From Propionibacteriaceae bacterium (GTDB lineage Bacteria > Actinomycetota > Actinomycetes > Propionibacteriales > Propionibacteriaceae): 64,000 nt of DNA. Positions 1 through 64,000 of the stretch are shown piece by piece (positions within the stretch are counted from its first letter, which is position 1; each line of letters starts with the position of its first letter). The notes under the pieces were generated by a model. The model worked only from the letters and a program-made list of their open reading frames with translations, did no database searches and was not told the DNA's origin. The translations under genes were made by a program, and so were the position numbers. The DNA is taken from positions 1 through 64,000 of the forward strand of contig JAISAO010000094.1 of assembly GCA_031266665.1 (NCBI GenBank). The letters are read 5' to 3'.

Positions 1-145
1 TGCCCAGCCAGCGAACCCGGGCACCCGACCCGACGACACGCGGACACGCCCCGTTTCGCGATCATCCCCACCTGAGGCAAGCGCCACCGTTCGCGATCAC
101 ATCAGATGAGTCTTGACGCGACCTTTAGGAGTCTCAGAGCGCTAG

Positions 146-151
146 TAGAGT
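146..151 (+). promoter_or_regulatory. -10 hexamer TAGAGT of pgi, leaderless arrangement
   Basis: TAGAGT lies 6 nt before the pgi ATG and no Shine-Dalgarno sequence is visible. Transcription starting about 7 nt after the hexamer would begin at the start codon itself. No convincing -35 is seen at normal spacing. Confidence 0.4.
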
Positions 152-157
152 CGTTCC

Positions 158-1837
158 ATGGACACCGTTGACTGCACCTCCACCGCCGCCTGGGCCGCCC
201 TCCAGGCCCATCGCCAAGCCTTCGTCCCCGACCTGCGCCAATGGTTCGCCGACGACCCCGACCGGGCCGGCCGCTGGACCCTGGAGGCCGGCGACCTGAT
301 GGTCGACTTGTCCAAGAACCTGATCACCGATCCCGTCCTGGCCGATCTGCTCGACCTGGCCCGCCAGACCGGGGTGGAGGCCCGGCGCGACGCCATGCTG
401 GCCGGGGAGCGGATCAACCGGACGGAGAACCGCTCGGTCCTGCACACCGCCCTGCGCCGGCCCCAGGAGGACACCTTGCCGGTCGAGGGCGTGGACGTGG
501 TGCCAGCAGTCCACGCCGTCTTGGAGCGGGTCTTCGCCTTCGCCCATCAGGTGCGCTCCGGGGCCTGGACCGGGGTCACCGGCCGAGCCATCGAGACCGT
601 GGTCAACATCGGCATCGGCGGCTCCGACCTGGGACCGGCCATGGTCTACGACGCCCTCCAACACCAGGCCCAGCCCGGTTTGAAGGCCCGTTTCATCTCC
701 AACGTCGACCCCTCCGACCTGGGCCAACAACTATTGGACCTGGACCCGGAGACGACTCTGTTCATTGTCGTCTCCAAGACCTTCACCACCTTGGAGACCC
801 TGACCAACGCCCGCCTGGCCCGCGCCTGGCTATGGCGCGGCCTGGCCGACCAGGGGGCGCTGGCCGACGACGACCAGGCCCGTGATCAGGCCGTCAGCCG
901 CCACTTCGTGGCCGTCTCGACGGCTCTGGACAAGGTGGCCCGGTTCGGCATCGACCCGGCCAACGCCTTCGGCTTCTGGGACTGGGTGGGCGGGCGCTAC
1001 TCGGTCGACTCGGCCGTCGGCACGATTCTGGCCGTGGTCCTGGGCCCGGAGGCCTTCCGCCAGTTCCTGGACGGCTTCCACATCATCGACCGCCACTTCG
1101 CCTCCAGCCCGCTGGAGCGCAACCTGCCCGTCCTGATGGGGCTGATCAACCTGTGGTACCGCGACTTCCTGGGGGCCGCCACCCACGCGGTCCTGCCCTA
1201 CTCGCAGTACCTGCGCCGCTTCACCGCCTACCTGCAGCAGTTGACCATGGAGTCGAACGGCAAGCGGACGCGCCTGGACGGCTCGCCGGTCCAGACCGCC
1301 ACCGGGGAGGTCTTCTGGGGCGAGCCCGGCACCAACGGACAACACGCCTTCTACCAGTTGATCCACCAGGGCACCGAGTTGGCGCCGGCCGATTTCATCG
1401 CCTTGGCCAACCCGATCTTCCCGCTGCGCGACGGCGATCAGGACGTCCACGAACTATTGCTGGCCAATTGCTTCGCCCAGACCAAGGCCCTGGCCTTCGG
1501 CAAGACCGCGGCCGAGGTGGCGGCCGAGGGCACGACGGACCCGGCCGTGCTGGCCGCCCGGATCTTCCCCGGCAACCGCCCCACCAGCACCATCTTGGCC
1601 CCCGACCTCACCCCCTCGGTCCTGGGCCAGTTGATCGCCCTGTACGAGCACATCGTCTTCGTCCAGGGGGCCGTCTGGGGCATCGACTCCTTCGACCAGT
1701 GGGGGGTCGAGCTGGGCAAGCAACTGGCCCTCCAGATCGCCCCCGCCCTGGCCGGCGACCAGGCCGCCCTTCAAGCCCAGGACGCCTCCACCCAGGGGCT
1801 GATCCGGCGCTACCAGTCCTGGCGCCGCCCGGCCTGA
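158..1837 (+). CDS. pgi: Glucose-6-phosphate isomerase
   Basis: Interconverts glucose 6-phosphate and fructose 6-phosphate in the cytoplasm. The 559-residue length is normal for the family. The signature stretch [11 protein letters not shown] (about residues 289-299) and the phosphosugar-binding [12 protein letters not shown] (about 151-162) are present, as is the C-terminal motif QWGVELGK (about 520-527). The ATG at 158 gives the expected N-terminus. It stands alone, reading away from the window edge; the double-length phosphofructokinase 8 kb further on is the next glycolytic gene. Identification is firm. Confidence 0.96.
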
Positions 1838-2017
1838 CCGCCCGCCGGTCGAGCGCCGGCCGAGACCGAGCCCTGGACGTTCGGCCGACAGCGACGCCCG
1901 TCGGTCGGACGTCGGCCGCCCGGATCGACCGCCCGGTCTGATGGTCGCCGCCCGGGCCGGCCCCGACGCCTGGCGGGGATAACCCTCAGGTTGGGCTTGA
2001 CCCCAATACCTTAGAAA

Positions 2018-2107
2018 TTCTTGGTCTTCTCCTGGGCCCGAGCCTAGGTTCGGGGCAGGCCAGGGCCGGGTCTCCTCGACACCAGCCCCCCGACCAAGAA
2101 GGAGAGG
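2018..2107 (+). promoter_or_regulatory. Structured 5' leader of the SH3/transglycosylase-like gene
   Basis: TTCTTGGTC (2018-2026) is complementary to GACCAAGAA (2092-2100), which directly abuts the ribosome-binding sequence AAGGAGAGG (2099-2107). A second segment CTTCTCCT (2026-2033) could instead pair with AGGAGAGG, and CCCGA/TCGGG at 2037-2054 forms an internal hairpin. The leader could switch between exposing and masking the ribosome site. I do not recognise a known riboswitch class. Confidence 0.35.
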
Positions 2108-2111
2108 GCCA

Positions 2112-3419
2112 GTGAAGTATTGGGCGAGAAAGTTGGCCGGGGCCGCGTTGGCGGGCCTTTTGCTGGGGGCCGCCCCCCTGGCTGTCAGCCACCAGGCCTG
2201 GGCCAACCAGGTCATCCAGGCCACCACCACGGTCAACGTCCGCTCCGGCCCCAGCACCGGCCACAGCGTCATCGGCCTGGTCTACTGGGGCCACACCATT
2301 GAGGCTGTCGGCCCGTCCAGCGACGGCTGGACCCCGGTCAATCTGAACGGGCGGACCGGCTACGTCGCCAGCCAATACTTCACCGGCGGGTCCACCAGCG
2401 CCACCACGACCACCACCACGGGCGCGGCCGGCACGGCCACCACCACGGCCGCCCTCAACGTCCGCTCCGGCCCCAGCACCGGCTACAGCCGGCTGACCAC
2501 CCTGGCCTACGGCAGCACGGTTCAGTTGACCGGCACGACCAGCGACGGCTTCGCCCAGATCGTGTTCCAATCCGGCACCGCCTGGGTCTCGACCGCCTGG
2601 TTGAGCACCACCAGCCCGGCGGCCCCGGCCCCGGCGGCCCCGGCTCCGGCCGAGACCGCGACCGTTAGCGGGCAGATGCAGACCGCCGCCGACCTCAACT
2701 TCCGCTCCGGCCCCGGGCTGGACCAGACTGTCATCCATGTCATCCCCCGGGGCACGACGGTCGACATCACCGATGTCAGCCAGAACGGCTTCCGCCAGAT
2801 CGTGCGCCAGAACCGGACCGGCTGGGTGTCGCAGCAATACCTGGTGGCCATCGCGGCGGCCGATCCCCCGGCGCCGGCGGCCCCCGCCGCCAACGGCCAG
2901 CTCTACACCACCGACTACCTCAATTTGCGCAGCCTGCCCAGCCTGCAGGGTGCGGTCGTGACCGTCCTGCCCAAGGGCACGGCCGTGACCATCACCGGGG
3001 CCAAAAACGGCCTTTGGCAAGAGATCATCTACCAAGGGGCTGTCCGCTGGGCCTCCAGCGACTACCTGGCGACCACGCCGCCGGTCGTCGTCGCGCCGCC
3101 CAGCCTGACCACCACCCCGGCCCAGGCCAAGGAGCTGGCCCGGGGCCAGGTGGCGGCCAGAGGCTGGGGCGACGACCAGTTCCAGTGCCTGGTCAGCCTG
3201 TGGGAGCGCGAGTCGAGTTGGCGCATGAACGCCGAGAACCCCTCGTCCGGGGCCTATGGCATCCCCCAGGCCTTGCCGGCCGAGAAGATGGCCTCGGCCG
3301 GGTCCGACTGGCGGACCAACGCCGCCACCCAGATCAGCTGGGGCCTGGGCTACATCGCCGGCAGCTACCAGAGCCCTTGCGGCGCTTGGCAGTTCTTCCA
3401 AGGCCACGGCTGGTACTGA
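2112..3419 (+). CDS. Secreted protein with four SH3b repeats and a C-terminal transglycosylase-like domain
   Basis: Probable secreted peptidoglycan-acting protein. A signal peptide covers about residues 1-31 (Arg/Lys start, AGLLLGAAPLAV core, ending AWA). Four bacterial SH3 repeats follow, each with an LNVRSGPS-like motif (about residues 40-95, 115-170, 190-250, 262-320), joined by Thr/Ala/Pro linkers. The last ~95 residues form a lysozyme-like fold domain with the putative catalytic Glu in WERESSW and the block GAYGIPQALP, shared almost word for word with the protein at 8600-9769. GTG start chosen because AAGGAGAGG precedes it. Substrate and cleavage type are inferred. Confidence 0.85.
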   Translation: MKYWARKLAGAALAGLLLGAAPLAVSHQAWANQVIQATTTVNVRSGPSTGHSVIGLVYWGHTIEAVGPSSDGWTPVNLNGRTGYVASQYFTGGSTSATTTTTTGAAGTATTTAALNVRSGPSTGYSRLTTLAYGSTVQLTGTTSDGFAQIVFQSGTAWVSTAWLSTTSPAAPAPAAPAPAETATVSGQMQTAADLNFRSGPGLDQTVIHVIPRGTTVDITDVSQNGFRQIVRQNRTGWVSQQYLVAIAAADPPAPAAPAANGQLYTTDYLNLRSLPSLQGAVVTVLPKGTAVTITGAKNGLWQEIIYQGAVRWASSDYLATTPPVVVAPPSLTTTPAQAKELARGQVAARGWGDDQFQCLVSLWERESSWRMNAENPSSGAYGIPQALPAEKMASAGSDWRTNAATQISWGLGYIAGSYQSPCGAWQFFQGHGWY

Positions 3420-3437
3420 GCCGACACACCGCTGATC

Positions 3438-3462
3438 GGCCGCCGCCCCACGGGGGGCGGCC
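3438..3462 (+). terminator. GC-rich hairpin after the SH3/transglycosylase-like gene
   Basis: GGCCGCCGCCCC and GGGGGCGGCC form a nearly perfect stem around a 3-nt loop, about 20 nt after the TGA at 3417-3419. There is no T-tract, which is usual for high-G+C actinobacterial terminators. Confidence 0.5.
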
Positions 3463-3520
3463 GGCGCCAGGGCCGAACGTCCGTTGAGCGCCGGCGCCGC
3501 CGTCGGCACGCCCGCCTGGG

Positions 3521-3559
3521 GCCGCTCGATAGTCGAGCATCAGTGCCTCTGGGCTCAGC
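3521..3559 (-). repeat. Family A intergenic hairpin repeat, copy 1
   Basis: On the minus strand this reads TGAGCCCAGAG then a variable part and GCTCGACTATCGAGC, a perfect 6-bp stem with a CTA loop. Its first TGA is the stop codon of the lipoprotein gene ending at 3555. Related copies are near 4174, 9767, 10116, 32491 and 53624. Confidence 0.6.
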
Positions 3560-3977
3560 TTTGGCAGCGTTCCGCGTAAAGCTGAGCCAGGCGTTGGCCG
3601 GCTTCGACCGCGCCCTCGAATTGGGACATCTGCTCCAAAACGGCGCTGTCTTGGTCGGCGAAGGACTGTCGCATCTGACTGTAGGCCTGCAGCATGGTGG
3701 CGACGGCGGCACCGTCGTCGCCCCCCAGCTGGTCGTCTTTGAGCCGCTCCAGCGCCTCCACCACCGGGGCGACGCCATCGGCCATGGCTTGCCAGTCGAC
3801 GCTCCCGTCGGCGGCGGTGAAGCGGCCGTCCGTGGCGCCGCCGACGTAACTCTCACCAGCCGCCGTCAAGTTGTCGTAGTCGCCACAGAAGTCTTGGTCA
3901 AAGCCGCAGCCGCCCAGGGCGGTGGCGGCCAGGCCGACGACGGCCACAACAGCCAGTCGGATCAAGCGGTGAGCCAT
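3555..3977 (-). CDS. Small lipoprotein of unknown function
   Basis: 140 residues with a lipoprotein signal peptide: MAHRLIRL, a hydrophobic core, then lipobox ALGGC with Cys24 as the lipidation site. The mature part is short, acidic and mostly helical-looking with no domain I recognise. Start is supported by GGAGGAG 7 nt upstream of the ATG. The stop codon coincides with the start of a family A repeat. It is predicted to sit on the outer face of the membrane; no function is claimed. Confidence 0.75.
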   Translation of the reverse strand: MAHRLIRLAVVAVVGLAATALGGCGFDQDFCGDYDNLTAAGESYVGGATDGRFTAADGSVDWQAMADGVAPVVEALERLKDDQLGGDDGAAVATMLQAYSQMRQSFADQDSAVLEQMSQFEGAVEAGQRLAQLYAERCQS

Positions 3978-4285
3978 ATCAGATTTCTCCTCCGGTTAAT
4001 TTGTCGCCCCTAGCCGAGGCGCCGTGTCAGCTTAGATCAGACCGCCAAAAGATCTGGCCCGCGCCAGAGCCGGACAACCAGATTCAGGCTTTGGCCGACA
4101 ACTTGATCAGACAATCTTCCAGACCAATCAGCGATCATCGGGTCCGGCCCCTGGCGTGGTCGGAGAACACCCCCGATCAGCGGTGGATCTGGGCTGAGCC
4201 CAGCACCGTCCAAACCGCCCAGAACCGCTCTGGCCGGGGCCGACGGGCGGGGGTGGCAGCCGACCGCCACAGGCCGGTCAATCGG
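3978..4285. other. 308-bp intergenic stretch without a gene
   Basis: This gap holds the leader of the lipoprotein gene (GGAGGAG ribosome site on the minus strand, 3985-3991), a more A/T-rich stretch around 4020-4140, and one degenerate family A repeat at 4174-4198. No open frame with family resemblance, tRNA or known RNA motif was seen. Confidence 0.5.
4174..4198 (-). repeat. Family A intergenic repeat, partial copy 2
   Basis: Minus strand reads CTCAGCCCAGATCCACCGCT, matching the 5' half of the family A consensus. It lies about 90 nt downstream of the stop codon of the RlpA-like gene, in the sense direction of that gene. The hairpin half is missing. Confidence 0.5.
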
Positions 4286-5530
4286 TCACACGATCGACCA
4301 GACGACGTTGATCTCCGGCGTGCCCAGCGGGGCGATCAGGGAGTAGGCCATGACCGTCAGGTTGAAACACTGGCCACCGCTGTAGGCCCCCCGGTCGTTG
4401 ACCCGGACCTCAACCGATTGGCCGTTGGCCAAGTTGGTGATCTGGACGATGGTGCCGAAGGGCAGGTCGCGGTGGGCGGCGGTCAGCCCCGAGGCCGCGA
4501 ACGGCTCGCCGGCGGCCGTGATCGGGCCGTCGGCCGAGGGCAGGCCCTGGTTGTAGAGACGGGCCACACAACTGTCGGCCGGCGGCGGCGACGGCTGGGC
4601 GGCGGCGGTCGGGAGCGCCGCCTGCGGGACCAGCGCCGGGGCCGGGAGGAGCGAGATCGTCGGCCGGTCGGTCTCCGGCCGGACGGGAGTCGGTGAGGCG
4701 ACCACGACTGGGGCCTGCGACGGGCTGGCGGGAGCGGCGGCGGTCGGCCGAGTGGTCGGCCCGGCGGCGGAGGGGACCGGGGCGGCGGCCGGCTGAGAGC
4801 TGGCGGCCCCCGACGGCTGGTCGCCCGCGGACTGCTCCGGGGCTGCGTCCGACGGCTGAGACGCGGCGTCCGAAGGCTGGGGCGTGGCGGCACCCGACGG
4901 CTGAGGCGTGGCGGTGGCCGAAGGCTGGGGCGTGGCGGTGGCCGACGGCTGAGGCGTGGCCGTGGCCGAGGGCTGAGGCGTGGTGGTGGCGGCGGTCGTG
5001 TCGGGGGCCGGCTGGTCGGACTGGGCCTCCCCCGCCGCCGTGGGCGGCGGGCCGATGGTCGGCCGCCAGTCGACGGCCGGCGGCGCCGCCAGCGTCGGCT
5101 TGGTCGAGGGCTGGACCCGCGGCGGCTCCGACGCGGCCGCCGTCTGGGTCGGCTCGGCGGTCGTCGCGGCACCGGACGAAGCCGTCGCGGAGCGGGCCGG
5201 CGTGGTCGGCGCGGCTCTGGTCGGGGAGTCGGTCGGGACCGCCGGGGCGGCCAGCGCCGGACGGTCCGCCGGCAGGACGACGATGACCAGGCCGTCGCGC
5301 ACCGGGTCGTCGGCCGCCGGGGAGACCACCACCTTGCCCGTCAGATCGATATTGGCGTTGTGGAGGGCGTCTTGGACCGAGCCGCGCCAGATCGACAGGC
5401 TGACGACATCGCCGGAGTCGATGATGGTGACGTGTTTGACCGCTGTCTGGGCGACGGAGACGCCGCCCAGGGCGGCCAAGCCGAGGGCCGAACTGGCGAC
5501 CAGGGTGGCCAGGTACTTCGATACCAGCAT
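4286..5530 (-). CDS. Secreted DUF348 / RlpA-like double-psi beta-barrel protein
   Basis: 414 residues, predicted exported. Residues 1-30 form a signal peptide. About 31-95 resemble one DUF348 module (VKHVTIIDSGDVVSLSIWRG). A ~220-residue Ala/Pro/Ser/Thr linker follows, including tandem 8-residue PSATATPQ units. The last ~95 residues are an RlpA-like double-psi beta-barrel with the conserved VRVNDRGAY, where the Asp and preceding His (AAHRDLPFGT) match the RlpA lytic-transglycosylase region. Start supported by GGGAG 5 nt upstream of the ATG. Role in septal or wall peptidoglycan is inferred from the family. Confidence 0.8.
   Translation of the reverse strand: MLVSKYLATLVASSALGLAALGGVSVAQTAVKHVTIIDSGDVVSLSIWRGSVQDALHNANIDLTGKVVVSPAADDPVRDGLVIVVLPADRPALAAPAVPTDSPTRAAPTTPARSATASSGAATTAEPTQTAAASEPPRVQPSTKPTLAAPPAVDWRPTIGPPPTAAGEAQSDQPAPDTTAATTTPQPSATATPQPSATATPQPSATATPQPSGAATPQPSDAASQPSDAAPEQSAGDQPSGAASSQPAAAPVPSAAGPTTRPTAAAPASPSQAPVVVASPTPVRPETDRPTISLLPAPALVPQAALPTAAAQPSPPPADSCVARLYNQGLPSADGPITAAGEPFAASGLTAAHRDLPFGTIVQITNLANGQSVEVRVNDRGAYSGGQCFNLTVMAYSLIAPLGTPEINVVWSIV
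4856..4985 (-). repeat. 24-bp tandem repeats coding PSATATPQ units
   Basis: About five imperfect 24-bp units in frame within the RlpA-like gene give the proline/threonine linker. Copy number could vary by slippage without breaking the frame. Confidence 0.7.
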
Positions 5531-5721
5531 GAGTCTCCCGGGGAAGTAGGCGGACGCACAACCGGGGTCATTTTAACGGCCCCTCCGCCCGAATCGGGGA
5601 TTGTCCGCCCGGCGTGCCGCCGACCGCTCGGCCCATCCCACCGTCGCCGCCGGGCGGGGCGGGCGTTTCAGCCACCGGTGGGCGCGACGGCGAGGAAGCC
5701 TCCGCCGATAGGCTACGGGCC

Positions 5722-6543
5722 ATGACATGGCACAGACCGGTCGCCTGCTGGCTGACCGACATGGATGGGGTCCTGGTCCACGAGGGCGAGGCCCTGCCGG
5801 GGGCGGCCGATTTCATCGCCGCCCTGGAGCGCTACGGCCGCCCTTACATCGTCTTGACGAATAACTCGATCTTCACCGCCCGGGACCTGCGGGCCCGCCT
5901 CCAACGCAGCGGCATCGACGTGCCCGAGGAGCGGATCTGGACCAGCGCCCTGGCCACGGCCGAATTCCTGGCCGACCAGGTGGAGGGCCAGACGATGTAC
6001 GTCATCGGCGAGGCCGGCTTGACCTCGGCCCTGCACGAGCGCGGCTTCGTCCTCAACGACCATGATCCGGACATCGTCGTCTTGGGCGAGACCCGGACCT
6101 ACTCCTTCGAGTCCATCGCCAAGGCCATCCGCTTCATCGACGGCGGCGCCCGTTTCATCGCCACCAACCCCGACCCGACCGGGCCCTCGACCGATGGCCC
6201 CCTGCCGGCCACCGGGGCGGTGGCCGCCCTGATCACCTCGGCCACCGGCCGCCAGCCCTACTTCGTGGGCAAGCCCAACCCCTTGATGATGCGGACGGCG
6301 CTGAACCGGATCGAGGCCCACTCGGAGACCACCGTCATGATAGGCGACCGGATGGACACCGACGTCATCTCCGGTTTGGAGGCGGGGCTTAGGACCATCC
6401 TGGTGCTGACCGGCTCGACCCAGGCCGAGGAGGTCAAGACCTTCCCCTACCGCCCCAGCCGAGTGCTGCCGTCGATCGCCGAGGTCGTGCCCCTGGTGGG
6501 GCAACTCTGCCCCAACGAGGCCGACGAACTCAGCGCCGACTGA
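5722..6543 (+). CDS. HAD-IIA family sugar-phosphatase (NagD-like)
   Basis: Cytoplasmic HAD hydrolase, 273 residues from this start. The nucleophile motif TDMDGVLVHEG (about residues 9-19) supplies Asp-x-Asp. The NagD-type cap and the C-terminal motif GDRMDTDVISGLEAGLRT are complete. The ATG at 5722 is chosen over an upstream GTG because TAGGCT stands 7 nt before it and homology begins just after. The family dephosphorylates small phosphoesters (nucleotides, sugar phosphates); substrate here is unknown. Not obviously in an operon. Confidence 0.88.
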   Translation: MTWHRPVACWLTDMDGVLVHEGEALPGAADFIAALERYGRPYIVLTNNSIFTARDLRARLQRSGIDVPEERIWTSALATAEFLADQVEGQTMYVIGEAGLTSALHERGFVLNDHDPDIVVLGETRTYSFESIAKAIRFIDGGARFIATNPDPTGPSTDGPLPATGAVAALITSATGRQPYFVGKPNPLMMRTALNRIEAHSETTVMIGDRMDTDVISGLEAGLRTILVLTGSTQAEEVKTFPYRPSRVLPSIAEVVPLVGQLCPNEADELSAD

Positions 6544-6597
6544 TCCCGCCCGCCCCGACAGCCCAGTCCGCCCCCAACGATCCCGACGACCCCGGAG

Positions 6598-7986
6598 TTA
6601 GGACTCCGGCTCGCCCGCCGGGCCGAACTGGGCCTCCGGGTTGTTGGCGAAGCAGGACAGATGTCCCTGGAAGATCAACTTGATGTTGCGCGTGGCGCCG
6701 TTGCGGTGTTTGGCCACGATCAGATCGGCCAGGTGGTCGCGCTCGGACGGGTTGGGCTTGTAGACGTCGTCCCGATGCAGCAACAAGACCAGGTCGGCGT
6801 CTTGTTCGAGTGAGCCCGACTCGCGCAGGTCGGACAAGATCGGCTTCTTATCGGCCCGGCCGTCGACCGCCCGGTTGAGCTGGGAGATGGCGATGATGGG
6901 GATGCCCAACTCCTTGGCCAGCAACTTGATCTGGCGCGAGAACTCCGACACCTCGACCTGGCGCGACTCGACCTTCTTGCCCGAGCTCATCAGCTGGATG
7001 TAGTCGATGATGACGAATCTGAGGTCGTGGCGCTGGCGCAGCCGCCGGGCCTTGGCCCGGATCTCCATCATCGTCAGATTGGGCGAGTCGTCGATGAACA
7101 GCGGCGCCCCGGAGAGCTGGGACGACACCGCCGACAGCCGGTCCCAGTCGTCCTCCAAGGCGCCGGTGCGGATGCGCTGCAGGTTGACGGCCGACTCGGC
7201 CGACAGCAGCCGCATCATGATCTCCATCGAACTCATCTCCAGCGAGAAGATGACCGTCGGCAGGCCGTGCTCGACGGCGGCCGAGCGGGCGAAGTCCATG
7301 GCCAAGGTCGACTTGCCGACGGCCGGGCGGGCGGCCACGATGATCATCTGGCCGTTGTGGAAACCATTGGTCAAGCGGTCCAACTCGGTGAACCCGGTCG
7401 GCACCCCGGCCAGGCGGCCGCCGTGGCTGGCCAGGGCCTCCATCTCGTCCCAGGCCGGCTGCAGCAACTCCCCCACCGGCTTGTAATCCTCCGCCAAGGG
7501 GTTGTCGTTGACCTCGTAGACGGCCTGCTGGGCCATGTCCACGATGTCGTCCACCTGACCCTGGGCCTGGTAGCCCAACTGGGCGATCTTGATCGAGGCC
7601 TGGACCAGCCGACGCAAGATAGCTTTCTCGCGGACGATCTCGGCGTAGTAAGAGGCGTTGGCCGCGATGGTGACCGAGCCGAGCAGGTCGTGCAGGTAGA
7701 GCGGGCCGCCCACCCGGCTGATCTCGCCCCGCCGGGTCAGCTCGGCCGCTGTCGTGATCGGGTCGGCCGGCTCGCCTTGGCCGTAGAGCTGGAGGACGGC
7801 CTCGAAGATCAACTCGTGGGCCGGGCGGTAGAAGTCGCGCCCCCGGACCAGCTCGAGCACATTGGCGATGGCGTCCTTGCTCATCAGCATGGCCCCCAAG
7901 ACCGAGCGCTCGGCCGCCAGGTCCTGGGGGGGCGTCCGGTCGACGGACTCGCCACGGTACTCGGCCAGCTCTGGCGCGACGGTCAA
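6598..7986 (-). CDS. dnaB: Replicative DNA helicase DnaB
   Basis: Hexameric ring helicase of the replication fork. The N-terminal domain (PPQDLAAERSVLGAML onward) is followed by a RecA-like SF4 motor with Walker A AARPAVGKSTLA, Walker B FVIIDYIQLM and the C-terminal SQLNRAVDGRADKKP block. No intein is visible. The reading frame is open far upstream, but a TTG at 7986 preceded by GGGAG at 5 nt fits the family N-terminus and gives 462 residues. It reads away from the DnaA-box-like cluster at 8116-8399. Confidence 0.94.
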   Translation of the reverse strand: MTVAPELAEYRGESVDRTPPQDLAAERSVLGAMLMSKDAIANVLELVRGRDFYRPAHELIFEAVLQLYGQGEPADPITTAAELTRRGEISRVGGPLYLHDLLGSVTIAANASYYAEIVREKAILRRLVQASIKIAQLGYQAQGQVDDIVDMAQQAVYEVNDNPLAEDYKPVGELLQPAWDEMEALASHGGRLAGVPTGFTELDRLTNGFHNGQMIIVAARPAVGKSTLAMDFARSAAVEHGLPTVIFSLEMSSMEIMMRLLSAESAVNLQRIRTGALEDDWDRLSAVSSQLSGAPLFIDDSPNLTMMEIRAKARRLRQRHDLRFVIIDYIQLMSSGKKVESRQVEVSEFSRQIKLLAKELGIPIIAISQLNRAVDGRADKKPILSDLRESGSLEQDADLVLLLHRDDVYKPNPSERDHLADLIVAKHRNGATRNIKLIFQGHLSCFANNPEAQFGPAGEPES

Positions 7987-8115
7987 GGTGACTCCCGATA
8001 CTCGAACAAATGCTGTCGGGGGTAAGGCTAGGGCGAGCCTGTGACATCGTCTCGGGACCACAGCGCCCCCGCGCGACCTTGAAACTACGGCCCGGCGGAG
8101 CCGCCGCCAACTCCA

Positions 8116-8399
8116 CCGTCCACAGGGGCCTGTGGACAACCGGTGGACAAGCCGCCAGGGGCTGGGGATCGACTCGTAAAGTTGTTCACAGAGGGTGTGG
8201 ACAGTTCCCCCGAAATCCTCCCCGCAGACGCTCCAATATGCGATTCACTAGGTCAAACGCGATCAACAGCGAGTCGGGGCGAAGAATTCGCGGGATTTGT
8301 CGACCCTTCGACTTGCCGCTTCCGAGACGGCCCCCAGAGGCCGTGGGGGGCCTTATATCACACTTCTGGAAGCAAGTTGTACACAGGGTAGATAACAAG
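8116..8399. other. Cluster of DnaA-box-like sequences
   Basis: Against the actinobacterial consensus TTGTCCACA: exact on the minus strand at 8131-8139; one mismatch at 8142-8150 (minus, TTGTCCACC), 8182-8190 (TTGTTCACA), 8196-8204 (minus, CTGTCCACA) and 8377-8385 (TTGTACACA); two mismatches at 8116-8124. Six sites in under 300 bp beside dnaB are unlikely by chance. Could be oriC, a DnaA-titration site or a DnaA-controlled dnaB promoter. Confidence 0.6.
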
Positions 8400-8430
8400 T
8401 TTTCTTGATTACGGCCGATACCAAGGCCGG

Positions 8431-8497
8431 TTCGGCGGGCCCATACCGGGCCTCGCCATGGCTGGTTCGGCGGTCCCATCCCGGGCTTCGCCCGGGC
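8431..8497 (+). repeat. Two ~35-bp direct repeats, second with a strong hairpin
   Basis: GGTTCGGCGGGCCCATACC and GGTTCGGCGGTCCCATCCC open two consecutive related units. The second contains CCCGGGC-TTC-GCCCGGG (8480-8496), a 7-bp stem that could act as a terminator for transcripts entering from the left. Confidence 0.55.
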
Positions 8498-8562
8498 CGC
8501 CATCCCCCCAGCGGTCCGGGGCCGGGCGGCGGTCGCCTCTCAGGCGATTCTCAGGGTCCTCT

Positions 8563-8590
8563 TTGGCTTTTCCCAGGCTATGGGTAGACT
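8563..8590 (+). promoter_or_regulatory. Promoter TTGGCT-N16-TAGACT of the RpfB-like gene
   Basis: -35 TTGGCT (8563-8568) and -10 TAGACT (8585-8590) are separated by 16 bp. The ATG at 8600 starts 9 nt after the -10, so the transcript would have almost no leader. No Shine-Dalgarno sequence is present. Confidence 0.55.
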
Positions 8591-8599
8591 GTCACAGTC

Positions 8600-9769
8600 A
8601 TGCCCCAACCCCTGACGGAAGACAGAAGCTTGCGCAAGTTCGTCGCCTTGGCCGTCGCCAGTCTGCTGGCCGGTTTGACGCTGCTGACGGCGGGTGTCAA
8701 CCTGGCCTTCGCCCAGACCGTCACCTTGTCGATCGACGGCCAGGAGCGTCCGGTCAGCGTCGTCCACGCCTCCGTGGCCGAGGTCTTGGCCCAGCAGAAC
8801 ATCCCCCTCGGCGCCCGCGACCAGGTATCCCCCGACCTCGCCTCCACCGCGCGGGCCGACAGCCCCATCATCGTCCGCCACGCCCGCCCCATCGCCCTCG
8901 ACCTGGACGGCCGCCAGGGCCTCTACTGGACCACCGCCACCTCGGTGGCCGCGGTCGTGGCCGAGCTGGGCCTGGACGACCGCCAGGTGATCTTGTCCCA
9001 CGACCCGGAGACTCCGATCGGCCTGGACGGCCTGTCCCTGAGCATCGACACCGGCAAGGACGTCACCGTCACGGCCGACGGCCAAAACTTCGCCCTGCAC
9101 TCCCCCGGCCGGGTGGCGGACGCCTTGGAGGCCGCCGGCCTGAGCTACGACGAGGACGACATCATCACCCCGGAGCCCACCACCTGGCTCAATCAAGGCC
9201 TCGCCATCAGTCTGGTCCGGGTCGAGATCACAACCGTCGAACGGGAGGTCGAGATCCCCTTCGAGACCACCGAGACCCCGGACGAGAGCCTTTACCAGGG
9301 CCGGACGACCGTCGACCAGGCCGGCCAGGCGGGCCTCCGCCACGAGACCGTCGTCCAAACCACCCATGACGGCCAACTAGTGGACGAGCAGATCACGGCC
9401 ACCACGATCGTCAGCCAGCCCGTGGCCCAGGTTCAGCGTCTTGGCGCCAAGCCCCTCCCGGTGGTGGTCAACTCCGAGGTCAAACAGATCGCCTACAACC
9501 TGGTGCTGGAGCGCGGCTGGGACGACTCCCAGTTCAACTGCTTGGACAATCTCTACCAGCGCGAGTCGGGCTGGAACCCCTACGCCGCCAACCCCTCCGG
9601 CGCCTATGGCATCCCCCAAGCCCTGCCGGGCTCCAAGATGGCTTCGGCCGGGGCCGACTGGCAGACCAACCCCCGGACTCAGATCATCTGGGGCCTGGGC
9701 TACATCGTCGGCCGTTACTCCACCCCCTGCGGCGCCTGGAGCCACTTCCAGTCCTCCGGCTGGTACTGA
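8600..9769 (+). CDS. RpfB-like secreted protein: DUF348 repeats, G5, transglycosylase-like domain
   Basis: 389 residues. Signal peptide about 1-38 (ends NLAFAQ). Three DUF348 modules run to about residue 215, then a G5-type module (VEREVEIPFETTETPDESLY onward, to about 285), then a ~95-residue lysozyme-fold domain with putative catalytic Glu in YQRESGW and the GAYGIPQALPGSKMASAG block. Architecture matches actinobacterial resuscitation-promoting/wall-remodelling proteins, but the catalytic domain is the same variant as in the 2112-3419 protein. Divergent from dnaB; promoter at 8563-8590. Enzymatic class is inferred. Confidence 0.85.
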   Translation: MPQPLTEDRSLRKFVALAVASLLAGLTLLTAGVNLAFAQTVTLSIDGQERPVSVVHASVAEVLAQQNIPLGARDQVSPDLASTARADSPIIVRHARPIALDLDGRQGLYWTTATSVAAVVAELGLDDRQVILSHDPETPIGLDGLSLSIDTGKDVTVTADGQNFALHSPGRVADALEAAGLSYDEDDIITPEPTTWLNQGLAISLVRVEITTVEREVEIPFETTETPDESLYQGRTTVDQAGQAGLRHETVVQTTHDGQLVDEQITATTIVSQPVAQVQRLGAKPLPVVVNSEVKQIAYNLVLERGWDDSQFNCLDNLYQRESGWNPYAANPSGAYGIPQALPGSKMASAGADWQTNPRTQIIWGLGYIVGRYSTPCGAWSHFQSSGWY

Positions 9770-9805
9770 GCCCCTGATCCACCGCTGCTCGACCACCGGG
9801 CGACC
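9767..9805 (+). repeat. Family A intergenic hairpin repeat, copy 3
   Basis: Begins with the TGA stop of the RpfB-like gene: TGAGCCCCTGATCCACCGCT, then GCTCGACCACCGGGCGACC. It is the same stop-codon-overlapping arrangement as copy 1. Confidence 0.6.
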
Positions 9806-9908
9806 GGCCCCCACTTCGGCCCGCTCCCGGCCGCCGGACGGACCGGCCGGGGTAGCCTGGACGGTGTCCCGGCCGCCGGCCGACCGGCCTGATCCGAAGG
9901 AGACCACC

Positions 9909-10118
9909 ATGGAGTCCAGCTACCAAGTCAGCGGCCTGACCTGCGACCACTGCGTCCGCCACGTCCTGGCCGAGGTCGAGGCCATCCCCACAGTCACCGC
10001 CGCCAGCCTGGCCCTGGCCGACGGGCGACTGAAGCTCACCAGCGCCGCCGCCCTCGACTTCGCCCTGGTGGCCCGGGCGGTGGCCGAGGCCGGCGACTAC
10101 CAGGTCGTGGCCGTCTAA
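9909..10118 (+). CDS. Heavy-metal-associated (HMA) domain protein, copper-chaperone-like
   Basis: 69 residues forming one ferredoxin-like HMA fold. The metal-binding motif LTCDHC (Cys-x-x-Cys, about residues 11-16) and the typical beta-alpha-beta pattern are present. It would bind Cu(I) or a similar ion in the cytoplasm and pass it to a P-type ATPase, but no such ATPase is in the window. GAAGGAG precedes the ATG by 6 nt. Followed by a family A repeat at its TAA stop. Confidence 0.85.
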   Translation: MESSYQVSGLTCDHCVRHVLAEVEAIPTVTAASLALADGRLKLTSAAALDFALVARAVAEAGDYQVVAV

Positions 10119-10153
10119 GCCCAGATCGACCGCTGCTCGACCGCCGCCCGACC
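10116..10153 (+). repeat. Family A intergenic repeat, copy 4
   Basis: TAAGCCCAGATCGACCGCTG followed by CTCGACCGCCGCCCGACC. It starts at the TAA stop of the HMA gene; the hairpin is weaker than in copies 1 and 6. Confidence 0.55.
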
Positions 10154-10224
10154 CCGGCCAACAGCCCGGTCCAAACCCGGTGCCCGCCGCCGCCGGTCGG
10201 ATGGCAGTCGATTAGGCTGAGGCC

Positions 10225-12495
10225 ATGCGCCCACTCCTGATTCCGCCGGAGCAGTTGAAAGCGGCGGCCGGCCGCCGGATGGCGGTTATGACCAGCGGCG
10301 GCGACGCCCAGGGTATGAACGCGGCCCTGCGCGCCGTCGTCCGAACAGCTATCAGCGCCGGAGCCGAGGCTTACGCCATCCACGAGGGTTACCAGGGGAT
10401 GATCGACGGCGGCGAAGGCATCAGCCGGCTGCGCTGGGACTCCGTGGCCGGCATCCTCAACCGTGGCGGCACCGTCATCGGCACCTTCCGCTCGGCCGAC
10501 TTCCGGGAGCGCTGGGGCCGTCTCAAGGCCTGCCGCAACCTGGTCGAGCGCGGCATCGACCGCCTTGTCGTCATCGGCGGCGACGGCTCCCTCAGCGGCC
10601 TCGACGCCTTCGCCCGGGAGTGGCCCGACCTGCTGGACGAGTTGGTCCGGCTGGGCCAGGTCCCGCCGGAGGCCCTGCGGCGCCACCCCCGGTTGGTCTT
10701 CGCCGGCCTGGTCGGCTCGATCGACAATGACCTTTGTGGCACGGACCAGACCATCGGGGCCGACTCGGCCCTGCACCGCATCCAGGACGCGGTCGACGCC
10801 GTGGCCTCGACCGCCGCCTCCCACCAGCGGACCTTCGTGGTCGAGGTGATGGGACGCCACTGCGGCTATCTGGCCCTGATGGCCGCCATCTCGGGCGGCT
10901 GCGACTACGTCCTCATCCCCGAGCGGCCGCCGGCGCCGGACTGGGAGCAGGCCATGTGCGACCAGTTGCGCCGGGGCCGGGCGGCCGGGCGGAAGGACTC
11001 CATCGTCATCTTGGCCGAGGGCGCGATCGACCGGGCGGGCAACCCGATCACCTCCGAGTACATCCGCCAGACCATCGATGAGGGCTTGGGCGAGGACGCC
11101 CGGGTGACCATCTTGGGCCACGTCCAGCGCGGCGGCACCCCCAGCGCCTACGACCGTTGGGCCTCGACCTGGCTGGGCTACTCGGCGGCGGCCCACGTCT
11201 TGACCGCCGACGGCGACGAACCCGGGCCGGTCTTCGGCTTCCACGGCTATCAGGTGATCAAGCTGCCGCTGGTCGAGGCCGTGGCCGACACCCGCCGGGT
11301 GCCGGCCCTGATCCGGGCCGGCGACTATGAGGCCGTCTTGAAGCTGCGCGGCTCGGAGTTCGAGGACGCCCTGCGTTTCTTCGACGAGTTGTCATCGCCC
11401 GAGGCCCAGGCCCGGGAGACGGCCCCCCGGGCGGCCGACGAGTCGCGCCGCCGGGTCGGCCTGATGCACAGCGGCGGCCTGGCCCCGGGGATGAACACGG
11501 CCGCCAAGGCCCTGGTTCGACTGGGTATCGCCCGAGGCCTGGACATGGTCGGGATCGAGAACGGCTTCGCCGGCCTGATCGCCGGGCACACCCGACCGCT
11601 GTCGTGGCGTGGCGTCGACGGCTGGAACCAGGAGGGCGGGGCCACCTTGGGCACCCGACGGCTGTCGCCCCGGGTGGAGGACCTCTACGCCATCGGCCGG
11701 GCGGTTGAGCAGGCCAGGCTCGACGCCCTCGTCATCATCGGCGGCTGGTCGGCTTACGAGGGGGCGGCCCTGATGCTGGCCGAGCGGGACCGCTACCCCT
11801 CGCTCCGCCTGCCGGTGGTCTGTGTCCCGGCCACCATCGACAACAACCTGCCGGCCACCCAGGTGGCCATCGGGGCGGACACGGCGCTGAATGTGGTGGT
11901 CGATGTCATCGACAAGATCAAGATGTCGGCCACGGCCTCGTCACGGGCCTTCGTGGCCGAGACCATGGGCCGCGACTGCGGCTACCTGGCCCTGATGGGG
12001 GCCCTGGCCGGCGGCGCCGAGCAGGTCTACCTGAACGAGACCGGCGTCACCCTGGCCCAGATCCAGCGCGACCTGGCCTGGATCAACCAGAGTTTTGATG
12101 AGGCGGACCGTGATTTCTTCTTGTTGGTGCGCAACGAGAACGCCAATGCCAACTACACCAGCGCGGTCCTGGCCCACCTGCTGGACGAGGCCAGCCAGGG
12201 CCGTTACGACACTCGGACGATGGTCATCGGCCACATCCAGCAAGGCGGCACACCGACCCCGGCCGACCGCATCCTGGCCACCGAGCTGACCGAGTTCGCC
12301 CTGCGAACGGTGACCGAGGACTGGGATCAGGGGGGCTGCGGCTACCGCTGTGTCGGCGTTGACACCGAGGGCATCATCGTGACCGACCTGGCCGACGCCT
12401 GGAAGTCGGTCGACCGCTCGCACCAACGCCCCAGCCAACAATGGTGGTTAGGCCTGGCCGAACTCATCGGTGTCGTCGGCCGCCAAGTGGACTAA
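10225..12495 (+). CDS. pfk: Double-length 6-phosphofructokinase (tandem fused halves)
   Basis: Phosphorylates fructose 6-phosphate in glycolysis. 756 residues comprise two PFK folds. The N half (about 18-395) has MTSGGDAQGMN, GGDGS (118-122) and SIDND (165-169) with the catalytic Asp, plus MGRHCGYLA and GHVQRGGTPSAYDR. The C half (about 410-750) keeps the fold but has GGWSAYEG in place of GGDGS and TIDNN in place of IDND, so it is probably catalytically dead and regulatory, as in eukaryotic PFK. TAGGCT 6 nt upstream of the ATG suggests a leaderless mRNA. ATP versus pyrophosphate use is not certain, but Gly-Asp-Gly favours ATP. Confidence 0.9.
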   Translation: MRPLLIPPEQLKAAAGRRMAVMTSGGDAQGMNAALRAVVRTAISAGAEAYAIHEGYQGMIDGGEGISRLRWDSVAGILNRGGTVIGTFRSADFRERWGRLKACRNLVERGIDRLVVIGGDGSLSGLDAFAREWPDLLDELVRLGQVPPEALRRHPRLVFAGLVGSIDNDLCGTDQTIGADSALHRIQDAVDAVASTAASHQRTFVVEVMGRHCGYLALMAAISGGCDYVLIPERPPAPDWEQAMCDQLRRGRAAGRKDSIVILAEGAIDRAGNPITSEYIRQTIDEGLGEDARVTILGHVQRGGTPSAYDRWASTWLGYSAAAHVLTADGDEPGPVFGFHGYQVIKLPLVEAVADTRRVPALIRAGDYEAVLKLRGSEFEDALRFFDELSSPEAQARETAPRAADESRRRVGLMHSGGLAPGMNTAAKALVRLGIARGLDMVGIENGFAGLIAGHTRPLSWRGVDGWNQEGGATLGTRRLSPRVEDLYAIGRAVEQARLDALVIIGGWSAYEGAALMLAERDRYPSLRLPVVCVPATIDNNLPATQVAIGADTALNVVVDVIDKIKMSATASSRAFVAETMGRDCGYLALMGALAGGAEQVYLNETGVTLAQIQRDLAWINQSFDEADRDFFLLVRNENANANYTSAVLAHLLDEASQGRYDTRTMVIGHIQQGGTPTPADRILATELTEFALRTVTEDWDQGGCGYRCVGVDTEGIIVTDLADAWKSVDRSHQRPSQQWWLGLAELIGVVGRQVD

Positions 12496-12525
12496 CCAGA
12501 AGGGCCAAACCCCGGACCCCAGCCC

Positions 12526-12578
12526 ACGTCATCCCGGACCCCACACCGCGTCATCCCGGACTCGGTCCAAGATGACGC
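12526..12578. repeat. Family B palindromic repeat, copy 1 (tandem)
   Basis: CGTCATCCCGGACC and CGTCATCCCGGACTCGG in tandem, then AAGATGACG, in the gap between converging pfk and RND genes. Related to copies at 27884, 47392, 52656 and 60547. It may fold as a bidirectional terminator. Confidence 0.5.
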
Positions 12579-12596
12579 CCGGCCGTTGACCAGCGG

Positions 12597-15500
12597 TCAG
12601 TCGAGCGAACTCCAGGTCGGCCAGCTGGTGGCCGGGCCGGGCTCATCGACATCGCCCGAGAATGGGCCTGGACTCCCGACATCGCTTTGCCCCGGGAACG
12701 GCGGGGCGGTGGGGGGGCTGACCGCTTCAGCGGCGGCCGGCGGCTCCGTCTCGGCGGCCGGAGGCTCTGCCGGAACCGTCTCCACGCTGGCCGGCCCGCC
12801 CGTCCTGGCGGCCGGCGGCTCCACCTCAGTCGCGGGGGCGACGGCGGCCGCCACCGGGATGGCGGCGGACAGCGCCAGCGCCTGACGGTCGGCCGGACTC
12901 AGGCCCCGGGGCGAGGCTTGGCTGAAGGGGTCGAAGGGCACGGCCACGGGCGCTGGCGCGGCCCCGGCGGGATCGGACTCGACGTCCCGGAGACTGTCGG
13001 CGGTCGGGCCTGGCTCGGGCCAGAGGGTGCGCCCGGGCGTGGCCTTGGTCCGGCCCGACGGGCCGGGCCGGGGAGCGGCCGGCCGCGACCGGACTGGTCG
13101 AGTCGCGGGTTGGGAGTCGTCCCGCCGGGCGGCGTCGGACCCGGCCAGCCAAGCCGCCCCGGCCTCAGACACACCCCCGCCCGCCCTGACCGCCTCCGCC
13201 TCGCCTGGGGGCGAGACCCCGCCACCTCTGGCCGCCCCGCCCGACGCGCCCACAGCGGTGACGCCAGTCCCAGCCCCAAGCCCATCCTCGACCGGCGCGG
13301 CCGCCCCGCCATCGGCCATCGATCCGCCCGACGAGCCCACAGCCCCAGTCTCGGCCGCCGCCATCCCTTCGACCGGCCTGGCCGCCCCGCCTCCGGGCGG
13401 GGTCGCCTCGGCCTCGGGCGCCGCCGACAGTCGCTGCCAGTCGTCCCGACGGAGGGGGGGCGGGGTGATGTCTTCGGGGGCGAATAGGGGCGGCCGCAGG
13501 CGGCCGGTGTGGTCGGCCGTCTGTTCGACCGCTCGCACCCGCTGCCACTCGGCCACCAGACGCTCGGCGGTCGACACCCCGGCCGGCTCGTCGGGCGGGA
13601 ATAGGGGTGGCCGGAAACGGCCGCCGGCCTCGCCCGGCCAGGCCGCCGGCGTGGCCGAAGCGGTCTCAGACGCGGCCGAGACTCCCCCCAGGCCGCCCGG
13701 CCGGGTCGTCTCGACGTCTCGCCCCTCTCCCCCTCCGACGGCGCCGGGCCAATCAGCCAGCTCCTGGGACCAGTCGTCCGGGGCCACATCGGCCAGGGCC
13801 GCGCCGGCCAAAGCGGTGGCGGTCGGAGCGGGGGCGATCTCCGTCCACCAATCGCCGGCCTCGTCCGACCACTCGCCAGCCACCTCGTCAAAGTCGCCGC
13901 CCGACCACCCGCCAGCGGTGGCGCCCAGAGGGCCAGCCGGCCACCGGGCCGCCTCGCCCGGGGTCCGGGCGCCGTCCCCGACCGCCCCGTCCCCGGACCG
14001 CCGGCCGGCCTCCTTGGCCGAGACCGGTTGGCCCCACTCGGCTGGGCCCTGCGGCCACCGCTCCGCCCCGGCCTGACCTGGCCACCGCTCCGCCTCGTCT
14101 CGGTCCGACCACTGCTCCGCCCCTGCCTGGACCGGCGACAGCTCCACCTCGGCCGAGCCCGGCGAGCGGCCTTGGTCCGCCCCCCGGCGCCGGGTCCAAC
14201 GCTCGTCCAGCCGGTGGAGCACGGGCACGGTCAGCCCGAGCCACAACGTGGCCGACACCAGGCCGGCCAGCAGCACCAGGGCCGTCGGCCTAAGCCACAA
14301 CGTCTGGGGGCCGAAGGCGCCCCCGGCCAGGGGCGCCAGAACCAGGACCAGACTGAGGGCCGTCAACCGGAAGGGGCGCCGATGGGCGATTCCGGCCTCG
14401 ACCGCTCGGGGCGAGGTCCGCCCCGAGCCAACCCGGTCCCGATCCGCCAGACCGGTCCAGACGATGGCCTCGGCCACCACGATCAAGGCCAGCAGCAGAC
14501 ACCCGACCCCGGCGGCCGGGCCGAGCGGCTGACCGCTCAGCCGCAGCCCCAGCACCGCCCCCAGGCCGGCGGCCGGGCTGGTCGCCAGCAATAGCAATGG
14601 CCGCCGCCAGGAGCGGGCGGCGCCGGCCCAGACCAGGTAGACCAGGCCCAGGGCCAAGGCCGCCGCCCAGCCCAGACCGCTCAGGCCAGACCCGGGCAGA
14701 CGGCCCAAACCGGCCAGCCCCACCTCGACCCCGGCCGGGAACTCCGACTGCGCCAGCACCTCGACCACTTGGCGGGCCAAGGCCTCCCCGTCCGGGCTCA
14801 GCGGGGTCAAAGCGATGACGCCGACCCGGCCGACGGCGGAGCTGGTGATGACGGCCGGCGACTGGACGGTGATGACCTCAGCCACCGCGCCCAGCGTCAC
14901 CACCCCCTCCGGGCCGACTCCCAGGGGCCAGGCCAGCAGGTCGTCCAAGGTGGTGGGCGGAACCCCCCAGGCGACCTTGACCGTGATCGGGTCGCCGCCC
15001 CGGTCGATCTGACCGATGGTGGCGGCGCCGCCGGCCGAGGCCACCAACTGGGAGATCTGACTCTCCGTCAGGCCGACGGCGGCGGCTTTGGCCCGGTCCA
15101 CCTTGACCTCGACCACGGACAAGGACGGGTCCAAGGAGTTGGTCACGCTCCCGGCCTCGGACAGGCTCTTCAAGGTCGTCTCGAGCTGGCGCGCGACCTC
15201 GTCCAGCAGTGTCTGGTCCTCGGCCGAGACGACCACGTCGACCGTGGTCGGCTGGTCCGCCAGGGAGCCGCCGGGCACAACCGGGGCGCCCAGCCGGACC
15301 ACCCCGTCCAAGGCGGCGACGATCCGCTCGGACCAGTCGGCGGCCGGCTCCACGGTCAGGGTCAGGCGGGCCGTGGCCCAGCCGGTGGCGCTACGGGAGG
15401 CCGCGTCGTCGCCGCCGGCCACGACCTGGACCCAGTCGACGCCCTCAAGCGCGGCCAGGGCCTCCCCCGCCCGCTCGGCCTCTTCGACTTGAACGGCCCG

Positions 15501-17387
15501 AGTGGTGTTGGGCGGGAAGACCAGGGAGACGGTCTGCGTCGCCGGGTCGCTCGGCAGCGTCGCGCTGGGGGCGATACCTCGGCCCAGCCAGATCGTGGCC
15601 GCCGCCGCCACAACGGTCAAGACGACCACGGCCCGGCGCCCGGCGGGACTGCGGAGCAACTTGAGATAGGTCTTGCGCCAGCCGGCGAAGGGCTGGCCGG
15701 AACCGGTCCGCTGAGGCCGGGAGCGGTCGGACTGGGCCGACTCAGATTGGGCCGACTCGGACTGATCAGACCGGGCCGACTCGGACTGGGACTCGGACTG
15801 GGGCCGGCCGGCCGGCAACGCGGGCAGGAACCAGTGGGCCCAGACCGGTGTCACCACCAAGGCCACGACCAAGGACAGGACCATCGTCCCGGCGACGGTC
15901 CAGGCGAACTGGCGCAGGGCCTGGGCCGGCGTCCCGGACAGGGCTAGGCCGAGGGCGACGAGGGCGGCCCAGGTGGCGACGGTGGCCGTGATCAGCGGCC
16001 CGGCGACCTGGCGGACAGCCCGGCTGACAGCCTCCCGGCGGTCGCCGCCGGCCACCAATTGGCGTTTAACACTGTCCAGCACCACGATGACGTCGTCGAT
16101 CCCTCGGGCCAGGCCCACCACCAGGGCCCCCAAGGTGATCAGCGTGGCGCTGGCGCCGCTCAGCCTGAGACCGGCCACGGCGGCCAGGGGGATCGCCGGC
16201 AGGGCCGCCAGGGCCACCAGGGCCAGGCGCCCGGAGCGCAGGCCGAGGCCGACCATGACCAGGGCGGCCACCAGCGTCAGGCCGCCGATCAGGACCAGCC
16301 GGTCGGTCTCCTGGGTGATGAAGGTGGCCGGGTCGAAGACGATCTCGGCCTCCAGGTCATAGTCGGCCAGTCTCTGCTGGGCCTTGGCCAAGACTGTGGC
16401 CACGGCCTGGGAAAGGTCGCGCGGGTCGGTCGCGGCGCTCCCGTCGACGGCGATGATGACGGCCCAGGAGCAGATCGGGACCTGGGAGGACAGGCACAGG
16501 CGGGCCTGGGCGGCCGTCGGCTCGGGGGCGTAGGTCGTCTCGGCCACCATCTCCAGCGTCACCACGATGGCCGGCGTGTCCGGCTGCGGAGCGGGCGAGG
16601 GGTCGTTCCGGGTGGGCTCCGGAGGCGGCTGGGCCTGGGGCGGGATATAGCCCACCACCAGGGCCTTGAGCTGGTCCAAGGTGGTCACCGGGGCGCCCAG
16701 CTGGACCGGCCAGGACTGGTCGTCCGCAGTCACGGCGGTGGTCGGCACGATCAGGCCGTTGTGGCTCAGAACGGACATGATCTGTTGGTTGGTGAGCCCG
16801 TAGAGGGCCATCGCCTCGGCGTTGGGGCGCAAGGTGACGACGCTGCGGTAGAAACCGCTCAGCTCGACGTCGGCCACCTGGGGCAGGGCGGACAGCGGGG
16901 CGACCACGGCGCTGGCGGCCAGTCGGCTGGTCGAGTCGGGGTCGACCACCAGTCCGCCCCGGCCGGACACGGTCAGGCGCAGGGGCTGGCGGCCGAGGTC
17001 GCCGGGGACGGCCGTGACCGTGGTCGTGGCCGGCAGGCCGGCTTGGCCCAATCTGGTCTCGAGCTGGGCGGCGGCCTGGTCCAGGTCCAGGTCCGGGCTC
17101 AGCTCGAAAACCGTCAAGGACAAGCCGACTGTCGCCGAGCTGGTCCAGGAGACGACGCCGGGCAGGTCCCGCCCGCGAGCCTCGACCAGTGTTGTCACCT
17201 GGTCGTGGACAGCTTCGGGCCCGGCCCCGGGGTAGGCCACGGAGACGACCACGGTGGGCCTCTCCCAGCTGTAGTCCACGTCTCGCCGCCAGCCGCCGGC
17301 CGCCAGCAGGCCGGCCGCCATGACGCCGACGGCGGCCAGGGCGACGACGGCGCGACCACCCGGCGACAACACGGCCAGACGAAACAC
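12597..17387 (-). CDS. RND-type (AcrB-like) exporter with a long C-terminal low-complexity tail
   Basis: Inner-membrane transporter. The first ~1060 residues show the AcrB plan: TM1, a periplasmic-type loop with porter repeats, TM2-6, a duplicate loop, TM8-12. The proton-relay pair is present in TM4 (GIDDVIVVLDSV, about residue 425). In the equivalent TM10 segment (VVAEAIVWTG, about residue 970) the usual Lys is absent. The last ~530 residues are Ala/Pro/Gly/Glu/Trp-rich and disordered-looking. GTG at 17387 has AGGA 6 nt upstream; GTG at 17399 is an alternative. No membrane-fusion protein gene adjoins it. Substrate unknown. Confidence 0.75.
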   Translation of the reverse strand: MFRLAVLSPGGRAVVALAAVGVMAAGLLAAGGWRRDVDYSWERPTVVVSVAYPGAGPEAVHDQVTTLVEARGRDLPGVVSWTSSATVGLSLTVFELSPDLDLDQAAAQLETRLGQAGLPATTTVTAVPGDLGRQPLRLTVSGRGGLVVDPDSTSRLAASAVVAPLSALPQVADVELSGFYRSVVTLRPNAEAMALYGLTNQQIMSVLSHNGLIVPTTAVTADDQSWPVQLGAPVTTLDQLKALVVGYIPPQAQPPPEPTRNDPSPAPQPDTPAIVVTLEMVAETTYAPEPTAAQARLCLSSQVPICSWAVIIAVDGSAATDPRDLSQAVATVLAKAQQRLADYDLEAEIVFDPATFITQETDRLVLIGGLTLVAALVMVGLGLRSGRLALVALAALPAIPLAAVAGLRLSGASATLITLGALVVGLARGIDDVIVVLDSVKRQLVAGGDRREAVSRAVRQVAGPLITATVATWAALVALGLALSGTPAQALRQFAWTVAGTMVLSLVVALVVTPVWAHWFLPALPAGRPQSESQSESARSDQSESAQSESAQSDRSRPQRTGSGQPFAGWRKTYLKLLRSPAGRRAVVVLTVVAAAATIWLGRGIAPSATLPSDPATQTVSLVFPPNTTRAVQVEEAERAGEALAALEGVDWVQVVAGGDDAASRSATGWATARLTLTVEPAADWSERIVAALDGVVRLGAPVVPGGSLADQPTTVDVVVSAEDQTLLDEVARQLETTLKSLSEAGSVTNSLDPSLSVVEVKVDRAKAAAVGLTESQISQLVASAGGAATIGQIDRGGDPITVKVAWGVPPTTLDDLLAWPLGVGPEGVVTLGAVAEVITVQSPAVITSSAVGRVGVIALTPLSPDGEALARQVVEVLAQSEFPAGVEVGLAGLGRLPGSGLSGLGWAAALALGLVYLVWAGAARSWRRPLLLLATSPAAGLGAVLGLRLSGQPLGPAAGVGCLLLALIVVAEAIVWTGLADRDRVGSGRTSPRAVEAGIAHRRPFRLTALSLVLVLAPLAGGAFGPQTLWLRPTALVLLAGLVSATLWLGLTVPVLHRLDERWTRRRGADQGRSPGSAEVELSPVQAGAEQWSDRDEAERWPGQAGAERWPQGPAEWGQPVSAKEAGRRSGDGAVGDGARTPGEAARWPAGPLGATAGGWSGGDFDEVAGEWSDEAGDWWTEIAPAPTATALAGAALADVAPDDWSQELADWPGAVGGGEGRDVETTRPGGLGGVSAASETASATPAAWPGEAGGRFRPPLFPPDEPAGVSTAERLVAEWQRVRAVEQTADHTGRLRPPLFAPEDITPPPLRRDDWQRLSAAPEAEATPPGGGAARPVEGMAAAETGAVGSSGGSMADGGAAAPVEDGLGAGTGVTAVGASGGAARGGGVSPPGEAEAVRAGGGVSEAGAAWLAGSDAARRDDSQPATRPVRSRPAAPRPGPSGRTKATPGRTLWPEPGPTADSLRDVESDPAGAAPAPVAVPFDPFSQASPRGLSPADRQALALSAAIPVAAAVAPATEVEPPAARTGGPASVETVPAEPPAAETEPPAAAEAVSPPTAPPFPGQSDVGSPGPFSGDVDEPGPATSWPTWSSLD

Positions 17388-17524
17388 GAATATCCTCACT
17401 GGGCAGGGGAAACGGGACGCCCGCCGACGGGCGCCACGGTGTCGGGCCGAGTTTTACATCCCGCGCCCGGTCCGGTCCACTTGCTCAGGCCGGGGTAGAG
17501 AGTCGCCCCGGGGCTCCAGCGGCC

Positions 17525-17580
17525 CCGCCGCCCGGCCCGCCGGACCCGTTCTGAAGCCGACCCGGCGGGCCGGGCGGCGG
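17525..17580 (-). terminator. Perfect 19-bp stem hairpin downstream of galK
   Basis: CCGCCGCCCGGCCCGCCGG (17525-17543) and its exact complement (17562-17580) enclose an 18-nt loop, 1 nt past the galK stop codon. It is the strongest hairpin noticed in the window and would separate galK from the RND gene, which reads the same way. Confidence 0.75.
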
Positions 17581-17581
17581 A

Positions 17582-18796
17582 TCAGCCCACCCGTTCGGCC
17601 GGCCCGGCGGCCCGGGCGGTGATGAACCCGGGGGCGACCCAGCCCCGGGCGGCGAAGGCGGCCGTCACGGCCTCGGCCGCCGCCTGCGCCCGCTGGGCCG
17701 CGATCAAGGCGATGGCCGAGCCGCCGAAACCGCCGCCGGTCATCCGCGCCCCCAGGGCACCGGCCGCCAAGGCCTGTTCCTGGGCCTGGTCCAGCTCCGG
17801 GCAGGAGATCTCGTAATCGTGGCGCATCGACTGGTGGGAGGCGTTGAACAGCCGGCCCAAGCCGGTGAAGTCGGCCGCCGCCAGGGCCGCCTTGGCCTGG
17901 CGGACGCGCTCGATCTCGGTCACGACGTGGCGTGTCCGCCGTCGCAGCCGCTGGCTCGACAGCCGGGGCAGGGTCTGATCGAGGTCGGCCAAGGCGAGGT
18001 CGCGCAGACTGTCCAGGCCGAGTTCGCGCACGGCCCGCTCGCAATCGGCCCGCCGGGCGCCGTATTGGCCGTCGCCCAGGGCGTGATGCACCTTGGTGTC
18101 GATGATCAACAGCACCAACTGGGCCGGGTCGAGGTCGAAGGGGACGTGTTCGACCGACTGGTCGGCGCAGTCCAGTCCCAGGGCGTGGCCGGGCAGCGCC
18201 CGCAGGCTGGCGGCCTGGTCCATGCCGCCGGTCGGGGCCAGGGCGATGTCGTTCTCGGCTTGTTGGCAGATCTGGGCCAACTGTTGGCGGCCGGTGTCGT
18301 CGGCCAGCAGCCCGAGGCCGCACAGGTCGGAGCAGGCCGCCGCCATGGCCCCCTCGATGGCGGCCGAGCTGGACAGGCCGGCGCCGATCGGCAGGTCGGA
18401 GGCGAAGGCCACGTCTAGGCCGCCGACCGTCCAGCCGACCCGTTCCAGGGCCCAGACCACCCCGGCCGGGTAGCGCGCCCAATCGGCCGGGCGCCCCGGG
18501 GCGATGGTCGCGGCCTCGACCTCGACCACGGCCCCGCCTTGGTCCGAGACCAGCCGGACCAATCCGTCCGAGCGGCCGGCGGCGGCGGCCCAGGTGCGCC
18601 GGGGCAGGGCTATCGGCAGCACTAGGCCACGGTTGTAGTCGGTGTGCTCGCCGATCAGGTTGACCCTTCCCGGGGCCGCCCAGAGGCCGGTCGGCCAGTG
18701 GTCGAAGGTCTGTCGGAACAACTCCGCCGCTTGGCCGCCGCCGTCCGGCGCCGTCCGGCCGTCGCTCACCGCCTCGGCCCGGCCGTTGTCGCCCAC
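17582..18796 (-). CDS. galK: Galactokinase
   Basis: Phosphorylates galactose at C1 (Leloir entry step). A 404-residue GHMP kinase with the galactokinase signature GRVNLIGEHTDYN (about residues 44-56), the ATP loop GAGLSSSAAIEGA, and the C-terminal GHMP motif ARMTGGGFGGSAIAL. GTG start has GGGGAG 6 nt upstream; the N-terminus is ~20 residues longer than usual, so a later start is possible. Divergent from the UDP-glucose pyrophosphorylase gene, which fits a shared role in galactose use; galT and galE are not here. Confidence 0.93.
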   Translation of the reverse strand: MGDNGRAEAVSDGRTAPDGGGQAAELFRQTFDHWPTGLWAAPGRVNLIGEHTDYNRGLVLPIALPRRTWAAAAGRSDGLVRLVSDQGGAVVEVEAATIAPGRPADWARYPAGVVWALERVGWTVGGLDVAFASDLPIGAGLSSSAAIEGAMAAACSDLCGLGLLADDTGRQQLAQICQQAENDIALAPTGGMDQAASLRALPGHALGLDCADQSVEHVPFDLDPAQLVLLIIDTKVHHALGDGQYGARRADCERAVRELGLDSLRDLALADLDQTLPRLSSQRLRRRTRHVVTEIERVRQAKAALAAADFTGLGRLFNASHQSMRHDYEISCPELDQAQEQALAAGALGARMTGGGFGGSAIALIAAQRAQAAAEAVTAAFAARGWVAPGFITARAAGPAERVG

Positions 18797-18869
18797 CGTC
18801 GTCTCCCCGCTGTCCGTCGCCCGGCCGCCTCGGCCGCGCGGGGCCTGAGACGGCTCTGTCTTGGAGCCA

Positions 18870-18875
18870 TATACT
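18870..18875 (+). promoter_or_regulatory. -10 hexamer TATACT of the UDP-glucose pyrophosphorylase gene
   Basis: TATACT ends 7 nt before the GTG at 18883, so the start codon would be the first transcribed codon. No Shine-Dalgarno sequence is present. Confidence 0.5.
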
Positions 18876-18882
18876 CCCAGAC

Positions 18883-20295
18883 GTGACCCCAGGATTGGAA
18901 GCCGCCCTGCAGAAAATGGCCGCCGCCCAGGTCAATCCCGCCGCCCAGGCCATCTTCGCCCACCACTGGCGGCAACTGGCCGCCGGCGCCACCGGCCTGG
19001 TGCGGGAGGCGGAGGTCGAAGCGGTGGACCGGCCCGAGCGACTGGAGGCGCTGGACGACCCCGGGGTCGAGGCCGCTGAGGCCGACCGGGCGGCCCTGGC
19101 CCGAACCGTCATCATCCGCCTGAACGGCGGCCTGGGCACATCGATGGGCCTGCACCGGGCCAAGACCCTGCTGCCGGTGCGCCAGGGGCTGACCTTCCTC
19201 GACCTGATCGTGCGTCAGGTGTTAGCCGCCCGGCGCCGCCACGGCGTCACCTTGCCCCTGGTCTTGCTCCACTCTTTCAGCACCCGGGCCGACTGTCTGG
19301 CCGCCCTGGCCGCCTACCCCGACCTGCCAGTGGCCGGGCTGCCCCTCGACCTGGTCCAAAGCCAGGAGCCGAAACTGCTGGCCTCCGACCTCGGCCCAGT
19401 GGCCTGGCCGGCTGACCCGGCCCTGGAATGGTGTCCCCCGGGCCACGGCGACCTCTACCCCGCGCTATTCGACTCCGGCCTGGTGGACGCTTGGCTGGCG
19501 GCCGGCTACCGCTACGCCTCGGTCTCCAACTCGGACAATCTGGGCTGTGTGCCGTCGGCCCGACTGGCGGGCTGGTTCGCCCGCTCCCAGGCGCCTTACG
19601 CGGCCGAGATCACCCGCCGCACCCCGATGGACCTGAAAGGCGGCCACATTGTCCGGCGGCGGCGCGACGGCCGTCTGATCCTGCGCGAGACCGCCCAGAC
19701 GGCCCCTGAGGAAATGGCTTTCTTCACCGACTCGGCCCGCCACCCCTACACCCACACCAACAACCTCTGGTTCGACCTGCGGGCCGTCGGGGAGCGCCTG
19801 ACGGCCACCGGCGGGGTCTTGGGCCTGCCCCTGATCCGCAACGCCAAGACGGTCGACCCGACCGACCCGACGACGCCCCCGGTGATCCAACTCGAGTCCG
19901 CCATGGGCGCGGCCATCGAGGTCTTCCCCGGCGCCAACGTCATCGCCGTGCCCCGCGACCGTTTCCTGCCGGTCAAGACCACTAACGAACTCACCTTGCT
20001 GCGGTCGGACTTCTACGACTGGGACCAGGATTGGGTCCCCCACTCCCAGGGGCGGACCGCCCCGGTCGTGACTCTGGGGGTGGCCTACCGCCTGATCGCT
20101 GGCTACGAGGCCCGGCTGAGCCACGGCCTGGGCCTGCGCCAGGCCGACGCCTTGAGCGTGGCCGGCGACTGGCGTTTCGGCCGTGGGGTCAGCGTCCGGG
20201 GCCGGGTCGAGTTGGACCAGGCGGGCGGCCTGGTGCCGGACGGCGCCGTGCTGGAGGGGCCGGCAGAGCTGGAGGGGCCGGCAGAACCGGTCTAA
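18883..20295 (+). CDS. UTP-glucose-1-phosphate uridylyltransferase, eukaryotic (UDPGP) type
   Basis: Makes UDP-glucose from UTP and glucose 1-phosphate. 470 residues with the UDPGP-family nucleotide loop RLNGGLGTSMGLHRAKTLL (about residues 80-98), the uridine-binding region (LVQSQEPKLLA) and the sugar site (SNSDNLG). This is the eukaryotic fold type, not the bacterial GalU type; among bacteria it is well known from bifidobacteria and relatives. With divergent galK it probably links galactose use to UDP-sugars and wall or capsule synthesis. The C-terminus carries a duplicated LEGPAE. Confidence 0.88.
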   Translation: MTPGLEAALQKMAAAQVNPAAQAIFAHHWRQLAAGATGLVREAEVEAVDRPERLEALDDPGVEAAEADRAALARTVIIRLNGGLGTSMGLHRAKTLLPVRQGLTFLDLIVRQVLAARRRHGVTLPLVLLHSFSTRADCLAALAAYPDLPVAGLPLDLVQSQEPKLLASDLGPVAWPADPALEWCPPGHGDLYPALFDSGLVDAWLAAGYRYASVSNSDNLGCVPSARLAGWFARSQAPYAAEITRRTPMDLKGGHIVRRRRDGRLILRETAQTAPEEMAFFTDSARHPYTHTNNLWFDLRAVGERLTATGGVLGLPLIRNAKTVDPTDPTTPPVIQLESAMGAAIEVFPGANVIAVPRDRFLPVKTTNELTLLRSDFYDWDQDWVPHSQGRTAPVVTLGVAYRLIAGYEARLSHGLGLRQADALSVAGDWRFGRGVSVRGRVELDQAGGLVPDGAVLEGPAELEGPAEPV

Positions 20296-20304
20296 CCCTA
20301 ACCC

Positions 20305-20368
20305 CCGCTGATGGTACAGCAGGGCCGGTATAGCCACCGCTGATGTGCCGGCAGGGCCGGTCTAGCCC
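20305..20368 (+). repeat. Two tandem 32-bp imperfect repeats
   Basis: CCGCTGATGGTACAGCAGGG and CCGCTGATGTGCCGGCAGGG open two adjacent 32-bp units, each containing AGGGCCGGT(A/C)TAGCC; a third start (CCACTGATGG) follows. The array fills the gap between two converging genes and overlaps the last codons of the minus-strand gene. Confidence 0.6.
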
Positions 20369-22854
20369 CCACTGATGGCGAAACGGGCCGGGCCTGACTC
20401 CAACAAGCCGATACCGACCTTTAAGACACAGCTGTTGGTGGCCTCGTCGGCCACCAACTCGACCCCCTCGATGTGGGCCTGGGGACAGGTCGTCAGCCGC
20501 ACCGTCGCGATTCCGGCCCCGCCGGTCAGGTCGTCCACCGCCGAGCTGGTCTGGATCTCGCTCCGGTCGACGTTGAGCAGCGGTTGGACGCCCTGGTAGG
20601 TCCCGGACCAGTCCGCCAAGACGATGTAGCGGCCCAGCGGCGAGACCGTCAGGTCGATGTCTTGGGGGACGACCACCAAGGCGGTGACGCGCTGCGGGGC
20701 GAAGTCCTGGCCGGTCATGTCCGCCAACGCCTGGGCGGTGGCGGCCACGATGGCCTCCAGCCAAGCCACGTTGTCGCCGGGGGAGGTGGCGAGCCTGAGC
20801 CGCTGGGATTGGGTCTCCCCCGGCTTGAGGTCGAAGGCGATGGCGTGGCCGCAGCCGTTCGCCACTTCGACCAGGCGTGTCCCGGCCTCGGCCTGGTCCG
20901 GACAGGGCTGGTCCGGCACCACCACCAGGGCCTCGCCCGCCAAGCCGGTCTGGTCCGGGGCGACTAGGTTGACGGTCAGGTCGGCCGGTTGGCCGGCGCG
21001 ATGCTCGGAGACGGCCAAATCGACCCGCAGACCACTGGCCGCGGGCTCGCCCGGCAACTCGGCCGCCACCACCTCGGAGGAGCCGAACCGCCAGAGCAGG
21101 CCCACTAAGACCAGGAGCACGACCGCGATCAGCCCGATCCAGACCAAGGGACTGCGCCAGAGGGGCTGCCCGGCCACCCGGATGACCGAGTCGGGGGACG
21201 GGGGCGTCTGCGGCCCCTTGGCCGCCGGGGACGACAACCCTTGGTCGGCGGTGACGGCCGTCGGGCGGGCGGTGGCCGGCCCGATTCTGCGGCGGGCCCG
21301 GGACAGTGGGGCGGGTACCTTGTCCGGTGTCGCTCCCAGGGTGGTGGCGTTCCGGGGGCGCGCCTGGGGTTCCGAGGTTCCGGCTGCGCCCGGCCGTGGC
21401 TTCGGGGTGGTGGCCGGCCGAGAGCCGTTCCGGCCCAGGCGGGGCAGGCGGGTGGTGGGCTCGTCCGCCGACTGGAGTTGAAGCAACATCTCCAGCCGGG
21501 TCAAGCCGGTGGTGGTGTCGCCCGTCGCATCGGAGCGGGCGAACTCGGCGGCGTCCGCGAAACCACTGGCCCCCGCCTGAGACTGGTCCAGCGAGCCGGC
21601 TCGGGCCGACGGCGGCGGGTCAGACCGGGACGACGACGGCCGGGCGGCCTCGGAGGCGGTCGGGACCGAGTCCGGCGACGACCGGGCGGGCCGGGCCAGC
21701 CCCGACTGGTCGAGGCCGGTGGAGCCATCGAAGTCGTCGGGGGGCGGCGGGGCCGACCGGTCGAGATCAGAGAACGGGACTGGCGAGGCCGGCGGTGAGG
21801 CGGTCCAAGGGTTGTCGGACGATGTCTCCGCCGGCGACCGCGGCCTGGACCAGTCGGCCAACTGCGGGATCACCGGCACGGTCACGTCCAAAGCCTCCGG
21901 CGGCAGCGACCAGGCACGCAATATAACTTGTCGTAACCCCGACTGGAGGGGTTCGGCCTGACCGGCTCGAAAACCGCCCTCCCGAACCGGGGCGTCGGTC
22001 CCGCCCCCGCCCGCCGCCGGGGGGTCGACCTCAACCTCGACCTCGACCTCCACTTCGGCCGCGCCCTCGACCGCCGGCGGGATGATCGTCTCAACCCCCG
22101 CCCCCGCCTCGGCCGCCACCACAACGGCCGCCGCCGGGGACCAGGCTCGGGGATGGTCCGCCTCAGCGCTGGAACGGGCCGCTGGGGGCTCGGCCGGCGG
22201 TTCGGCTAACGGAGGCTCAGCCAACGGAGACTCGACCAGCGGCTCGGCCGGCAGAGGCCCAGCCGCCAGAGACCCGACCAGCGGCTCGGCCGGCGGCTCG
22301 GCTAACGGAGGCTCAGCCGCCGGAGACTCGACCAGCGGTTCGGCCGGCGGGGCCAATCGTCGGCGCAGGGTCTCCCCCAGCGGCAGGTAGACGGCGGCGC
22401 CGCCGTCCTCGTCCTGGTCCAAGACCACGGCCCAATGCTCGGCCTCGACCACCTGGCGCAGGGGCCAGCCGGCCGTCAGACCGGCCAAGCGCTCGTCCAG
22501 ACCCGGCCCGGCGGCGACAGCCGCCCGCAACGCCGGGCTCACCAGCAGGGCCACGGCGTAATCGGAGTCTTGCCAGTCCCAGACGCGCCAAATCTCGCCC
22601 GCCGGACCGTGGCCGATCTGTTCGACACATTCGAAGCGCTCCCCCAGCGCCTCCCGGAAGGCCGTCACGGCCTCAATCCCAACCGTGAGGTTTGCCTCGG
22701 ATCGCTCACCGCCAGCCCCCTTGATCGACAGTCCGTCCGACCCTTGGGGGATGCGGCGCAGCCTCCGGGCCCGTCGTCGCGAGTCTAGCGCTCCCGCCCG
22801 GACGGGGCCTGGTGTGAGATATACCGCCACGATGGGTCCACTCTCGCGGTCCAT
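20362..22854 (-). CDS. Single-pass membrane protein with a degenerate kinase-like N-terminus
   Basis: About 830 residues from the ATG at 22854 (GAGG 8 nt upstream; a TTG at 22893 is also open). About residues 66-180 resemble the N-lobe of a Ser/Thr kinase: glycine-loop-like IGHGPAGEIWRVWD, YAVALLV where YAVKVL is expected, and YLPLGETLRRRL, but the ATP-binding Lys is missing and no catalytic lobe follows. A ~380-residue Pro/Ala/Ser-rich region comes next, then one membrane helix (SPLVWIGLIAVVLLVLVGLL) and a ~230-residue outside domain with several Cys. Likely a membrane-anchored pseudokinase-type sensor; inferred. Divergent from the LCP gene. Confidence 0.6.
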   Translation of the reverse strand: MDRESGPIVAVYLTPGPVRAGALDSRRRARRLRRIPQGSDGLSIKGAGGERSEANLTVGIEAVTAFREALGERFECVEQIGHGPAGEIWRVWDWQDSDYAVALLVSPALRAAVAAGPGLDERLAGLTAGWPLRQVVEAEHWAVVLDQDEDGGAAVYLPLGETLRRRLAPPAEPLVESPAAEPPLAEPPAEPLVGSLAAGPLPAEPLVESPLAEPPLAEPPAEPPAARSSAEADHPRAWSPAAAVVVAAEAGAGVETIIPPAVEGAAEVEVEVEVEVDPPAAGGGGTDAPVREGGFRAGQAEPLQSGLRQVILRAWSLPPEALDVTVPVIPQLADWSRPRSPAETSSDNPWTASPPASPVPFSDLDRSAPPPPDDFDGSTGLDQSGLARPARSSPDSVPTASEAARPSSSRSDPPPSARAGSLDQSQAGASGFADAAEFARSDATGDTTTGLTRLEMLLQLQSADEPTTRLPRLGRNGSRPATTPKPRPGAAGTSEPQARPRNATTLGATPDKVPAPLSRARRRIGPATARPTAVTADQGLSSPAAKGPQTPPSPDSVIRVAGQPLWRSPLVWIGLIAVVLLVLVGLLWRFGSSEVVAAELPGEPAASGLRVDLAVSEHRAGQPADLTVNLVAPDQTGLAGEALVVVPDQPCPDQAEAGTRLVEVANGCGHAIAFDLKPGETQSQRLRLATSPGDNVAWLEAIVAATAQALADMTGQDFAPQRVTALVVVPQDIDLTVSPLGRYIVLADWSGTYQGVQPLLNVDRSEIQTSSAVDDLTGGAGIATVRLTTCPQAHIEGVELVADEATNSCVLKVGIGLLESGPARFAISGG

Positions 22855-22978
22855 TAACTGGGCCTCGCGTAGTCCCAGACTGGCGGGCGGCAACTGTCAG
22901 TCTCGTCGCTCCCACGACGCCAGGGCGGTGGCCCAACTATCATGGTGACGGCCGGTGAAGGGCGTAAAAGGGAGGGCC

Positions 22979-24490
22979 ATGAACCTGGAGACGAGCGCGG
23001 GCGGCGGTCCCGCCGCCACCCCGGAGGATGACCGGCCGACGCCCCCGGGGCGGACGGCGGCGGTCCTGCGGCGCGTCGGCCAAGCTTTGGCCGGGTTGTT
23101 GCTGGTGGCCTTCGTGGCCTTGTTCGTCTACCTCCTCCGCCTCGGCGCCATCCCCGCCATGTGGATGGCCGGCGGCGGCGTCATCGGCTTGGCCGTGGTC
23201 GCGGCCATCGCCATACCCCTGTGGCGCAGCCGACTACCCCAACAACGTGTCCGTTACACCGTCTTGTCCGGCTTGACCGTGCTCGGACTGGTGGGCTGTC
23301 TGCTGGGCTACCTCGCCGTCGGCGACGTGGACCATTTCTTGGACCGGATCGAGCCGCCGACCGAACAGGTCGCGACCTACGACGTCATCGCCCTCAAGGC
23401 CCACGCCGACGGCATCGCCTCGGTGGCCGGCCAGACCGTCGGCCAACTGTCGATCGACCCCAACCGGGCCTTGGCCGACGCCGCCTTGAACCAGGTCGTG
23501 GTCGTGACCTACCAAGACTTCACCAATCTGGGCACACTGGCCGACGCCTTGATCGACCAGCAGGTCAACGCCTTGTTGCTGGACCACGCCTACCTGTCGG
23601 TCTACGACGACTCCCGACCCGATTTCGAGGCCCAGTACAAGGTGCTTTACTCCTTCACCGTCGTGGTCAAACCCGGTGTCACGCCCAGTGCGACGCCGTC
23701 GGCCACGCCCAGCCCCACAGTCGACAATAATTCTTTTATCGTCTACATCTCCGGCATCGACCAGTACGGCTCCATCGGCGTCAAGGGCCGCTCCGACGTC
23801 AATATTCTGGCCGTCGTCAACCCGGACAAGGGCCAGATTCTATTGGTCAACACGCCGCGCGACTTCTACGTCCAGTTGCGCGGCACCACCGGTCTGAGGG
23901 ACAAGCTGACCCACGCCGGGGTTTACGGCATCGACGTCTCAGTCGGCACCTTGGAAGACCTCTACGGCGTCGACATCGACTACTACCTCAGGGTCAACTT
24001 CGACTCCGTCACCCAACTGGTCAACCTGGTGGGCGGGATCGAGGTCTACTCCGACAACGCCTTCAGATCACAGGGCTACAGCTTCCAGGTGGGCTGGAAC
24101 TCGATGGACGGGGCCAAGGCCCTGGTCTTCTCGCGCGAGCGTTACTCCTTCGCCGGCGGCGACCGGGTGCGGGGCCAGAACCAGGAGCGGGTGATCGAGG
24201 CGCTGATCCAAAAGATGGTCCAGCCCAGCCAGTTGGTCCACTTCGGCTCCATCCTCGACGCCATGGGCGGTGGCATGGAGACCTCGATGCCGCGCGAGGC
24301 CATGATGAGTCTGGTCAACCAGCAGTTGAGCAGCGGCCAGGCCTGGACCGTGGAGCGGACCAGCGTTGACGGCGACGGCGCCATGTCGCCGACCTACACC
24401 TACGGCTCCCAGAACCTCTACGTCATGGTGCCGGACGAGACCACCGTGGCGGCGGCCCGCCAGCGCATCGCCGAGATCCTGGCTGATTGA
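22979..24490 (+). CDS. LytR-CpsA-Psr (LCP) family wall-polymer transferase
   Basis: Attaches anionic or arabinogalactan-type polymers to peptidoglycan from lipid carriers. 503 residues: three membrane helices in the first ~130 residues, an accessory region, then the LCP catalytic domain with NILAVVNPDKGQILLVNTPRD, the Arg of LRGTTGLRDKLTHA, and the lipid-phosphate-binding VFSRERYSFAGGDRVRGQNQ. ATG at 22979 chosen because GGGAGG sits just upstream; an in-frame GTG at 22955 lacks one. The stop overlaps the next start by 4 nt. Confidence 0.9.
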   Translation: MNLETSAGGGPAATPEDDRPTPPGRTAAVLRRVGQALAGLLLVAFVALFVYLLRLGAIPAMWMAGGGVIGLAVVAAIAIPLWRSRLPQQRVRYTVLSGLTVLGLVGCLLGYLAVGDVDHFLDRIEPPTEQVATYDVIALKAHADGIASVAGQTVGQLSIDPNRALADAALNQVVVVTYQDFTNLGTLADALIDQQVNALLLDHAYLSVYDDSRPDFEAQYKVLYSFTVVVKPGVTPSATPSATPSPTVDNNSFIVYISGIDQYGSIGVKGRSDVNILAVVNPDKGQILLVNTPRDFYVQLRGTTGLRDKLTHAGVYGIDVSVGTLEDLYGVDIDYYLRVNFDSVTQLVNLVGGIEVYSDNAFRSQGYSFQVGWNSMDGAKALVFSRERYSFAGGDRVRGQNQERVIEALIQKMVQPSQLVHFGSILDAMGGGMETSMPREAMMSLVNQQLSSGQAWTVERTSVDGDGAMSPTYTYGSQNLYVMVPDETTVAAARQRIAEILAD

Positions 24491-25209
24491 GCCCGGCCTT
24501 GAACCTCGACAACGAGCCCGCAGTCGTCCTCGGTCCCGGCCTGACGGTTGAACCGGCCCGCGCCAGCCGCTGGCCGGTCGAGGTCGTGGCCGTGACCGAC
24601 TTGACCGCTTGGTACCGTCGGATCGAGTTCGCCGGCCACGGCCTGCTGGCCCGCCTCCAGCCCCAGCCGGCCCATCACCTCTGGCTCCACCTGACCGGCC
24701 CGGCCGGCCAGGTGGACCGGGCCTATAGCCTGGTGGACCCCGACCCGGCGGCCGACCGCTTCAGCCTCGATTTCGTCCTCCACCAGCCGGCCGGGCCGGC
24801 CTCTAAGTGGGCGGCGGCGGCCCGGCCGGGAGCGGTCCTGCGGCTGTCCGACCCGCCGCAACAACTAGTCATACCGACTGACATCCGCCGGGCGGTGTTG
24901 ATCGGCGACGCCAGCGCCGCCAGCGCCATGGCCTCGGTCCGCCAGGCGCTGGCCGCCGACATCAGCGGCACCACGTTGTTGGTCGATCCCCACCCCGGCC
25001 TGGACCGTCTGCCGCCGACCGGGGCGGTCCAACGCCTGTCCGCGTTGACCGCCGACGCCTGGGCGGGGATCGCCGTCGACCCCGAGCGGGACTGGCTCTG
25101 GGCGGCCGGCGAGCGCCAACTGGTCAAGGCCGTCCGCCACCAGGCCCGCCAGGTCTGGGGCCTGTCGCGCCAGCGCCAACACCTCCAGACCTACTGGATC
25201 GCGTCGTAG
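24487..25209 (+). CDS. Siderophore-interacting protein (FAD-dependent ferric reductase family)
   Basis: 240 residues. The FAD-binding barrel motif RAYSLVD and the following DFVLHQPAGPASKWAAAARPG are typical of ViuB-like siderophore-interacting proteins, which reduce imported ferric siderophores in the cytoplasm. The C-terminal NAD(P)H-binding half has LIGDASAASAM and WAAGERQLVKAVR. The TTG start overlaps the LCP stop (TTGA), implying translational coupling despite the unrelated function. No siderophore uptake genes are nearby. Confidence 0.85.
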   Translation: MSPALNLDNEPAVVLGPGLTVEPARASRWPVEVVAVTDLTAWYRRIEFAGHGLLARLQPQPAHHLWLHLTGPAGQVDRAYSLVDPDPAADRFSLDFVLHQPAGPASKWAAAARPGAVLRLSDPPQQLVIPTDIRRAVLIGDASAASAMASVRQALAADISGTTLLVDPHPGLDRLPPTGAVQRLSALTADAWAGIAVDPERDWLWAAGERQLVKAVRHQARQVWGLSRQRQHLQTYWIAS

Positions 25210-25373
25210 ACCAGTCGGGGATCGCACCTCACCCCACAAAGTGTCCTCCCTACGCTACGCTCCAGTCCGGTACTTCGCGGGGACCCCGGGAGACGGAACT
25301 CAGCTCATAGGTCGAGGTTATGACCATCCGGATGCTCTAGTCTCGGACCCGACAGCGGCCAACAGGGGGAAAT

Positions 25374-25979
25374 GTGTTCGAGGATGCGATCCAACAGCTC
25401 ATCGGCCAGTTGTCGCGCCTGCCCGGCATCGGTCCGAAGGGCGCCCAGCGCATCGCCTTCCACCTGCTCGACGCCCCGCCCGAGGATGTCGCCGCCCTGG
25501 TCGAGGCCATCGCCACGGCCAAACGGACGGTCCATTTCTGCCGCGTCTGCTTCAACCTGACCGAGGACGAGGTCTGCCGCTACTGCCGCGACCAGCGCCG
25601 CGACCGCAGCCAAATCTGTGTGGTCGAGGAGTCGAAGGACGTGGTGGCGATCGAGCGCACCCGCGAGTACCAGGGCCTGTACCACGTCCTCGGCGGGTCG
25701 ATCAGCCCAATCGACAACCGTGGCCCGGGCGACCTCCACATCCGTGAGCTGGTCCAACGGCTGGACGACGGGGCCGTCACCGAGATCATCTTGGCCACCA
25801 ACCCCAACACCGAGGGCGAGGTCACCGCCACCTACCTCGGCCGCCTGCTGGCCCCCCTCGGCCTGATCGTCTCCCGCCTGGCCTCCGGCCTGCCGGTCGG
25901 CGGCGACCTGGAGTACGCCGACGAGATCACCTTGGGACGGGCCTTCGCCGGCCGCCGCGCCGCCGGGGGTCAGAACTGA
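25374..25979 (+). CDS. recR: Recombination mediator protein RecR
   Basis: Works with RecO/RecF to load RecA on gapped DNA. 201 residues: helix-hairpin-helix [20 protein letters not shown], a four-Cys zinc finger ([16 protein letters not shown]), a Toprim domain ([28 protein letters not shown]) and the Walker-B-like C-terminus. GTG start preceded by AGGGGGAAAT. It is not beside dnaX, its common partner. It converges with glmS with only 10 bp between stops. The 164 bp upstream hold no recognised RNA. Confidence 0.95.
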
Positions 25980-25989
25980 CAGCGGCGGC

Positions 25990-27834
<1,845 letters not shown>

Positions 27835-27841
27835 GGGGGCC

Positions 27842-27847
27842 ATGGTA
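27842..27847 (-). promoter_or_regulatory. -10 hexamer TACCAT of glmS
   Basis: On the minus strand TACCAT is followed by 7 nt and the GTG that exposes the catalytic Cys. It overlaps the upstream in-frame ATG, which therefore would not be transcribed. This decides the glmS start. Confidence 0.4.
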
Positions 27848-27883
27848 CCCGGCGCCGCTGGCCGGGCCGGGGTGGCGGGCGGG

Positions 27884-27938
27884 CCGAGATCCCGGATCAA
27901 GTCCAAGCTGACGTGGCATCAAGTCCGGGATGCCTGGG
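27884..27938. repeat. Family B palindromic repeat, copy 2
   Basis: GAGATCCCGGATCAAGTCCA then AGCTGACG and ATCAAGTCCGGGATGCC, between coaA and glmS. The first 29 bases nearly match the copy at 60547, differing at one base. Confidence 0.6.
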
Positions 27939-27952
27939 GCGGGGGCGGGCGG

Positions 27953-28915
27953 TCAGACGCGGCGCAGGCGGACGCAGTCGATCGAGTGGTCCGCCAGCTT
28001 GCCGATCACGACCGTGGCCCGGCCCCGGGTCGGCTTGATGTTGTCGCGCAGGTTGGGGCCGTTGGTCGTCTCCCAGGTCTGCTCGGCCATGGCCAGGGCC
28101 TCCGCCTCCGGCACGGTGGCGAAGCGGCGGAAATAGCTCGTCGGGTCGGTGAAGGCGGTCTGGCGCAGGGCCATGAAACGTTCCGTGAACCACTGTTTGA
28201 CGGCGGCCTCGGGGGCGTCGAGGTAGACCGAGAAGTCGAAGAAGTCGTCGATCGCCAGTCCGACCCGGCCGTTGGCCCGCCGCCGGGCCGGCTGGAGGAC
28301 GTTCAACCCCTCCAAGATCAGGACGTCGGGCTGTTCCACGACCAATTCCTGGCCGTCCACGATGTCATAGAGCATGTGCGAGTAGACCGGCGCGGTCACC
28401 TGGGGGGCGCCCGATTTGACGTCCATGACGAAACGCAACAGTCGGGCCTGGTCGTAGGACTCGGGGAAGCCTTTGCGCTCCATCAGCCCCAGCCGCTCCA
28501 GCTCGGCGTTGGGCAGCAGGAAGCCGTCCGTCGTCACCAGGTCGACCCGGCGGCGGGGCTGGTCCCGGGTCAACAGCTCGGCCAGCAGGCGGGCGACCGT
28601 CGATTTGCCGACCGCCACCGACCCGGCCAGACCGATGACGAACGGAGTCGGACGCTCCGACAGGCCGAGGAACCAGTTGGAGTGGCGGTAGAGGGCGGTG
28701 GTGTGGTCGATGTAGAGGTTGATCAGCTCGGTCAGCGGCAGGTAGATCTGGCGCACCGTCTCCAGGTCGATCGGGTCGCCCAGAGCCCGGATACCGTCCA
28801 GGGTCTCAACGTCCAACTTCAGCCGCCGGGTGCGGGCCAGCTCGGACCAGTGATCGGCCCGCAGGGTCAAGAAAGGGCCGAAGGGAGAGTCCTCCAAGGC
28901 CGCGTTGTCCACCAC
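27953..28915 (-). CDS. coaA: Pantothenate kinase, type I
   Basis: Commits pantothenate to coenzyme A synthesis. P-loop GLAGSVAVGKSTVARLL, DLVTTDGFLLPN, and the CoaA block FLTLRADHWSELA near the N-terminus. The reading frame opens 16 codons earlier, but AGGAGG (28921-28926 on the minus strand) lies 5 nt before the GTG at 28915, so I place the start there (320 residues, the usual length). Part of the leftward rplM-rpsI-glmM-coaA-glmS run. Confidence 0.93.
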   Translation of the reverse strand: MVDNAALEDSPFGPFLTLRADHWSELARTRRLKLDVETLDGIRALGDPIDLETVRQIYLPLTELINLYIDHTTALYRHSNWFLGLSERPTPFVIGLAGSVAVGKSTVARLLAELLTRDQPRRRVDLVTTDGFLLPNAELERLGLMERKGFPESYDQARLLRFVMDVKSGAPQVTAPVYSHMLYDIVDGQELVVEQPDVLILEGLNVLQPARRRANGRVGLAIDDFFDFSVYLDAPEAAVKQWFTERFMALRQTAFTDPTSYFRRFATVPEAEALAMAEQTWETTNGPNLRDNIKPTRGRATVVIGKLADHSIDCVRLRRV

Positions 28916-29162
28916 CGTCACCTCCTCAAGCTGTCGGGCGCCAGCCGGGGACCAGTCTGACACAGCGCCGCCGGGCGCCGATGGCGGCCGACGGCGCGGC
29001 CCGGGAACCGCGGCCGCGGCTCGGACGGGGCGGAACTCGGCCCCCAGGCGGTGGGGCGACGATCCGGCTCGGAACGACGGCCACGTCCCGGAATGGGGTG
29101 GAAACTGCGGGTCGGGGTGGGGGTCGCGGGTCGGCCCCGGGTCGACGCGGCTGGCCGGCCGC

Positions 29163-30506
29163 TCAGAGCGACAACCGTTCCCGCAGCGTTGCCACCAGCT
29201 CCAGCGCCACCGCCTCGGCCTCCTGCGTGGTCGGGGCCTCGACCATCACCCGGACGACCGGCTCGGTGCCGGAGGGGCGCAGCAGGATGCGGCCCCGACC
29301 GTCCAGCCGCTCACCGGCCCGGCGGACGGCCCGGTTGACCTGGGGGTCGAGGTTGGCCCGGGCGCGGTCGACGCCGGCCACGTTGATCATCACCTGGGGC
29401 ACCGCCCGCATCACCTGGGCCAGTTGGGCCAGGGGCTGTTTGGCCTGGACCACCCGGGAGGCCAGGTGCAGGCCGGTCAGAACGCCGTCCCCGGTGGTGG
29501 CGTACTCGGACAAGATGACATGGCCGGATTGCTCGCCGCCTAAGGTGAAGTTATTGGCGTTCATCGCCTCCAGGACGTAACGGTCGCCCACCTTGGTGGT
29601 GTCGACGGCGATGCCGTGCGCCCGCATCGCCTGATGGAAGCCGAGATTGCTCATGACCGTGGCCACCACGGTGTCGAGGTGGAGGCGGCCCTCGTCTTTC
29701 AGGGCCAGGGCCAAGATGGCCAGGATCTGGTCGCCGTCGACCACCTGGCCGAGATGGTCGACCGCCAGGCAGCGGTCGGCGTCGCCGTCGAAGGCCAGCC
29801 CCAGGTCGCAGCCCTGGGACACCGCCGTCGCCCGCAGGGCCGTCAAATCGGTCGAGCCGCAATTCTGGTTGATGTTGTAGCCGTCGGGGTCCAGGCTGAT
29901 GCCGACGACCTCGGCCCCCACCCCCTCGAAGGCCGCCACCGCCGTCCGGCTGGCGGCCCCGTTGGCGGCGTCCAGGACGACCCGCAGGCCGTTCAGCCGT
30001 CCGTTGGGCAGGGAGGCGATGAGGTGGGCGATGTAGTCCTCGATCGCCTGGGGGTCTTGGCGCACCCGCCCCACCCGGTCGCCTCGGGGCAGTTCCCAGT
30101 CGGCCCCCAACTCCTGTTCGATCAGGTCCTCGACCTCGTCCGGCAGTTTGACGCCGCCCCGGGACAAGAACTTGACGCCGTTGTCGGGCATGGGGTTGTG
30201 CGAGGCCGACAGCATCACACCCAGGTCGGCCCCCCGGTCCGCCACCAGCCAGGCCAGCCCCGGCGTCGGCAGGACGCCGACCAGGACCACGTCGACCCCG
30301 GCGGCGGCCAGGCCGGCCGTCACGGCGGCCTCCAGGAACTCGCCCGAGGCCCGGGTGTCGCGCCCCACCAGGGCGGTCAAACGGCCTCGCGCCCCCCGGC
30401 CCAGGACATGGGCGGCGGCCATCGCCAGGTCGAGGGCCAGCCCGGCGGTCAGGACCGGACCGTTGGCCAACCCCCGGACGCCGTCGGTGCCGAAGAGGCG
30501 GGCCAT
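29163..30506 (-). CDS. glmM: Phosphoglucosamine mutase
   Basis: Converts glucosamine 6-phosphate to the 1-phosphate, the step after GlmS. 447 residues: FGTDGVRG at the N-terminus, catalytic phosphoserine loop VMLSASHNPMPDNG (about residues 96-109), metal-binding DGDADRC, substrate loop GGEQSGHV, and phosphate-binding RPSGTEPVVRVMVEA. The ATG is 4 nt after the rpsI stop, so it is probably translated from the ribosomal-protein mRNA. Confidence 0.96.
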   Translation of the reverse strand: MARLFGTDGVRGLANGPVLTAGLALDLAMAAAHVLGRGARGRLTALVGRDTRASGEFLEAAVTAGLAAAGVDVVLVGVLPTPGLAWLVADRGADLGVMLSASHNPMPDNGVKFLSRGGVKLPDEVEDLIEQELGADWELPRGDRVGRVRQDPQAIEDYIAHLIASLPNGRLNGLRVVLDAANGAASRTAVAAFEGVGAEVVGISLDPDGYNINQNCGSTDLTALRATAVSQGCDLGLAFDGDADRCLAVDHLGQVVDGDQILAILALALKDEGRLHLDTVVATVMSNLGFHQAMRAHGIAVDTTKVGDRYVLEAMNANNFTLGGEQSGHVILSEYATTGDGVLTGLHLASRVVQAKQPLAQLAQVMRAVPQVMINVAGVDRARANLDPQVNRAVRRAGERLDGRGRILLRPSGTEPVVRVMVEAPTTQEAEAVALELVATLRERLSL

Positions 30507-30510
30507 CGGG

Positions 30511-31047
30511 TCAACGCTTGGAGTACTGCGGGGCTTTCCGGGCCTTCTTCAGGCCGGCCTTCTTGCGCTCTTTGACGCGCGAGTCCCGGGTCAGCAGGCC
30601 AGCCTTCTTGAGGGCGGCCCGAGAGGTCTCCGGGTCAGCCGCGTTGAGCGCCCGGGCGATGCCCAGACGCAGCGCCCCGGCCTGGCCGGTGACGCCGCCG
30701 CCGACGATTCGGGCCACGATGTCATAGGAGCCCAGCACGGCCGCCGTCTCCAGCGGCTCGCGGATCTCTTGCTGGTGCAGCTTGTTGGGGAAGTAGTCGT
30801 CCAAGGAGCGGCCGTTGACCGACCATTGGCCGTTGCCGGGGGCCAGGCGCACCCGGGCGATGGCCTGCTTGCGCCGGCCCGTGCCGTAGGAGCGCTGGAC
30901 CACGGCCGGGCGTCCGCCCGGCTGGACGACGCCGCGCTGGGCCTCGGAGCGGTAGGCGATCTCACGCTCCTGCTCGTCGGTGAAGACGAAGCTATCGGTC
31001 GTCTCCTCGGCGGTGACGGTCTCGGGCTCAGTTGGGGACACCGGCAT
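30511..31047 (-). CDS. rpsI: 30S ribosomal protein S9
   Basis: 178 residues. The C-terminal S9 domain ([18 protein letters not shown] onward) ends with the tRNA-contacting tail RKAPQYSKR-type sequence ([12 protein letters not shown]). The N-terminal ~45 residues are an acidic extension common in actinobacteria. Immediately follows rplM (14 nt gap) as in nearly all bacteria. Confidence 0.97.
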
Positions 31048-31061
31048 TACCTCACAAATCT

Positions 31062-31505
31062 CTACTGGGCGACCTGGACGATGGTGTAGGGCTGGGGCTG
31101 TTGCGCCTGGTGGGGGTGTTCCGGGCCGGCGTAGACCTTGAGCTTGCCCAGCAGTTGGCGCGACAGCCGGTTCTTGGGCAACATCCCCCAGACCGCCCGC
31201 TCGACCGCCCGCCGGGGGTCGCTGGCCAGCAGCGAGCCGTAGGACACCTGGCGCAGACCGCCCGGATAGCCGGAGTGGCGGGTGGCCATTTTGTCGGTCC
31301 GCTTCTGGCCGCTGAGAGCGATCTTGGAGGCGTTGACCACCACCACGAAATCGCCCGTGTCGACGTGGGGGGTGAAAGTGGCCTTGTGCTTGCCGCGCAG
31401 CAGGGTGGCGCAGGTCACGGCCAGACGCCCCAGGACGACGTTGTCGGCGTCGATGACATGCCAGCGCCGGGCGACCTCGCCTGGTTTGGGGCTATAGGTA
31501 GACAC
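31062..31505 (-). CDS. rplM: 50S ribosomal protein L13
   Basis: 147 residues from the GTG at 31505 ([20 protein letters not shown]), matching the usual actinobacterial start and length. An ATG at 31517 with AGGAAG just upstream is an alternative. Signature [22 protein letters not shown] present. First gene of the rplM-rpsI-glmM unit. Confidence 0.95.
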
Positions 31506-31614
31506 GCTAGTGACCATCTTCCTGACATTTCGACGTCTGTTGACTCTGGCGCTGCCCCCGGGACTCGATCCGGCGTCGCTAGGACACGGCGGCGGGGCGC
31601 AACGGGGGCACACT

Positions 31615-32343
31615 CTACCCGTCTGGGACAGAGGGGTCAAAGAGGCGGTCGGGCGCGGGTCGCCAGGCCCGACCAGCGGTCAGGTCGGCCTGACCGGCCC
31701 AGGCGATGATCTGGTCTTGGACGGCCTGGGCCGTCAGATTGGTCGAGTCCAACCAACGCACCCCGGGGGCGGCCTGTTGGAAGTCGACCAAGGTGGAGTC
31801 GTCGCGGTCCCGCCGGATCACCTGGTCGCGCAACTGATCTTGGTTCAGCGTCTGCCCCGCCCGCCCCAGCTCCAGGCCCCGGCGGCGCAGCCGCTCGGCC
31901 GGGTCGGCCGCCAGCAGCAGCCGCAACTGGGCCTGGGGGGCGACCACCGTGGTGGTGTCGCGGCCCTCCAGCACGAAATCGCCCCGGGCGATGATGGCCT
32001 GTTGGCGGCGCACCAGCTCAGCCCGGGCCTCAGGGATGACGGCGACGGCGCTGACCCAGGCGGAGACGGCCGGCTGGCGGATGGCGGCCGTGATGTCGTC
32101 GCCGGCCAGACGGACGAAGGGGTCGTCGGGGTCGGCGCCGAGGTCCAGGTCGAGGTCGCGGCAGGTCTGGACGATGGCGGCCCGATCGTCGGCCGCCAGG
32201 CCGGCCCGCAGACAGGCCACGGCCGCCGCCCGGTACATCGCGCCGGTGTCGAGATAGTGGTAGCCCAAGCGGCGGGCGACGCCACGGGCCGCCGTCGATT
32301 TGCCGGACCCGGAGGGTCCGTCGATGGCGATGATCCGTCCCAT
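31615..32343 (-). CDS. cmk: Cytidylate kinase
   Basis: Phosphorylates CMP/dCMP. 242 residues from the ATG at 32343: P-loop [32 protein letters not shown], the CMP-binding loop, and the lid [15 protein letters not shown]. The Arg-rich segment [13 protein letters not shown] is conserved. It lies directly after tyrA in the leftward direction, a gene order frequent in actinobacteria. The following 109 bp to rplM contain no other gene. Confidence 0.94.
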
Positions 32344-32490
32344 TCCATCCCGCCTCTCAGATTCTCGTGTGGGCCGCGCCGCCCGTCGGCCGAGTGTAGC
32401 CACCCCCGGGCCCGATCCAGCGCCGGTCTCCACTACGAGCGGCGCCCCCACGGGTGCGACGGAACGGTGCCGTCAGCGCGCCCGGATGGG

Positions 32491-32527
32491 GTCGCTCGGT
32501 AGTCGAGGATCGGCGGATCTGGGCTCA
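32491..32527 (-). repeat. Family A intergenic hairpin repeat, copy 5
   Basis: Minus strand reads CTGAGCCCAGATCCGCCGAT then CCTCGACTACCGAGCGAC. It begins 12 nt downstream of the tyrA stop in the sense direction, between tyrA and cmk. Confidence 0.6.
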
Positions 32528-32539
32528 GTCCGGCCCGGG

Positions 32540-33874
32540 TCAGGGCCGCAGTCGCCAGCCGGCCGTGACCATGGCCGCCCCCAGGCGGGCGGCGGCCGTC
32601 GGGCCGTCCACCAGCAGTGTCAGATAGCCGACCTCGCGTTTGGGGTCGTGCTCGATGGCGACGTCCTCGACATTGGCCTGGGCCAAAGCGACGGTGGCGA
32701 AGATGTCGGCCAGAGCGCCCGGCCGGTCGGGGATCTCGACCACCACCGGCTCCCAGGCCTGGCCCAGACGGTGGCCGTGTTTGCCCGGCAGGGCCATCAC
32801 CCCGGCGCGGCCCCGCTCGACCACCCGGCGGACGGCCGTGGGCTGGTCGAGCTGGGCGATCAGGGCGGCCAGGTCGGCCTGGACGGCCTCCAGCTCGGAT
32901 CGCACCGCCGCCTGGTTGAGGCTGACGATCTGGCCCCACAGCTCCGGGTCGGACTGGGCGATCCGGGTGACGTCGCGCATCCCCGGGCCGGCCAGGGCCA
33001 GGTGTTGGTGGGGCACGGCGTTGAGCCGGCCGGCCAGCAGCGAGCTGATCAGCTGGGGCAGGTGGGAGACCTGGGCCACGGCCACGTCGTGCTCGGCGGC
33101 GGACATGATCACAGGCCGGGCGCCGCAGGCCCGGGCCAGGGCCTCGACGGCGGCCGTGCGGGCGTAGTCCTCCGGCTGGGGCGGCGCCACCACCCAGACG
33201 CGGCCGGCGAACAGATCCGCCCGGGCGCCCAGGGGGCCGGAGCGGTGGGAGCCGGCCATCGGGTGCGAGCCGACGTAGCGGCCGATGTCCGCCCCCAGCG
33301 CCACCAGCTCGGCCAGCACCGGCCCCTTGACCGAGCCGACATCGGTCACGGTGGCCCGGGGGAAACGGTCTAGCTGCTCGGCCGCCACCGGGGCCAGGAG
33401 AATCGGCGGCACGGCCACCACCACCAAGCCGATGTCGGCCCCGTCCTGGGGCCGCCAGGGCCGTCCGGCCCCCAGGGCGGCGGCGGCGGCGGCCAGCTCG
33501 GGGTCGGCGTCCAGCAGATGGACGGCGCGGCCGGCCTGGGTCAGGGCCAAGCCGATGGAGGCGCCGATGAGGCCGGCGCCGACGATCAGACAGTCGGACT
33601 GGGGCCGGTCGGCCTCAGCCTCTGGGCGGTCGGCGGCGGACTGGGGCCGTGCTCCGTCGGACGGTGGCCGGTCGAATTGGGGATGGTCGGTCGAGGGCTC
33701 CGTCCGGGCATCGTCCAACGTCGCGACGCCGGCCGGGGACTTGGGCCGGGCGCCGTCAGAGGTCGGGCCGGCGATCACGGGTCCGGGCGGGACGTCGGCT
33801 GGGGGTAAGGCGGCCGGGGGCTCCGTCCGTCCGGCGCCCGGCGCCGTCCGGCCGTCCGGCCGCGGGGCGGTCAC
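32540..33874 (-). CDS. tyrA: Prephenate dehydrogenase
   Basis: Converts prephenate to 4-hydroxyphenylpyruvate for tyrosine. About residues 1-93 are a disordered Ala/Pro/Asp/Arg-rich extension; then the NAD-binding [20 protein letters not shown], catalytic-region [15 protein letters not shown], and a C-terminal ACT domain ([19 protein letters not shown]) that may bind tyrosine. The GTG start overlaps the prcA stop (GTGA), implying coupling to the proteasome genes. Without the extension the enzyme has normal length. Confidence 0.92.
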
Positions 33875-34617
33875 TGGGGCGGCTGGGGGCGGGGGCGGGC
33901 CGCCTTGGGGCGGCTGGGCTCGGCCGCCGGCTGCAGCAGGTCGGCCACGGCGGCGGCGGTCAGCCGGCGGAACTTGCGCGGCTGGCGGCGTTGCCGGTCC
34001 AGCAGGGCTACCTCCAAGGCGTCGAAGCCGATCGGCTGCGGGCGGTCGGCCGACAGCGCCGTCCAGGCCAGGCGGAGGGCCTTGGCCAGGGGCAGGCCGG
34101 GGTCGTGGCCCTGGCCCAGGGCGGCGGCGATGGCCTCGGCCGAGCCGCCCATGACGCAGAAGTCGGCCTCATCGGCCACCGAGCCGTCGAAGGCCAGGCG
34201 GAAGATCTGGTCGCCCTGGGGCTCCTCCCCCACCTCGGCCACAGCCAATTCGACCTCGTAGGGCTTCTCGGACACGGCCGAGAAGATGGTGCCCAGGACT
34301 TGGGCGTAGGCGTTGGCCAACATGCGGCCGGTGACGTCGCGCCGGTCGTAGGCGTAGCCCCGCAGGTCGGCGTGGCGGACGCCGGCGATGCGCAGGCTCT
34401 CGAACTCGTTGTAGCGCCCGACGGCGGCGAAGCCGATGCGGTCGTACAGCTCGGCCACCTTGTGCAGCGAGCGGGACGGGTTCTCGGCCACGAACAGGAT
34501 GCCGTCGCGGTGGCGCGACACCACCACGGAGCGGCCCCGGGCGATGCCGGCGCGGGCGAAGTCGGCCCGGTCCTTGACCTGTTGCTCGGGCGAGACATAG
34601 AACATCGGTTGGCTCAC
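33871..34617 (-). CDS. prcA: 20S proteasome alpha subunit
   Basis: Forms the outer rings and gate of the actinobacterial proteasome. 248 residues from the GTG at 34617, which overlaps the prcB stop: [20 protein letters not shown] is the canonical PrcA N-terminus, followed by [29 protein letters not shown]. The C-terminus is a Pro/Arg/Lys-rich tail. Coupled to prcB upstream and tyrA downstream. Confidence 0.95.
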
Positions 34618-35456
34618 AGCTTGGCCTCCGGCCCGTCCGGGCGGCGCTGGCGTCCCGCCACCACCTGATTGGTGATCTTGGCCACAGCAGCCTCCTCCAC
34701 CGGGCAGACGCCGTGCTCCGAGACCGCCATAACCACTGGGAAGATCTGCCGGGCCAGGTCCGGTCCGCCCGTGGCCGAGTCGTCGTCGGCGGCGTCGAAT
34801 AGCGCCTGGACGGCCACGGTGACGCCTTTGGCGGTCGTCAGGCCGGGCCGGTAGAGCTTCTTCAACGCCCCCCGGGCGAAGACCGAGCCAGAGCCGATGG
34901 AGTGGTGGCCGGTCTCCTCGTAGCAGCCGCCGGTGGCGTCGTAGGAGAAGATCCGCCCCCGGGCGGAGGACTGGTCCCAGCCGACCAACAGCGGCACCAC
35001 CACGAAGCCTTGCAGGGCCATCGGCAGCTGTCCCCGGATCATGGCGGCCAACCGGTTGGCCTTGCCGTCCAGCGACAGTGGGGCGCCCTCGATCTTCTCG
35101 TAGTGCTCCAACTCGACCCGAAACAGCTTCACCAGATCGACCGCCAGCCCGGCCGACCCGGCCACGCCGATGGCCGAGAACTCGTCGGCGGCGAAGACCT
35201 TCTGAATATCGCGCTGGGCGATCATCGACCCCATGGTGGCCCGCCGGTCGCCGGCGATGATCACACCGTCGGCCACGGTCAGGGCCACGATGGTGGTGGC
35301 GCGGGGGGCCAACTCCGGGGCCGGCGGGGCGCCCCGATCGGCCGTCGGCAACAGATCGGGCCGGGCCTGGGCCAGCCAGGCGCTGAAAGAACTGGCGCCG
35401 CCGGACAACGGCTCCCCCGCCGTCTTGCCCCAAGCGCCGAACCATGCAGTAGTCAT
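34614..35456 (-). CDS. prcB: 20S proteasome beta subunit
   Basis: Catalytic subunit of the 20S core. 280 residues from the ATG at 35456. A 53-residue propeptide ends at Ala; self-cleavage would expose Thr54 in [22 protein letters not shown], the N-terminal nucleophile, with the conserved Asp and Lys region following. Other members usually have Gly before this Thr. Normally pup precedes prcB; here the foreign block starts 62 bp upstream and no pup-like gene is seen. Confidence 0.95.
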
Positions 35457-35465
35457 CAGAGCCTT

Positions 35466-35495
35466 AGCGTACTCGCCACCCTCGGCACCCGCCAA
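35466..35495 (-). promoter_or_regulatory. Possible prcBA promoter TTGGCG-N18-TACGCT
   Basis: On the minus strand TTGGCG (35495-35490) and TACGCT (35471-35466) are 18 bp apart, and the -10 ends 9 nt before the prcB ATG. It lies entirely inside the host-like DNA left of the foreign block, so prcBA expression need not depend on the block. Confidence 0.4.
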
Positions 35496-35508
35496 CCGCG
35501 CACCCCTA

Positions 35509-35518
35509 ACCCTCCGGC
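35509..35518 (+). repeat. Left copy of the 10-bp direct repeat flanking the foreign block
   Basis: ACCCTCCGGC abuts the TAA of the SecA-like gene and recurs exactly at 41140-41149 on the other side of the low-G+C block. It may be a target-site duplication or attachment-type core. Confidence 0.45.
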
Positions 35519-38500
35519 TTAACGAATCCCGACAAGGCGTATCAAGAAATCCCACGCCATGCCGAGCAGATTCCCCATGTCGAGGGCCGCCGAGACTCTA
35601 TCCAGAAGCCCCACAACAATCACAAGCGCGCCAAACCACCAGTATCGCCGTCGAAGGCTCCGGCAGAGATCCATAAACTCAGACCACATCTTTTGACCAG
35701 ATCGTCCTGTATCCACAATTACTGTAATAGGTTGCGACCGAGCGCTCACAAGCAGTTCGAAACTATTCCAGCCGTACCGTGCCACTAAAGCCACCAGTTC
35801 AGCTATAAGGAGTAATTCTAGCGTCGGTCGAGCCGCCGGCCACAGCGACACGCACACAGAAATGACGATCCCCAGGGAGACCGGCAGTAGAGTCGCCCAT
35901 CGCGTCTGCAAGGTGAGTGACGATCGGAGCTTGTCAGGCTCTGCCGCAATTAGGTTCCTCCTCGCCAGAATGGTCTCGACCCTCCGGGGGTCGAAGCGGA
36001 AGCGCACGAGGGTTGCGAACGCGACGCATTGCACAATGACAAAGACTTGCACCACCGGTATTGAGTCCACGGCGAGGAAGGCAGCTACGGGCACTGCGAA
36101 GACAGCGGAAGTCAATCGGGGGTCGACCGACAGCACCAGTTCCGTGGAGAGAAAGTCGAAGGCCTCGGCCCCAGACGTTTGCGTCTTCTTTGCGCTTCGC
36201 AGGATTGGGATTCGTATTCGTGTTATAACCGCCGCAGATGCCAGCAGGAACCATAGGCCAACCACTATACTGGGCCAATTTAGGCCCGCAACATGTGATA
36301 TCACATACCCTACCGCTGACACCGACACGGCAAAAGCCAGCGTGTCGGCTCCCAGCGAGTCCTTGACTAGTCGTCGGGCGGCCATCAGCAGAGCTGCCCA
36401 TAGCCACCATCCAAGCCCGGTCAGCAACGCTAGCGCACCTAGCTGGGGGAAAGCCACGGCAGTGGCGACCCCGTAGCTGACCAGCGGTCCCACTGTGGTA
36501 AGCATTATTCGCTCGTCCACGTTGGGAAGGAGGTTCACCAAGAACCATAGGAGGGTCAGAGCTGTGACTATCGTTCCTCCCGTGTTGGTGGTGATCCAGC
36601 CGTACCCCGTGACGGCAACCAATGACGAGACCCACTGCGGCGGCGCGGCTCCTGGAATAGCGATTCCAATCAGCAGGAGCACAGCGGTGACCACCAATCC
36701 GAACAGGGCCTGCAAGGGAATGGTGCGCACATATGAGGCCACCTGGCGCACTCGGGGCCCAAGTCCATGTTGACGGGGGACTGATGAGCGGCAGAGGCCG
36801 TGGAGCGCCAAATCATTAATGACCGCCACCGCCAGATCTTCGAACACACGACAGTCGCGCCGCGACACACCGGCCATCGCGAACTTGGTGAGTTCGGAGT
36901 TAATTCTCATTCGCAGATGGCGCTCGTCCTGCGACATGAGGCTCGAGCGCATGGGCTTCACTAGTCTAGTCGCGTACAAGATGGCTGTTCGTTCATCCAT
37001 CGGGAAACCGGATGACCTCAGGTTAGCGACTGCTGCACATATCCGCGCGTTGATATCGGCGTCGAGTTCAGCATCAAGCGAGAGACTTGTAACCGGTTTA
37101 GAGGCTTGCGCCGCATAGGTCCTCACTGATTCTGCGGAGAGCTTAAATTCCTTGGGGAACAGGCCATCCAGTTCTCCAAGTCGGTCAATTCTTGATAGCT
37201 GATCCAGCACTCTCCCTTTGGCGTCCCGGGACCATCCGCTCTCTATTCCCTCGCAAACCAACGCCGCCTTGCGCCAATATGTTGCCGGAGATTCCTGAGT
37301 CTCTAGAGACACCAACTCATAGTTGAGCTGTTCGATCACCGCCGCGTTCGCCAATCCCAAAACCTTTGCGATGCAGTCTTCCGCGCTACGCCAGGTTGGC
37401 ATACTCTCAACCCAGAACCGGCGATCCGTCGCTAAATGAACCTGGTATGCTGTTGGGCCGCTTATGACTCCCCCGTCCGCCTGATCGAGCCATCCCGCGA
37501 CGTCGCGAAGCCAAGCGGCCAGACTGGCGAGTTCATCCGCATCGGTTGAACGGCCTGCGGCTACTAGCTGCCAGGATGATCTCCCGCGAATGTCTGTGGG
37601 CATCACTTCTACGGCCTCTAGGAACGCTCGAACAGGGTCATCCATCTGGTCGCGCCGCGCTAATGCTTCCTCTGCATACTTGACGGCTTTGTCAGACGGG
37701 TTGACCCCGATCTTACTCACATATTCGCCGATACCAGAGGCCTCGACCATGGAACGGAACTCGGCGTACACTTCGGAGATGCTTTCCTCCAGGTTCCATT
37801 TGGCATCATCGAGAGCCGATGACAACTGTCGCCGAGCAGAGTCGGCTTCCCAGCATTGACGCTGAGCCTTGTCTAGGTTTCTGCTCATCTGACGACTGCT
37901 GGGAAGCTCCTCTCCAGCGGCGGAATTAACCGCCCATCGGAAAATTTTTTGACTCGTGGCGTTAAAGATGAGAACTAATGGGTCGATAGGATCAACGATG
38001 AAAGCCGCCTCGAAACGCTCTCCGTGTCGCCCGACGCGCCCGAGTATCTGTCTATCTAGCCGGGGTTCCCGAGTGTGTCCGAGCACCATTAGCATCGGGT
38101 TGTTCGCGGAGCGGATATCGACACCTCGCGCCGCACCTTGGTTCATGATGGTAATGACTCCACAGTCACCGGCGTATTCAATGGCCGCGGCCGTCCGCTC
38201 ATGGTCGAAGACCGTGAGCGCATTGATCCTGCGCCCCTCTACCCGCTCACGAAGCGCCTGCGTCGCGGCAATTGCTTCCGCTTGCGAATGCGCCGCGACG
38301 ATCAAGGGACGCTCCGGGTTGCTTTTCGCCCACTCCGCGATGAAGTTGAACGTGTCAGCGCGAGAAAGCGAGAGCCATGTCGGCGGATCGCTCTGGAACC
38401 GAGGAAACTTCGGCGGGACTGTGACCGTAGGCGTCCGGAACAGCTGAGCGTAATATAGAAGATCGTACGACGCCGTGCCCGAACAGCCAACAACCACGGG

Positions 38501-39604
38501 GTGGCTGCCGAGGAGGCTCAGAAGTGACACTCTGGCAGTGATACGAGCCACGGGAGGCGCTTCGGAAAAGACTAGGTGGTGTAGCGCCCGCGCTCTGTCG
38601 TCTGTGTAGGAAGTGTAACTGCTTCCAGTGGTCTGGTTGATTAAGCGGATGTGGTTCCCCGACACCTCGTACTCTCGTCCTGCCATGGCGTTTCGCGCCC
38701 ATAGAGAAGCCACTGTCATATTCACAAGACGGTCGCCGGGCAATGCCAGACCTGTCGCTAGCGAGTGCAGTTGGCGCACCGCCTCCGGTTGCAGTGTAAT
38801 CCGATTGTTTATTGGATTTCGTTCGAACTCGGCAGGACCCCAGTCCGCAGTGATTTCAAAGATGTCGCCCCACCGAGAGTCCTTGAACTGGACGTAGGTG
38901 ACCAATGCACAGAGAGGGTCTGCGTCTATCAGAGCAGAATCGATTTCGTCTATGATCATCGCCGCCTCGTGAGGGTATTCTCCCAGACTCGACCTGGGGG
39001 CTCTACGCGTCCTGTTTAGGTACCCAGAAAGCAATTCATCAGAAGTTAGGTAGCTCACGCCGACGAACTCTGCGGGAGGCAGGCCATTTACAACCTTGAT
39101 GCCCAAGAACGACAGATAGGGTTCCACTCGTTCACGATCCCGCTCCGCGAGATACTGATTCACGGTAAGAACTAGTACTTGCCTGTACTGCTTGAGGAGG
39201 ACCACACAAGCCATTGCCACTGCGTATGTCTTGCCTTCCCCTGTGTCCATCTGGACGTTCATCCCGGTTGATAGGCAGTCGGCTGCGATAATCTGCGTGT
39301 CATAAGCGCTCGATCCCGGGGGTAGATCACACGGGTGTCGATTGAACGCCGCTACTGCCACCGCCAATGTATGCTGGTCTTCCATGTCACCGCGCGCTCG
39401 GGCGAGGCGTCGACGCACTGCGCCAATGATTCCGTGTCCGCTTGACGCGTCGACGCTCAACTCAGAGTATGACCGCACGAGTTCAGCGTCCGATTGACTC
39501 TCGTAGGAGCTGATCAGCATGCGCAGTCGCTTAGGCACGTCATCATTCGAGAAGAGTCGTGTAATAGCTGCGATCACGCGCTGCACCATAACAAGTACCA
39601 ACAT
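35519..39604 (-). CDS. SecA-like ATPase motor fused to a polytopic membrane domain
   Basis: 1361 residues; not housekeeping SecA. Residues ~80-560 carry SecA motor motifs: QIIAADCL, Walker A DTGEGKT (120-126), [10 protein letters not shown], Walker [12 protein letters not shown] (DEID 219-222), GCSGTAS (373-379, SecA MTGTA), [10 protein letters not shown], and [14 protein letters not shown] (SecA RGRAGRQGD). About 560-950 is a helical region without known motifs. About 965-1361 holds ten or eleven hydrophobic helices and ends RLVGIR. SecA has no such membrane domain and no zinc tail is present here. The ATG has GGAG 8 nt upstream. Codon use and G+C differ from neighbours, indicating transfer. 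Function in export or defence is unknown. Confidence 0.85.
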
Positions 39605-39646
39605 GGTGACGTCTCCGATTCACTACTACCGATAGGCGATTCTTAG

Positions 39647-40207
39647 TCAGCTCGTCGGGAAGCGGGTGCTCATGTCGGCAACCACCCATTCCGTCCAGAG
39701 GATCGACCTCGACAGAATCTCCTGCAACTGAACCGGCGCTAAGCCAGCCCCAACAGGCAACTCATACGCGAGCGTGAGTTTGCAGCCCGACTGGACCCTT
39801 TCGGATTCAACCTGTGCTGCTGACTCACCGGAACCAGCAGAGATCACAACCTGGTTTGCGGTCGCTTTCATCGGGAGCCGTGCGCATTCTCGCTGGGCAA
39901 ACTCTTTGAGGGATATGAGATCGACCTCCGGGAAAACCCTCGCGATGTCTGCCTTAATGTACAGAACCGCCGGCTTCAACGGTTCGTTCTGGTAGGTGAT
40001 GGTCTTCACCATGATGGTGTAGTTGTCAAATCTCGCCGTGACCGTCTTCTCGGTGGTTGAGAAGCTAACACTCAAGGCGGCGAGTGTGCGCCCGATCAGT
40101 TCAGGCGTGACCTCGACCAGTAGTGATGTGAACCATGCGGGATCGCGCGCAGAATGAGTGCCCTTAAATACATTCGCCTCGCAATAGAGAGGTTTATCAT
40201 CCGCCAT
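39647..40207 (-). CDS. Unknown 186-residue partner of the SecA-like protein
   Basis: No family recognised. It lacks a signal peptide and membrane helix and reads as a mixed alpha/beta cytoplasmic protein with two parts: about 1-105 (SLLVEVTPELIGRTLAALSV, FDNYTIMVKTITYQNEPLKP) and about 105-186. ATG at 40207 (TTG at 40210 also open) with AAAGGGGG 8 nt upstream. Only 42 bp separate it from the SecA-like gene in the same direction, so they are probably co-transcribed. By size and position it could be a chaperone or adaptor for the motor; that is a guess. Confidence 0.65.
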   Translation of the reverse strand: MADDKPLYCEANVFKGTHSARDPAWFTSLLVEVTPELIGRTLAALSVSFSTTEKTVTARFDNYTIMVKTITYQNEPLKPAVLYIKADIARVFPEVDLISLKEFAQRECARLPMKATANQVVISAGSGESAAQVESERVQSGCKLTLAYELPVGAGLAPVQLQEILSRSILWTEWVVADMSTRFPTS

Positions 40208-40442
40208 CAACAGTGCCCCCTTTGGGATCGCGGGCTGTATCGTCGATCATGTGATAGCCTCACTTGAGTCACCTGATTCTTCTCATAATGGCATCAGCCG
40301 TCTGAATCCCACGGTCATAGCGCTGAGCCTCGCGTCGGACCAAGGCTTCGACGAGCGCAAAGGCAGAGGAAATGTTGGAGACTCCTTGAAGCTGAGCCAT
40401 CTGCCCCATCAGCCAGTCTCGCATATCCGTAAAATGACTGTT

Positions 40443-41125
40443 TCAGCCGAACTGTGCCATGTAATCAAGCGGTGTCCGCAGGCCTTTCGGATAACGACAG
40501 TCGAGGATGGCTTGCGTTTCCAGTGGCGTGAGAACTGAGGCTGTGACGCTATCAGGTCGCCGCCATGACTCGAAGAAGCCAACCAGTGTCTGATCCTCAT
40601 AGTCTTTGCTCGCAGTCGCGCGGAGCCGCCGCTCGACAATAGCCAATCGTCGCAGGCCAGACCAAGCGAGACAGTCGGGCGCGGATTGCGCTCGAATCGA
40701 GAGTTCTTCCAATTCATCTCGGACGCTGGCCGCCAGGAATGCGCCGCCTTGATCCCCCGCCTTGACCCCGAAAACAAACAAGGACATGGGGCGCGACGCC
40801 TCCACCGACGCGAGTCGGGCTCGGAAGTGGTCCGTCTCGCTGGGACAGTGGCAGGGCAGGGGTTCGCAGCGGCTTGGAGCGAGATGATCCGTGGAGTGAT
40901 ATCGGAGTCTTCGGTCTTGATGCCGAGTGCCCCGGCGATGGCGTCTTGGTCGTCGGGGTGAACAACGCGATGGGCGATCTTGAGGTTGGTGTTGCGGAGC
41001 ACTTCGGAATTAACTCTACTGGGACTTTGGTCGACGACGATGATCTGTTCGCCGAAGGCGCAAACTTCAGCAAACTTCAGCAAGCATACCAGAGAGTAAT
41101 GCGGCAGATGCGCGTCGGGCGCTGA
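40443..41125 (-). pseudogene. C-terminal remnant of a HerA-like ATPase gene, frameshifted
   Basis: Minus-strand fragments read MLAEVCAFGEQIIVVDQSPS, then RVNSEVLRNTNLKIAHRVVH and PDDQDAIAGALGI, the C-terminal signature of HerA/DUF87-type ATPases. A perfect 10-bp tandem duplication (AAACTTCAGC, 41061-41070 and 41071-41080) breaks the frame; removing one copy restores LLSGMLAEVCAFGEQ. A second frame change is needed between about 40840 and 40900 to reach the final open part (to the stop at 40443, including MSLFVFGVKAGDQGG). Walker A and B regions are missing. It lies first in the direction of the two genes downstream, suggesting a former three-gene unit. Confidence 0.65.
41061..41080. repeat. 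10-bp tandem duplication causing a frameshift
   Basis: AAACTTCAGC occurs twice in direct contact inside the HerA-like remnant. Ten is not a multiple of three, so the duplication itself is the lesion. Confidence 0.8.
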
Positions 41126-41139
41126 TGGCGCTAGAAGCC

Positions 41140-41149
41140 ACCCTCCGGC
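41140..41149 (+). repeat. Right copy of the 10-bp direct repeat flanking the foreign block
   Basis: ACCCTCCGGC, identical to 35509-35518. The sequence becomes strongly G+C-rich again immediately to the right. Confidence 0.45.
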
Positions 41150-41201
41150 CGCCGCGCCCCGGAACGACCGGTGCCGGCCGAGGAACCTCGGGTCAATATC
41201 T

Positions 41202-41207
41202 GATAAT
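41202..41207 (+). promoter_or_regulatory. -10 hexamer GATAAT of the Phd/VapC-type pair
   Basis: GATAAT ends 8 nt before the antitoxin ATG and lies in repeated TCTGATAA/TCTGATTC half-sites (41200-41214) that could form the autoregulatory operator typical of antitoxins. Confidence 0.45.
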
Positions 41208-41215
41208 CTGATTCT

Positions 41216-41506
41216 ATGGCTGCGGCTACCACGACTCCCGTCACCGTGTCCGCCACCGAGGCCAGTCGTCGGTTCGCGGATGTCATCGAGCGCGCCCGCC
41301 GGGGCGAGCGTTTCACCATCACCAAGAACGGCCGGCCGGTGGCCCGGGTCCTGCCGCCCGAGTCCCGGCCCAACGGCGGCGTCGTCCTGGCTTTCCTCGA
41401 CGCCTGGGAGGGAGGCGGGTTCGACGACCAGTCCGAGGCCGCCCTGCGGTCCTTCCGCGACCCCGCCCCGAGCGACCGGGAGCGCCTGGCATGGGCCGAC
41501 GCCTGA
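41216..41506 (+). CDS. Phd/YefM-family antitoxin
   Basis: 96 residues. The N-terminal DNA-binding part VTVSATEASRRFADVIERAR, then RFTITKNGRPVARVLPPE, is the Phd/YefM fold; the remainder would wrap the toxin. It overlaps the PIN toxin gene by 16 nt. It should repress its own promoter and neutralise the toxin at 41491-41898. A DNA -10 hexamer sits 8 nt before the ATG. Confidence 0.85.
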   Translation: MAAATTTPVTVSATEASRRFADVIERARRGERFTITKNGRPVARVLPPESRPNGGVVLAFLDAWEGGGFDDQSEAALRSFRDPAPSDRERLAWADA

Positions 41507-41898
41507 TATTCGACACCGGCGTTGTGGCCGCCTGGGAGCGCCGCCGCCTGGCCTGGGATTTGATCCTGGAGCCCGACGACGACCTCGGCCTATCCGTCGT
41601 GTCATTGGCCGAGCTGAGGGCCGGCGTCGCCTTGAGCCAGGCCGACCGCCGACCCCGGGCCGAGCGCTTCCTGGCCGAATTGCTCCGGCTTGTCGAAGTC
41701 CTCCCCTACGACGAGCAGGTGATAGCCCACCACGCCCGCCTGCTGGCCTGGACTCACCGCCACGGCGTCCCTCGCGGCGGCCTCGATCTGGTGATCGCCG
41801 CCACGACCGCCGCCACCGGCCGAACCCTTCTCACCCTGGACGGACGAGCCCGCTTCGACCAACTCCCCGGAGTCGAAGCCCGACTGCTGGACTATTAG
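41491..41898 (+). CDS. VapC-type PIN-domain ribonuclease toxin
   Basis: 135 residues. Acidic PIN residues are all visible: Asp8 (LIFDTGVV), Glu41 (SLAELRAGV), Asp99 (GGLDLVIAA) and Asp117 (LTLDGRARFD). The family cleaves specific tRNAs or rRNA when the antitoxin is lost. Start overlaps the end of the antitoxin gene. The gene looks intact, so the pair is probably functional. Confidence 0.88.
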   Translation: MGRRLIFDTGVVAAWERRRLAWDLILEPDDDLGLSVVSLAELRAGVALSQADRRPRAERFLAELLRLVEVLPYDEQVIAHHARLLAWTHRHGVPRGGLDLVIAATTAATGRTLLTLDGRARFDQLPGVEARLLDY

Positions 41899-42002
41899 CA
41901 GAGCGTGTAGCCATGGCCGTGCGGGCGAACCCGTCTGACGACGGGCGGGCGAGGTGGGGCTGGCGGCCTCGGGCGCGACTCGGGCTAGCCGGTTCAGGGG
42001 AC

Positions 42003-42263
42003 CTACTTGTCCCCGTAGTGGCCGCCGCACTGCGCGACCTGGACGGTGTCCCCGACCACCCGGTAGACGAGCCTGTTCCAACCGTCGATACGCCGTGATC
42101 GCCATCCCGCCAAATCGCCCCGAAGCAATTCAGGTTGACCTAAGCCGGTGCCCTCGCCGCGCTGGATGTCGGCGATCAAGCGATGCACCCGCTTGAGCAA
42201 GCGCTTGTCCGAGGAACAGGCGATGTAGTCTTCCCACCCTTCCTCAGTAAACGCCACCTTCAT
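42003..42263 (-). CDS. YoeB/Txe-family mRNA interferase toxin
   Basis: 86 residues. Residues matching the catalytic set of E. coli YoeB are present: Glu45 (GQPELLRGDLAGWRSRRI), Arg64 (DGWNRLVYRV), His82 and Tyr83 (CGGHYGDK). The family cuts mRNA in the ribosomal A site. The ATG overlaps the antitoxin stop by 4 nt (ATGA). Confidence 0.88.
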   Translation of the reverse strand: MKVAFTEEGWEDYIACSSDKRLLKRVHRLIADIQRGEGTGLGQPELLRGDLAGWRSRRIDGWNRLVYRVVGDTVQVAQCGGHYGDK

Positions 42264-42532
42264 CGGGAGGCCGCCTCCAGCGCCTCCAGTGTCGTAACCT
42301 GGGCGAACTCTCCCCGCTCGGCCCTCGCCACCGACTGGGCCAGGCGAGCTTGATGGGGTTGGCTGTGGAACGGGTCGGCCTCCAACGGGAAGGGGATGGT
42401 CCCCGTGCGGGCGACCGCTTTGAGGAACACGGTCACGGCGGCGGTCATCGACAAGCCGATGTCCTCCAGGACCTCCTGGGCGTCCTGCTTGACGGAGTCT
42501 TCGATCCGCACTGTGACCGCTGATGTTGACAT
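42260..42532 (-). CDS. RelB/DinJ-family antitoxin paired with a YoeB toxin
   Basis: 90 residues. The N-terminal ribbon-helix-helix region SAVTVRIEDSVKQDAQEVLE, then IGLSMTAAVTVFLKAVAR and IPFPLE, is typical of RelB/DinJ. ATG at 42532 is preceded by AAGGAG at 7 nt; a longer open frame upstream lacks support. YoeB normally pairs with YefM, so this is a mixed pair. A TATGAT hexamer lies ~35 nt upstream. Confidence 0.85.
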   Translation of the reverse strand: MSTSAVTVRIEDSVKQDAQEVLEDIGLSMTAAVTVFLKAVARTGTIPFPLEADPFHSQPHQARLAQSVARAERGEFAQVTTLEALEAASR

Positions 42533-42755
42533 TGGTGTGCTCCTTAGCGCTGTTTGTGCTGAAGAAATCATATCAACCGTGGACTGATCGTACCTGATGC
42601 TGTCACACTCTCGATTCGGCCGCGACTCCCCCGACAGGCCGCCGCCGAGGCCGACGACCCGATGGCGAGCGGGCGGCGGCCCGTGCTGAGCGGCGGCACC
42701 GACCATCGTCTGGCGGCGCTCGCGCTGGCCAGGCCGATTATCGGTGGACAGGGGC

Positions 42756-45527
42756 TCAGGCCAGGCGGCGGTCCCGAGCCACCAGCACGACGCCGCCGCA
42801 GACCAGCAGCAGAGCCCCCATCAGGCCCAGCGGCCAAGGCACTCGCGCGCCGGTCCCGGACAGTGGCTGCGGAGTCGGCGTCGGGGTCGGCGTCGGTTCG
42901 CGATGCTGGCGCAAGTGGACGGTGATGGTCTGGTCGACCGCTGGATCGTCGTCGTAGGCGTCCACGTTATCGAGGCTGACGTAGTCATAGCTGGCGGGCG
43001 TCCCGGCCTGGGCCATCGCCGCGCTGAAACCGACCGCCGAACCAGACGGGCCGATCAGAACCGTCCTAGTGCCGATCGCCGGAGCCACCTCGGCGCCGTC
43101 GGCGTCGTCATCGACATAGACCACCCGGACCGTCTGCTCGACCGGCCCAGTCACAACAACCACAGTGGTGTCTGTGGCAGTGTTGTTGATCGGCGTCAGA
43201 TCGGCCCCTTGACTGCCGTCGTCGGCCGCCGTGGCCGTGGCCGTCAACTCGGACTGGTCAACCGCCGTCGCCGCGGTCCGGACGTTCACGGTGAAGACCG
43301 CCGAAGCCCCCAGAGCCAGGTCGAAGGTGGGCCAGGTGACAGTGCCGGCAGGGCTGGCGCCGGACTGGCCAACAGACACGATGGTTTGCGAGCCAGCCAG
43401 TTCGAGCGACAACGCGACACCGGTCACACCGACCGCGCCGTCGTTGCGCACCGTGACGGTGTAGGTCCGCGCCGCTGAGGGGGTGGTCACGGTCGCTTGG
43501 TCGGTCACCGTGACGGAGATGTCTGGACGGGACAAGACCGTCTGCGTGCAAGCGCTGGCCAAGGCGGTTAAAACAGCCTGCGTCCCCGCCTCGCCGCCGT
43601 TGACGAAATCATCGAGGTCGAAGATCGTGCCGCCGCTGTCGGCTATCAAATCACTATACAACTCACGGTATAACGTTGCGGGGTCGGGCATTATACCGAA
43701 AAGAGTGGCCCCGGCGCCTTGCAGGGCCGCCTCGGCGTCGGCCTCCGTGACATCCCCCTGATCGCCGCCCTCGTCGGTCACCAGGACTAAGCATTTACCA
43801 GCCTCCGGCCGCAGTCCGACCCGTGACTCCAAAGCTGTCGCGACGGCGTTCAGGCCCATTTCAGTGGCCCCATCGCGCTTAAAATAATTAACCGCCTGGG
43901 AGAACGCGTTGAGATCGTCGTCCGCCACCTGCAACAATAATGGCACAGGGGTGCTGGCGGCGCCGCCGAACGCCACCACGCCGAACTGATAGTCGATGCT
44001 TCCCCCGAGCTGGGTGGCCAGAGAGTCGATGTTCTGCCACACGGCATTCTGGTATGAGGACGTCGACCCTGAATCGTCCATCAAGAATATGACATCGCCT
44101 TGGGGCAACCCGAACAAAGCGAAATCGTTGCCGCTGCTGACGGCGCCATGGTCGCTGTCGCCGGCGAACTCGGCCGTGGCGGATTGGCCGCTGGACCAGG
44201 GCAGACGGACCAGGCCCTCACCCCGCGCGTCAGTCGTCACCGTGGCGCTATGCCCGCCGACGGTGACCGTCACCGGTTGGCCGGCCAACTCGACCCAGCC
44301 CGCCCGCTGCCACAGCTTGATCCGCAGGGTCACCTCGCCGCCCGACTGCGACCCCGCCACCGGCTCGACCCGTAAATAACTCACAGACTGGACGACCGTG
44401 ACGACGGTCGTGTCGGACAGCGTCTGTATCCTGCCGCCGGAGTCTAAACTGCTAAGGGTCAGCGTGACCGTGTACGTGCCCACCGCCGCGTAGGCGTGCC
44501 GCGATATGAAATTCCCATACACATAGCTCGACTGGCCGTCGCCGAAATCGACTTTATAGGTCGCCAAACCGCTATAGGTCGCCCAGTCGCTATAGGCCGT
44601 CAAGTCGCTAGTGGGCGTCGAGGCGGAGAAATCGAAGACGGCGACATCCACATAGTCCTCCCCGGCCCCAGTGTCCACCCCGACCGTCAAATCAGGCCCG
44701 GCCTCCACCACCGGATCGGACGCCGCCCCCCGCAGAGCGCCCAACGGCGCCAAACCGAGCCCGGCGAGACCCCCGCCGGCCGTCAAACGGACGGTGGCGT
44801 CAGCCGTGAACGAGTCCCCCGTCACCGGATCAAAGCCGGTGACCGTGTAAGTGAAACTATCCGCGACGAAACCCGGACCGGCCGTGTAAGAGCACCGCCC
44901 CGCGCCGTCACAGGTGGCCGTGCCGTTGGCCGGCTTCCTCCAAACGCTCAAATGACCGCCATAAGGCAAATAATCATTGGCCAACACGTCGAAGCCGACC
45001 GTCTCCCCCGGGGTCACCTCGACCAAATCGTCGAACAAAGACACTCCGCCCGAGGGCACGACCTCGAGGCTGACCGTCGCCTCGGCCGTCAAACCGGCCG
45101 GGTCAGCGATTCGGTAGACGAAAGCGTCCGCGCCCGTGTAGTCGGCCGCCGGCCGGTGGGAGCAAGACCCAGACTGGTCGCAGACCAACTCGCCGTGGGC
45201 CGGCTGGGAGATCAAGGCGAAGGTCAACTCGTCGCCGTCCGGGTCGTGGTCGTTCGCCAAGGGATTGAACGAGATGATCAGACCGTTACCCACGGTGAAG
45301 GCGTCGTCCACCGCCAGCGGGGCCTGGTTCTGGTCCGCGTCGGCCCGGGCCGGCGCCACGGGCGCAGCCGAGACGATCAGCCCGGCCAAGGCGACCACTG
45401 CGGCGACAGCGACCAACCCGCCCCCCAGACGACTGGTGGCCCGAGGGCGGCCCCTGGACACCAGCCGGGAGAACCAACCGGACCGGGGGGAAGGGTTGGA
45501 CGAGCGAAAAGGGAACAACAAAGGCAT
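42756..45527 (-). CDS. Large VWA-containing surface protein with sortase-like anchor
   Basis: 923 residues. A long signal peptide (about 1-62) ends APARADA. Two cadherin/VCBS-like modules follow (about 66-245, APLAVDDAFTVGNG), a PKD-like module (about 270-390), an Ig-like module, a von Willebrand A domain with MIDAS motif DDSGSTSS (about 480), a DUF11-type repeat (about 690-795) and a MucBP-like module (about 800-875). The end has LSGTG, a hydrophobic helix and ARDRRLA, resembling a sortase substrate though not LPXTG. Probably an adhesin or pilus-tip-type protein. G+C is slightly lower than in neighbouring housekeeping genes. Confidence 0.8.
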   Translation of the reverse strand: MPLLFPFRSSNPSPRSGWFSRLVSRGRPRATSRLGGGLVAVAAVVALAGLIVSAAPVAPARADADQNQAPLAVDDAFTVGNGLIISFNPLANDHDPDGDELTFALISQPAHGELVCDQSGSCSHRPAADYTGADAFVYRIADPAGLTAEATVSLEVVPSGGVSLFDDLVEVTPGETVGFDVLANDYLPYGGHLSVWRKPANGTATCDGAGRCSYTAGPGFVADSFTYTVTGFDPVTGDSFTADATVRLTAGGGLAGLGLAPLGALRGAASDPVVEAGPDLTVGVDTGAGEDYVDVAVFDFSASTPTSDLTAYSDWATYSGLATYKVDFGDGQSSYVYGNFISRHAYAAVGTYTVTLTLSSLDSGGRIQTLSDTTVVTVVQSVSYLRVEPVAGSQSGGEVTLRIKLWQRAGWVELAGQPVTVTVGGHSATVTTDARGEGLVRLPWSSGQSATAEFAGDSDHGAVSSGNDFALFGLPQGDVIFLMDDSGSTSSYQNAVWQNIDSLATQLGGSIDYQFGVVAFGGAASTPVPLLLQVADDDLNAFSQAVNYFKRDGATEMGLNAVATALESRVGLRPEAGKCLVLVTDEGGDQGDVTEADAEAALQGAGATLFGIMPDPATLYRELYSDLIADSGGTIFDLDDFVNGGEAGTQAVLTALASACTQTVLSRPDISVTVTDQATVTTPSAARTYTVTVRNDGAVGVTGVALSLELAGSQTIVSVGQSGASPAGTVTWPTFDLALGASAVFTVNVRTAATAVDQSELTATATAADDGSQGADLTPINNTATDTTVVVVTGPVEQTVRVVYVDDDADGAEVAPAIGTRTVLIGPSGSAVGFSAAMAQAGTPASYDYVSLDNVDAYDDDPAVDQTITVHLRQHREPTPTPTPTPQPLSGTGARVPWPLGLMGALLLVCGGVVLVARDRRLA

Positions 45528-45721
45528 GGCACCCCTGACACGAAGACTCCCGGCGGCCGAGGCCGAATCCGGGCGATTGAGGCTTTCTCAGAAGCGACGC
45601 TACACCCATCGGGGACACCGCTAAACCTCATCCGTCCCCTGACACGGCGTCCTTCCCCTGGCCCGGCCACGGCACCTCCAGACCGACCGCTGGCGGTCGG
45701 CCGGACGTCGGCGCCAACCGG

Positions 45722-46156
45722 CTACGAGGTGGCGGTGTCGCCCTTCCAGTGGCTGTAGCCGTCGGTGATGACGTAGACCTTGCCGATGCCGTAGGCCACC
45801 ATCTGGTCGGCCGCCGAGCCGGGCCGGCCGTCGTCCGGGCCGTCGCCGTAGACCAGATAGGTGGCCTTCTTGGAGAAGCCCTCCAGGGCGGCGCCGAAGC
45901 CGGGCGAGTTGACCTCGACGCTGTAGGCGTTGACGATGTGGCCCTGGGCGAACTCGGGCTGGTCGCGGACGTCGAAAATGACCACGCCTCGGACGTCGTC
46001 TTGGGCCAGCAGCTGTTGGGCCTCGGCCGCCGTCAGGTCGACCCGACCGGTGGCGTCCTTCAACTGCTGCATCCGGTCCCCCCCGGAGCAACTGGCCAGC
46101 GCCCAGGCCAGCGCCGCCACCAGCGCCAGCGCCACAACCACTCGCAACCGCTTCAT
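45722..46156 (-). CDS. Rhodanese-like lipoprotein without catalytic cysteine
   Basis: 144 residues. Lipoprotein signal with Cys23 in ALASCSGG. The rhodanese fold is recognisable (VVIFDVRDQPEFAQGHIVNA, ITDGYSHWKG), but the active-site loop reads LVYGDGPDDGRPG where a Cys follows VY in active enzymes. It is therefore unlikely to transfer sulfur and may bind a ligand or partner outside the membrane. GGGAG 5 nt upstream of the ATG supports the start. Confidence 0.85.
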   Translation of the reverse strand: MKRLRVVVALALVAALAWALASCSGGDRMQQLKDATGRVDLTAAEAQQLLAQDDVRGVVIFDVRDQPEFAQGHIVNAYSVEVNSPGFGAALEGFSKKATYLVYGDGPDDGRPGSAADQMVAYGIGKVYVITDGYSHWKGDTATS

Positions 46157-46312
46157 CTCGTCTCCCTCGTCAGCCGGAATCTCCCGTCCGACTTTACCGG
46201 GTCGCCTCGACGGCGCTGGCCGGGGCGAGGCCGGGCGCGGAGCCGAGGAGGCGCCAGAACCCGCCCCCGGGCCGGCTCGGCGGCGGCCCGAGGACGGCTG
46301 GTGGGCGGACCT

Positions 46313-46360
46313 GGGACGACTTGTGGGCGGACCGGAGGCGGACCGGGGACGACTTGTGGG
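46313..46360 (+). repeat. Direct repeat GGGACGACTTGTGGG upstream of the reductase
   Basis: Exact 15-bp copies at 46313-46327 and 46346-46360, 33 bp apart. The second copy runs into the LacI-type operator, so the pair may reflect duplication of a regulator or polymerase contact. Confidence 0.5.
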
Positions 46361-46370
46361 AGCGCTTCCA
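46357..46370 (+). promoter_or_regulatory. LacI-family operator TGGGAGCGCTTCCA
   Basis: A near-perfect palindrome with the CGCT centre typical of LacI/GalR regulators; one mismatch from the CebR-type box TGGGAGCGCTCCCA known in actinobacteria. It lies between the expected -35 and -10 positions of the promoter below, so binding would block transcription. Confidence 0.7.
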
Positions 46371-46379
46371 AAACGGTGT

Positions 46380-46385
46380 TATAAT
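46380..46385 (+). promoter_or_regulatory. -10 hexamer TATAAT of the aldo/keto reductase gene
   Basis: A consensus TATAAT ends 7 nt before the ATG at 46393. No Shine-Dalgarno sequence is seen, so the mRNA would be leaderless. Confidence 0.6.
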
Positions 46386-46392
46386 GCCCCAC

Positions 46393-47238
46393 ATGACTGA
46401 CCCGTCTGATTTGACTCCCCGTCTGACCCTCAACTCCGGCACCACCATCCCGCAATTGGGCTGTGGCGTCTTCAAGGTCGCTCCCGAGGCCGCCCAGCAG
46501 GTGGTGGAACAGGCCCTGGAGCTGGGCTACCGCCACATCGACACCGCCACCGGCTACAACAACGAGGCCGCCGTCGGCGCCGCCCTCAAGGCCTCCGGAC
46601 TGCCCCGGGACCAGATCTTCGTCACCACCAAGCTGCGCAACGACCATCACCGGGCCGGCGACGTGGCCGGCGCCTTCCAGCGCAGCCTGGACTATCTCGG
46701 CCTGGACTACGTCGACCTCTACCTGATCCACTGGCCGCTGCCGGCCGTCGGCCGCTACGTCGAGGTCTGGCGCCAGTTGGAGGGCTTCTGGCGCGACGGC
46801 CGGGCCAAGGCCATCGGCGTGTCCAACTTCACCGTCCCCCACCTGGAGAACCTCTTGTCCCAGAGCGAGGTTGTGCCGGCGGTGGACCAGGTCGAGCTGC
46901 ACCCCTTGTTCCAGCAGACCGAGTTGCGGACCTATCTGGCGACCAAGGGCATCGCCGTCGAGTCCTGGGGGCCGCTGGGCCAGGGTCGCTGGCCACTGGA
47001 CCAGTTCCCGGCCATCGCCCAGGCGGCCCAGGCCCACGCCAAGTCGCCGGCCCAGGTCATCCTCCGCTGGCATGTCCAAGAGGGCTTCATCGCCATCCCC
47101 AAGGCCGTCCAGCCGGAGCACGCCGCCGCCAACCTCGACCTATTCGACTTCGAGCTCAGCGCCGCCGAGCTGACGGCCATCCGGGCGCTCGACACCGGCC
47201 ATCGCCTGGGCGGCGACCCGGACCAGGTCAACGGCTGA
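46393..47238 (+). CDS. Aldo/keto reductase
   Basis: NADPH-dependent carbonyl reductase, 281 residues, TIM barrel. Tetrad visible: Asp and Tyr in HIDTATGYNNE, Lys in VTTKLRNDH, His in YLIHWPLP; signatures GVSNF and IPKAVQPEH. ATG at 46393 is chosen because the -10 hexamer is 7 nt upstream; an ATG at 46384 would fall inside the hexamer. Likely controlled by a sugar-responsive LacI-type repressor through the operator at 46357-46370. Substrate unknown (2,5-diketogluconate reductase-like family). Confidence 0.9.
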   Translation: MTDPSDLTPRLTLNSGTTIPQLGCGVFKVAPEAAQQVVEQALELGYRHIDTATGYNNEAAVGAALKASGLPRDQIFVTTKLRNDHHRAGDVAGAFQRSLDYLGLDYVDLYLIHWPLPAVGRYVEVWRQLEGFWRDGRAKAIGVSNFTVPHLENLLSQSEVVPAVDQVELHPLFQQTELRTYLATKGIAVESWGPLGQGRWPLDQFPAIAQAAQAHAKSPAQVILRWHVQEGFIAIPKAVQPEHAAANLDLFDFELSAAELTAIRALDTGHRLGGDPDQVNG

Positions 47239-47391
47239 CCGCCCGACCGCCGGCCACACCACGCCACCAGTCCGCCAGACACCCCGCCCCGGACCGGGCA
47301 AGAGGTAAGGTGGGCCAAGTCACCCGGCTTGTCCGCCCGATCGGACGCTGGCCGGACGACAAACACTGTGGCTGATTCACCAACTGGCCCA

Positions 47392-47416
47392 GATCCCGGG
47401 TCGAGCCCGGGATGAC
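47392..47416. repeat. Family B palindromic repeat, copy 3
   Basis: GATCCCGGG-TCGA-GCCCGGGATGACG: an 8-bp inverted repeat around a short loop. It sits in the 298-bp gap between the reductase and the activase, where nothing else was recognised. Could terminate the reductase transcript. Confidence 0.6.
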
Positions 47417-47536
47417 GGACCGGTGACGGCATCGCGGGCGGGACCCGCGGCGTCGTCAGGGCGGCGTGACGGGCGAGACTCGCCGTGGCGTCGGAACGGT
47501 GGATAGGCCTCACTGGTTGAGCGAAGGAACCGACGT

Positions 47537-50500
47537 ATGGGAGCAAGGCTCGCAGACAACGCCCCCCAGACCCTGGCCCTGGGGTTGGACGTTGGCTCGA
47601 CCACCATCAAAGCAGTCTTGCTGGACGGCGACACCGTCTTGTTCCAGGATTACCGCCGCCACAACGCCGACGTCCACGCCGAGCTGACCAAGCTGGTCCA
47701 AGACCTGGCCCAGCGCTTCCCCACCGCCCGCGCCCAGGTGGCCATGACCGGCTCGGGCGGCCTGGGCATCGCCCGCGCCCTCGAGATCGAGTTCGTCCAA
47801 GAGGTCATCGCCGCCACCAACGCCGTCCAGCGCCACCACCCGGTCGCCGACGTCGTGATCGAGTTGGGCGGCGAGGACGCCAAGATCACCTACCTCAAGC
47901 CCACCCCCGAGCAGCGCATGAACGGCACTTGCGCCGGTGGCACCGGGGCCTTCATCGACCAGATGGCCACCCTGCTTAGGACCGACGCCGCCGGCCTGGA
48001 CCGCCTGGCCGCCGAGCACCTCCACCTCTACCCCATCGCCTCGCGCTGCGGCGTCTTCGCCAAGTCGGATCTGCAACCCCTGATCAACGACGGCGCCCGC
48101 CACGAGGACCTGGCAGCCTCGATCTTCCAGGCCGTGGCCACCCAGACCATCTCCGGGCTGGCCCAGGGCCGGCCCATCCGGGGCCAGGTCGTCTTCCTGG
48201 GCGGGCCGTTGTTCTTCCTGCCCCAGCTGCGGGTGGCCTTCGAGCGCTCCCTGGAGGGCCGGGCGACCGGCTTCGTCTGCCCCGACCAGGCCCAGCTCTA
48301 CGTCGCCCTGGGGGCCGCCCTGAGCGTCGGCGGCGCCCCGGTCGAATTGGCCGAGCTGGCCGACCGGCTAAGCCACCGCCGCCATCTGGTGCCCCAGTCG
48401 GGCCGGATGGCGCCGCTATTCGCCGACGCCGCCGAGCGGGCCGCGTTCGACCGCCGCCACGGGGCCGCCGTCGTGCCTAAAGGCGAATTGTCTGAGGCCC
48501 GGGGGGCCTGCTTCCTCGGCCTGGACGCCGGCTCGACCACCATCAAGGCCGTTCTGATCGACCAGGACGAGCGCATCCTGTGGACTTGGTACGGCTCCAA
48601 CGGCGGCGACCCGGTGACGGCGGCGGTCCAGATCGCGACCGCCGTCCGCCGCGCCCTGCCCGGCCCGGCCATCATCGCCCGCTCCTGCGTCACCGGCTAC
48701 GGCGAGGGCCTGATCAAGGCCGCCCTCCACATCGACCAGGGCGAGGTCGAGACCATGGCCCATTTCCGGGCGGCCGACAAGATCGCGCCCGGGGTCAGCG
48801 CCGTCATCGACATCGGCGGCCAGGACATGAAGTATCTGCGCGTCCACGACGGTGTGATCGACTCCATCGCCGTCAACGAGGCCTGCTCCTCGGGCTGCGG
48901 CTCCTTCCTCCAAACCTTCGCCGAGTCGCTGGGGCTGACCATCGAGCAGTTCACCGCCGCCGCCCTGGAGGGGGTGGCGCCGGTCGATCTGGGCTCGCGT
49001 TGCACCGTTTTCATGAACTCGTCGGTCAAACAGTCCCAGAAGGAGGGGGCCAGCGTGGGCGAGATCGCCGCCGGGCTGGCCTACGCCGTGGTCCGCAACG
49101 CCTTGTACAAGGTGGTCAAGCTGCGCGACCCGGACCAGCTGGGCGAGGTCGTGGTGGTCCAGGGCGGCACCTTCTTGAACGACGCCGTGCTGCGGGCCTT
49201 CGAGCTGTTGACCGGCCGCCAGGTGGTCCGGCCCGACATCGCCGGCCTGATGGGGGCCTACGGGGCGGCCCTGACCGCCAAGGCCGGTTTCACTCCCGGC
49301 CTGCCGGGCCAACTGTTGTCCATCCCCAAGCTGGGCCAGGTCACCGTTGACACCCAGATGAGCCAATGTCAGTTGTGCCAGAACCATTGCCAATGCACCA
49401 TCTCGATCTTCGGCAACGGCGAGCGCCACGTCTCGGGCAACCGCTGTGAGCGGGGAGGCGACCCGACCAAGGCCAAGAGCGCCCTGCCCAACCTATTCGA
49501 CTACACCTACAAACGGATCTTCGGCTACCGCCGGCTGACGGCCAAGGAGGGTGTGCGGGGCGAGATCGGCCTCCCGCGGGCGCTCAACCTGTACGAGAAT
49601 TATCCTTTCTGGTTCACCATCTTGACCCAGCTCAAGTTCCGAGTGGTGTTGTCGCCCCGCAGCACGCACCAGTTGTTCGAGCGGGGCATGGACTCAATCG
49701 CCTCGGAGAACGTCTGCTACCCGGCCAAGTTGGTCCACGGCCACATCGAGGCCCTGCTGGACAAGGGGGTCAAAACCATCTTCTACCCGGCGGTCCAGTT
49801 CGAGCAGAAACTGGTGGACGGGTCGGACAAGAACTACAACTGCCCGGTGGTGGCCTCCTACCCCCAGGTGATCCAGAACAACCTGGAGGGCGTCCGCCAG
49901 CCGGGCGTCCGGCTGCTCAACCCCTATCTCAACCTGGCCGACGAGGCCAAGCTGGCCCAGCGGCTGACCGAGGTTCTGGCCGACTGGGGGGTGACCCTGG
50001 ACGAGGCCCGCCAGGCCGTGGCCGCCGGCTATGCCGAGGACGCCAAGGTCCGGGCCGACATCCGGGCCGAGGGGGCCAGGGCGCGGCAGCTGTGCCGCCA
50101 GCAGGGGGTGCGCGGCATCGTCTTGGCCGGACGGCCCTACCACGTCGACCCGGAGGTCCACCACGGCATCCCGGAGCTGGTCAACAGCCTGGGGATGGCC
50201 TGTTTCACCGAGGACTCGATCCTGGGGGAGTCCCAGCTGGAGCGCCCGCTGAGGGTGCGCGACCAGTGGTCCTACCACAGCCGACTGTACGAGGCGGCGG
50301 CCCTGGTGGCGGCGGACCCCGGCCTGGAACTGGTCCAGCTGAACAGCTTCGGCTGCGGCCTGGACGCCATCACCTCGGAGCAGGTGCAGGAGATCCTGGA
50401 GGCCAAGAACCGGGTCTACACCTTGCTCAAGATCGACGAGGTGTCCTCCCTGGGGGCGGCCCGCATCCGCCTGCGCTCCCTGGCGGCGGCCGCCGCCGAG

Positions 50501-51967
50501 CGCTCCCAACGCCTGGCCGCCAGCCCTCCGCCGAACCGCAGCCACGCCCTGCGCCGGGTCGTCTTCACCCAGGAGATGCGCCAGCGCCACACCATCCTGG
50601 CCCCCCAGATGGCCCCGGTGCAGTTCCGCCTGATCGAGCCGGTGCTGCGCAAGGCCGGCTACGACGTCCACATCCTGAAGCACGCCTCGCCCGGCGACGT
50701 CGAGGCCGGCCTGACCACGGTCAACAATGACGCCTGCTACCCGGCCGTCATGGTGGTGGGACAGCTGGTCAACGCCTTCCGCCAGGGCCAATACGACCCC
50801 GACCAGACCTCGGTCATGATCACCCAGACCGGCGGCATGTGCCGGGCGACCAATTACACCGGGCTGCTGCGGCGGGCGCTGCGCGATGCCGGCTACCCCC
50901 AGGTGCCGGTGATCGCCATCTCGACCTCCGGCATCGAGCGGAATCCGGGGCTGAAACTGACTCTGCCGCTGGCCCACCAGGCGATGCGGGCCATCACCGC
51001 CGGCGACCTGTTGCAGGACTTGTTGCTGCGGGTGCGGCCCTACGAGGCCGTCCGGGGCTCGGCCACCGCCTTGTACCACCGCTGGGACGCCATCGCCCGG
51101 GACTATTTCCAGTCCGGATCCGCGGACGGCTTCCGCCGCCTGACCTACAAGCGGCTGATCAACACCATGGTGGCCGAGTTCGACGCCTTGGCCCTGGACG
51201 GCTCGCCCAGGCGCCCCCGGGTCGGCGTGGTGGGCGAGATCCTGGTCAAGTTCCAGCCCGACGCCAACAACCACGTCATCGACGTGATCGAGTCCGAGGG
51301 CTGCGAGGCGGCCCTGCCGGGACTGCTGGAGTTCATGATCAGCGGCCTCTACACGACCGAGTGGAACTGGGCCAACCTGGGCATCGACGGTAAGGGGCGC
51401 AACCTCAAGAAGCTGCTACGGCGCTGGGTCGAGGGCTACCGCCGACCCGTCATCGCCGCCCTGGAGCGGGCCAACCGCCGCCACCGACAGCCGAAGTTCA
51501 CCATCCCGGGCGACCTGGCGGTGATGGCCCGGCGGGCCCAGGCCGTCACCTCGCTGGGCAACCAGGCCGGCGAGGGCTGGCTGCTGACGGCCGAGATCCT
51601 GGAGCTGATCCACGACGGGGTGCCCAATGTGATCTGCGTCCAACCCTTCGCCTGCCTGCCCAACCACGTCGTCGGCAAGGGCATGTTCAAGGAGATCCGC
51701 CGCCAGCACCCGGACGCCAATTTGGTCAGCATCGACTACGACCCCGGCGCCTCGGAGGTCAACCAGCTCAACCGGATCAAGCTGATGCTGACCACCGCCC
51801 ACCTGGCGGGACGCCCCGACCGCCCGGTCCAGACGGCGGGCCAGCGGACGGGCCTGGTCTGGGACGGTGTGGCGACGGACGGCCGGCGGGCGAACCCGGT
51901 CGAGGGCGATCCAACGGCCGGGCGGCCGGCCTGGGACGACTTGGTCGACAGCACGGTCGGCGGCTGA
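47537..51967 (+). CDS. Giant 2-hydroxyacyl-CoA dehydratase-type activase (BcrAD/BadFG ATPases + DUF2229)
   Basis: 1476 residues. Two actin-fold activase domains in series: about 8-260 (GLDVGSTTIKAVLLDG, GTCAGGTGAFIDQMA) and about 325-590 (GLDAGSTTIKAVLIDQ, ACSSGCGSFLQTFAES). Then a Cys-rich segment MSQCQLCQNHCQC (about 611), a DUF2229 region (about 690-890) and a C-terminal CoA-dehydratase-like half. Such proteins hydrolyse ATP to drive an electron from a 4Fe-4S cluster into a partner and are oxygen-sensitive. No separate dehydratase is nearby, so the partner may be the protein's own C-terminal half. Probable start ATG with GAAGGA 9 nt upstream. Confidence 0.88.
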   Translation: MGARLADNAPQTLALGLDVGSTTIKAVLLDGDTVLFQDYRRHNADVHAELTKLVQDLAQRFPTARAQVAMTGSGGLGIARALEIEFVQEVIAATNAVQRHHPVADVVIELGGEDAKITYLKPTPEQRMNGTCAGGTGAFIDQMATLLRTDAAGLDRLAAEHLHLYPIASRCGVFAKSDLQPLINDGARHEDLAASIFQAVATQTISGLAQGRPIRGQVVFLGGPLFFLPQLRVAFERSLEGRATGFVCPDQAQLYVALGAALSVGGAPVELAELADRLSHRRHLVPQSGRMAPLFADAAERAAFDRRHGAAVVPKGELSEARGACFLGLDAGSTTIKAVLIDQDERILWTWYGSNGGDPVTAAVQIATAVRRALPGPAIIARSCVTGYGEGLIKAALHIDQGEVETMAHFRAADKIAPGVSAVIDIGGQDMKYLRVHDGVIDSIAVNEACSSGCGSFLQTFAESLGLTIEQFTAAALEGVAPVDLGSRCTVFMNSSVKQSQKEGASVGEIAAGLAYAVVRNALYKVVKLRDPDQLGEVVVVQGGTFLNDAVLRAFELLTGRQVVRPDIAGLMGAYGAALTAKAGFTPGLPGQLLSIPKLGQVTVDTQMSQCQLCQNHCQCTISIFGNGERHVSGNRCERGGDPTKAKSALPNLFDYTYKRIFGYRRLTAKEGVRGEIGLPRALNLYENYPFWFTILTQLKFRVVLSPRSTHQLFERGMDSIASENVCYPAKLVHGHIEALLDKGVKTIFYPAVQFEQKLVDGSDKNYNCPVVASYPQVIQNNLEGVRQPGVRLLNPYLNLADEAKLAQRLTEVLADWGVTLDEARQAVAAGYAEDAKVRADIRAEGARARQLCRQQGVRGIVLAGRPYHVDPEVHHGIPELVNSLGMACFTEDSILGESQLERPLRVRDQWSYHSRLYEAAALVAADPGLELVQLNSFGCGLDAITSEQVQEILEAKNRVYTLLKIDEVSSLGAARIRLRSLAAAAAERSQRLAASPPPNRSHALRRVVFTQEMRQRHTILAPQMAPVQFRLIEPVLRKAGYDVHILKHASPGDVEAGLTTVNNDACYPAVMVVGQLVNAFRQGQYDPDQTSVMITQTGGMCRATNYTGLLRRALRDAGYPQVPVIAISTSGIERNPGLKLTLPLAHQAMRAITAGDLLQDLLLRVRPYEAVRGSATALYHRWDAIARDYFQSGSADGFRRLTYKRLINTMVAEFDALALDGSPRRPRVGVVGEILVKFQPDANNHVIDVIESEGCEAALPGLLEFMISGLYTTEWNWANLGIDGKGRNLKKLLRRWVEGYRRPVIAALERANRRHRQPKFTIPGDLAVMARRAQAVTSLGNQAGEGWLLTAEILELIHDGVPNVICVQPFACLPNHVVGKGMFKEIRRQHPDANLVSIDYDPGASEVNQLNRIKLMLTTAHLAGRPDRPVQTAGQRTGLVWDGVATDGRRANPVEGDPTAGRPAWDDLVDSTVGG

Positions 51968-51968
51968 G

Positions 51969-52604
51969 GTGGCCGTCGTCCCAGGCCCCGCGCCCAAGCC
52001 CGCCGAGTCCAGGCCCAGCGCCGAGTCTCAACCCGCCCCCACACCCCAACCCCCTCCCCCTCCCCAGCCGGTCGCCGCGTCTCAGCCCACCGCCCCGTCA
52101 CCGTCCGCCACCGCCCCGCTGTCTCAGCCCGCCCCGCCACCCCGGCCCGCCCCGGCGCCGGCCGGCCTGGTCCAACTGGTGACGGTGGCGGTCGTGACCG
52201 TGGTGGTGACGGCGGCCTTCCTGGGCACCCTGGTCTTCGACACCGGTAGCCGAGGCCGGCCCGAGAACCTGGTCCTAGACGACCAGACCGTGGCCCGGAC
52301 CGCCTACCAGCCGCTGATCGACCCGCGACAGATCGTCTACCCCCAGGACTACCCGATAGAACTCCAGTTGCTCCGACTGCCGGCCGGCGTCGAGTTGGAG
52401 CGGATCGACGCCATCGACATCTACCGCCTGGACGGCCAAGTGGTGGCCTACACCGCCCAGGGCCGGGTGGCGCCGCTCGCCGACACCGCCGAGGTCATGC
52501 GCCAGGCCTTGACCGTCCCGGGCTACGAGTTGGAGTTCTGGTTGGAACAGTCCTCAAACCGCCCGGGCGATTTCACCGCCCGCTGGAGCCCGTCGCCGGC
52601 CTGA
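51969..52604 (+). CDS. Small membrane-anchored protein of unknown function
   Basis: 211 residues from the GTG at 51969, 1 nt after the activase stop, so probably coupled to it. Residues ~1-65 are a Pro/Ala/Ser/Gln-rich cytoplasmic part; about 70-92 one membrane helix (LVQLVTVAVVTVVVTAAFLG); about 93-211 an outside domain (VARTAYQPLIDPRQIVYPQD, GYELEFWLEQSSNRPGDF) that I do not recognise. No signal peptide. Confidence 0.65.
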   Translation: MAVVPGPAPKPAESRPSAESQPAPTPQPPPPPQPVAASQPTAPSPSATAPLSQPAPPPRPAPAPAGLVQLVTVAVVTVVVTAAFLGTLVFDTGSRGRPENLVLDDQTVARTAYQPLIDPRQIVYPQDYPIELQLLRLPAGVELERIDAIDIYRLDGQVVAYTAQGRVAPLADTAEVMRQALTVPGYELEFWLEQSSNRPGDFTARWSPSPA

Positions 52605-52655
52605 GCCCTGATCCACCCTGACAGCCCAGATCGCGACGCCAGTAAGTCCGCGCCC

Positions 52656-52697
52656 ACGTCATCCCGGACTCGATATCGCGGACTCGACCCGGGATCT
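52656..52697. repeat. Family B palindromic repeat, copy 4
   Basis: CGTCATCCCGGACTCGATATCGC then GACTCGACCCGGGATCT, an imperfect palindrome between converging genes. It may serve both as terminator. Confidence 0.55.
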
Positions 52698-52743
52698 CAA
52701 CCAGCCCATGAACCAGCCCTCTGCGCCGCCGCGTCCGCGCCAC

Positions 52744-53571
52744 CTACTCGCAGGGCAGGAAGACGTTGCCCCGGCCGACGATGACGGCGGGGCCGGTCAA
52801 ATGGGCCACGCCGGCCTGGTCCACCCGGACGTCGAGCGAGCCGCCGGGGGCCGTCACCCGGACCGAACCGGCGCCGTCGCCGGTCAGGCTGAGATGGTCG
52901 AAGGCCGCCGCCACCATGCCGGTGCCGCAGGACTGGGTCTCGCCCACGCCACGCTCCCACACCCGCAGGCCGAGGTGGGTCTCGTCGAAGAGGCAGACGA
53001 ACTCCGTGTTGCCGCCCTCGGGGTAGTCCGCCACTGGCAGTTCGGGCTGGCGCAGGTCGATGGCCTCCAGTTCCGCCTGGCTGGACAGCCAAACCACGGC
53101 GTGGGGGTTGCCGACGGCGACCACATGGGCCGGCCAGTCGCGGCCACAGGCGTGGATGAGGGTGGGCCGGGAGCGGCGGGTGGGCTGGCCCAGGGTGACG
53201 GTGATGCGCCCGTCCCGTTCCAAGACGGCGTGGACCAAGCCGGCCCGGGTGGCGATGTCGAGCTGGTCGCCGCTGGCCAGGTTCTCCTGGATCAGATAGC
53301 GGGCGAAGACCCGGGCGCCGTTGCCGCACATCTCCGCGATCGAGCCGTCGGCGTTGCGGAAATCCATGAACCAGAGGTCGGGGTCGCCGTCCCATTCCGG
53401 GAAATGACCGGCTTTGGTGACCCTCAGGAAGCCGTCGCCGCCGATACCGCGACGGCGGTCGCAGATGAAACGGATGTCTTCAGGTGTGGGGCTGAGCAGG
53501 GCGTGACGGTCCCGGACGATGACAAAGTCATTCGCCGTGCCGTGCCCCTTGAAGAAGGTCCAGGTGCGCAT
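52744..53571 (-). CDS. dapF: Diaminopimelate epimerase
   Basis: Converts LL- to meso-diaminopimelate for lysine and peptidoglycan. 275 residues from the ATG at 53571 (MRTWTFFKGHGTANDFV). Both catalytic cysteines are in place: EMCGNGARVFARYL and SCGTGMVAAA. Last gene of the leftward miaB-miaA-dapF group. The frame stays open upstream but lacks homology. Confidence 0.95.
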   Translation of the reverse strand: MRTWTFFKGHGTANDFVIVRDRHALLSPTPEDIRFICDRRRGIGGDGFLRVTKAGHFPEWDGDPDLWFMDFRNADGSIAEMCGNGARVFARYLIQENLASGDQLDIATRAGLVHAVLERDGRITVTLGQPTRRSRPTLIHACGRDWPAHVVAVGNPHAVVWLSSQAELEAIDLRQPELPVADYPEGGNTEFVCLFDETHLGLRVWERGVGETQSCGTGMVAAAFDHLSLTGDGAGSVRVTAPGGSLDVRVDQAGVAHLTGPAVIVGRGNVFLPCE

Positions 53572-53623
53572 CGTCGGCCACCTTATCGAACGCCGGAGCG
53601 GGCGCGGCCCCGGGGTGGACCAC

Positions 53624-53661
53624 CTCAGCCCTGATCCACCGCTGCTCGACCACCGAGCGAC
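53624..53661 (+). repeat. Family A intergenic hairpin repeat, copy 6
   Basis: CTCAGCCCTGATCCACCGCT then GCTCGACCACCGAGCGACC, with the 5-bp stem GCTCG/CGAGC. Unlike the other copies it is antisense to the gene it follows (miaA). Confidence 0.6.
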
Positions 53662-53696
53662 CATCGGTGGAACAGGACTCGAACCGGTGAGCGGGC

Positions 53697-54623
53697 TCAA
53701 ACCTGCCAGGGCAAGCTGGCCGCCATTTCGCCCGGGTCGGGGGCGGGTTCGGCCGACCACCAGCGGATACGGCGGTCGCGCCGCCACCAAGCCAGTTGTT
53801 TACGGACGAATTGGCGGGTGCGCAGGGCGATCAACTCCTTGGTCGCGGCCTCGTCGGCCTTGGCATCGAGGAAGTCCATCACTTGGCGGTAACCGATGGC
53901 CCGCGAGGCCGTCGGCGCCTCCCGCAAACCGTGTCTCATCAACCCGGCCACCTCGCCCACCAAGCCGGCCGCCCACATCGCCTCGACCCGCTGGCCGATG
54001 CGCTGGTCCAGACGGTCGCGGGACAGGTCGAGGCCGATTTGGACCACCGGCTCCAGGGCGTACTCGGGTGCCGGCAGGCGAGAGCGGAAGCAGCCGGTGG
54101 TGGCGATGACCTCAAGGGCCCGGACGGTGCGACGGCCGTTGCCGGGCAGGATGCCGGCCGCCGCCGCCGGGTCGATGGCGCGCAGCCGGTCGTGCAGGGG
54201 TCCGGGGCCGACGGTGGCCAACTCGGCCTCCAGCGAGGCCCGCAGCCCGGGATTGAGGGGCGGGAAGTCAAAACGGTCGACAATGGCCCGCAGGTAGAGG
54301 GCCGAGCCGCCGACCACGATCGGCTGCACCCCCCGCCGCCGACAACCGGCGATGGCTTGGCGGGCCAGGGCTTGGAACTGGGCCACGCTGAAAGGCTGGT
54401 CGAGGTCGCAGCAGTCAATCAGATGGTGGGGGATCTGTCGGCGTTCGGCGACGGTCGGCTTGGCCGTGCCGATATCCAGGCCGCGATACACCAGCATGGC
54501 GTCAGCGTTGATGATCTCGGCCGCCCGGCCCCGGCCGCGCCACCAGCGGGCCAGCCGCAAGGCCAAAGCGGATTTGCCTGAGGCCGTCGGACCGAGGATG
54601 ACGAGTACGCCGGGCGGAAGCAC
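53697..54623 (-). CDS. miaA: tRNA dimethylallyltransferase
   Basis: Adds the isopentenyl group to A37 of tRNAs reading U-starting codons; MiaB then methylthiolates it. 308 residues: P-loop VILGPTASGKSALALRL, NADAMLVYRGLDIGTAKP, PHHLID and VVGGSALYLRAI, and C-terminal AIGYRQVMDFL. GTG at 54623 is preceded only by a G-run and CAGAAT 6 nt upstream, so the exact start is less sure. Confidence 0.94.
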   Translation of the reverse strand: MLPPGVLVILGPTASGKSALALRLARWWRGRGRAAEIINADAMLVYRGLDIGTAKPTVAERRQIPHHLIDCCDLDQPFSVAQFQALARQAIAGCRRRGVQPIVVGGSALYLRAIVDRFDFPPLNPGLRASLEAELATVGPGPLHDRLRAIDPAAAAGILPGNGRRTVRALEVIATTGCFRSRLPAPEYALEPVVQIGLDLSRDRLDQRIGQRVEAMWAAGLVGEVAGLMRHGLREAPTASRAIGYRQVMDFLDAKADEAATKELIALRTRQFVRKQLAWWRRDRRIRWWSAEPAPDPGEMAASLPWQV

Positions 54624-54715
54624 CCCCCCATTCTGGCGCCGACCGTCTTGGTGGGCTGTCGCTTATAAAACCTCGTACTGGCATCGCCGGACGACGTCGG
54701 CGGCGGCCGTTGCCG

Positions 54716-56200
54716 TCACTCGGCGCTGGCGTCCGGCCAGGTGGGCAACCACGGCCGGGTCAGCGGCAGCGGCCCAGCCGTCGGCGCCGTCCCGCGGTCT
54801 GGGGCGCCGGCCCAGGCGTCACCCCCCAGGGTCCGCTCCAGCCCGGAGAGACCGCCGTCGGCCACCAGGTGGTGGGGCGCGGCCCGGGTCACCACCGCCT
54901 GGGCGATGTCGCCCGGACGGGGACGGTCCGCCGGGTCGTCGGGCACCGCCACATGGACCAGGCGGTTGTCTCGGGCACGGCCCGACAGGCGGTGGGTGGC
55001 GGCGTCCTTGCGTCCCTCCCCGACGGCGAACATGACCTCGACGGTTTGTCCCACCTGGGCCAGGTTCTCCTCCCAGGCGATCTGGCCCACCAACTCGACC
55101 AGGCGCTCGTAGCGCTCCTGCTTGACCGGCGCCGGCACCTGGTCCGGCATGGTCGCCGCCGGGGTGCCGGGGCGGACAGAGTAGAGGAAGGTGAAGGCCT
55201 GGGCGAAACGGCTGCGCCGCACCAGATCGAGGGTGTCTTGGAACTCGGCCTCGGTCTCGCCCGGGAAGCCGACGATGATGTCGGTGGTGACCCCGGCCTG
55301 GGGCAGGGCCGCCCGCAGGCGCTCCAAGATCTGCTGGAAGCGCTCACAGCGGTAGCTCCGCCGCATCCGCCGCAGCACCGTGTCGGAGCCGGACTGCAGC
55401 GGCAGATGCAGGCTGGGCATGACATTGGCCGTCTCGGCCATGGCCGCGATGACCGCATCGGTGAAGTCTTTGGGGTGGGGCGAGGTGAAACGCACCCGCC
55501 GCAGCCCGTCCACCCGCCCGCAGGCCCGCAGCAGGTCGGCGAAGGCGTCGCCCTCCCCCAGGGCGGCGCCGTAGGAGTTGACGTTCTGGCCCAGCAGAGT
55601 GACCTCCTGCACTCCTTGGTCCACCAGTGTCCGGATCTCGGCCAAGATGTCAGCCGGCGGCCGGTCCAGTTGGACGCCGCGCAGCGCCGGCACGATGCAG
55701 AAGGTGCAAGTGTTGTTGCAACCGACCGAGATGGCGACCCAGGCGGCGTAGGCCGAATCGCGGCTGGTGGGCAGGGACGAGGGGAAGTCGACCAGGGCCT
55801 CCCTGATTTCGACCTGGGCCTGGCCCGACACCCGGGCTCGCTCCAACAACACCGGTAAAGAACGAAGATTGTGCGGCCCGAAAACCACGTCGACCCACGG
55901 CGCCCGCGCCACCACCAACTCCCGGTCTTTCTGGGCCATGCAGCCGCCGACCGCGATCCGCATCCCCGGCCGGGCCGCCTTGACCGGCGCCATGCGCCCC
56001 AGGTTGCCGTACAGTCGGTTGTCGGCGTTCTGGCGCACGGCGCAGGTGTTGAAGACCACCACGTCGGCCCCGTCACCCGGACGGTCGGCCGACGCCCGGA
56101 CGTAGCCGGCGGCCTCCAACACCCCGGCGATGCGCTCGGAGTCGTGGACGTTCATCTGACAGCCGTAGGTCACGATGGCGTAAGTCTGCTGGGCGTTCAT
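54716..56200 (-). CDS. miaB: tRNA-2-methylthio-N6-dimethylallyladenosine synthase
   Basis: Radical-SAM methylthiotransferase acting on i6A37. 494 residues from the ATG at 56200: N-terminal cluster Cys in TYGCQMN, NTCAV and GGCMAQ; radical-SAM motif [27 protein letters not shown]-terminal TRAM-like region. TAGCAT lies 8 nt before the ATG. The C-terminal ~45 residues are a Pro/Gly-rich extension. Divergent orientation is absent: recX lies upstream in the same direction. Confidence 0.95.
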
Positions 56201-56346
56201 CGGCCCCGATGCTAGCCCACCGCCCGAGAACCCGACCCCCATCCGACCCCCGGCTGTCGCCCGCCGCGCCCCGGACCCAATGGCCGCCGCCAGAACCAAA
56301 CCGGTCGGACCGGGGCGCGGCCCGGGGAGGACAGCGCCTGGGGCGG

Positions 56347-57105
56347 CTAAATGGTTGACTCCCGCTCGTCGGCCACTTGGCGCACCACCGCGTAGACCAC
56401 CGCCGGGGAGAAGCCACGGCGGGCCAACTGTCCGGCCAGGCGACGGCTGAAGACCTCCCGGTCGAGGGCGGTCATGGCGCGCGCCCGGCGACGGGCGAAG
56501 TCCAGCGCCACCGACCGGTCGTCGTCGGGGCGGTCGTCGTCGGACACCCGGGCGGCCCTCGCCCGCCCGGCCCCGATCCGACTGCCCTCAGACGGGCCGT
56601 CCCCCGGGGAGTCATCCCAAGGGGGATCGTCCCCGGCTCGGCCGCCCCACGACCGTCCGCCTTCGGCCGGGCCGCCCCCCGAGGGATCGTCACCAACTGG
56701 GCCGGCCCACGGCGGGGTGGCCCCGGACCGGTCTGGGCTCTCCGGGCTCAGAACCGACTGGATGATGTCGTCCTCCACCCCCCGGTCGCGCAACTCCTGA
56801 CGCAGGCGGGCGCGGGACAGGCCCTTGGAGCGGCGGCGGCCCTCGACCCATTGGCGGGCGAACTCCCGATCATCGATCAGGCCGACGGCTTGCAGACGTT
56901 CGACCACTTGGTCGATGGCCTCCCGGCCGACGCCCTGACGGGCCAGGTGGGCCACCAGGTCGGCCCGACTGCGGGCGCTGGCCTCCAGTCGGCGCAGCGC
57001 CAACTCGTGGGCCTGGGCCACCTGGGCGGCCGTCGGCCCGGGCGCGGCCGACGGGACGGCAGTCTCGGGGGACAAGGCCGCCCGACCGGCCGGCGGGGCG
57101 GTCAT
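56347..57105 (-). CDS. recX: RecX regulatory protein with a low-complexity insert
   Basis: Inhibits RecA filament extension. 252 residues; RecX repeats are split: about 30-120 ([52 protein letters not shown]) and about 195-252 ([20 protein letters not shown]), with a ~75-residue Gly/Asp/Pro/Ser insert between. Start ATG overlaps the recA stop (ATGA), so translation follows recA. Confidence 0.9.
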
Positions 57106-58148
57106 TTGGAGACGATCTCGCCGGTCTCGGGGTCTATCCCGGCTGGCGCGGCGGCCGGGGCCAACCCCACCTGGGCCAGGATCTGGGACTCGATCTGGCG
57201 GGCCGTGGCCGGGTTCTGGCGCAGGTACTGGCGGGCGTTCTCCTTGCCCTGGCCCAGTTGCTCGCTGTCGTAGGTGAACCAGGCGCCGGCCTTGCGGATG
57301 AAGCCGAACTCGACCCCCAAGTCCAGCAGGCTGCCCTCGGCCGAGATGCCCTCGCCGTAGATGATGTCGAACTCGGCCTGCTTGAAGGGCGGCGCCACCT
57401 TGTTCTTGACCACCTTGACGCGGGTGCGGTTGCCGACCGACTCGGAGCCGTCTTTCAAGGTGTCGATCCGGCGGACGTCGAGGCGGATGGAGGAGTAGAA
57501 CTTGAGCGCCCGGCCGCCCGTGGTGGTCTCGGGCGAGCCGAACATGACGCCGATCTTCTCTCGCAACTGGTTGATGAAGATGGCCGTGGTCTTGGCCCCG
57601 GCCAGGGCCCCGGCCATCTTGCGCAGGGCCTGGCTCATCAGGCGGGCTTGGAGGCCGACATGGGAGTCGCCCATCTCACCCTCGATCTCGGCCCTAGGCG
57701 TCAAGGCCGCCACCGAGTCGATGACGATCAGGGCCAGGGCGCCGGAGCGGGTGAGGGTGTCGGCGATCTCTAAGGCCTGTTCGCCGTTGTCCGGCTGGGA
57801 GACCAGCAATTGGTCGGTGTCGACGCCGAGATGTTGGGCGTACTCCGGGTCGAGGGCGTGTTCGGCGTCGATGAAGGCACAGACGCCGCCGGCCGCCTGG
57901 GCGTTGGCGATGACGTGCAGCGCCACCGTGGTCTTGCCGCTGGACTCGGGGCCGTAGATCTCGACGATCCGCCCCCGGGGCAGCCCGCCAATACCGAGGG
58001 CGATGTCGAGGGCGATGGAACCCGTGGGGATGACCTCCATCGGCTCCAGGGGCCGCTCCCCCAGTCGCATGACCGAGCCCTTGCCGTGTTGTTTCTCGAT
58101 TTGGGCCAGGGCCGCTTCCAACGCCTTGCCACGGTCGGCTGTTGCCAT
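57102..58148 (-). CDS. recA: RecA recombinase
   Basis: Strand exchange and SOS co-protease. 348 residues: Walker [17 protein letters not shown], Walker [26 protein letters not shown]2 loop [21 protein letters not shown]. No intein. AAAGGA 8 nt upstream of the ATG. An actinobacterial LexA box lies 144 bp upstream (58292-58307). Followed by overlapping recX. Confidence 0.98.
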
Positions 58149-58291
58149 GATGAGTCCTTTCTGCGCTCAACCATCGGTTAGACCGTAGGCCGAGACTGTG
58201 ACAGTGTGCCGCCCGGGCGGCCGCTTGTGCATAACGGCGACCGCTGCGGCCCGACGGTTGGGACCGAGGCGATCACACCCCAGAATCATAT

Positions 58292-58307
58292 GCGAACGAG
58301 CGTTCGA
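58292..58307. promoter_or_regulatory. LexA (SOS) box of recA
   Basis: GCGAAC-GAGC-GTTCGA matches the actinobacterial SOS palindrome TCGAAC-N4-GTTCGA except at the first base. It lies in the 315-bp gap between recA and the DUF3046 gene, where no other gene is visible. Confidence 0.8.
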
Positions 58308-58463
58308 TTAGTCTAATCGGGCCGGCGTGTCGCCCGGCGATTTCCCCGCCCCGCCGGGACATCTGTGCCTGAGTCAGCTACCCGCGACCGGTCGGCCGCC
58401 CGTGGGGCGGGGAACACGGCCCCTGGGCTGTCGGCCCGACTGCGGTCAGGCGTTTGTTCCACA

Positions 58464-58649
58464 TCAGGCGTCGAGTTCGAGTTGGGCGCAGGCCGCCCGC
58501 CAGATGGTCTTGCAGGGCACTCCGGCGGCCAGCGCCTCCAGCACCGTCCGGCCGCCCAATTCGGCCAAGACGACTTGTTCCGACCAGGCGGGGGCGTAGC
58601 TCGGGCCGAGCGCCCGGTTGAGGCCGGCCCACAGTTCCTGCTCCCGCAT
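58464..58649 (-). CDS. DUF3046 small protein
   Basis: 61 residues, [20 protein letters not shown] to LELDA, a small helical protein conserved in actinobacteria just upstream of recA (same family as mycobacterial Rv2738c). Function unknown. The ATG overlaps the clgR stop by one base (TGATG), so the two are coupled. Confidence 0.88.
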   Translation of the reverse strand: MREQELWAGLNRALGPSYAPAWSEQVVLAELGGRTVLEALAAGVPCKTIWRAACAQLELDA

Positions 58650-58936
58650 CAGGCGGCCCGGCGCAGCCCGTCCCAGTCCTCGCCGGCCGCCAACCGGTCG
58701 CTGGCGTCGGCCAGCAGGCGGGACAGCGGCACCTCCAAGGCCAAGGCGATGGCGGCCAACAATTCGGACGAGGCCTCTTTGACCCCCCGCTCGATCTCGG
58801 ACAGATAGCCCAGCGAGATGCGGGCCGCCCGGGAGACGTCGCGCAGGGTCCGCCCCTGGGCCACCCGGCTGGCGCGGATGGTCTCGCCCAGGGCCTGACG
58901 CATCAACGCGGGGCGGGCGAAACCGACTGGGACCAT
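58649..58936 (-). CDS. clgR: ClgR-type XRE-family transcription regulator
   Basis: 95 residues with one helix-turn-helix: [20 protein letters not shown] then [20 protein letters not shown] matches ClgR, which in actinobacteria activates clp protease and stress genes. TAGACT lies 6 nt before the ATG, so probably leaderless. Upstream 297 bp (58937-59233) hold no gene that I can support. Confidence 0.9.
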
Positions 58937-58942
58937 GCCCGC

Positions 58943-58948
58943 AGTCTA
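58943..58948 (-). promoter_or_regulatory. -10 hexamer TAGACT of clgR
   Basis: Minus-strand TAGACT followed by 6 nt and the clgR ATG; same hexamer as at 8585-8590. No Shine-Dalgarno sequence. Confidence 0.45.
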
Positions 58949-59233
58949 CCCGCCCGCCTCCGCCGCCCGGGTGGGCGGGCCAACCGCTGAACACCTCGGC
59001 GACGGTGGCGGTTGTCAGGCCGCCCTCAAGCCTGATCCAGCGGCGCCGTCGCGGCGGAACCGTCAACCGGCGGATTGTCGCCCGCTCAAGCCGACGCGGC
59101 GACGGGCGGCGCCACTCCTAGAGCACCTTGGCGATCAGAACTCCGACGAATGAGTCGGGTTTTCATCACCTCCCAGGATCCCCGCGAGGTACCGAACCGG
59201 AACGGAGCGGAGGGAGGACACTTCGTGGGGCGG

Positions 59234-59866
59234 TTAGCTGATTGCTTCCAGGCGGTCGGCCAAGGCCCGGCAGGCGGCGACCACGACGCCGGCCCGCACC
59301 GTCGCCCGGTCGCCGGGCAGGGCCAGACGTTCGGCCGTCAAGCCGTCGGGGCCGGCCAGGGCCAGCCAGACCACCCCCGCCGCCACCCCGGCGCTGGGGC
59401 CCGGCCCGGCCACACCGGTGACGCCGATCCCCCAGTCCGCCCGGCAGCGCCGGCTGGCCCCGACCGCCAGGCGGCGGGCGACCGGGGCGGAGACCACCCC
59501 GGCGGCCTCGATCAACTCGGCCGGGACGCCGGCCAGAGCGGTTTTGAGGTCGGCGCTGTAGACCACCAGGCCGCCGCGCACCACCTGGGAGGCCCCGGGC
59601 ACAGCGGTCAGACAGGCCGTGATCAAACCGCCGGTCAGCGACTCGGCGGTGGCCACGGTCTGGCCCCCTCGGATGAGGGCCGCCACCACGTCGGCCGGGA
59701 GCCCGCACGGCCCGATCACTTCGGTCGGATCGATCAACCCGGCCACGCCTGCGGCCGTCGGCTGGGCGGAGCCTGCGGCCAGGAGTCCGGTCGGCCCGAT
59801 GGCCGGCGGCCCGGCAACACCCTCGGCCATCGGCCCGGCCACCCCCGGGGCCGGGGCCGGGGTCAC
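59234..59866 (-). CDS. CinA C-terminal domain protein (nicotinamide-nucleotide amidase)
   Basis: Deamidates NMN in pyridine-nucleotide recycling. 210 residues from the GTG at 59866, which overlaps the pgsA stop (GTGA). About 1-45 is an Ala/Gly/Pro-rich leader (repeated GVAGP); then the PncC/CinA-C domain with TVATAESLTGGLITACL, VRGGLVVYSADLKTALAGV, and GVTGVAGPGPSAGVAAGVVW. The N-terminal nucleotide-binding half of full CinA is absent, as in many actinobacteria. Confidence 0.9.
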   Translation of the reverse strand: MTPAPAPGVAGPMAEGVAGPPAIGPTGLLAAGSAQPTAAGVAGLIDPTEVIGPCGLPADVVAALIRGGQTVATAESLTGGLITACLTAVPGASQVVRGGLVVYSADLKTALAGVPAELIEAAGVVSAPVARRLAVGASRRCRADWGIGVTGVAGPGPSAGVAAGVVWLALAGPDGLTAERLALPGDRATVRAGVVVAACRALADRLEAIS

Positions 59867-60510
59867 CGTTGGCCCGCGGTGGCGACGTATTGGTCGTGCA
59901 GACGCTTGGCCTGGCGCAGATAGTCCAAGCCGGTCACGACCGTGAGCAGGACGGTGGCGGCCATCAGCACCAGCTTGGGCCAGGTCAGCCACCAGGGCGT
60001 GTAGCTCAGCCAGGCCAGCTCGCCGCTGGGGACGGGCGCGACGGCGAAGTAGAGGTGCAGCGGCATGACCCACAGGCCGAGGGTCCAGGTTTGGGCCATG
60101 GTTTTAGCCTTGCCCCCCCGGTTGGCCCCCATCACTCCCCACTTGATGATGACGAAGCGCAGCAGCGTGATACCCCACTCGCGCACCAGCACGATGATCG
60201 TCACCCACCAGGGCAGTTCGCCGATGATTGACAGGCCGACCCAGGCCATGCCGGTGATGGCCTTGTCCGCGATCGGATCCCACAGCTTGCCGAAATCCGT
60301 CACCAGGTTGTAGCGCCGGGCGATCTTGCCGTCCAGCAAATCGGTCAGCAGGGCCAACAGGAACACTGCGGTGGCCAGCCAGCGCCAGTCGATGGCGACC
60401 GGTTGGGCCAGCAGCAGCCAGCCGAACAGGGGCACCAGGAGCAGGCGCAGCAACGTCAAGGCGTTGGGCAGGTTGACCACGGGCACGGCCCTGGGACTAT
60501 CGGTCGTCAA
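59863..60510 (-). CDS. pgsA: CDP-diacylglycerol-glycerol-3-phosphate 3-phosphatidyltransferase
   Basis: First committed step to phosphatidylglycerol; integral membrane enzyme. 215 residues with the CDP-alcohol phosphotransferase motif DGKIARRYNLVTDFGKLWDP and several membrane helices. TTG start at 60510 is fixed by AAAGGAG 6 nt upstream. That ribosome site lies in a small inverted repeat. Confidence 0.93.
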   Translation of the reverse strand: MTTDSPRAVPVVNLPNALTLLRLLLVPLFGWLLLAQPVAIDWRWLATAVFLLALLTDLLDGKIARRYNLVTDFGKLWDPIADKAITGMAWVGLSIIGELPWWVTIIVLVREWGITLLRFVIIKWGVMGANRGGKAKTMAQTWTLGLWVMPLHLYFAVAPVPSGELAWLSYTPWWLTWPKLVLMAATVLLTVVTGLDYLRQAKRLHDQYVATAGQR

Positions 60511-60516
60511 AGCCCG

Positions 60517-60529
60517 CTCCTTTCAGGAG
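60517..60529 (-). promoter_or_regulatory. Hairpin that could mask the pgsA ribosome-binding site
   Basis: In the mRNA CTCCT-GAA-AGGAG pairs the Shine-Dalgarno core AGGAG with CTCCT 3 nt before it. Short but perfectly placed to lower translation. Confidence 0.35.
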
Positions 60530-60546
60530 GTCTATTCACGGATCGG

Positions 60547-60600
60547 CCGAGATCTCGGATCAAGTCCAAGCTGACGCAGGATAACGTCATTGCGGGCTCG
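60547..60600. repeat. Family B repeat, copy 5
   Basis: CGAGATCTCGGATCAAGTCC then AAGCTGACGCAGGATAACGTCATTGCGGGCTCG, near-identical in its first half to 27884 onward. Between rimO and pgsA. Confidence 0.6.
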
Positions 60601-60721
60601 GCCCACCATCCCGCCGCGCTTAAATCCCCAGTTTGATCACGCACCAGCTTGTCACATTCCGGGGTCCCGGGCGACCATCTTGAGGATGATTGTCTGCGGG
60701 TCATCCGTCCACGCCTCTGGT

Positions 60722-62293
60722 TCATCCGTTCAGTCCCGTCGCCACCAGGTCGACCCCGTCCGTGCGCTCCACCTGGGCCGGGACCAATCGGCCCACGGCC
60801 TGGGGCTGACCCGCCGCGCCCGGGCGGATCCAGGTCTCGCCGTCGTCCGGCCCCTGTTGGGGGATGCGGCCGCGCCAGTGGTCGTCCTCGCGGGCCTCGA
60901 TCAAGACCTCGACCGGCCGGTCGAGCCAGCGTCGGGCCCGTTCCGCCATCACCACCTCGGCCACGTCGGCCAACTCGGCCAGGCGGGCCGCGATCTCGGC
61001 CGCGTCCAGGTGGCCGTCCAGGTCGGCGGCGGCGGTGCCCTCCTCGTCCGAGTAGGGGAATAGGCCGATGGCGTCGAACTGGCCGGCGGCCAGGAAGTCG
61101 CGCAGGATTTGCAGGTCGGCGGCGGTCTCGCCCGGGAAGCCGACGATGAAGTTGCTCCTGATCCCGGCCTCGGGGACTCCGGCCCGCACCCGGGCCAGCA
61201 ATTCGAGGAAGCTGTCGGCCTCCCCCAAGCGGCGCATCCGGCGTAGCACGGGGCGGGCGGCGTGTTGGAAGGGCAGGTCGAAGTAGGGCACGACCTGGGG
61301 CACAGCGGCCATGGCGGCGATCAGCTCGGGGCCCAACTCGGCCGGCTGGAGGTAGGACAGACGCAGCCACTCAACCCCCTCGACCGCCCCCAGACGGGGC
61401 AACAGCCGGGCCAGGGCCGACCGGTCGCCCCAATCTTTGCCGTAGGCGGTGGTGTTCTCCGACACCAAGAAAATCTCTTTGACACCTTGGCCCGCCAGCC
61501 AGCCGGCCTCGGCCAGCACCTGGTCCGCCGGACGGGAGACCAGGCCTCCCCGGATGGCGGGGATGGCGCAGAAGGCGCAGCGCCGGTCACAGCCGGAGGC
61601 GATCTTGAGCGGCGCCGTCGGCGCGTCGTCCAAGCGCCACCGCAGCGGCGGCGGGCCACAGGCCGGGCTTCTGACCGTCAGTCCCACCGCCGACGGCTCG
61701 GCCAGTCCGAGCAACGCGGACTCGGCGACCGATGACGCCGATCCGGTGGACGACGGTCCGGCCGACGACGCTACCGCGCCGGGTGCGACCGAAGACGGCC
61801 CGGCCAGCCCGGTCGACTGCGCGGCCGGCGCCGGCCCGAACTCCAGGGGCTCCCCCGTCGCCGGCCGGGCGACCGGGGTCAGCGGCAGCCGGCGGCGGTC
61901 GCGAGGCCGGTGGGCGGCCGGGGCCGGACGACCCTCCAATAGCCCCCGCAAGGTGGTGGCGAGGTCGGCGTAGCCGTCGAAGCCGACAATGGCGTCGGCC
62001 TCGGGCAGCGCCTGGGCCAGGTCGCGGCCGTAGCGCTCGGCCAGGCAGCCGGTGGCCACAACGGCCTTCAGCCGGCCGGCGGCCTTCAGCTCGGCCGCCG
62101 CCAACAGACAGTCGATCGACTCCTCTTTGGCCTGGTCGATGAAGCCGCAGGTGTTGACCACCACGACCTCGGCCGCCGCCGGGTCGTCCACCAATTCGAA
62201 GCCGGCCCGGTCCAGCCGGGCGGCCAGCTCCTCGGCGTCGACGTCGTTGCGGGCGCAGCCCAAAGCTGTCAAACACACCGCCGTCCCGCTCAT
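60722..62293 (-). CDS. rimO: Ribosomal protein S12 methylthiotransferase
   Basis: Radical-SAM enzyme modifying an Asp of S12. 523 residues, longer than usual by a ~90-residue Ala/Ser/Pro-rich insert (about 130-220) between the UPF0004 domain (TALGCARNDVDAEELAARL, NTCGFIDQAKEESID, GCLAERYG) and the radical-SAM domain ([28 protein letters not shown]). C-terminal TRAM domain present. TAGGCT 8 nt before the ATG (62302-62307). Confidence 0.93.
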   Translation of the reverse strand: MSGTAVCLTALGCARNDVDAEELAARLDRAGFELVDDPAAAEVVVVNTCGFIDQAKEESIDCLLAAAELKAAGRLKAVVATGCLAERYGRDLAQALPEADAIVGFDGYADLATTLRGLLEGRPAPAAHRPRDRRRLPLTPVARPATGEPLEFGPAPAAQSTGLAGPSSVAPGAVASSAGPSSTGSASSVAESALLGLAEPSAVGLTVRSPACGPPPLRWRLDDAPTAPLKIASGCDRRCAFCAIPAIRGGLVSRPADQVLAEAGWLAGQGVKEIFLVSENTTAYGKDWGDRSALARLLPRLGAVEGVEWLRLSYLQPAELGPELIAAMAAVPQVVPYFDLPFQHAARPVLRRMRRLGEADSFLELLARVRAGVPEAGIRSNFIVGFPGETAADLQILRDFLAAGQFDAIGLFPYSDEEGTAAADLDGHLDAAEIAARLAELADVAEVVMAERARRWLDRPVEVLIEAREDDHWRGRIPQQGPDDGETWIRPGAAGQPQAVGRLVPAQVERTDGVDLVATGLNG

Positions 62294-62301
62294 GGGCGGT
62301 C

Positions 62302-62307
62302 AGCCTA
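62302..62307 (-). promoter_or_regulatory. -10 hexamer TAGGCT of rimO
   Basis: Minus-strand TAGGCT, 8 nt before the rimO ATG, same hexamer and position as at pfk and the HAD gene. No clear Shine-Dalgarno sequence. Confidence 0.4.
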
Positions 62308-62404
62308 CCCGGGCGACCGTCTCAGCCGGAGTCCGCCGACCGCCGCCCCGGGCGGGCCGGAGTGATCGGCGGGCGCCCCCGGACGCGGGCCGCCGGGGCC
62401 AGGG

Positions 62405-63430
62405 TCAGCGGGCCGCCGTGCCCTCGGTGTAGTCGTCGTCGGTCTTGACCCAGCTCATCAACTGGCGCAACTGACGGCCGACGGCCTCGATCGGATGGGC
62501 CTCGGCGGCGGCTCGCAAGGCCTGGAACTGGGGCGCCCCGGCGTCCTGGTCGGCGATGAAACGGGCGGCGAAGGCTCCGGATTGGATGTCGGCCAGCACC
62601 TGGCCCATGTGCTGTTTGACCTGGGCGTCGATCACCCGGGGACCGGAGACGTAGTCGCCGTACTCGGCCGTGTCCGAGACCGACCAGCGCATCTTGGCCA
62701 GGCCGCCCTCGTACATCAGATCGACGATCAGCTTGAGCTCGTGCAGGCACTCGAAGTAGGCCACCTCGGGCTGGTAGCCGGCCTGGACCAAGGTCTCCCA
62801 GCCGGCCTGGACCAGGTGGGAGACACCGCCGCAGAGCACCGCCTGCTCGCCGAACAGGTCGGTCTCGGTCTCCTCGGTGAAGGTGGTCTCGATACCGCCG
62901 GCCCGCAGCCCGCCGATGGCCTTGGCGTAGGCCAGGGTCAGGGGCCAGGCGCCGCCGGTCTCGTCCTTCTCCACCGCCACCACCACGGGCACGCCCCGGC
63001 CGGCCTCGTACTCGCGCCGCACCAGGTGCCCCGGCCCTTTGGGCGCCACCATGCAGACGTCGATCCCGGCCGGCGGCTGGATGTAGCCGAAACGGATATT
63101 GAAGCCGTGGGCGAAGAACAGGGCCGACCCGGGCTTCAGATGGGGCGCGATCTCGGCCGCGTAGAGGCCGCGCTGGACCTGGTCCGGGGCCAGGATCATG
63201 ATCAGGTCGGCCTCTTGGACGGCCGCCGCCACCGGCAGGACGGTCAGGCCCTCGGCCTCGGCCTTGGCCCGCGACTTGGAGCCGGGCTTGAGGCCGACCC
63301 GGACGTCGACGCCGGAGTCGCGCAGGCTGAGGGCGTGGGCGTGTCCCTGAGAGCCGAAGCCGATGACGGCGGCCCGACGGGCTTGGATGACGTCCAACGA
63401 GGCGTCGACGTCGTAGAACAGGTGGGCCAT
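62405..63430 (-). CDS. ilvC: Ketol-acid reductoisomerase
   Basis: Second common step of branched-chain amino-acid synthesis. 341 residues: [20 protein letters not shown] with the NADP loop [16 protein letters not shown], metal-site residues in [15 protein letters not shown] and [25 protein letters not shown] 10 nt upstream of the ATG. Downstream of ilvN in the same direction. Confidence 0.97.
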
Positions 63431-63580
63431 GGCTGGTAATTCCTCCTTGGTTGGGTGTTTGATTGTGGTTGTTCTGGTTGTCCTTGGTCATCCCCGCCCC
63501 GCCGCCGGGGCCGGACAGTCGCCCCGGACCGGCTCGCGCCCCGGACCGGCTCGGCCTGGCTCAGACTAGCTCGGACCGGC

Positions 63581-64000
63581 TCAGCCAGCCGCCGGGGGCG
63601 CCTTGTCCGACTTGGTCCGGTCGGTGATGCTGCGGGACCCCCGGCCCAGGGCGACGGAGCCGGACTGGACCAACTCGCGGATGCCATAGGGCTCAAGCAT
63701 GTCGCGCAGGGCGCGCAGCTTGCCGTAGCCGCCCGTGGCCTCGATGGTCAAGGCGGCGGGGGCGACGTCGACCACCCGGCCGCGGAACATCTCCGCGATC
63801 TGCAGGATCTCGCCCCGGGTGGCGGAGTCGGCCCTGACCTTGATCAGGACCAGCTCGCGACGGACCGACAGGCCCTTCTCCATCTGGGTGACCTTGATCA
63901 CCTCGATCAGCTTGTTCAACTGTTTGACCAGTTGCTCGGCCTGGAGGGGGCTGTCGACCACGGCCACCAGCGTGATGCGGGAGTAGCCCGGCCGCTCGGT
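63581..64000 (-). CDS. ilvN: Acetolactate synthase small subunit, 5' end beyond window
   Basis: Regulatory subunit binding valine. The visible 139 residues start inside the first ACT domain (GYSRITLVAVVDSPLQAEQL, VKQLNKLIEVIKV) and include the second (RELVLIKVRADSATRGEILQ, IAEMFRGRVVDVAPAALTIE). The frame stays open to the last base of the window, so an internal GTG at 63967 is not the start. Pairs with ilvC downstream; 150 bp between them hold nothing recognised. Confidence 0.93.
   Translation of the reverse strand, partial: TERPGYSRITLVAVVDSPLQAEQLVKQLNKLIEVIKVTQMEKGLSVRRELVLIKVRADSATRGEILQIAEMFRGRVVDVAPAALTIEATGGYGKLRALRDMLEPYGIRELVQSGSVALGRGSRSITDRTKSDKAPPAAG

Follow-up and report, generated by a model that had tools for sequence, protein, structure and literature searches.

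A cluster of DnaA boxes directly upstream of the replicative helicase gene dnaB in a propionibacterial genome is most likely a DnaA-bound control region of the dnaB promoter, which would probably act as an activator and be combined with induction by DNA damage. Conservation and the published binding of mycobacterial DnaA give good support to a DnaA control site for dnaB, and the wider reading is based on the box array, its conservation and spacing, a promoter motif, a fused PafBC gene and the absence of an origin-type skew. The 64-kb stretch of DNA analysed (hereafter, the window) is contig C95 of a 3.28-Mb genome bin comprising 106 contigs (94% complete). Its dnaB gene (6598–7986, minus strand; Pfam DnaB 1.7 × 10−31, DnaB_C 5.4 × 10−102) has its nearest sequences in Propionibacteriaceae bins (81% identity to Hm464_bin142), and its likely start is the TTG at 7986–7984, which aligns with GTG or ATG starts in relatives. 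The divergent rpf-like gene on the other side (8600–9769, plus strand; domain matches to two DUF348, G5 and SLT) is regarded as a neighbour lying outside the regulatory element.

Five DnaA boxes, one exact and four with one mismatch, are packed in 255 bp (8131–8385) between dnaB on the minus strand and the rpf-like gene on the plus strand. The exact box TTGTCCACA (8131–8139, minus strand), a sequence reported as a high-affinity DnaA box in Mycobacterium tuberculosis and S. coelicolor (PMC4285127), is part of a convergent pair with a 6-bp spacer, CCGTCCACA-N6-TGTGGACAA (8116–8139), the other half of which is a plus-strand box CCGTCCACA at 8116 with two mismatches to TTGTCCACA; it also stands in tandem, at 11 bp, with the one-mismatch box TTGTCCACC (8142–8150, minus strand). 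Boxes at 8182 (plus strand) and 8196 (minus strand), each with one mismatch to TTGTCCACA, form a second convergent pair with a 5-bp spacer, TTGTTCACA-N5-TGTGGACAG (8182–8204), which belongs to the 14-bp spacing class and, at two mismatches, is the best palindrome match in the genome. Farther upstream, the one-mismatch box TTGTACACA (8377–8385, plus strand) converges with a weak box TTATCTACC (8387–8395, minus strand; two mismatches to TTRTCCACA), and the consensus scan returned another weak plus-strand box at 8297, again with two mismatches to TTRTCCACA. Between the near and far groups lies the element GTCGAAGGGTCGACAAAT (8295–8312, minus strand), kept in all five of the closest genus members aligned; it carries a short inverted repeat, and no known site was recognised in it.

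It is the packing of the boxes that is unusual, their total in the 64 kb being ordinary (9 versus 6.31 expected; at least 9 in 20 of 100 shuffles), as are the matches with at most one mismatch across the 3.28-Mb genome (366 versus 375 for the reversed control). From those 366 matches, 0.028 boxes are expected per 255 bp under the chance model (P=1.5 × 10−10 for at least five) and therefore about 8 × 10−6 such clusters per genome. Most of the boxes in the window are one-mismatch variants; the exact sequence occurs 12 times genome-wide and is found in groups of at least four boxes only at the dnaB site and upstream of dnaN, where the cluster on contig C102 holds two exact boxes. Beside the dnaB cluster, the G+C content drops to 40–42% (8351–8425, 50-bp windows) versus approximately 70% for the whole window. 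The preliminary description of this DNA was accordingly accurate on its main observations, namely a real cluster of one exact, four one-mismatch and one two-mismatch (8116) boxes on both strands, an A/T-richer stretch next to it, and genes that diverge away from it, with dnaB extending to about 7986 and the DUF348/G5/SLT gene starting at 8600.

The array accompanies dnaB well beyond this genome. We fetched 80 named dnaB loci and used the 75 with at least 800 bp of upstream sequence (L015, L041, L042, L063 and L077 are shorter), counting boxes with at most one mismatch to TTRTCCACA in the 800 bp upstream of the gene; at least two boxes were present in 73 of these 75 actinobacterial loci. The density was 30-fold higher upstream of dnaB than in the flanks (5.0 versus 0.17 per kb; 300 boxes in 60 kb versus 217 in 1,295 kb), a comparison in which the counts are not independent because the loci are related, and in which the flanks used as control consist largely of coding sequence. 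Within the genus, 19 genomes were available, of which G034 (incomplete dnaB) and G038 (232 bp upstream) were left out of the dnaB alignments and promoter counts; all 17 testable genomes carry 2–5 boxes in the 1.5 kb upstream of dnaB. Some of the named loci (at least L016–L018) appear to be from the same genomes as genus loci. The palindromic arrangement TTRTCCACA-N5-TGTGGAYAA, allowing up to four mismatches, occurred 55 times upstream of dnaB (42 loci) and four times elsewhere in the 75 loci; it was not found at this threshold in 33 of the 75, including the Nocardia loci tested (the Nocardia comparison and some other named-locus counts covered 70 of the 80 loci, and one further count 56), and the form with a 5-bp spacer was also absent in the same-genus genomes G030, G032 and G033. 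Across the 19 same-genus genomes the unit was matched with at most three mismatches 53 times, versus 17 in the reversed control, and those lying upstream of dnaB comprised all six matches with at most one mismatch and 10 of the 15 with two.

The gene on the far side of the array varies, being rpf-like in the window and a small HMA-like protein gene (judged by eye) in G040, so that the array goes with dnaB. An assignment of the array to the rpf-like neighbour was rejected, as the boxes keep to dnaB and the rpf-like gene is not always adjacent or on the upstream side; a related gene was found near dnaB in 14 of 17 genus loci, searched in 1.5-kb flanks only, and in 20 of 80 named loci, searched up to 10 kb upstream.

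The spacing of the boxes in the 75 loci is also restricted. Convergent pairs peak at 14 bp (27 pairs) with smaller rises at 25 and 35 bp, and the preferred distance of tandem pairs is 11 bp (20 pairs), 21–22 and 31–33 bp being raised as well, while just three divergent pairs lie within 40 bp. Distances close to a single helical turn, or to several turns, would place the boxes on one face of the DNA, and the spacing thus suggests proteins stacked along one side of the helix. DnaA would bind the convergent pairs (14 bp from start to start) and the tandem boxes (11 bp), occupying the near boxes about 130–220 bp upstream of the dnaB start as well as the far boxes at about 390–410 bp; the bound complex would then modulate, and probably activate, the dnaB promoter about 40–60 bp before the start codon.

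A block conserved at that position in the alignment of the closest relatives contains the putative promoter ATGTCACAG-N8-TAGCCT (8025–8047, minus strand), which resembles the RecA-NDp/PafBC type. The RecA-NDp consensus is TTGTCRGTG-N8-TAGNNT, and scored against this form the window sequence has three mismatches among 13 fixed positions. With up to three mismatches allowed, the motif is present in 12 of the 17 genus loci and 43 of the 75 named ones (for the latter, 3.0 were expected), the remaining five and 32 loci falling short of this threshold. The common form in the source genome is TGTCACAG, in contrast to the consensus TTGTCRGTG, and the stricter pattern TGTCACAG-N8-TANNNT occurs five times in that genome and not once in the reversed control; it precedes dnaB, recA, a RadA-like gene (so called on the basis of its sequence and of zinc-ribbon/AAA matches), the exonuclease V gamma (recC) gene and one gene without a Pfam match. 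The recA gene is itself located in the window (57102–58148, minus strand; motif at 58182–58203), and the gene without a Pfam match, at C42:106322 (L283), has the repair-type promoter motif common to dnaB, recA, radA and recC. The source genome furthermore encodes PafBC as a single fused protein, in which HTH_PafC, two WYL stretches and WCX were recognised. The RecA-NDp motif is the route by which PafBC activates damage genes (PMC6789036), and dnaB of M. tuberculosis is induced by damage, partly via PafBC (PMC8151990). Since the window promoter resembles this type, dnaB would respond both to DnaA, and with it the state of initiation, and to DNA damage; we infer DnaA occupancy in the source organism, the sign of the regulation and its dependence on PafBC.

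The preliminary description had proposed either an origin of replication or a DnaA control site. An origin, chromosomal or second, has in its favour boxes in both orientations together with the A/T-richer stretch (8351–8425), a candidate DNA unwinding element, but we consider it very improbable, and oriC was rejected on the GC skew of the window, of same-genus contigs and of two relatives. In the window the skew is −0.032 to the left of the cluster and −0.028 to the right, and around dnaB in the same-genus genome G030 it is +0.027 and +0.018, with no change of sign in either case, whereas it switches sign at dnaN in three other members of the genus (−0.086 to +0.039 in G044, −0.040 to +0.025 in G032 and −0.034 to +0.062 in G040). 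In P. massiliense (G019), the cumulative skew over the stretch from 2.99 Mb reaches its lowest value at 3.379 Mb, at a distance of 20 kb to dnaN and of 343 kb to dnaB. In oral taxon 192 (G021), six of six samples after dnaN had a positive skew, and of the eight taken between dnaB and dnaN seven were negative. Both relatives, in which the two genes are 306–364 kb apart, thus show the flip near dnaN and none at dnaB; the skew sampling of T. oleiagri was noisy and was left out of this evidence. The actinobacterial oriC usually lies next to dnaA and dnaN, and the cluster in the window adjoins neither: as the preliminary description had stated, both genes are missing from the window, and they were located on contig C102 (dnaA, 11407–13011; dnaN, 6792–7952) together with recF (5383–6735), with a separate box cluster directly upstream of dnaN. 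What stands of the earlier proposal is therefore the control site, as boxes are clustered directly upstream of dnaB and kept there in relatives, and mycobacterial DnaA binds at the equivalent place.

The dnaN region of the source genome has two further peculiarities: three ABC-transporter frames (C102, L014, 8459–11270) stand between dnaA and the boxes upstream of dnaN, so that the two genes are separated in an unusual way, and a large amidase/RHS-repeat frame (3–4358, minus strand) follows recF, where gyrB is the usual gene. Among 28 other genomes, eight (G015, G022, G014, G020, G024, G009, G004 and G002) lack any box matching TTGTCCACA with one mismatch or none in the 1.5 kb that precede dnaN, and in four of 16 genus genomes (G031, with just 174 bp, G043, G029 and G044) no TTRTCCACA box lies within 1 kb of dnaN; these box-less regions weaken the generalization that clusters at dnaN are always denser than those at dnaB. 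Several Tessaracoccus and other relatives (dnaN loci L095–L124) have no near-consensus box within 1.5 kb of dnaN and several upstream of dnaB.

The array could alternatively titrate DnaA, or control its nucleotide state, in a datA- or DARS-like manner that acts on oriC, its place at dnaB being fortuitous. The datA and DARS sites are conserved in spacing and carry multiple boxes outside oriC (PMC4585315), the array equals the dnaN-upstream cluster of its own genome in box richness, and in some genomes the far groups seem to be beyond the range of simple promoter control. Against chance placement, 55 of the 59 palindromes counted across the 75 loci belong to the region upstream of dnaB, and the array stays at this gene both when the adjoining gene changes, as in G040, and when the distance to dnaN varies (306–421 kb in G021, G019 and G022), so that we regard this alternative as unlikely. 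It is very improbable, too, that the inverted repeats act as hairpins in RNA or bind a regulator other than DnaA. Read from the sequence, the convergent pair with the 5-bp spacer could indeed fold into a 9-bp RNA hairpin, but the arms retain the DnaA-box sequence itself, the phased tandem boxes, which are unable to form a hairpin, are equally frequent, and an Rfam search of 6500–10000 returned nothing at E values up to 1; the region upstream of dnaB is, moreover, bound by DnaA in mycobacteria (PMC7738170). A broader speculation, to which we give little weight, combines functions: the array may be an ancient actinobacterial replication-control centre that ties helicase supply to DnaA and to the PafBC damage signal and, in trans, holds or resets DnaA for oriC as datA and DARS do.

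With control of dnaB by DnaA as the preferred reading, the site is no longer a candidate for an odd origin and becomes a DnaA target conserved beside the gene of the helicase. Given its fixed spacing and its conservation across actinobacterial families, one can test directly if the initiator governs how much of its own helicase is made, and if the signals for damage and initiation converge on one promoter. The kind of site is already known; the literature searched showed no instance of the conserved paired layout outside mycobacteria, and it yielded no paper on a dnaB-upstream cluster in Propionibacteriaceae. An earlier description may exist in a 2006 Journal of Bacteriology paper that reportedly deals with DnaA-box clusters of Streptomyces.

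The closest counterpart is the mycobacterial dnaB site, which shares the gene, the position and the actinobacterial DnaA system. Affinity-purification sequencing of M. tuberculosis DnaA yielded five top regions, one of them upstream of dnaB (Rv0057 region), ChIP-seq in M. smegmatis yielded the homologous five regions, and the DnaA variant I282T of M. tuberculosis combined weaker binding at the dnaB site with under-expression of dnaB (PMC7738170). What the present analysis adds is the palindromic, helically phased layout measured in other families; in the available portion of the mycobacterial report, a two-box palindrome is described at Rv0010c–Rv0011c, not at dnaB (PMC7738170). In a different phylum, dnaB of Caulobacter crescentus has predicted DnaA boxes upstream and is counted among the genes of the DnaA regulon (Hottes et al. 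2005, cited through PMC8203912), a likeness drawn on the gene, its boxes and its regulon. The E. coli sites datA, DARS1 and DARS2 (PMC4585315) resemble the array in carrying several DnaA boxes at conserved spacing outside oriC; the comparison covered the boxes, and the array in the window differs in being tied to the dnaB promoter. Finally, the putative dnaB promoter resembles mycobacterial PafBC-dependent RecA-NDp promoters (PMC6789036, PMC8151990) in that a sequence containing TGTC is followed, after 8 bp, by TANNNT, in that recA and other repair genes share this motif, and in that PafBC is encoded, as a fused protein; the difference is the common form TGTCACAG in place of TTGTCRGTG.

Follow-up and report, generated by a model that had tools for sequence, protein, structure and literature searches.

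Introduction

The known cargo of SecA motors is unfolded polypeptide, and SecA2 proteins act through the ordinary Sec channel. A comparative study of 2021 mentioned SecA-like ATPase domains together with MFS domains in giant toxins of actinobacteria (Kaur et al., PMC8195603). An engineered SecY-SecA fusion, in which the two proteins form one chain, transports protein (PMC5562318). Here we describe a natural protein, encoded in a 64,000-nucleotide stretch of Propionibacteriaceae DNA (hereafter the window), that joins a SecA-type motor to a C-terminal polytopic membrane domain. A small YbjN-like gene lies directly upstream.

Results

The N-terminal motor belongs to the SecA family

The fusion protein and its parts are as follows.

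35519..39604, minus strand: fusion protein of 1361 aa, SecA-type motor followed by a C-terminal polytopic membrane domain
38921..39319, minus strand: NBD1, residues 96-228, with Walker A TGEGKT at 121-126 and a further 16 motif letters; 50% identity to the G191 protein (see below)
38510..38920, minus strand: PPXD-like insert, residues 229-365, at the position of the SecA substrate clamp; weak profile support; 33% identity to the G191 protein
37955..38509, minus strand: NBD2, residues 366-550, with 31 motif letters; P-loop_SecA match at 1.7e-7; 44% identity to the G191 protein
37730..37954, minus strand: scaffold-like long helix after NBD2, residues 551-625, corresponding to the first part of the SecA helical scaffold
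36770..37729, minus strand: helical linker, residues 626-840, followed by a helical domain with a better model, residues 841-945, at the position of the SecA wing and two-helix finger
35522..36769, minus strand: membrane domain, residues 946-1361, 10-11 helices, N-in topology, basic cytosolic loops at 1192-1236 and 1276-1321

The gene at 35519-39604 is a single uninterrupted frame of 1361 codons on the minus strand, with an ATG start preceded by GGAG. An earlier note on this DNA had claimed ordered SecA motor motifs in the N-terminal part; all are present and stand in SecA order, namely DTGEGKT (residues 120-126), DEID (219-222), GCSGTAS (373-379), a 10-residue motif (488-497) and a 14-residue motif (516-529). 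Alignment with SecA1 and SecA2 showed that TGEGKT, DE-D and GR-GR-G are invariant, with the Walker A, Walker B and arginine motifs intact.

Profile searches distinguished SecA from helicases. The Pfam SecA_DEAD model matched residues 30-228 with 79.6 bits (cut-off 24.6; E 3e-22) and P-loop_SecA matched residues 429-505 with 31.5 bits (cut-off 27; E 1.7e-7), whereas the general DEAD model reached 18.8 bits, under its cut-off of 26 (E 0.0014). Eight SecA or SecA2 models of NCBIfam matched at E 1.4e-32 to 1e-15, as against 0.004 for the best helicase model, RecG; the maximum score of 113 bits did not reach the equivalog cut-offs of the SecA and SecA2 models (725-1493 bits). All 24 matches in a sequence search of the PDB were SecA or SecA2, the best at 1.5e-23 with residues 33-634 aligned, and the best non-SecA matches to the motor were about 20 orders of magnitude weaker than the SecA matches. 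An ordinary SF2 helicase is thus ruled out by the Pfam, NCBIfam and PDB matches, and we conclude from these comparisons that the motor is a member of the SecA family. An ordinary SecA is encoded on another contig of the same genome.

In a model of residues 1-960, much of the motor was predicted with pLDDT of about 60-88, and its top 36 matches in the PDB were all SecA (E 4e-29 to 3e-14), the best other protein being at 3e-9; since SecA2 sequences were part of the model's alignment, these matches are supporting evidence and not independent proof of the fold. The membrane half (model of residues 560-1361) had a pLDDT of 40 and was not interpretable.

A second member in an independent genome

The earlier note had called for a search for homologues with the same two-part layout, and had raised the concern that the membrane part might be a separate gene joined by an assembly error. 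One homologue was found, in G191, a single-contig genome of 8.2 Mb from another family of the same order. It is 1375 aa long, has the same layout, is 32% identical (BLAST) over nearly its full length and is likewise preceded by a homologous upstream gene. Because this layout recurs in an independent genome that is itself a single contig, an assembly join is excluded and a chimeric origin refuted. In the stretch that begins at the scaffold helix and ends with the membrane domain, identity was about 25-31%, the membrane domain itself being 29% identical; similarity over nearly the full length indicates conservation of the entire chain, including its membrane part.

These two proteins were the only members found in searches that reached over 1,300 different actinobacterial genomes. 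A profile of the C-terminal part, run against 148 genomes, matched the window protein alone, and the fusion gene was in none of the congeners. Scans of plasmids, phages, viral contigs and GTDB contigs returned no further members; the contig scans used short peptide patterns, so that their empty answer is weak. Other matches in relatives, at 26-29% identity, were rejected as members because they are ordinary SecA2 proteins without membrane helices.

The motor is a deeply divergent SecA relative. In a maximum-likelihood tree of 19 motors, the two fusion proteins formed a fully supported clade, set on a very long branch apart from SecA1, SecA2 and the alphaproteobacterial plasmid SecA-like group; with midpoint rooting and a branch of this length, the tree does not fix the exact sister group of the fusion clade.

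The wing and two-helix finger are apparently missing

Between NBD1 and NBD2 lies the PPXD-like insert, a mixture of helix and strand in the structure model. The SecA_PP_bind profile matched it at E 0.019 in the G191 homologue and gave no match in the window protein. Beyond NBD2, the phmmer alignment to SecA runs to residue 634, and a helix at 570-622 was modelled with low confidence. About 320 helical residues separate the scaffold-like helix from the membrane domain, and those at 841-945 were modelled with pLDDT of about 65-79.

The SecA_SW profile (PF07516), which covers the wing/scaffold domain with the two-helix finger, matched neither fusion protein, although a copy that has diverged beyond the reach of the profile is conceivable. 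In control searches (L006, L020 and L023), SecA1, SecA2 and even a divergent plasmid SecA all matched. The domain has thus apparently been lost from the fusion, a feature that, like the conserved YbjN-type gene upstream, was absent from the earlier note. The control L023, encoded on the Miltoncostaea plasmid NZ_CP064357 (L023:3797-5992), is annotated as hypothetical; this SecA-like protein of 731 aa lies on a long branch and has a complete set of SecA domains, wing/scaffold included.

A domain of 10-11 helices with the motor predicted on the cytosolic side

The ten or eleven hydrophobic C-terminal helices that had been claimed were recovered in both members, as 10-11 segments at 967-1341; hydropathy averaged over the pair gave eleven. 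If the N-terminus is placed inside, lysine and arginine residues number 29 in the even, cytosolic loops of the window protein as compared with 3 in the odd loops, and the corresponding counts in the G191 protein are 23 and 4. This positive-inside analysis argues for 11 helices and a motor on the cytosolic side. The segments at 1157-1191 may form either a tight hairpin or one long helix; in the latter case the helices would number ten. The domain had no relative in Pfam or the PDB by sequence, and a SecY profile gave no match up to E 10 in either member.

These features bear on whether the protein might be an accessory SecA-type ATPase that works through the cell's SecYEG, with the fused domain as an anchor or auxiliary subunit. 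With an ordinary SecA also encoded in the genome, a normal Sec channel is presumably there for such an ATPase to use. However, the wing/scaffold domain with the two-helix finger, which SecA inserts into SecY, is undetectable, and 10-11 helices exceed the need of an anchor. We regard this explanation as rather improbable.

Comparison with known SecA systems

In common with SecA/SecA1, the fusion protein has NBD1, a PPXD position and NBD2 in the same order, all ATPase motifs and a long helix after NBD2; it differs in forming a clade of its own on a very long branch, in the loss of the signature IDEARTPLI, in the missing wing/scaffold match and in its fused membrane domain. Like Mycobacterium-type SecA2, it accompanies a normal SecA as a second ATPase of the family, and its motor shares about 29% identity with actinobacterial SecA2. 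SecA2 proteins, however, are without a membrane domain and retain SecA_SW.

Three alphaproteobacterial plasmids, NZ_CP049813 (L030:1-8225), NZ_CP085155 (L031:1-6650) and NZ_CP123586 (L032:1-6695), carry operons with a SecA-like ATPase of 650-690 aa that lacks the wing/scaffold domain. Each also encodes an HlyD/RND-type adaptor and a PqqD-M50-like membrane protein, with DUF3467 in two of the three, and upstream lies the gene, 24-38 kb long, of a giant LEPR-XLL/Ig/calcium-binding protein. These operons look like a dedicated secretion system, on which no paper was found in the literature. The absent wing/scaffold domain and the pairing with a dedicated polytopic membrane protein are shared with the fusion, but motor and membrane protein are separate genes in these plasmids, the motor is much closer to SecA1 and the membrane partner is M50-like. 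A Rhizobium plasmid (L024:1292-5413) may be a further case, only a PqqD-type protein and a SecA-like match having been seen. The Lactobacillus taiwanensis plasmid NZ_CP059277 (L033:1216-5911) carries a full accessory Sec set, with genes annotated SecG, SecE, SecA and SecY.

The giant toxins of Kaur et al. (PMC8195603), compared by description only, also bring a SecA-like ATPase and a membrane transporter domain together, so that the earlier claim that no characterised protein has this layout was slightly too strong. Those toxins are giant and contain GT4, ART and peptidase domains, however, and the fusion protein has none of the three. The engineered SecY-SecA fusion (PMC5562318) is alike in joining SecA and a polytopic membrane domain in one chain, but it is artificial and its membrane part is SecY.

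A conserved YbjN-like gene precedes the fusion gene

39647..40207, minus strand: YbjN-like small protein, directly upstream of the fusion gene (ATG at 40207)

A small gene on the same strand lies directly upstream of the fusion gene in both genomes; the gap is 42 nt in the window, as compared with 3 nt in G191. The encoded proteins are homologous to each other (28% identity, E 2e-8; z 10.9 against shuffled sequences). The G191 gene matches Pfam YbjN (PF10722) with 27.8 bits (cut-off 22; E 3.3e-6); the window gene, which has no match to PF10722 above the cut-off, is thus YbjN-like as a homologue of the matching G191 gene. A search of the PDB with the YbjN profile returned no match. The YbjN fold resembles that of type III secretion chaperones, although the authors of the structure saw no evidence of a secretion role for the family (PMC5398634). 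From its pairing with a SecA-type motor, we infer that the YbjN-like protein is a chaperone or adaptor partner. Neither a SecA/YbjN pairing nor the present fusion protein was found described in the literature searched, which left most subscription journals outside.

Genomic setting

40443..41071, minus strand: decayed, frame-shifted gene remnant, similar to the C-terminal end of HerA-type ATPases and lying immediately upstream of the gene pair (PADLOC HerA models, best E 3.4e-4)
41216..42706: two adjacent type II toxin-antitoxin pairs, likewise upstream, Phd/YefM and PIN (plus strand) and RelB and YoeB (minus strand)

The fusion gene and the YbjN-like gene have a G+C content of 54-61% in a genome of about 70%. 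The pair lies upstream of prcB (proteasome prcB/prcA), and those congeners in which the prcB region was read have different genes at this place. The pair looks horizontally, and recently, acquired. The HerA-like remnant is an uncertain member of the system.

Around the G191 copy, the genes code for a PrsW protease, two dynamin-like GTPases, a zeta-toxin-like AAA protein and a protein resembling muconolactone isomerase; the two-gene unit is all that the window and G191 loci have in common. The GTPases, of 1403 and 559 aa, are adjacent to each other beside the PrsW protease (L027:8408-14295). No recognisable substrate gene lies beside either copy.

The setting in the window invites two other explanations. 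The very patchy distribution, the island-like insert of low G+C, and the Phd/PIN and RelB/YoeB pairs and HerA-like remnant nearby would be consistent with a phage-defence or conflict effector, in which the YbjN-like protein acts as the sensor of an invader signal, or is held by that signal, and the ATPase opens or disrupts the membrane via the fused domain. Yet neither the fusion protein nor its partner has a PADLOC match, the G191 copy is not among recognised defence genes, and the toxin-antitoxin pairs do not belong to the set shared with G191. We consider this function unlikely. The second explanation is membrane-protein quality control, in which the motor would extract polypeptides from the membrane or keep them soluble for degradation. 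Unfolded chains are substrates of SecA motors and prcB is the immediate neighbour in the window, but the G191 copy is away from proteasome genes and congeners have prcB without the fusion gene, so that the prcB neighbourhood resembles an insertion site. The proteasome neighbourhood was set aside as a functional link on these grounds, and a quality-control role seems very unlikely.

Discussion

The earlier note had proposed a self-contained translocator or a membrane-acting defence effector. The SecA-type motor and its one-chain fusion to a polytopic domain are upheld by the present analysis; the membrane part has no detectable relation to SecY or any other family, and no defence model matches the protein. 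Catalytic motifs and a clamp-sized insert are kept while the finger region is traded for an attached membrane domain, a combination for which the best explanation is a polypeptide translocase or insertase that anchors itself in the membrane and is supplied by a chaperone-like partner. We give this reading an even chance of being right. The cytosolic motor (NBD1, PPXD-like clamp and NBD2) would bind unfolded polypeptide and use ATP to drive it toward the fused 11-helix domain, which would substitute both for docking on SecYEG and for the role of the absent wing/two-helix-finger region. The YbjN-like protein may present a dedicated client or hold it in a translocation-competent state. In such a scheme polypeptide is what would be moved, with the membrane domain as conduit or insertase. 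That the artificial SecY-SecA fusion transports protein (PMC5562318) indicates that a one-chain layout is mechanically possible.

A more far-reaching form of the translocase reading, tentative and somewhat doubtful, is that of a SecY-independent single-chain translocase with a conduit unrelated to SecY and a YbjN-type chaperone, the two genes making up a secretion system.

The SecA-YbjN unit would be a new two-gene variant of SecA-type machines and is directly testable. The parallel with SecA-like proteins whose genes neighbour those of giant secreted-type proteins points to a broader class of SecA motors that have parted from SecYEG. How the ATP cycle of SecA is coupled to movement through the channel is a long-running question, motor and channel normally binding only transiently. 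A natural fusion from which the finger has apparently been dropped would reveal which parts of the motor are needed under permanent attachment to the membrane domain. Should that domain be the conduit, a two-gene system amenable to reconstitution would contain a channel for proteins with no relation to SecY.
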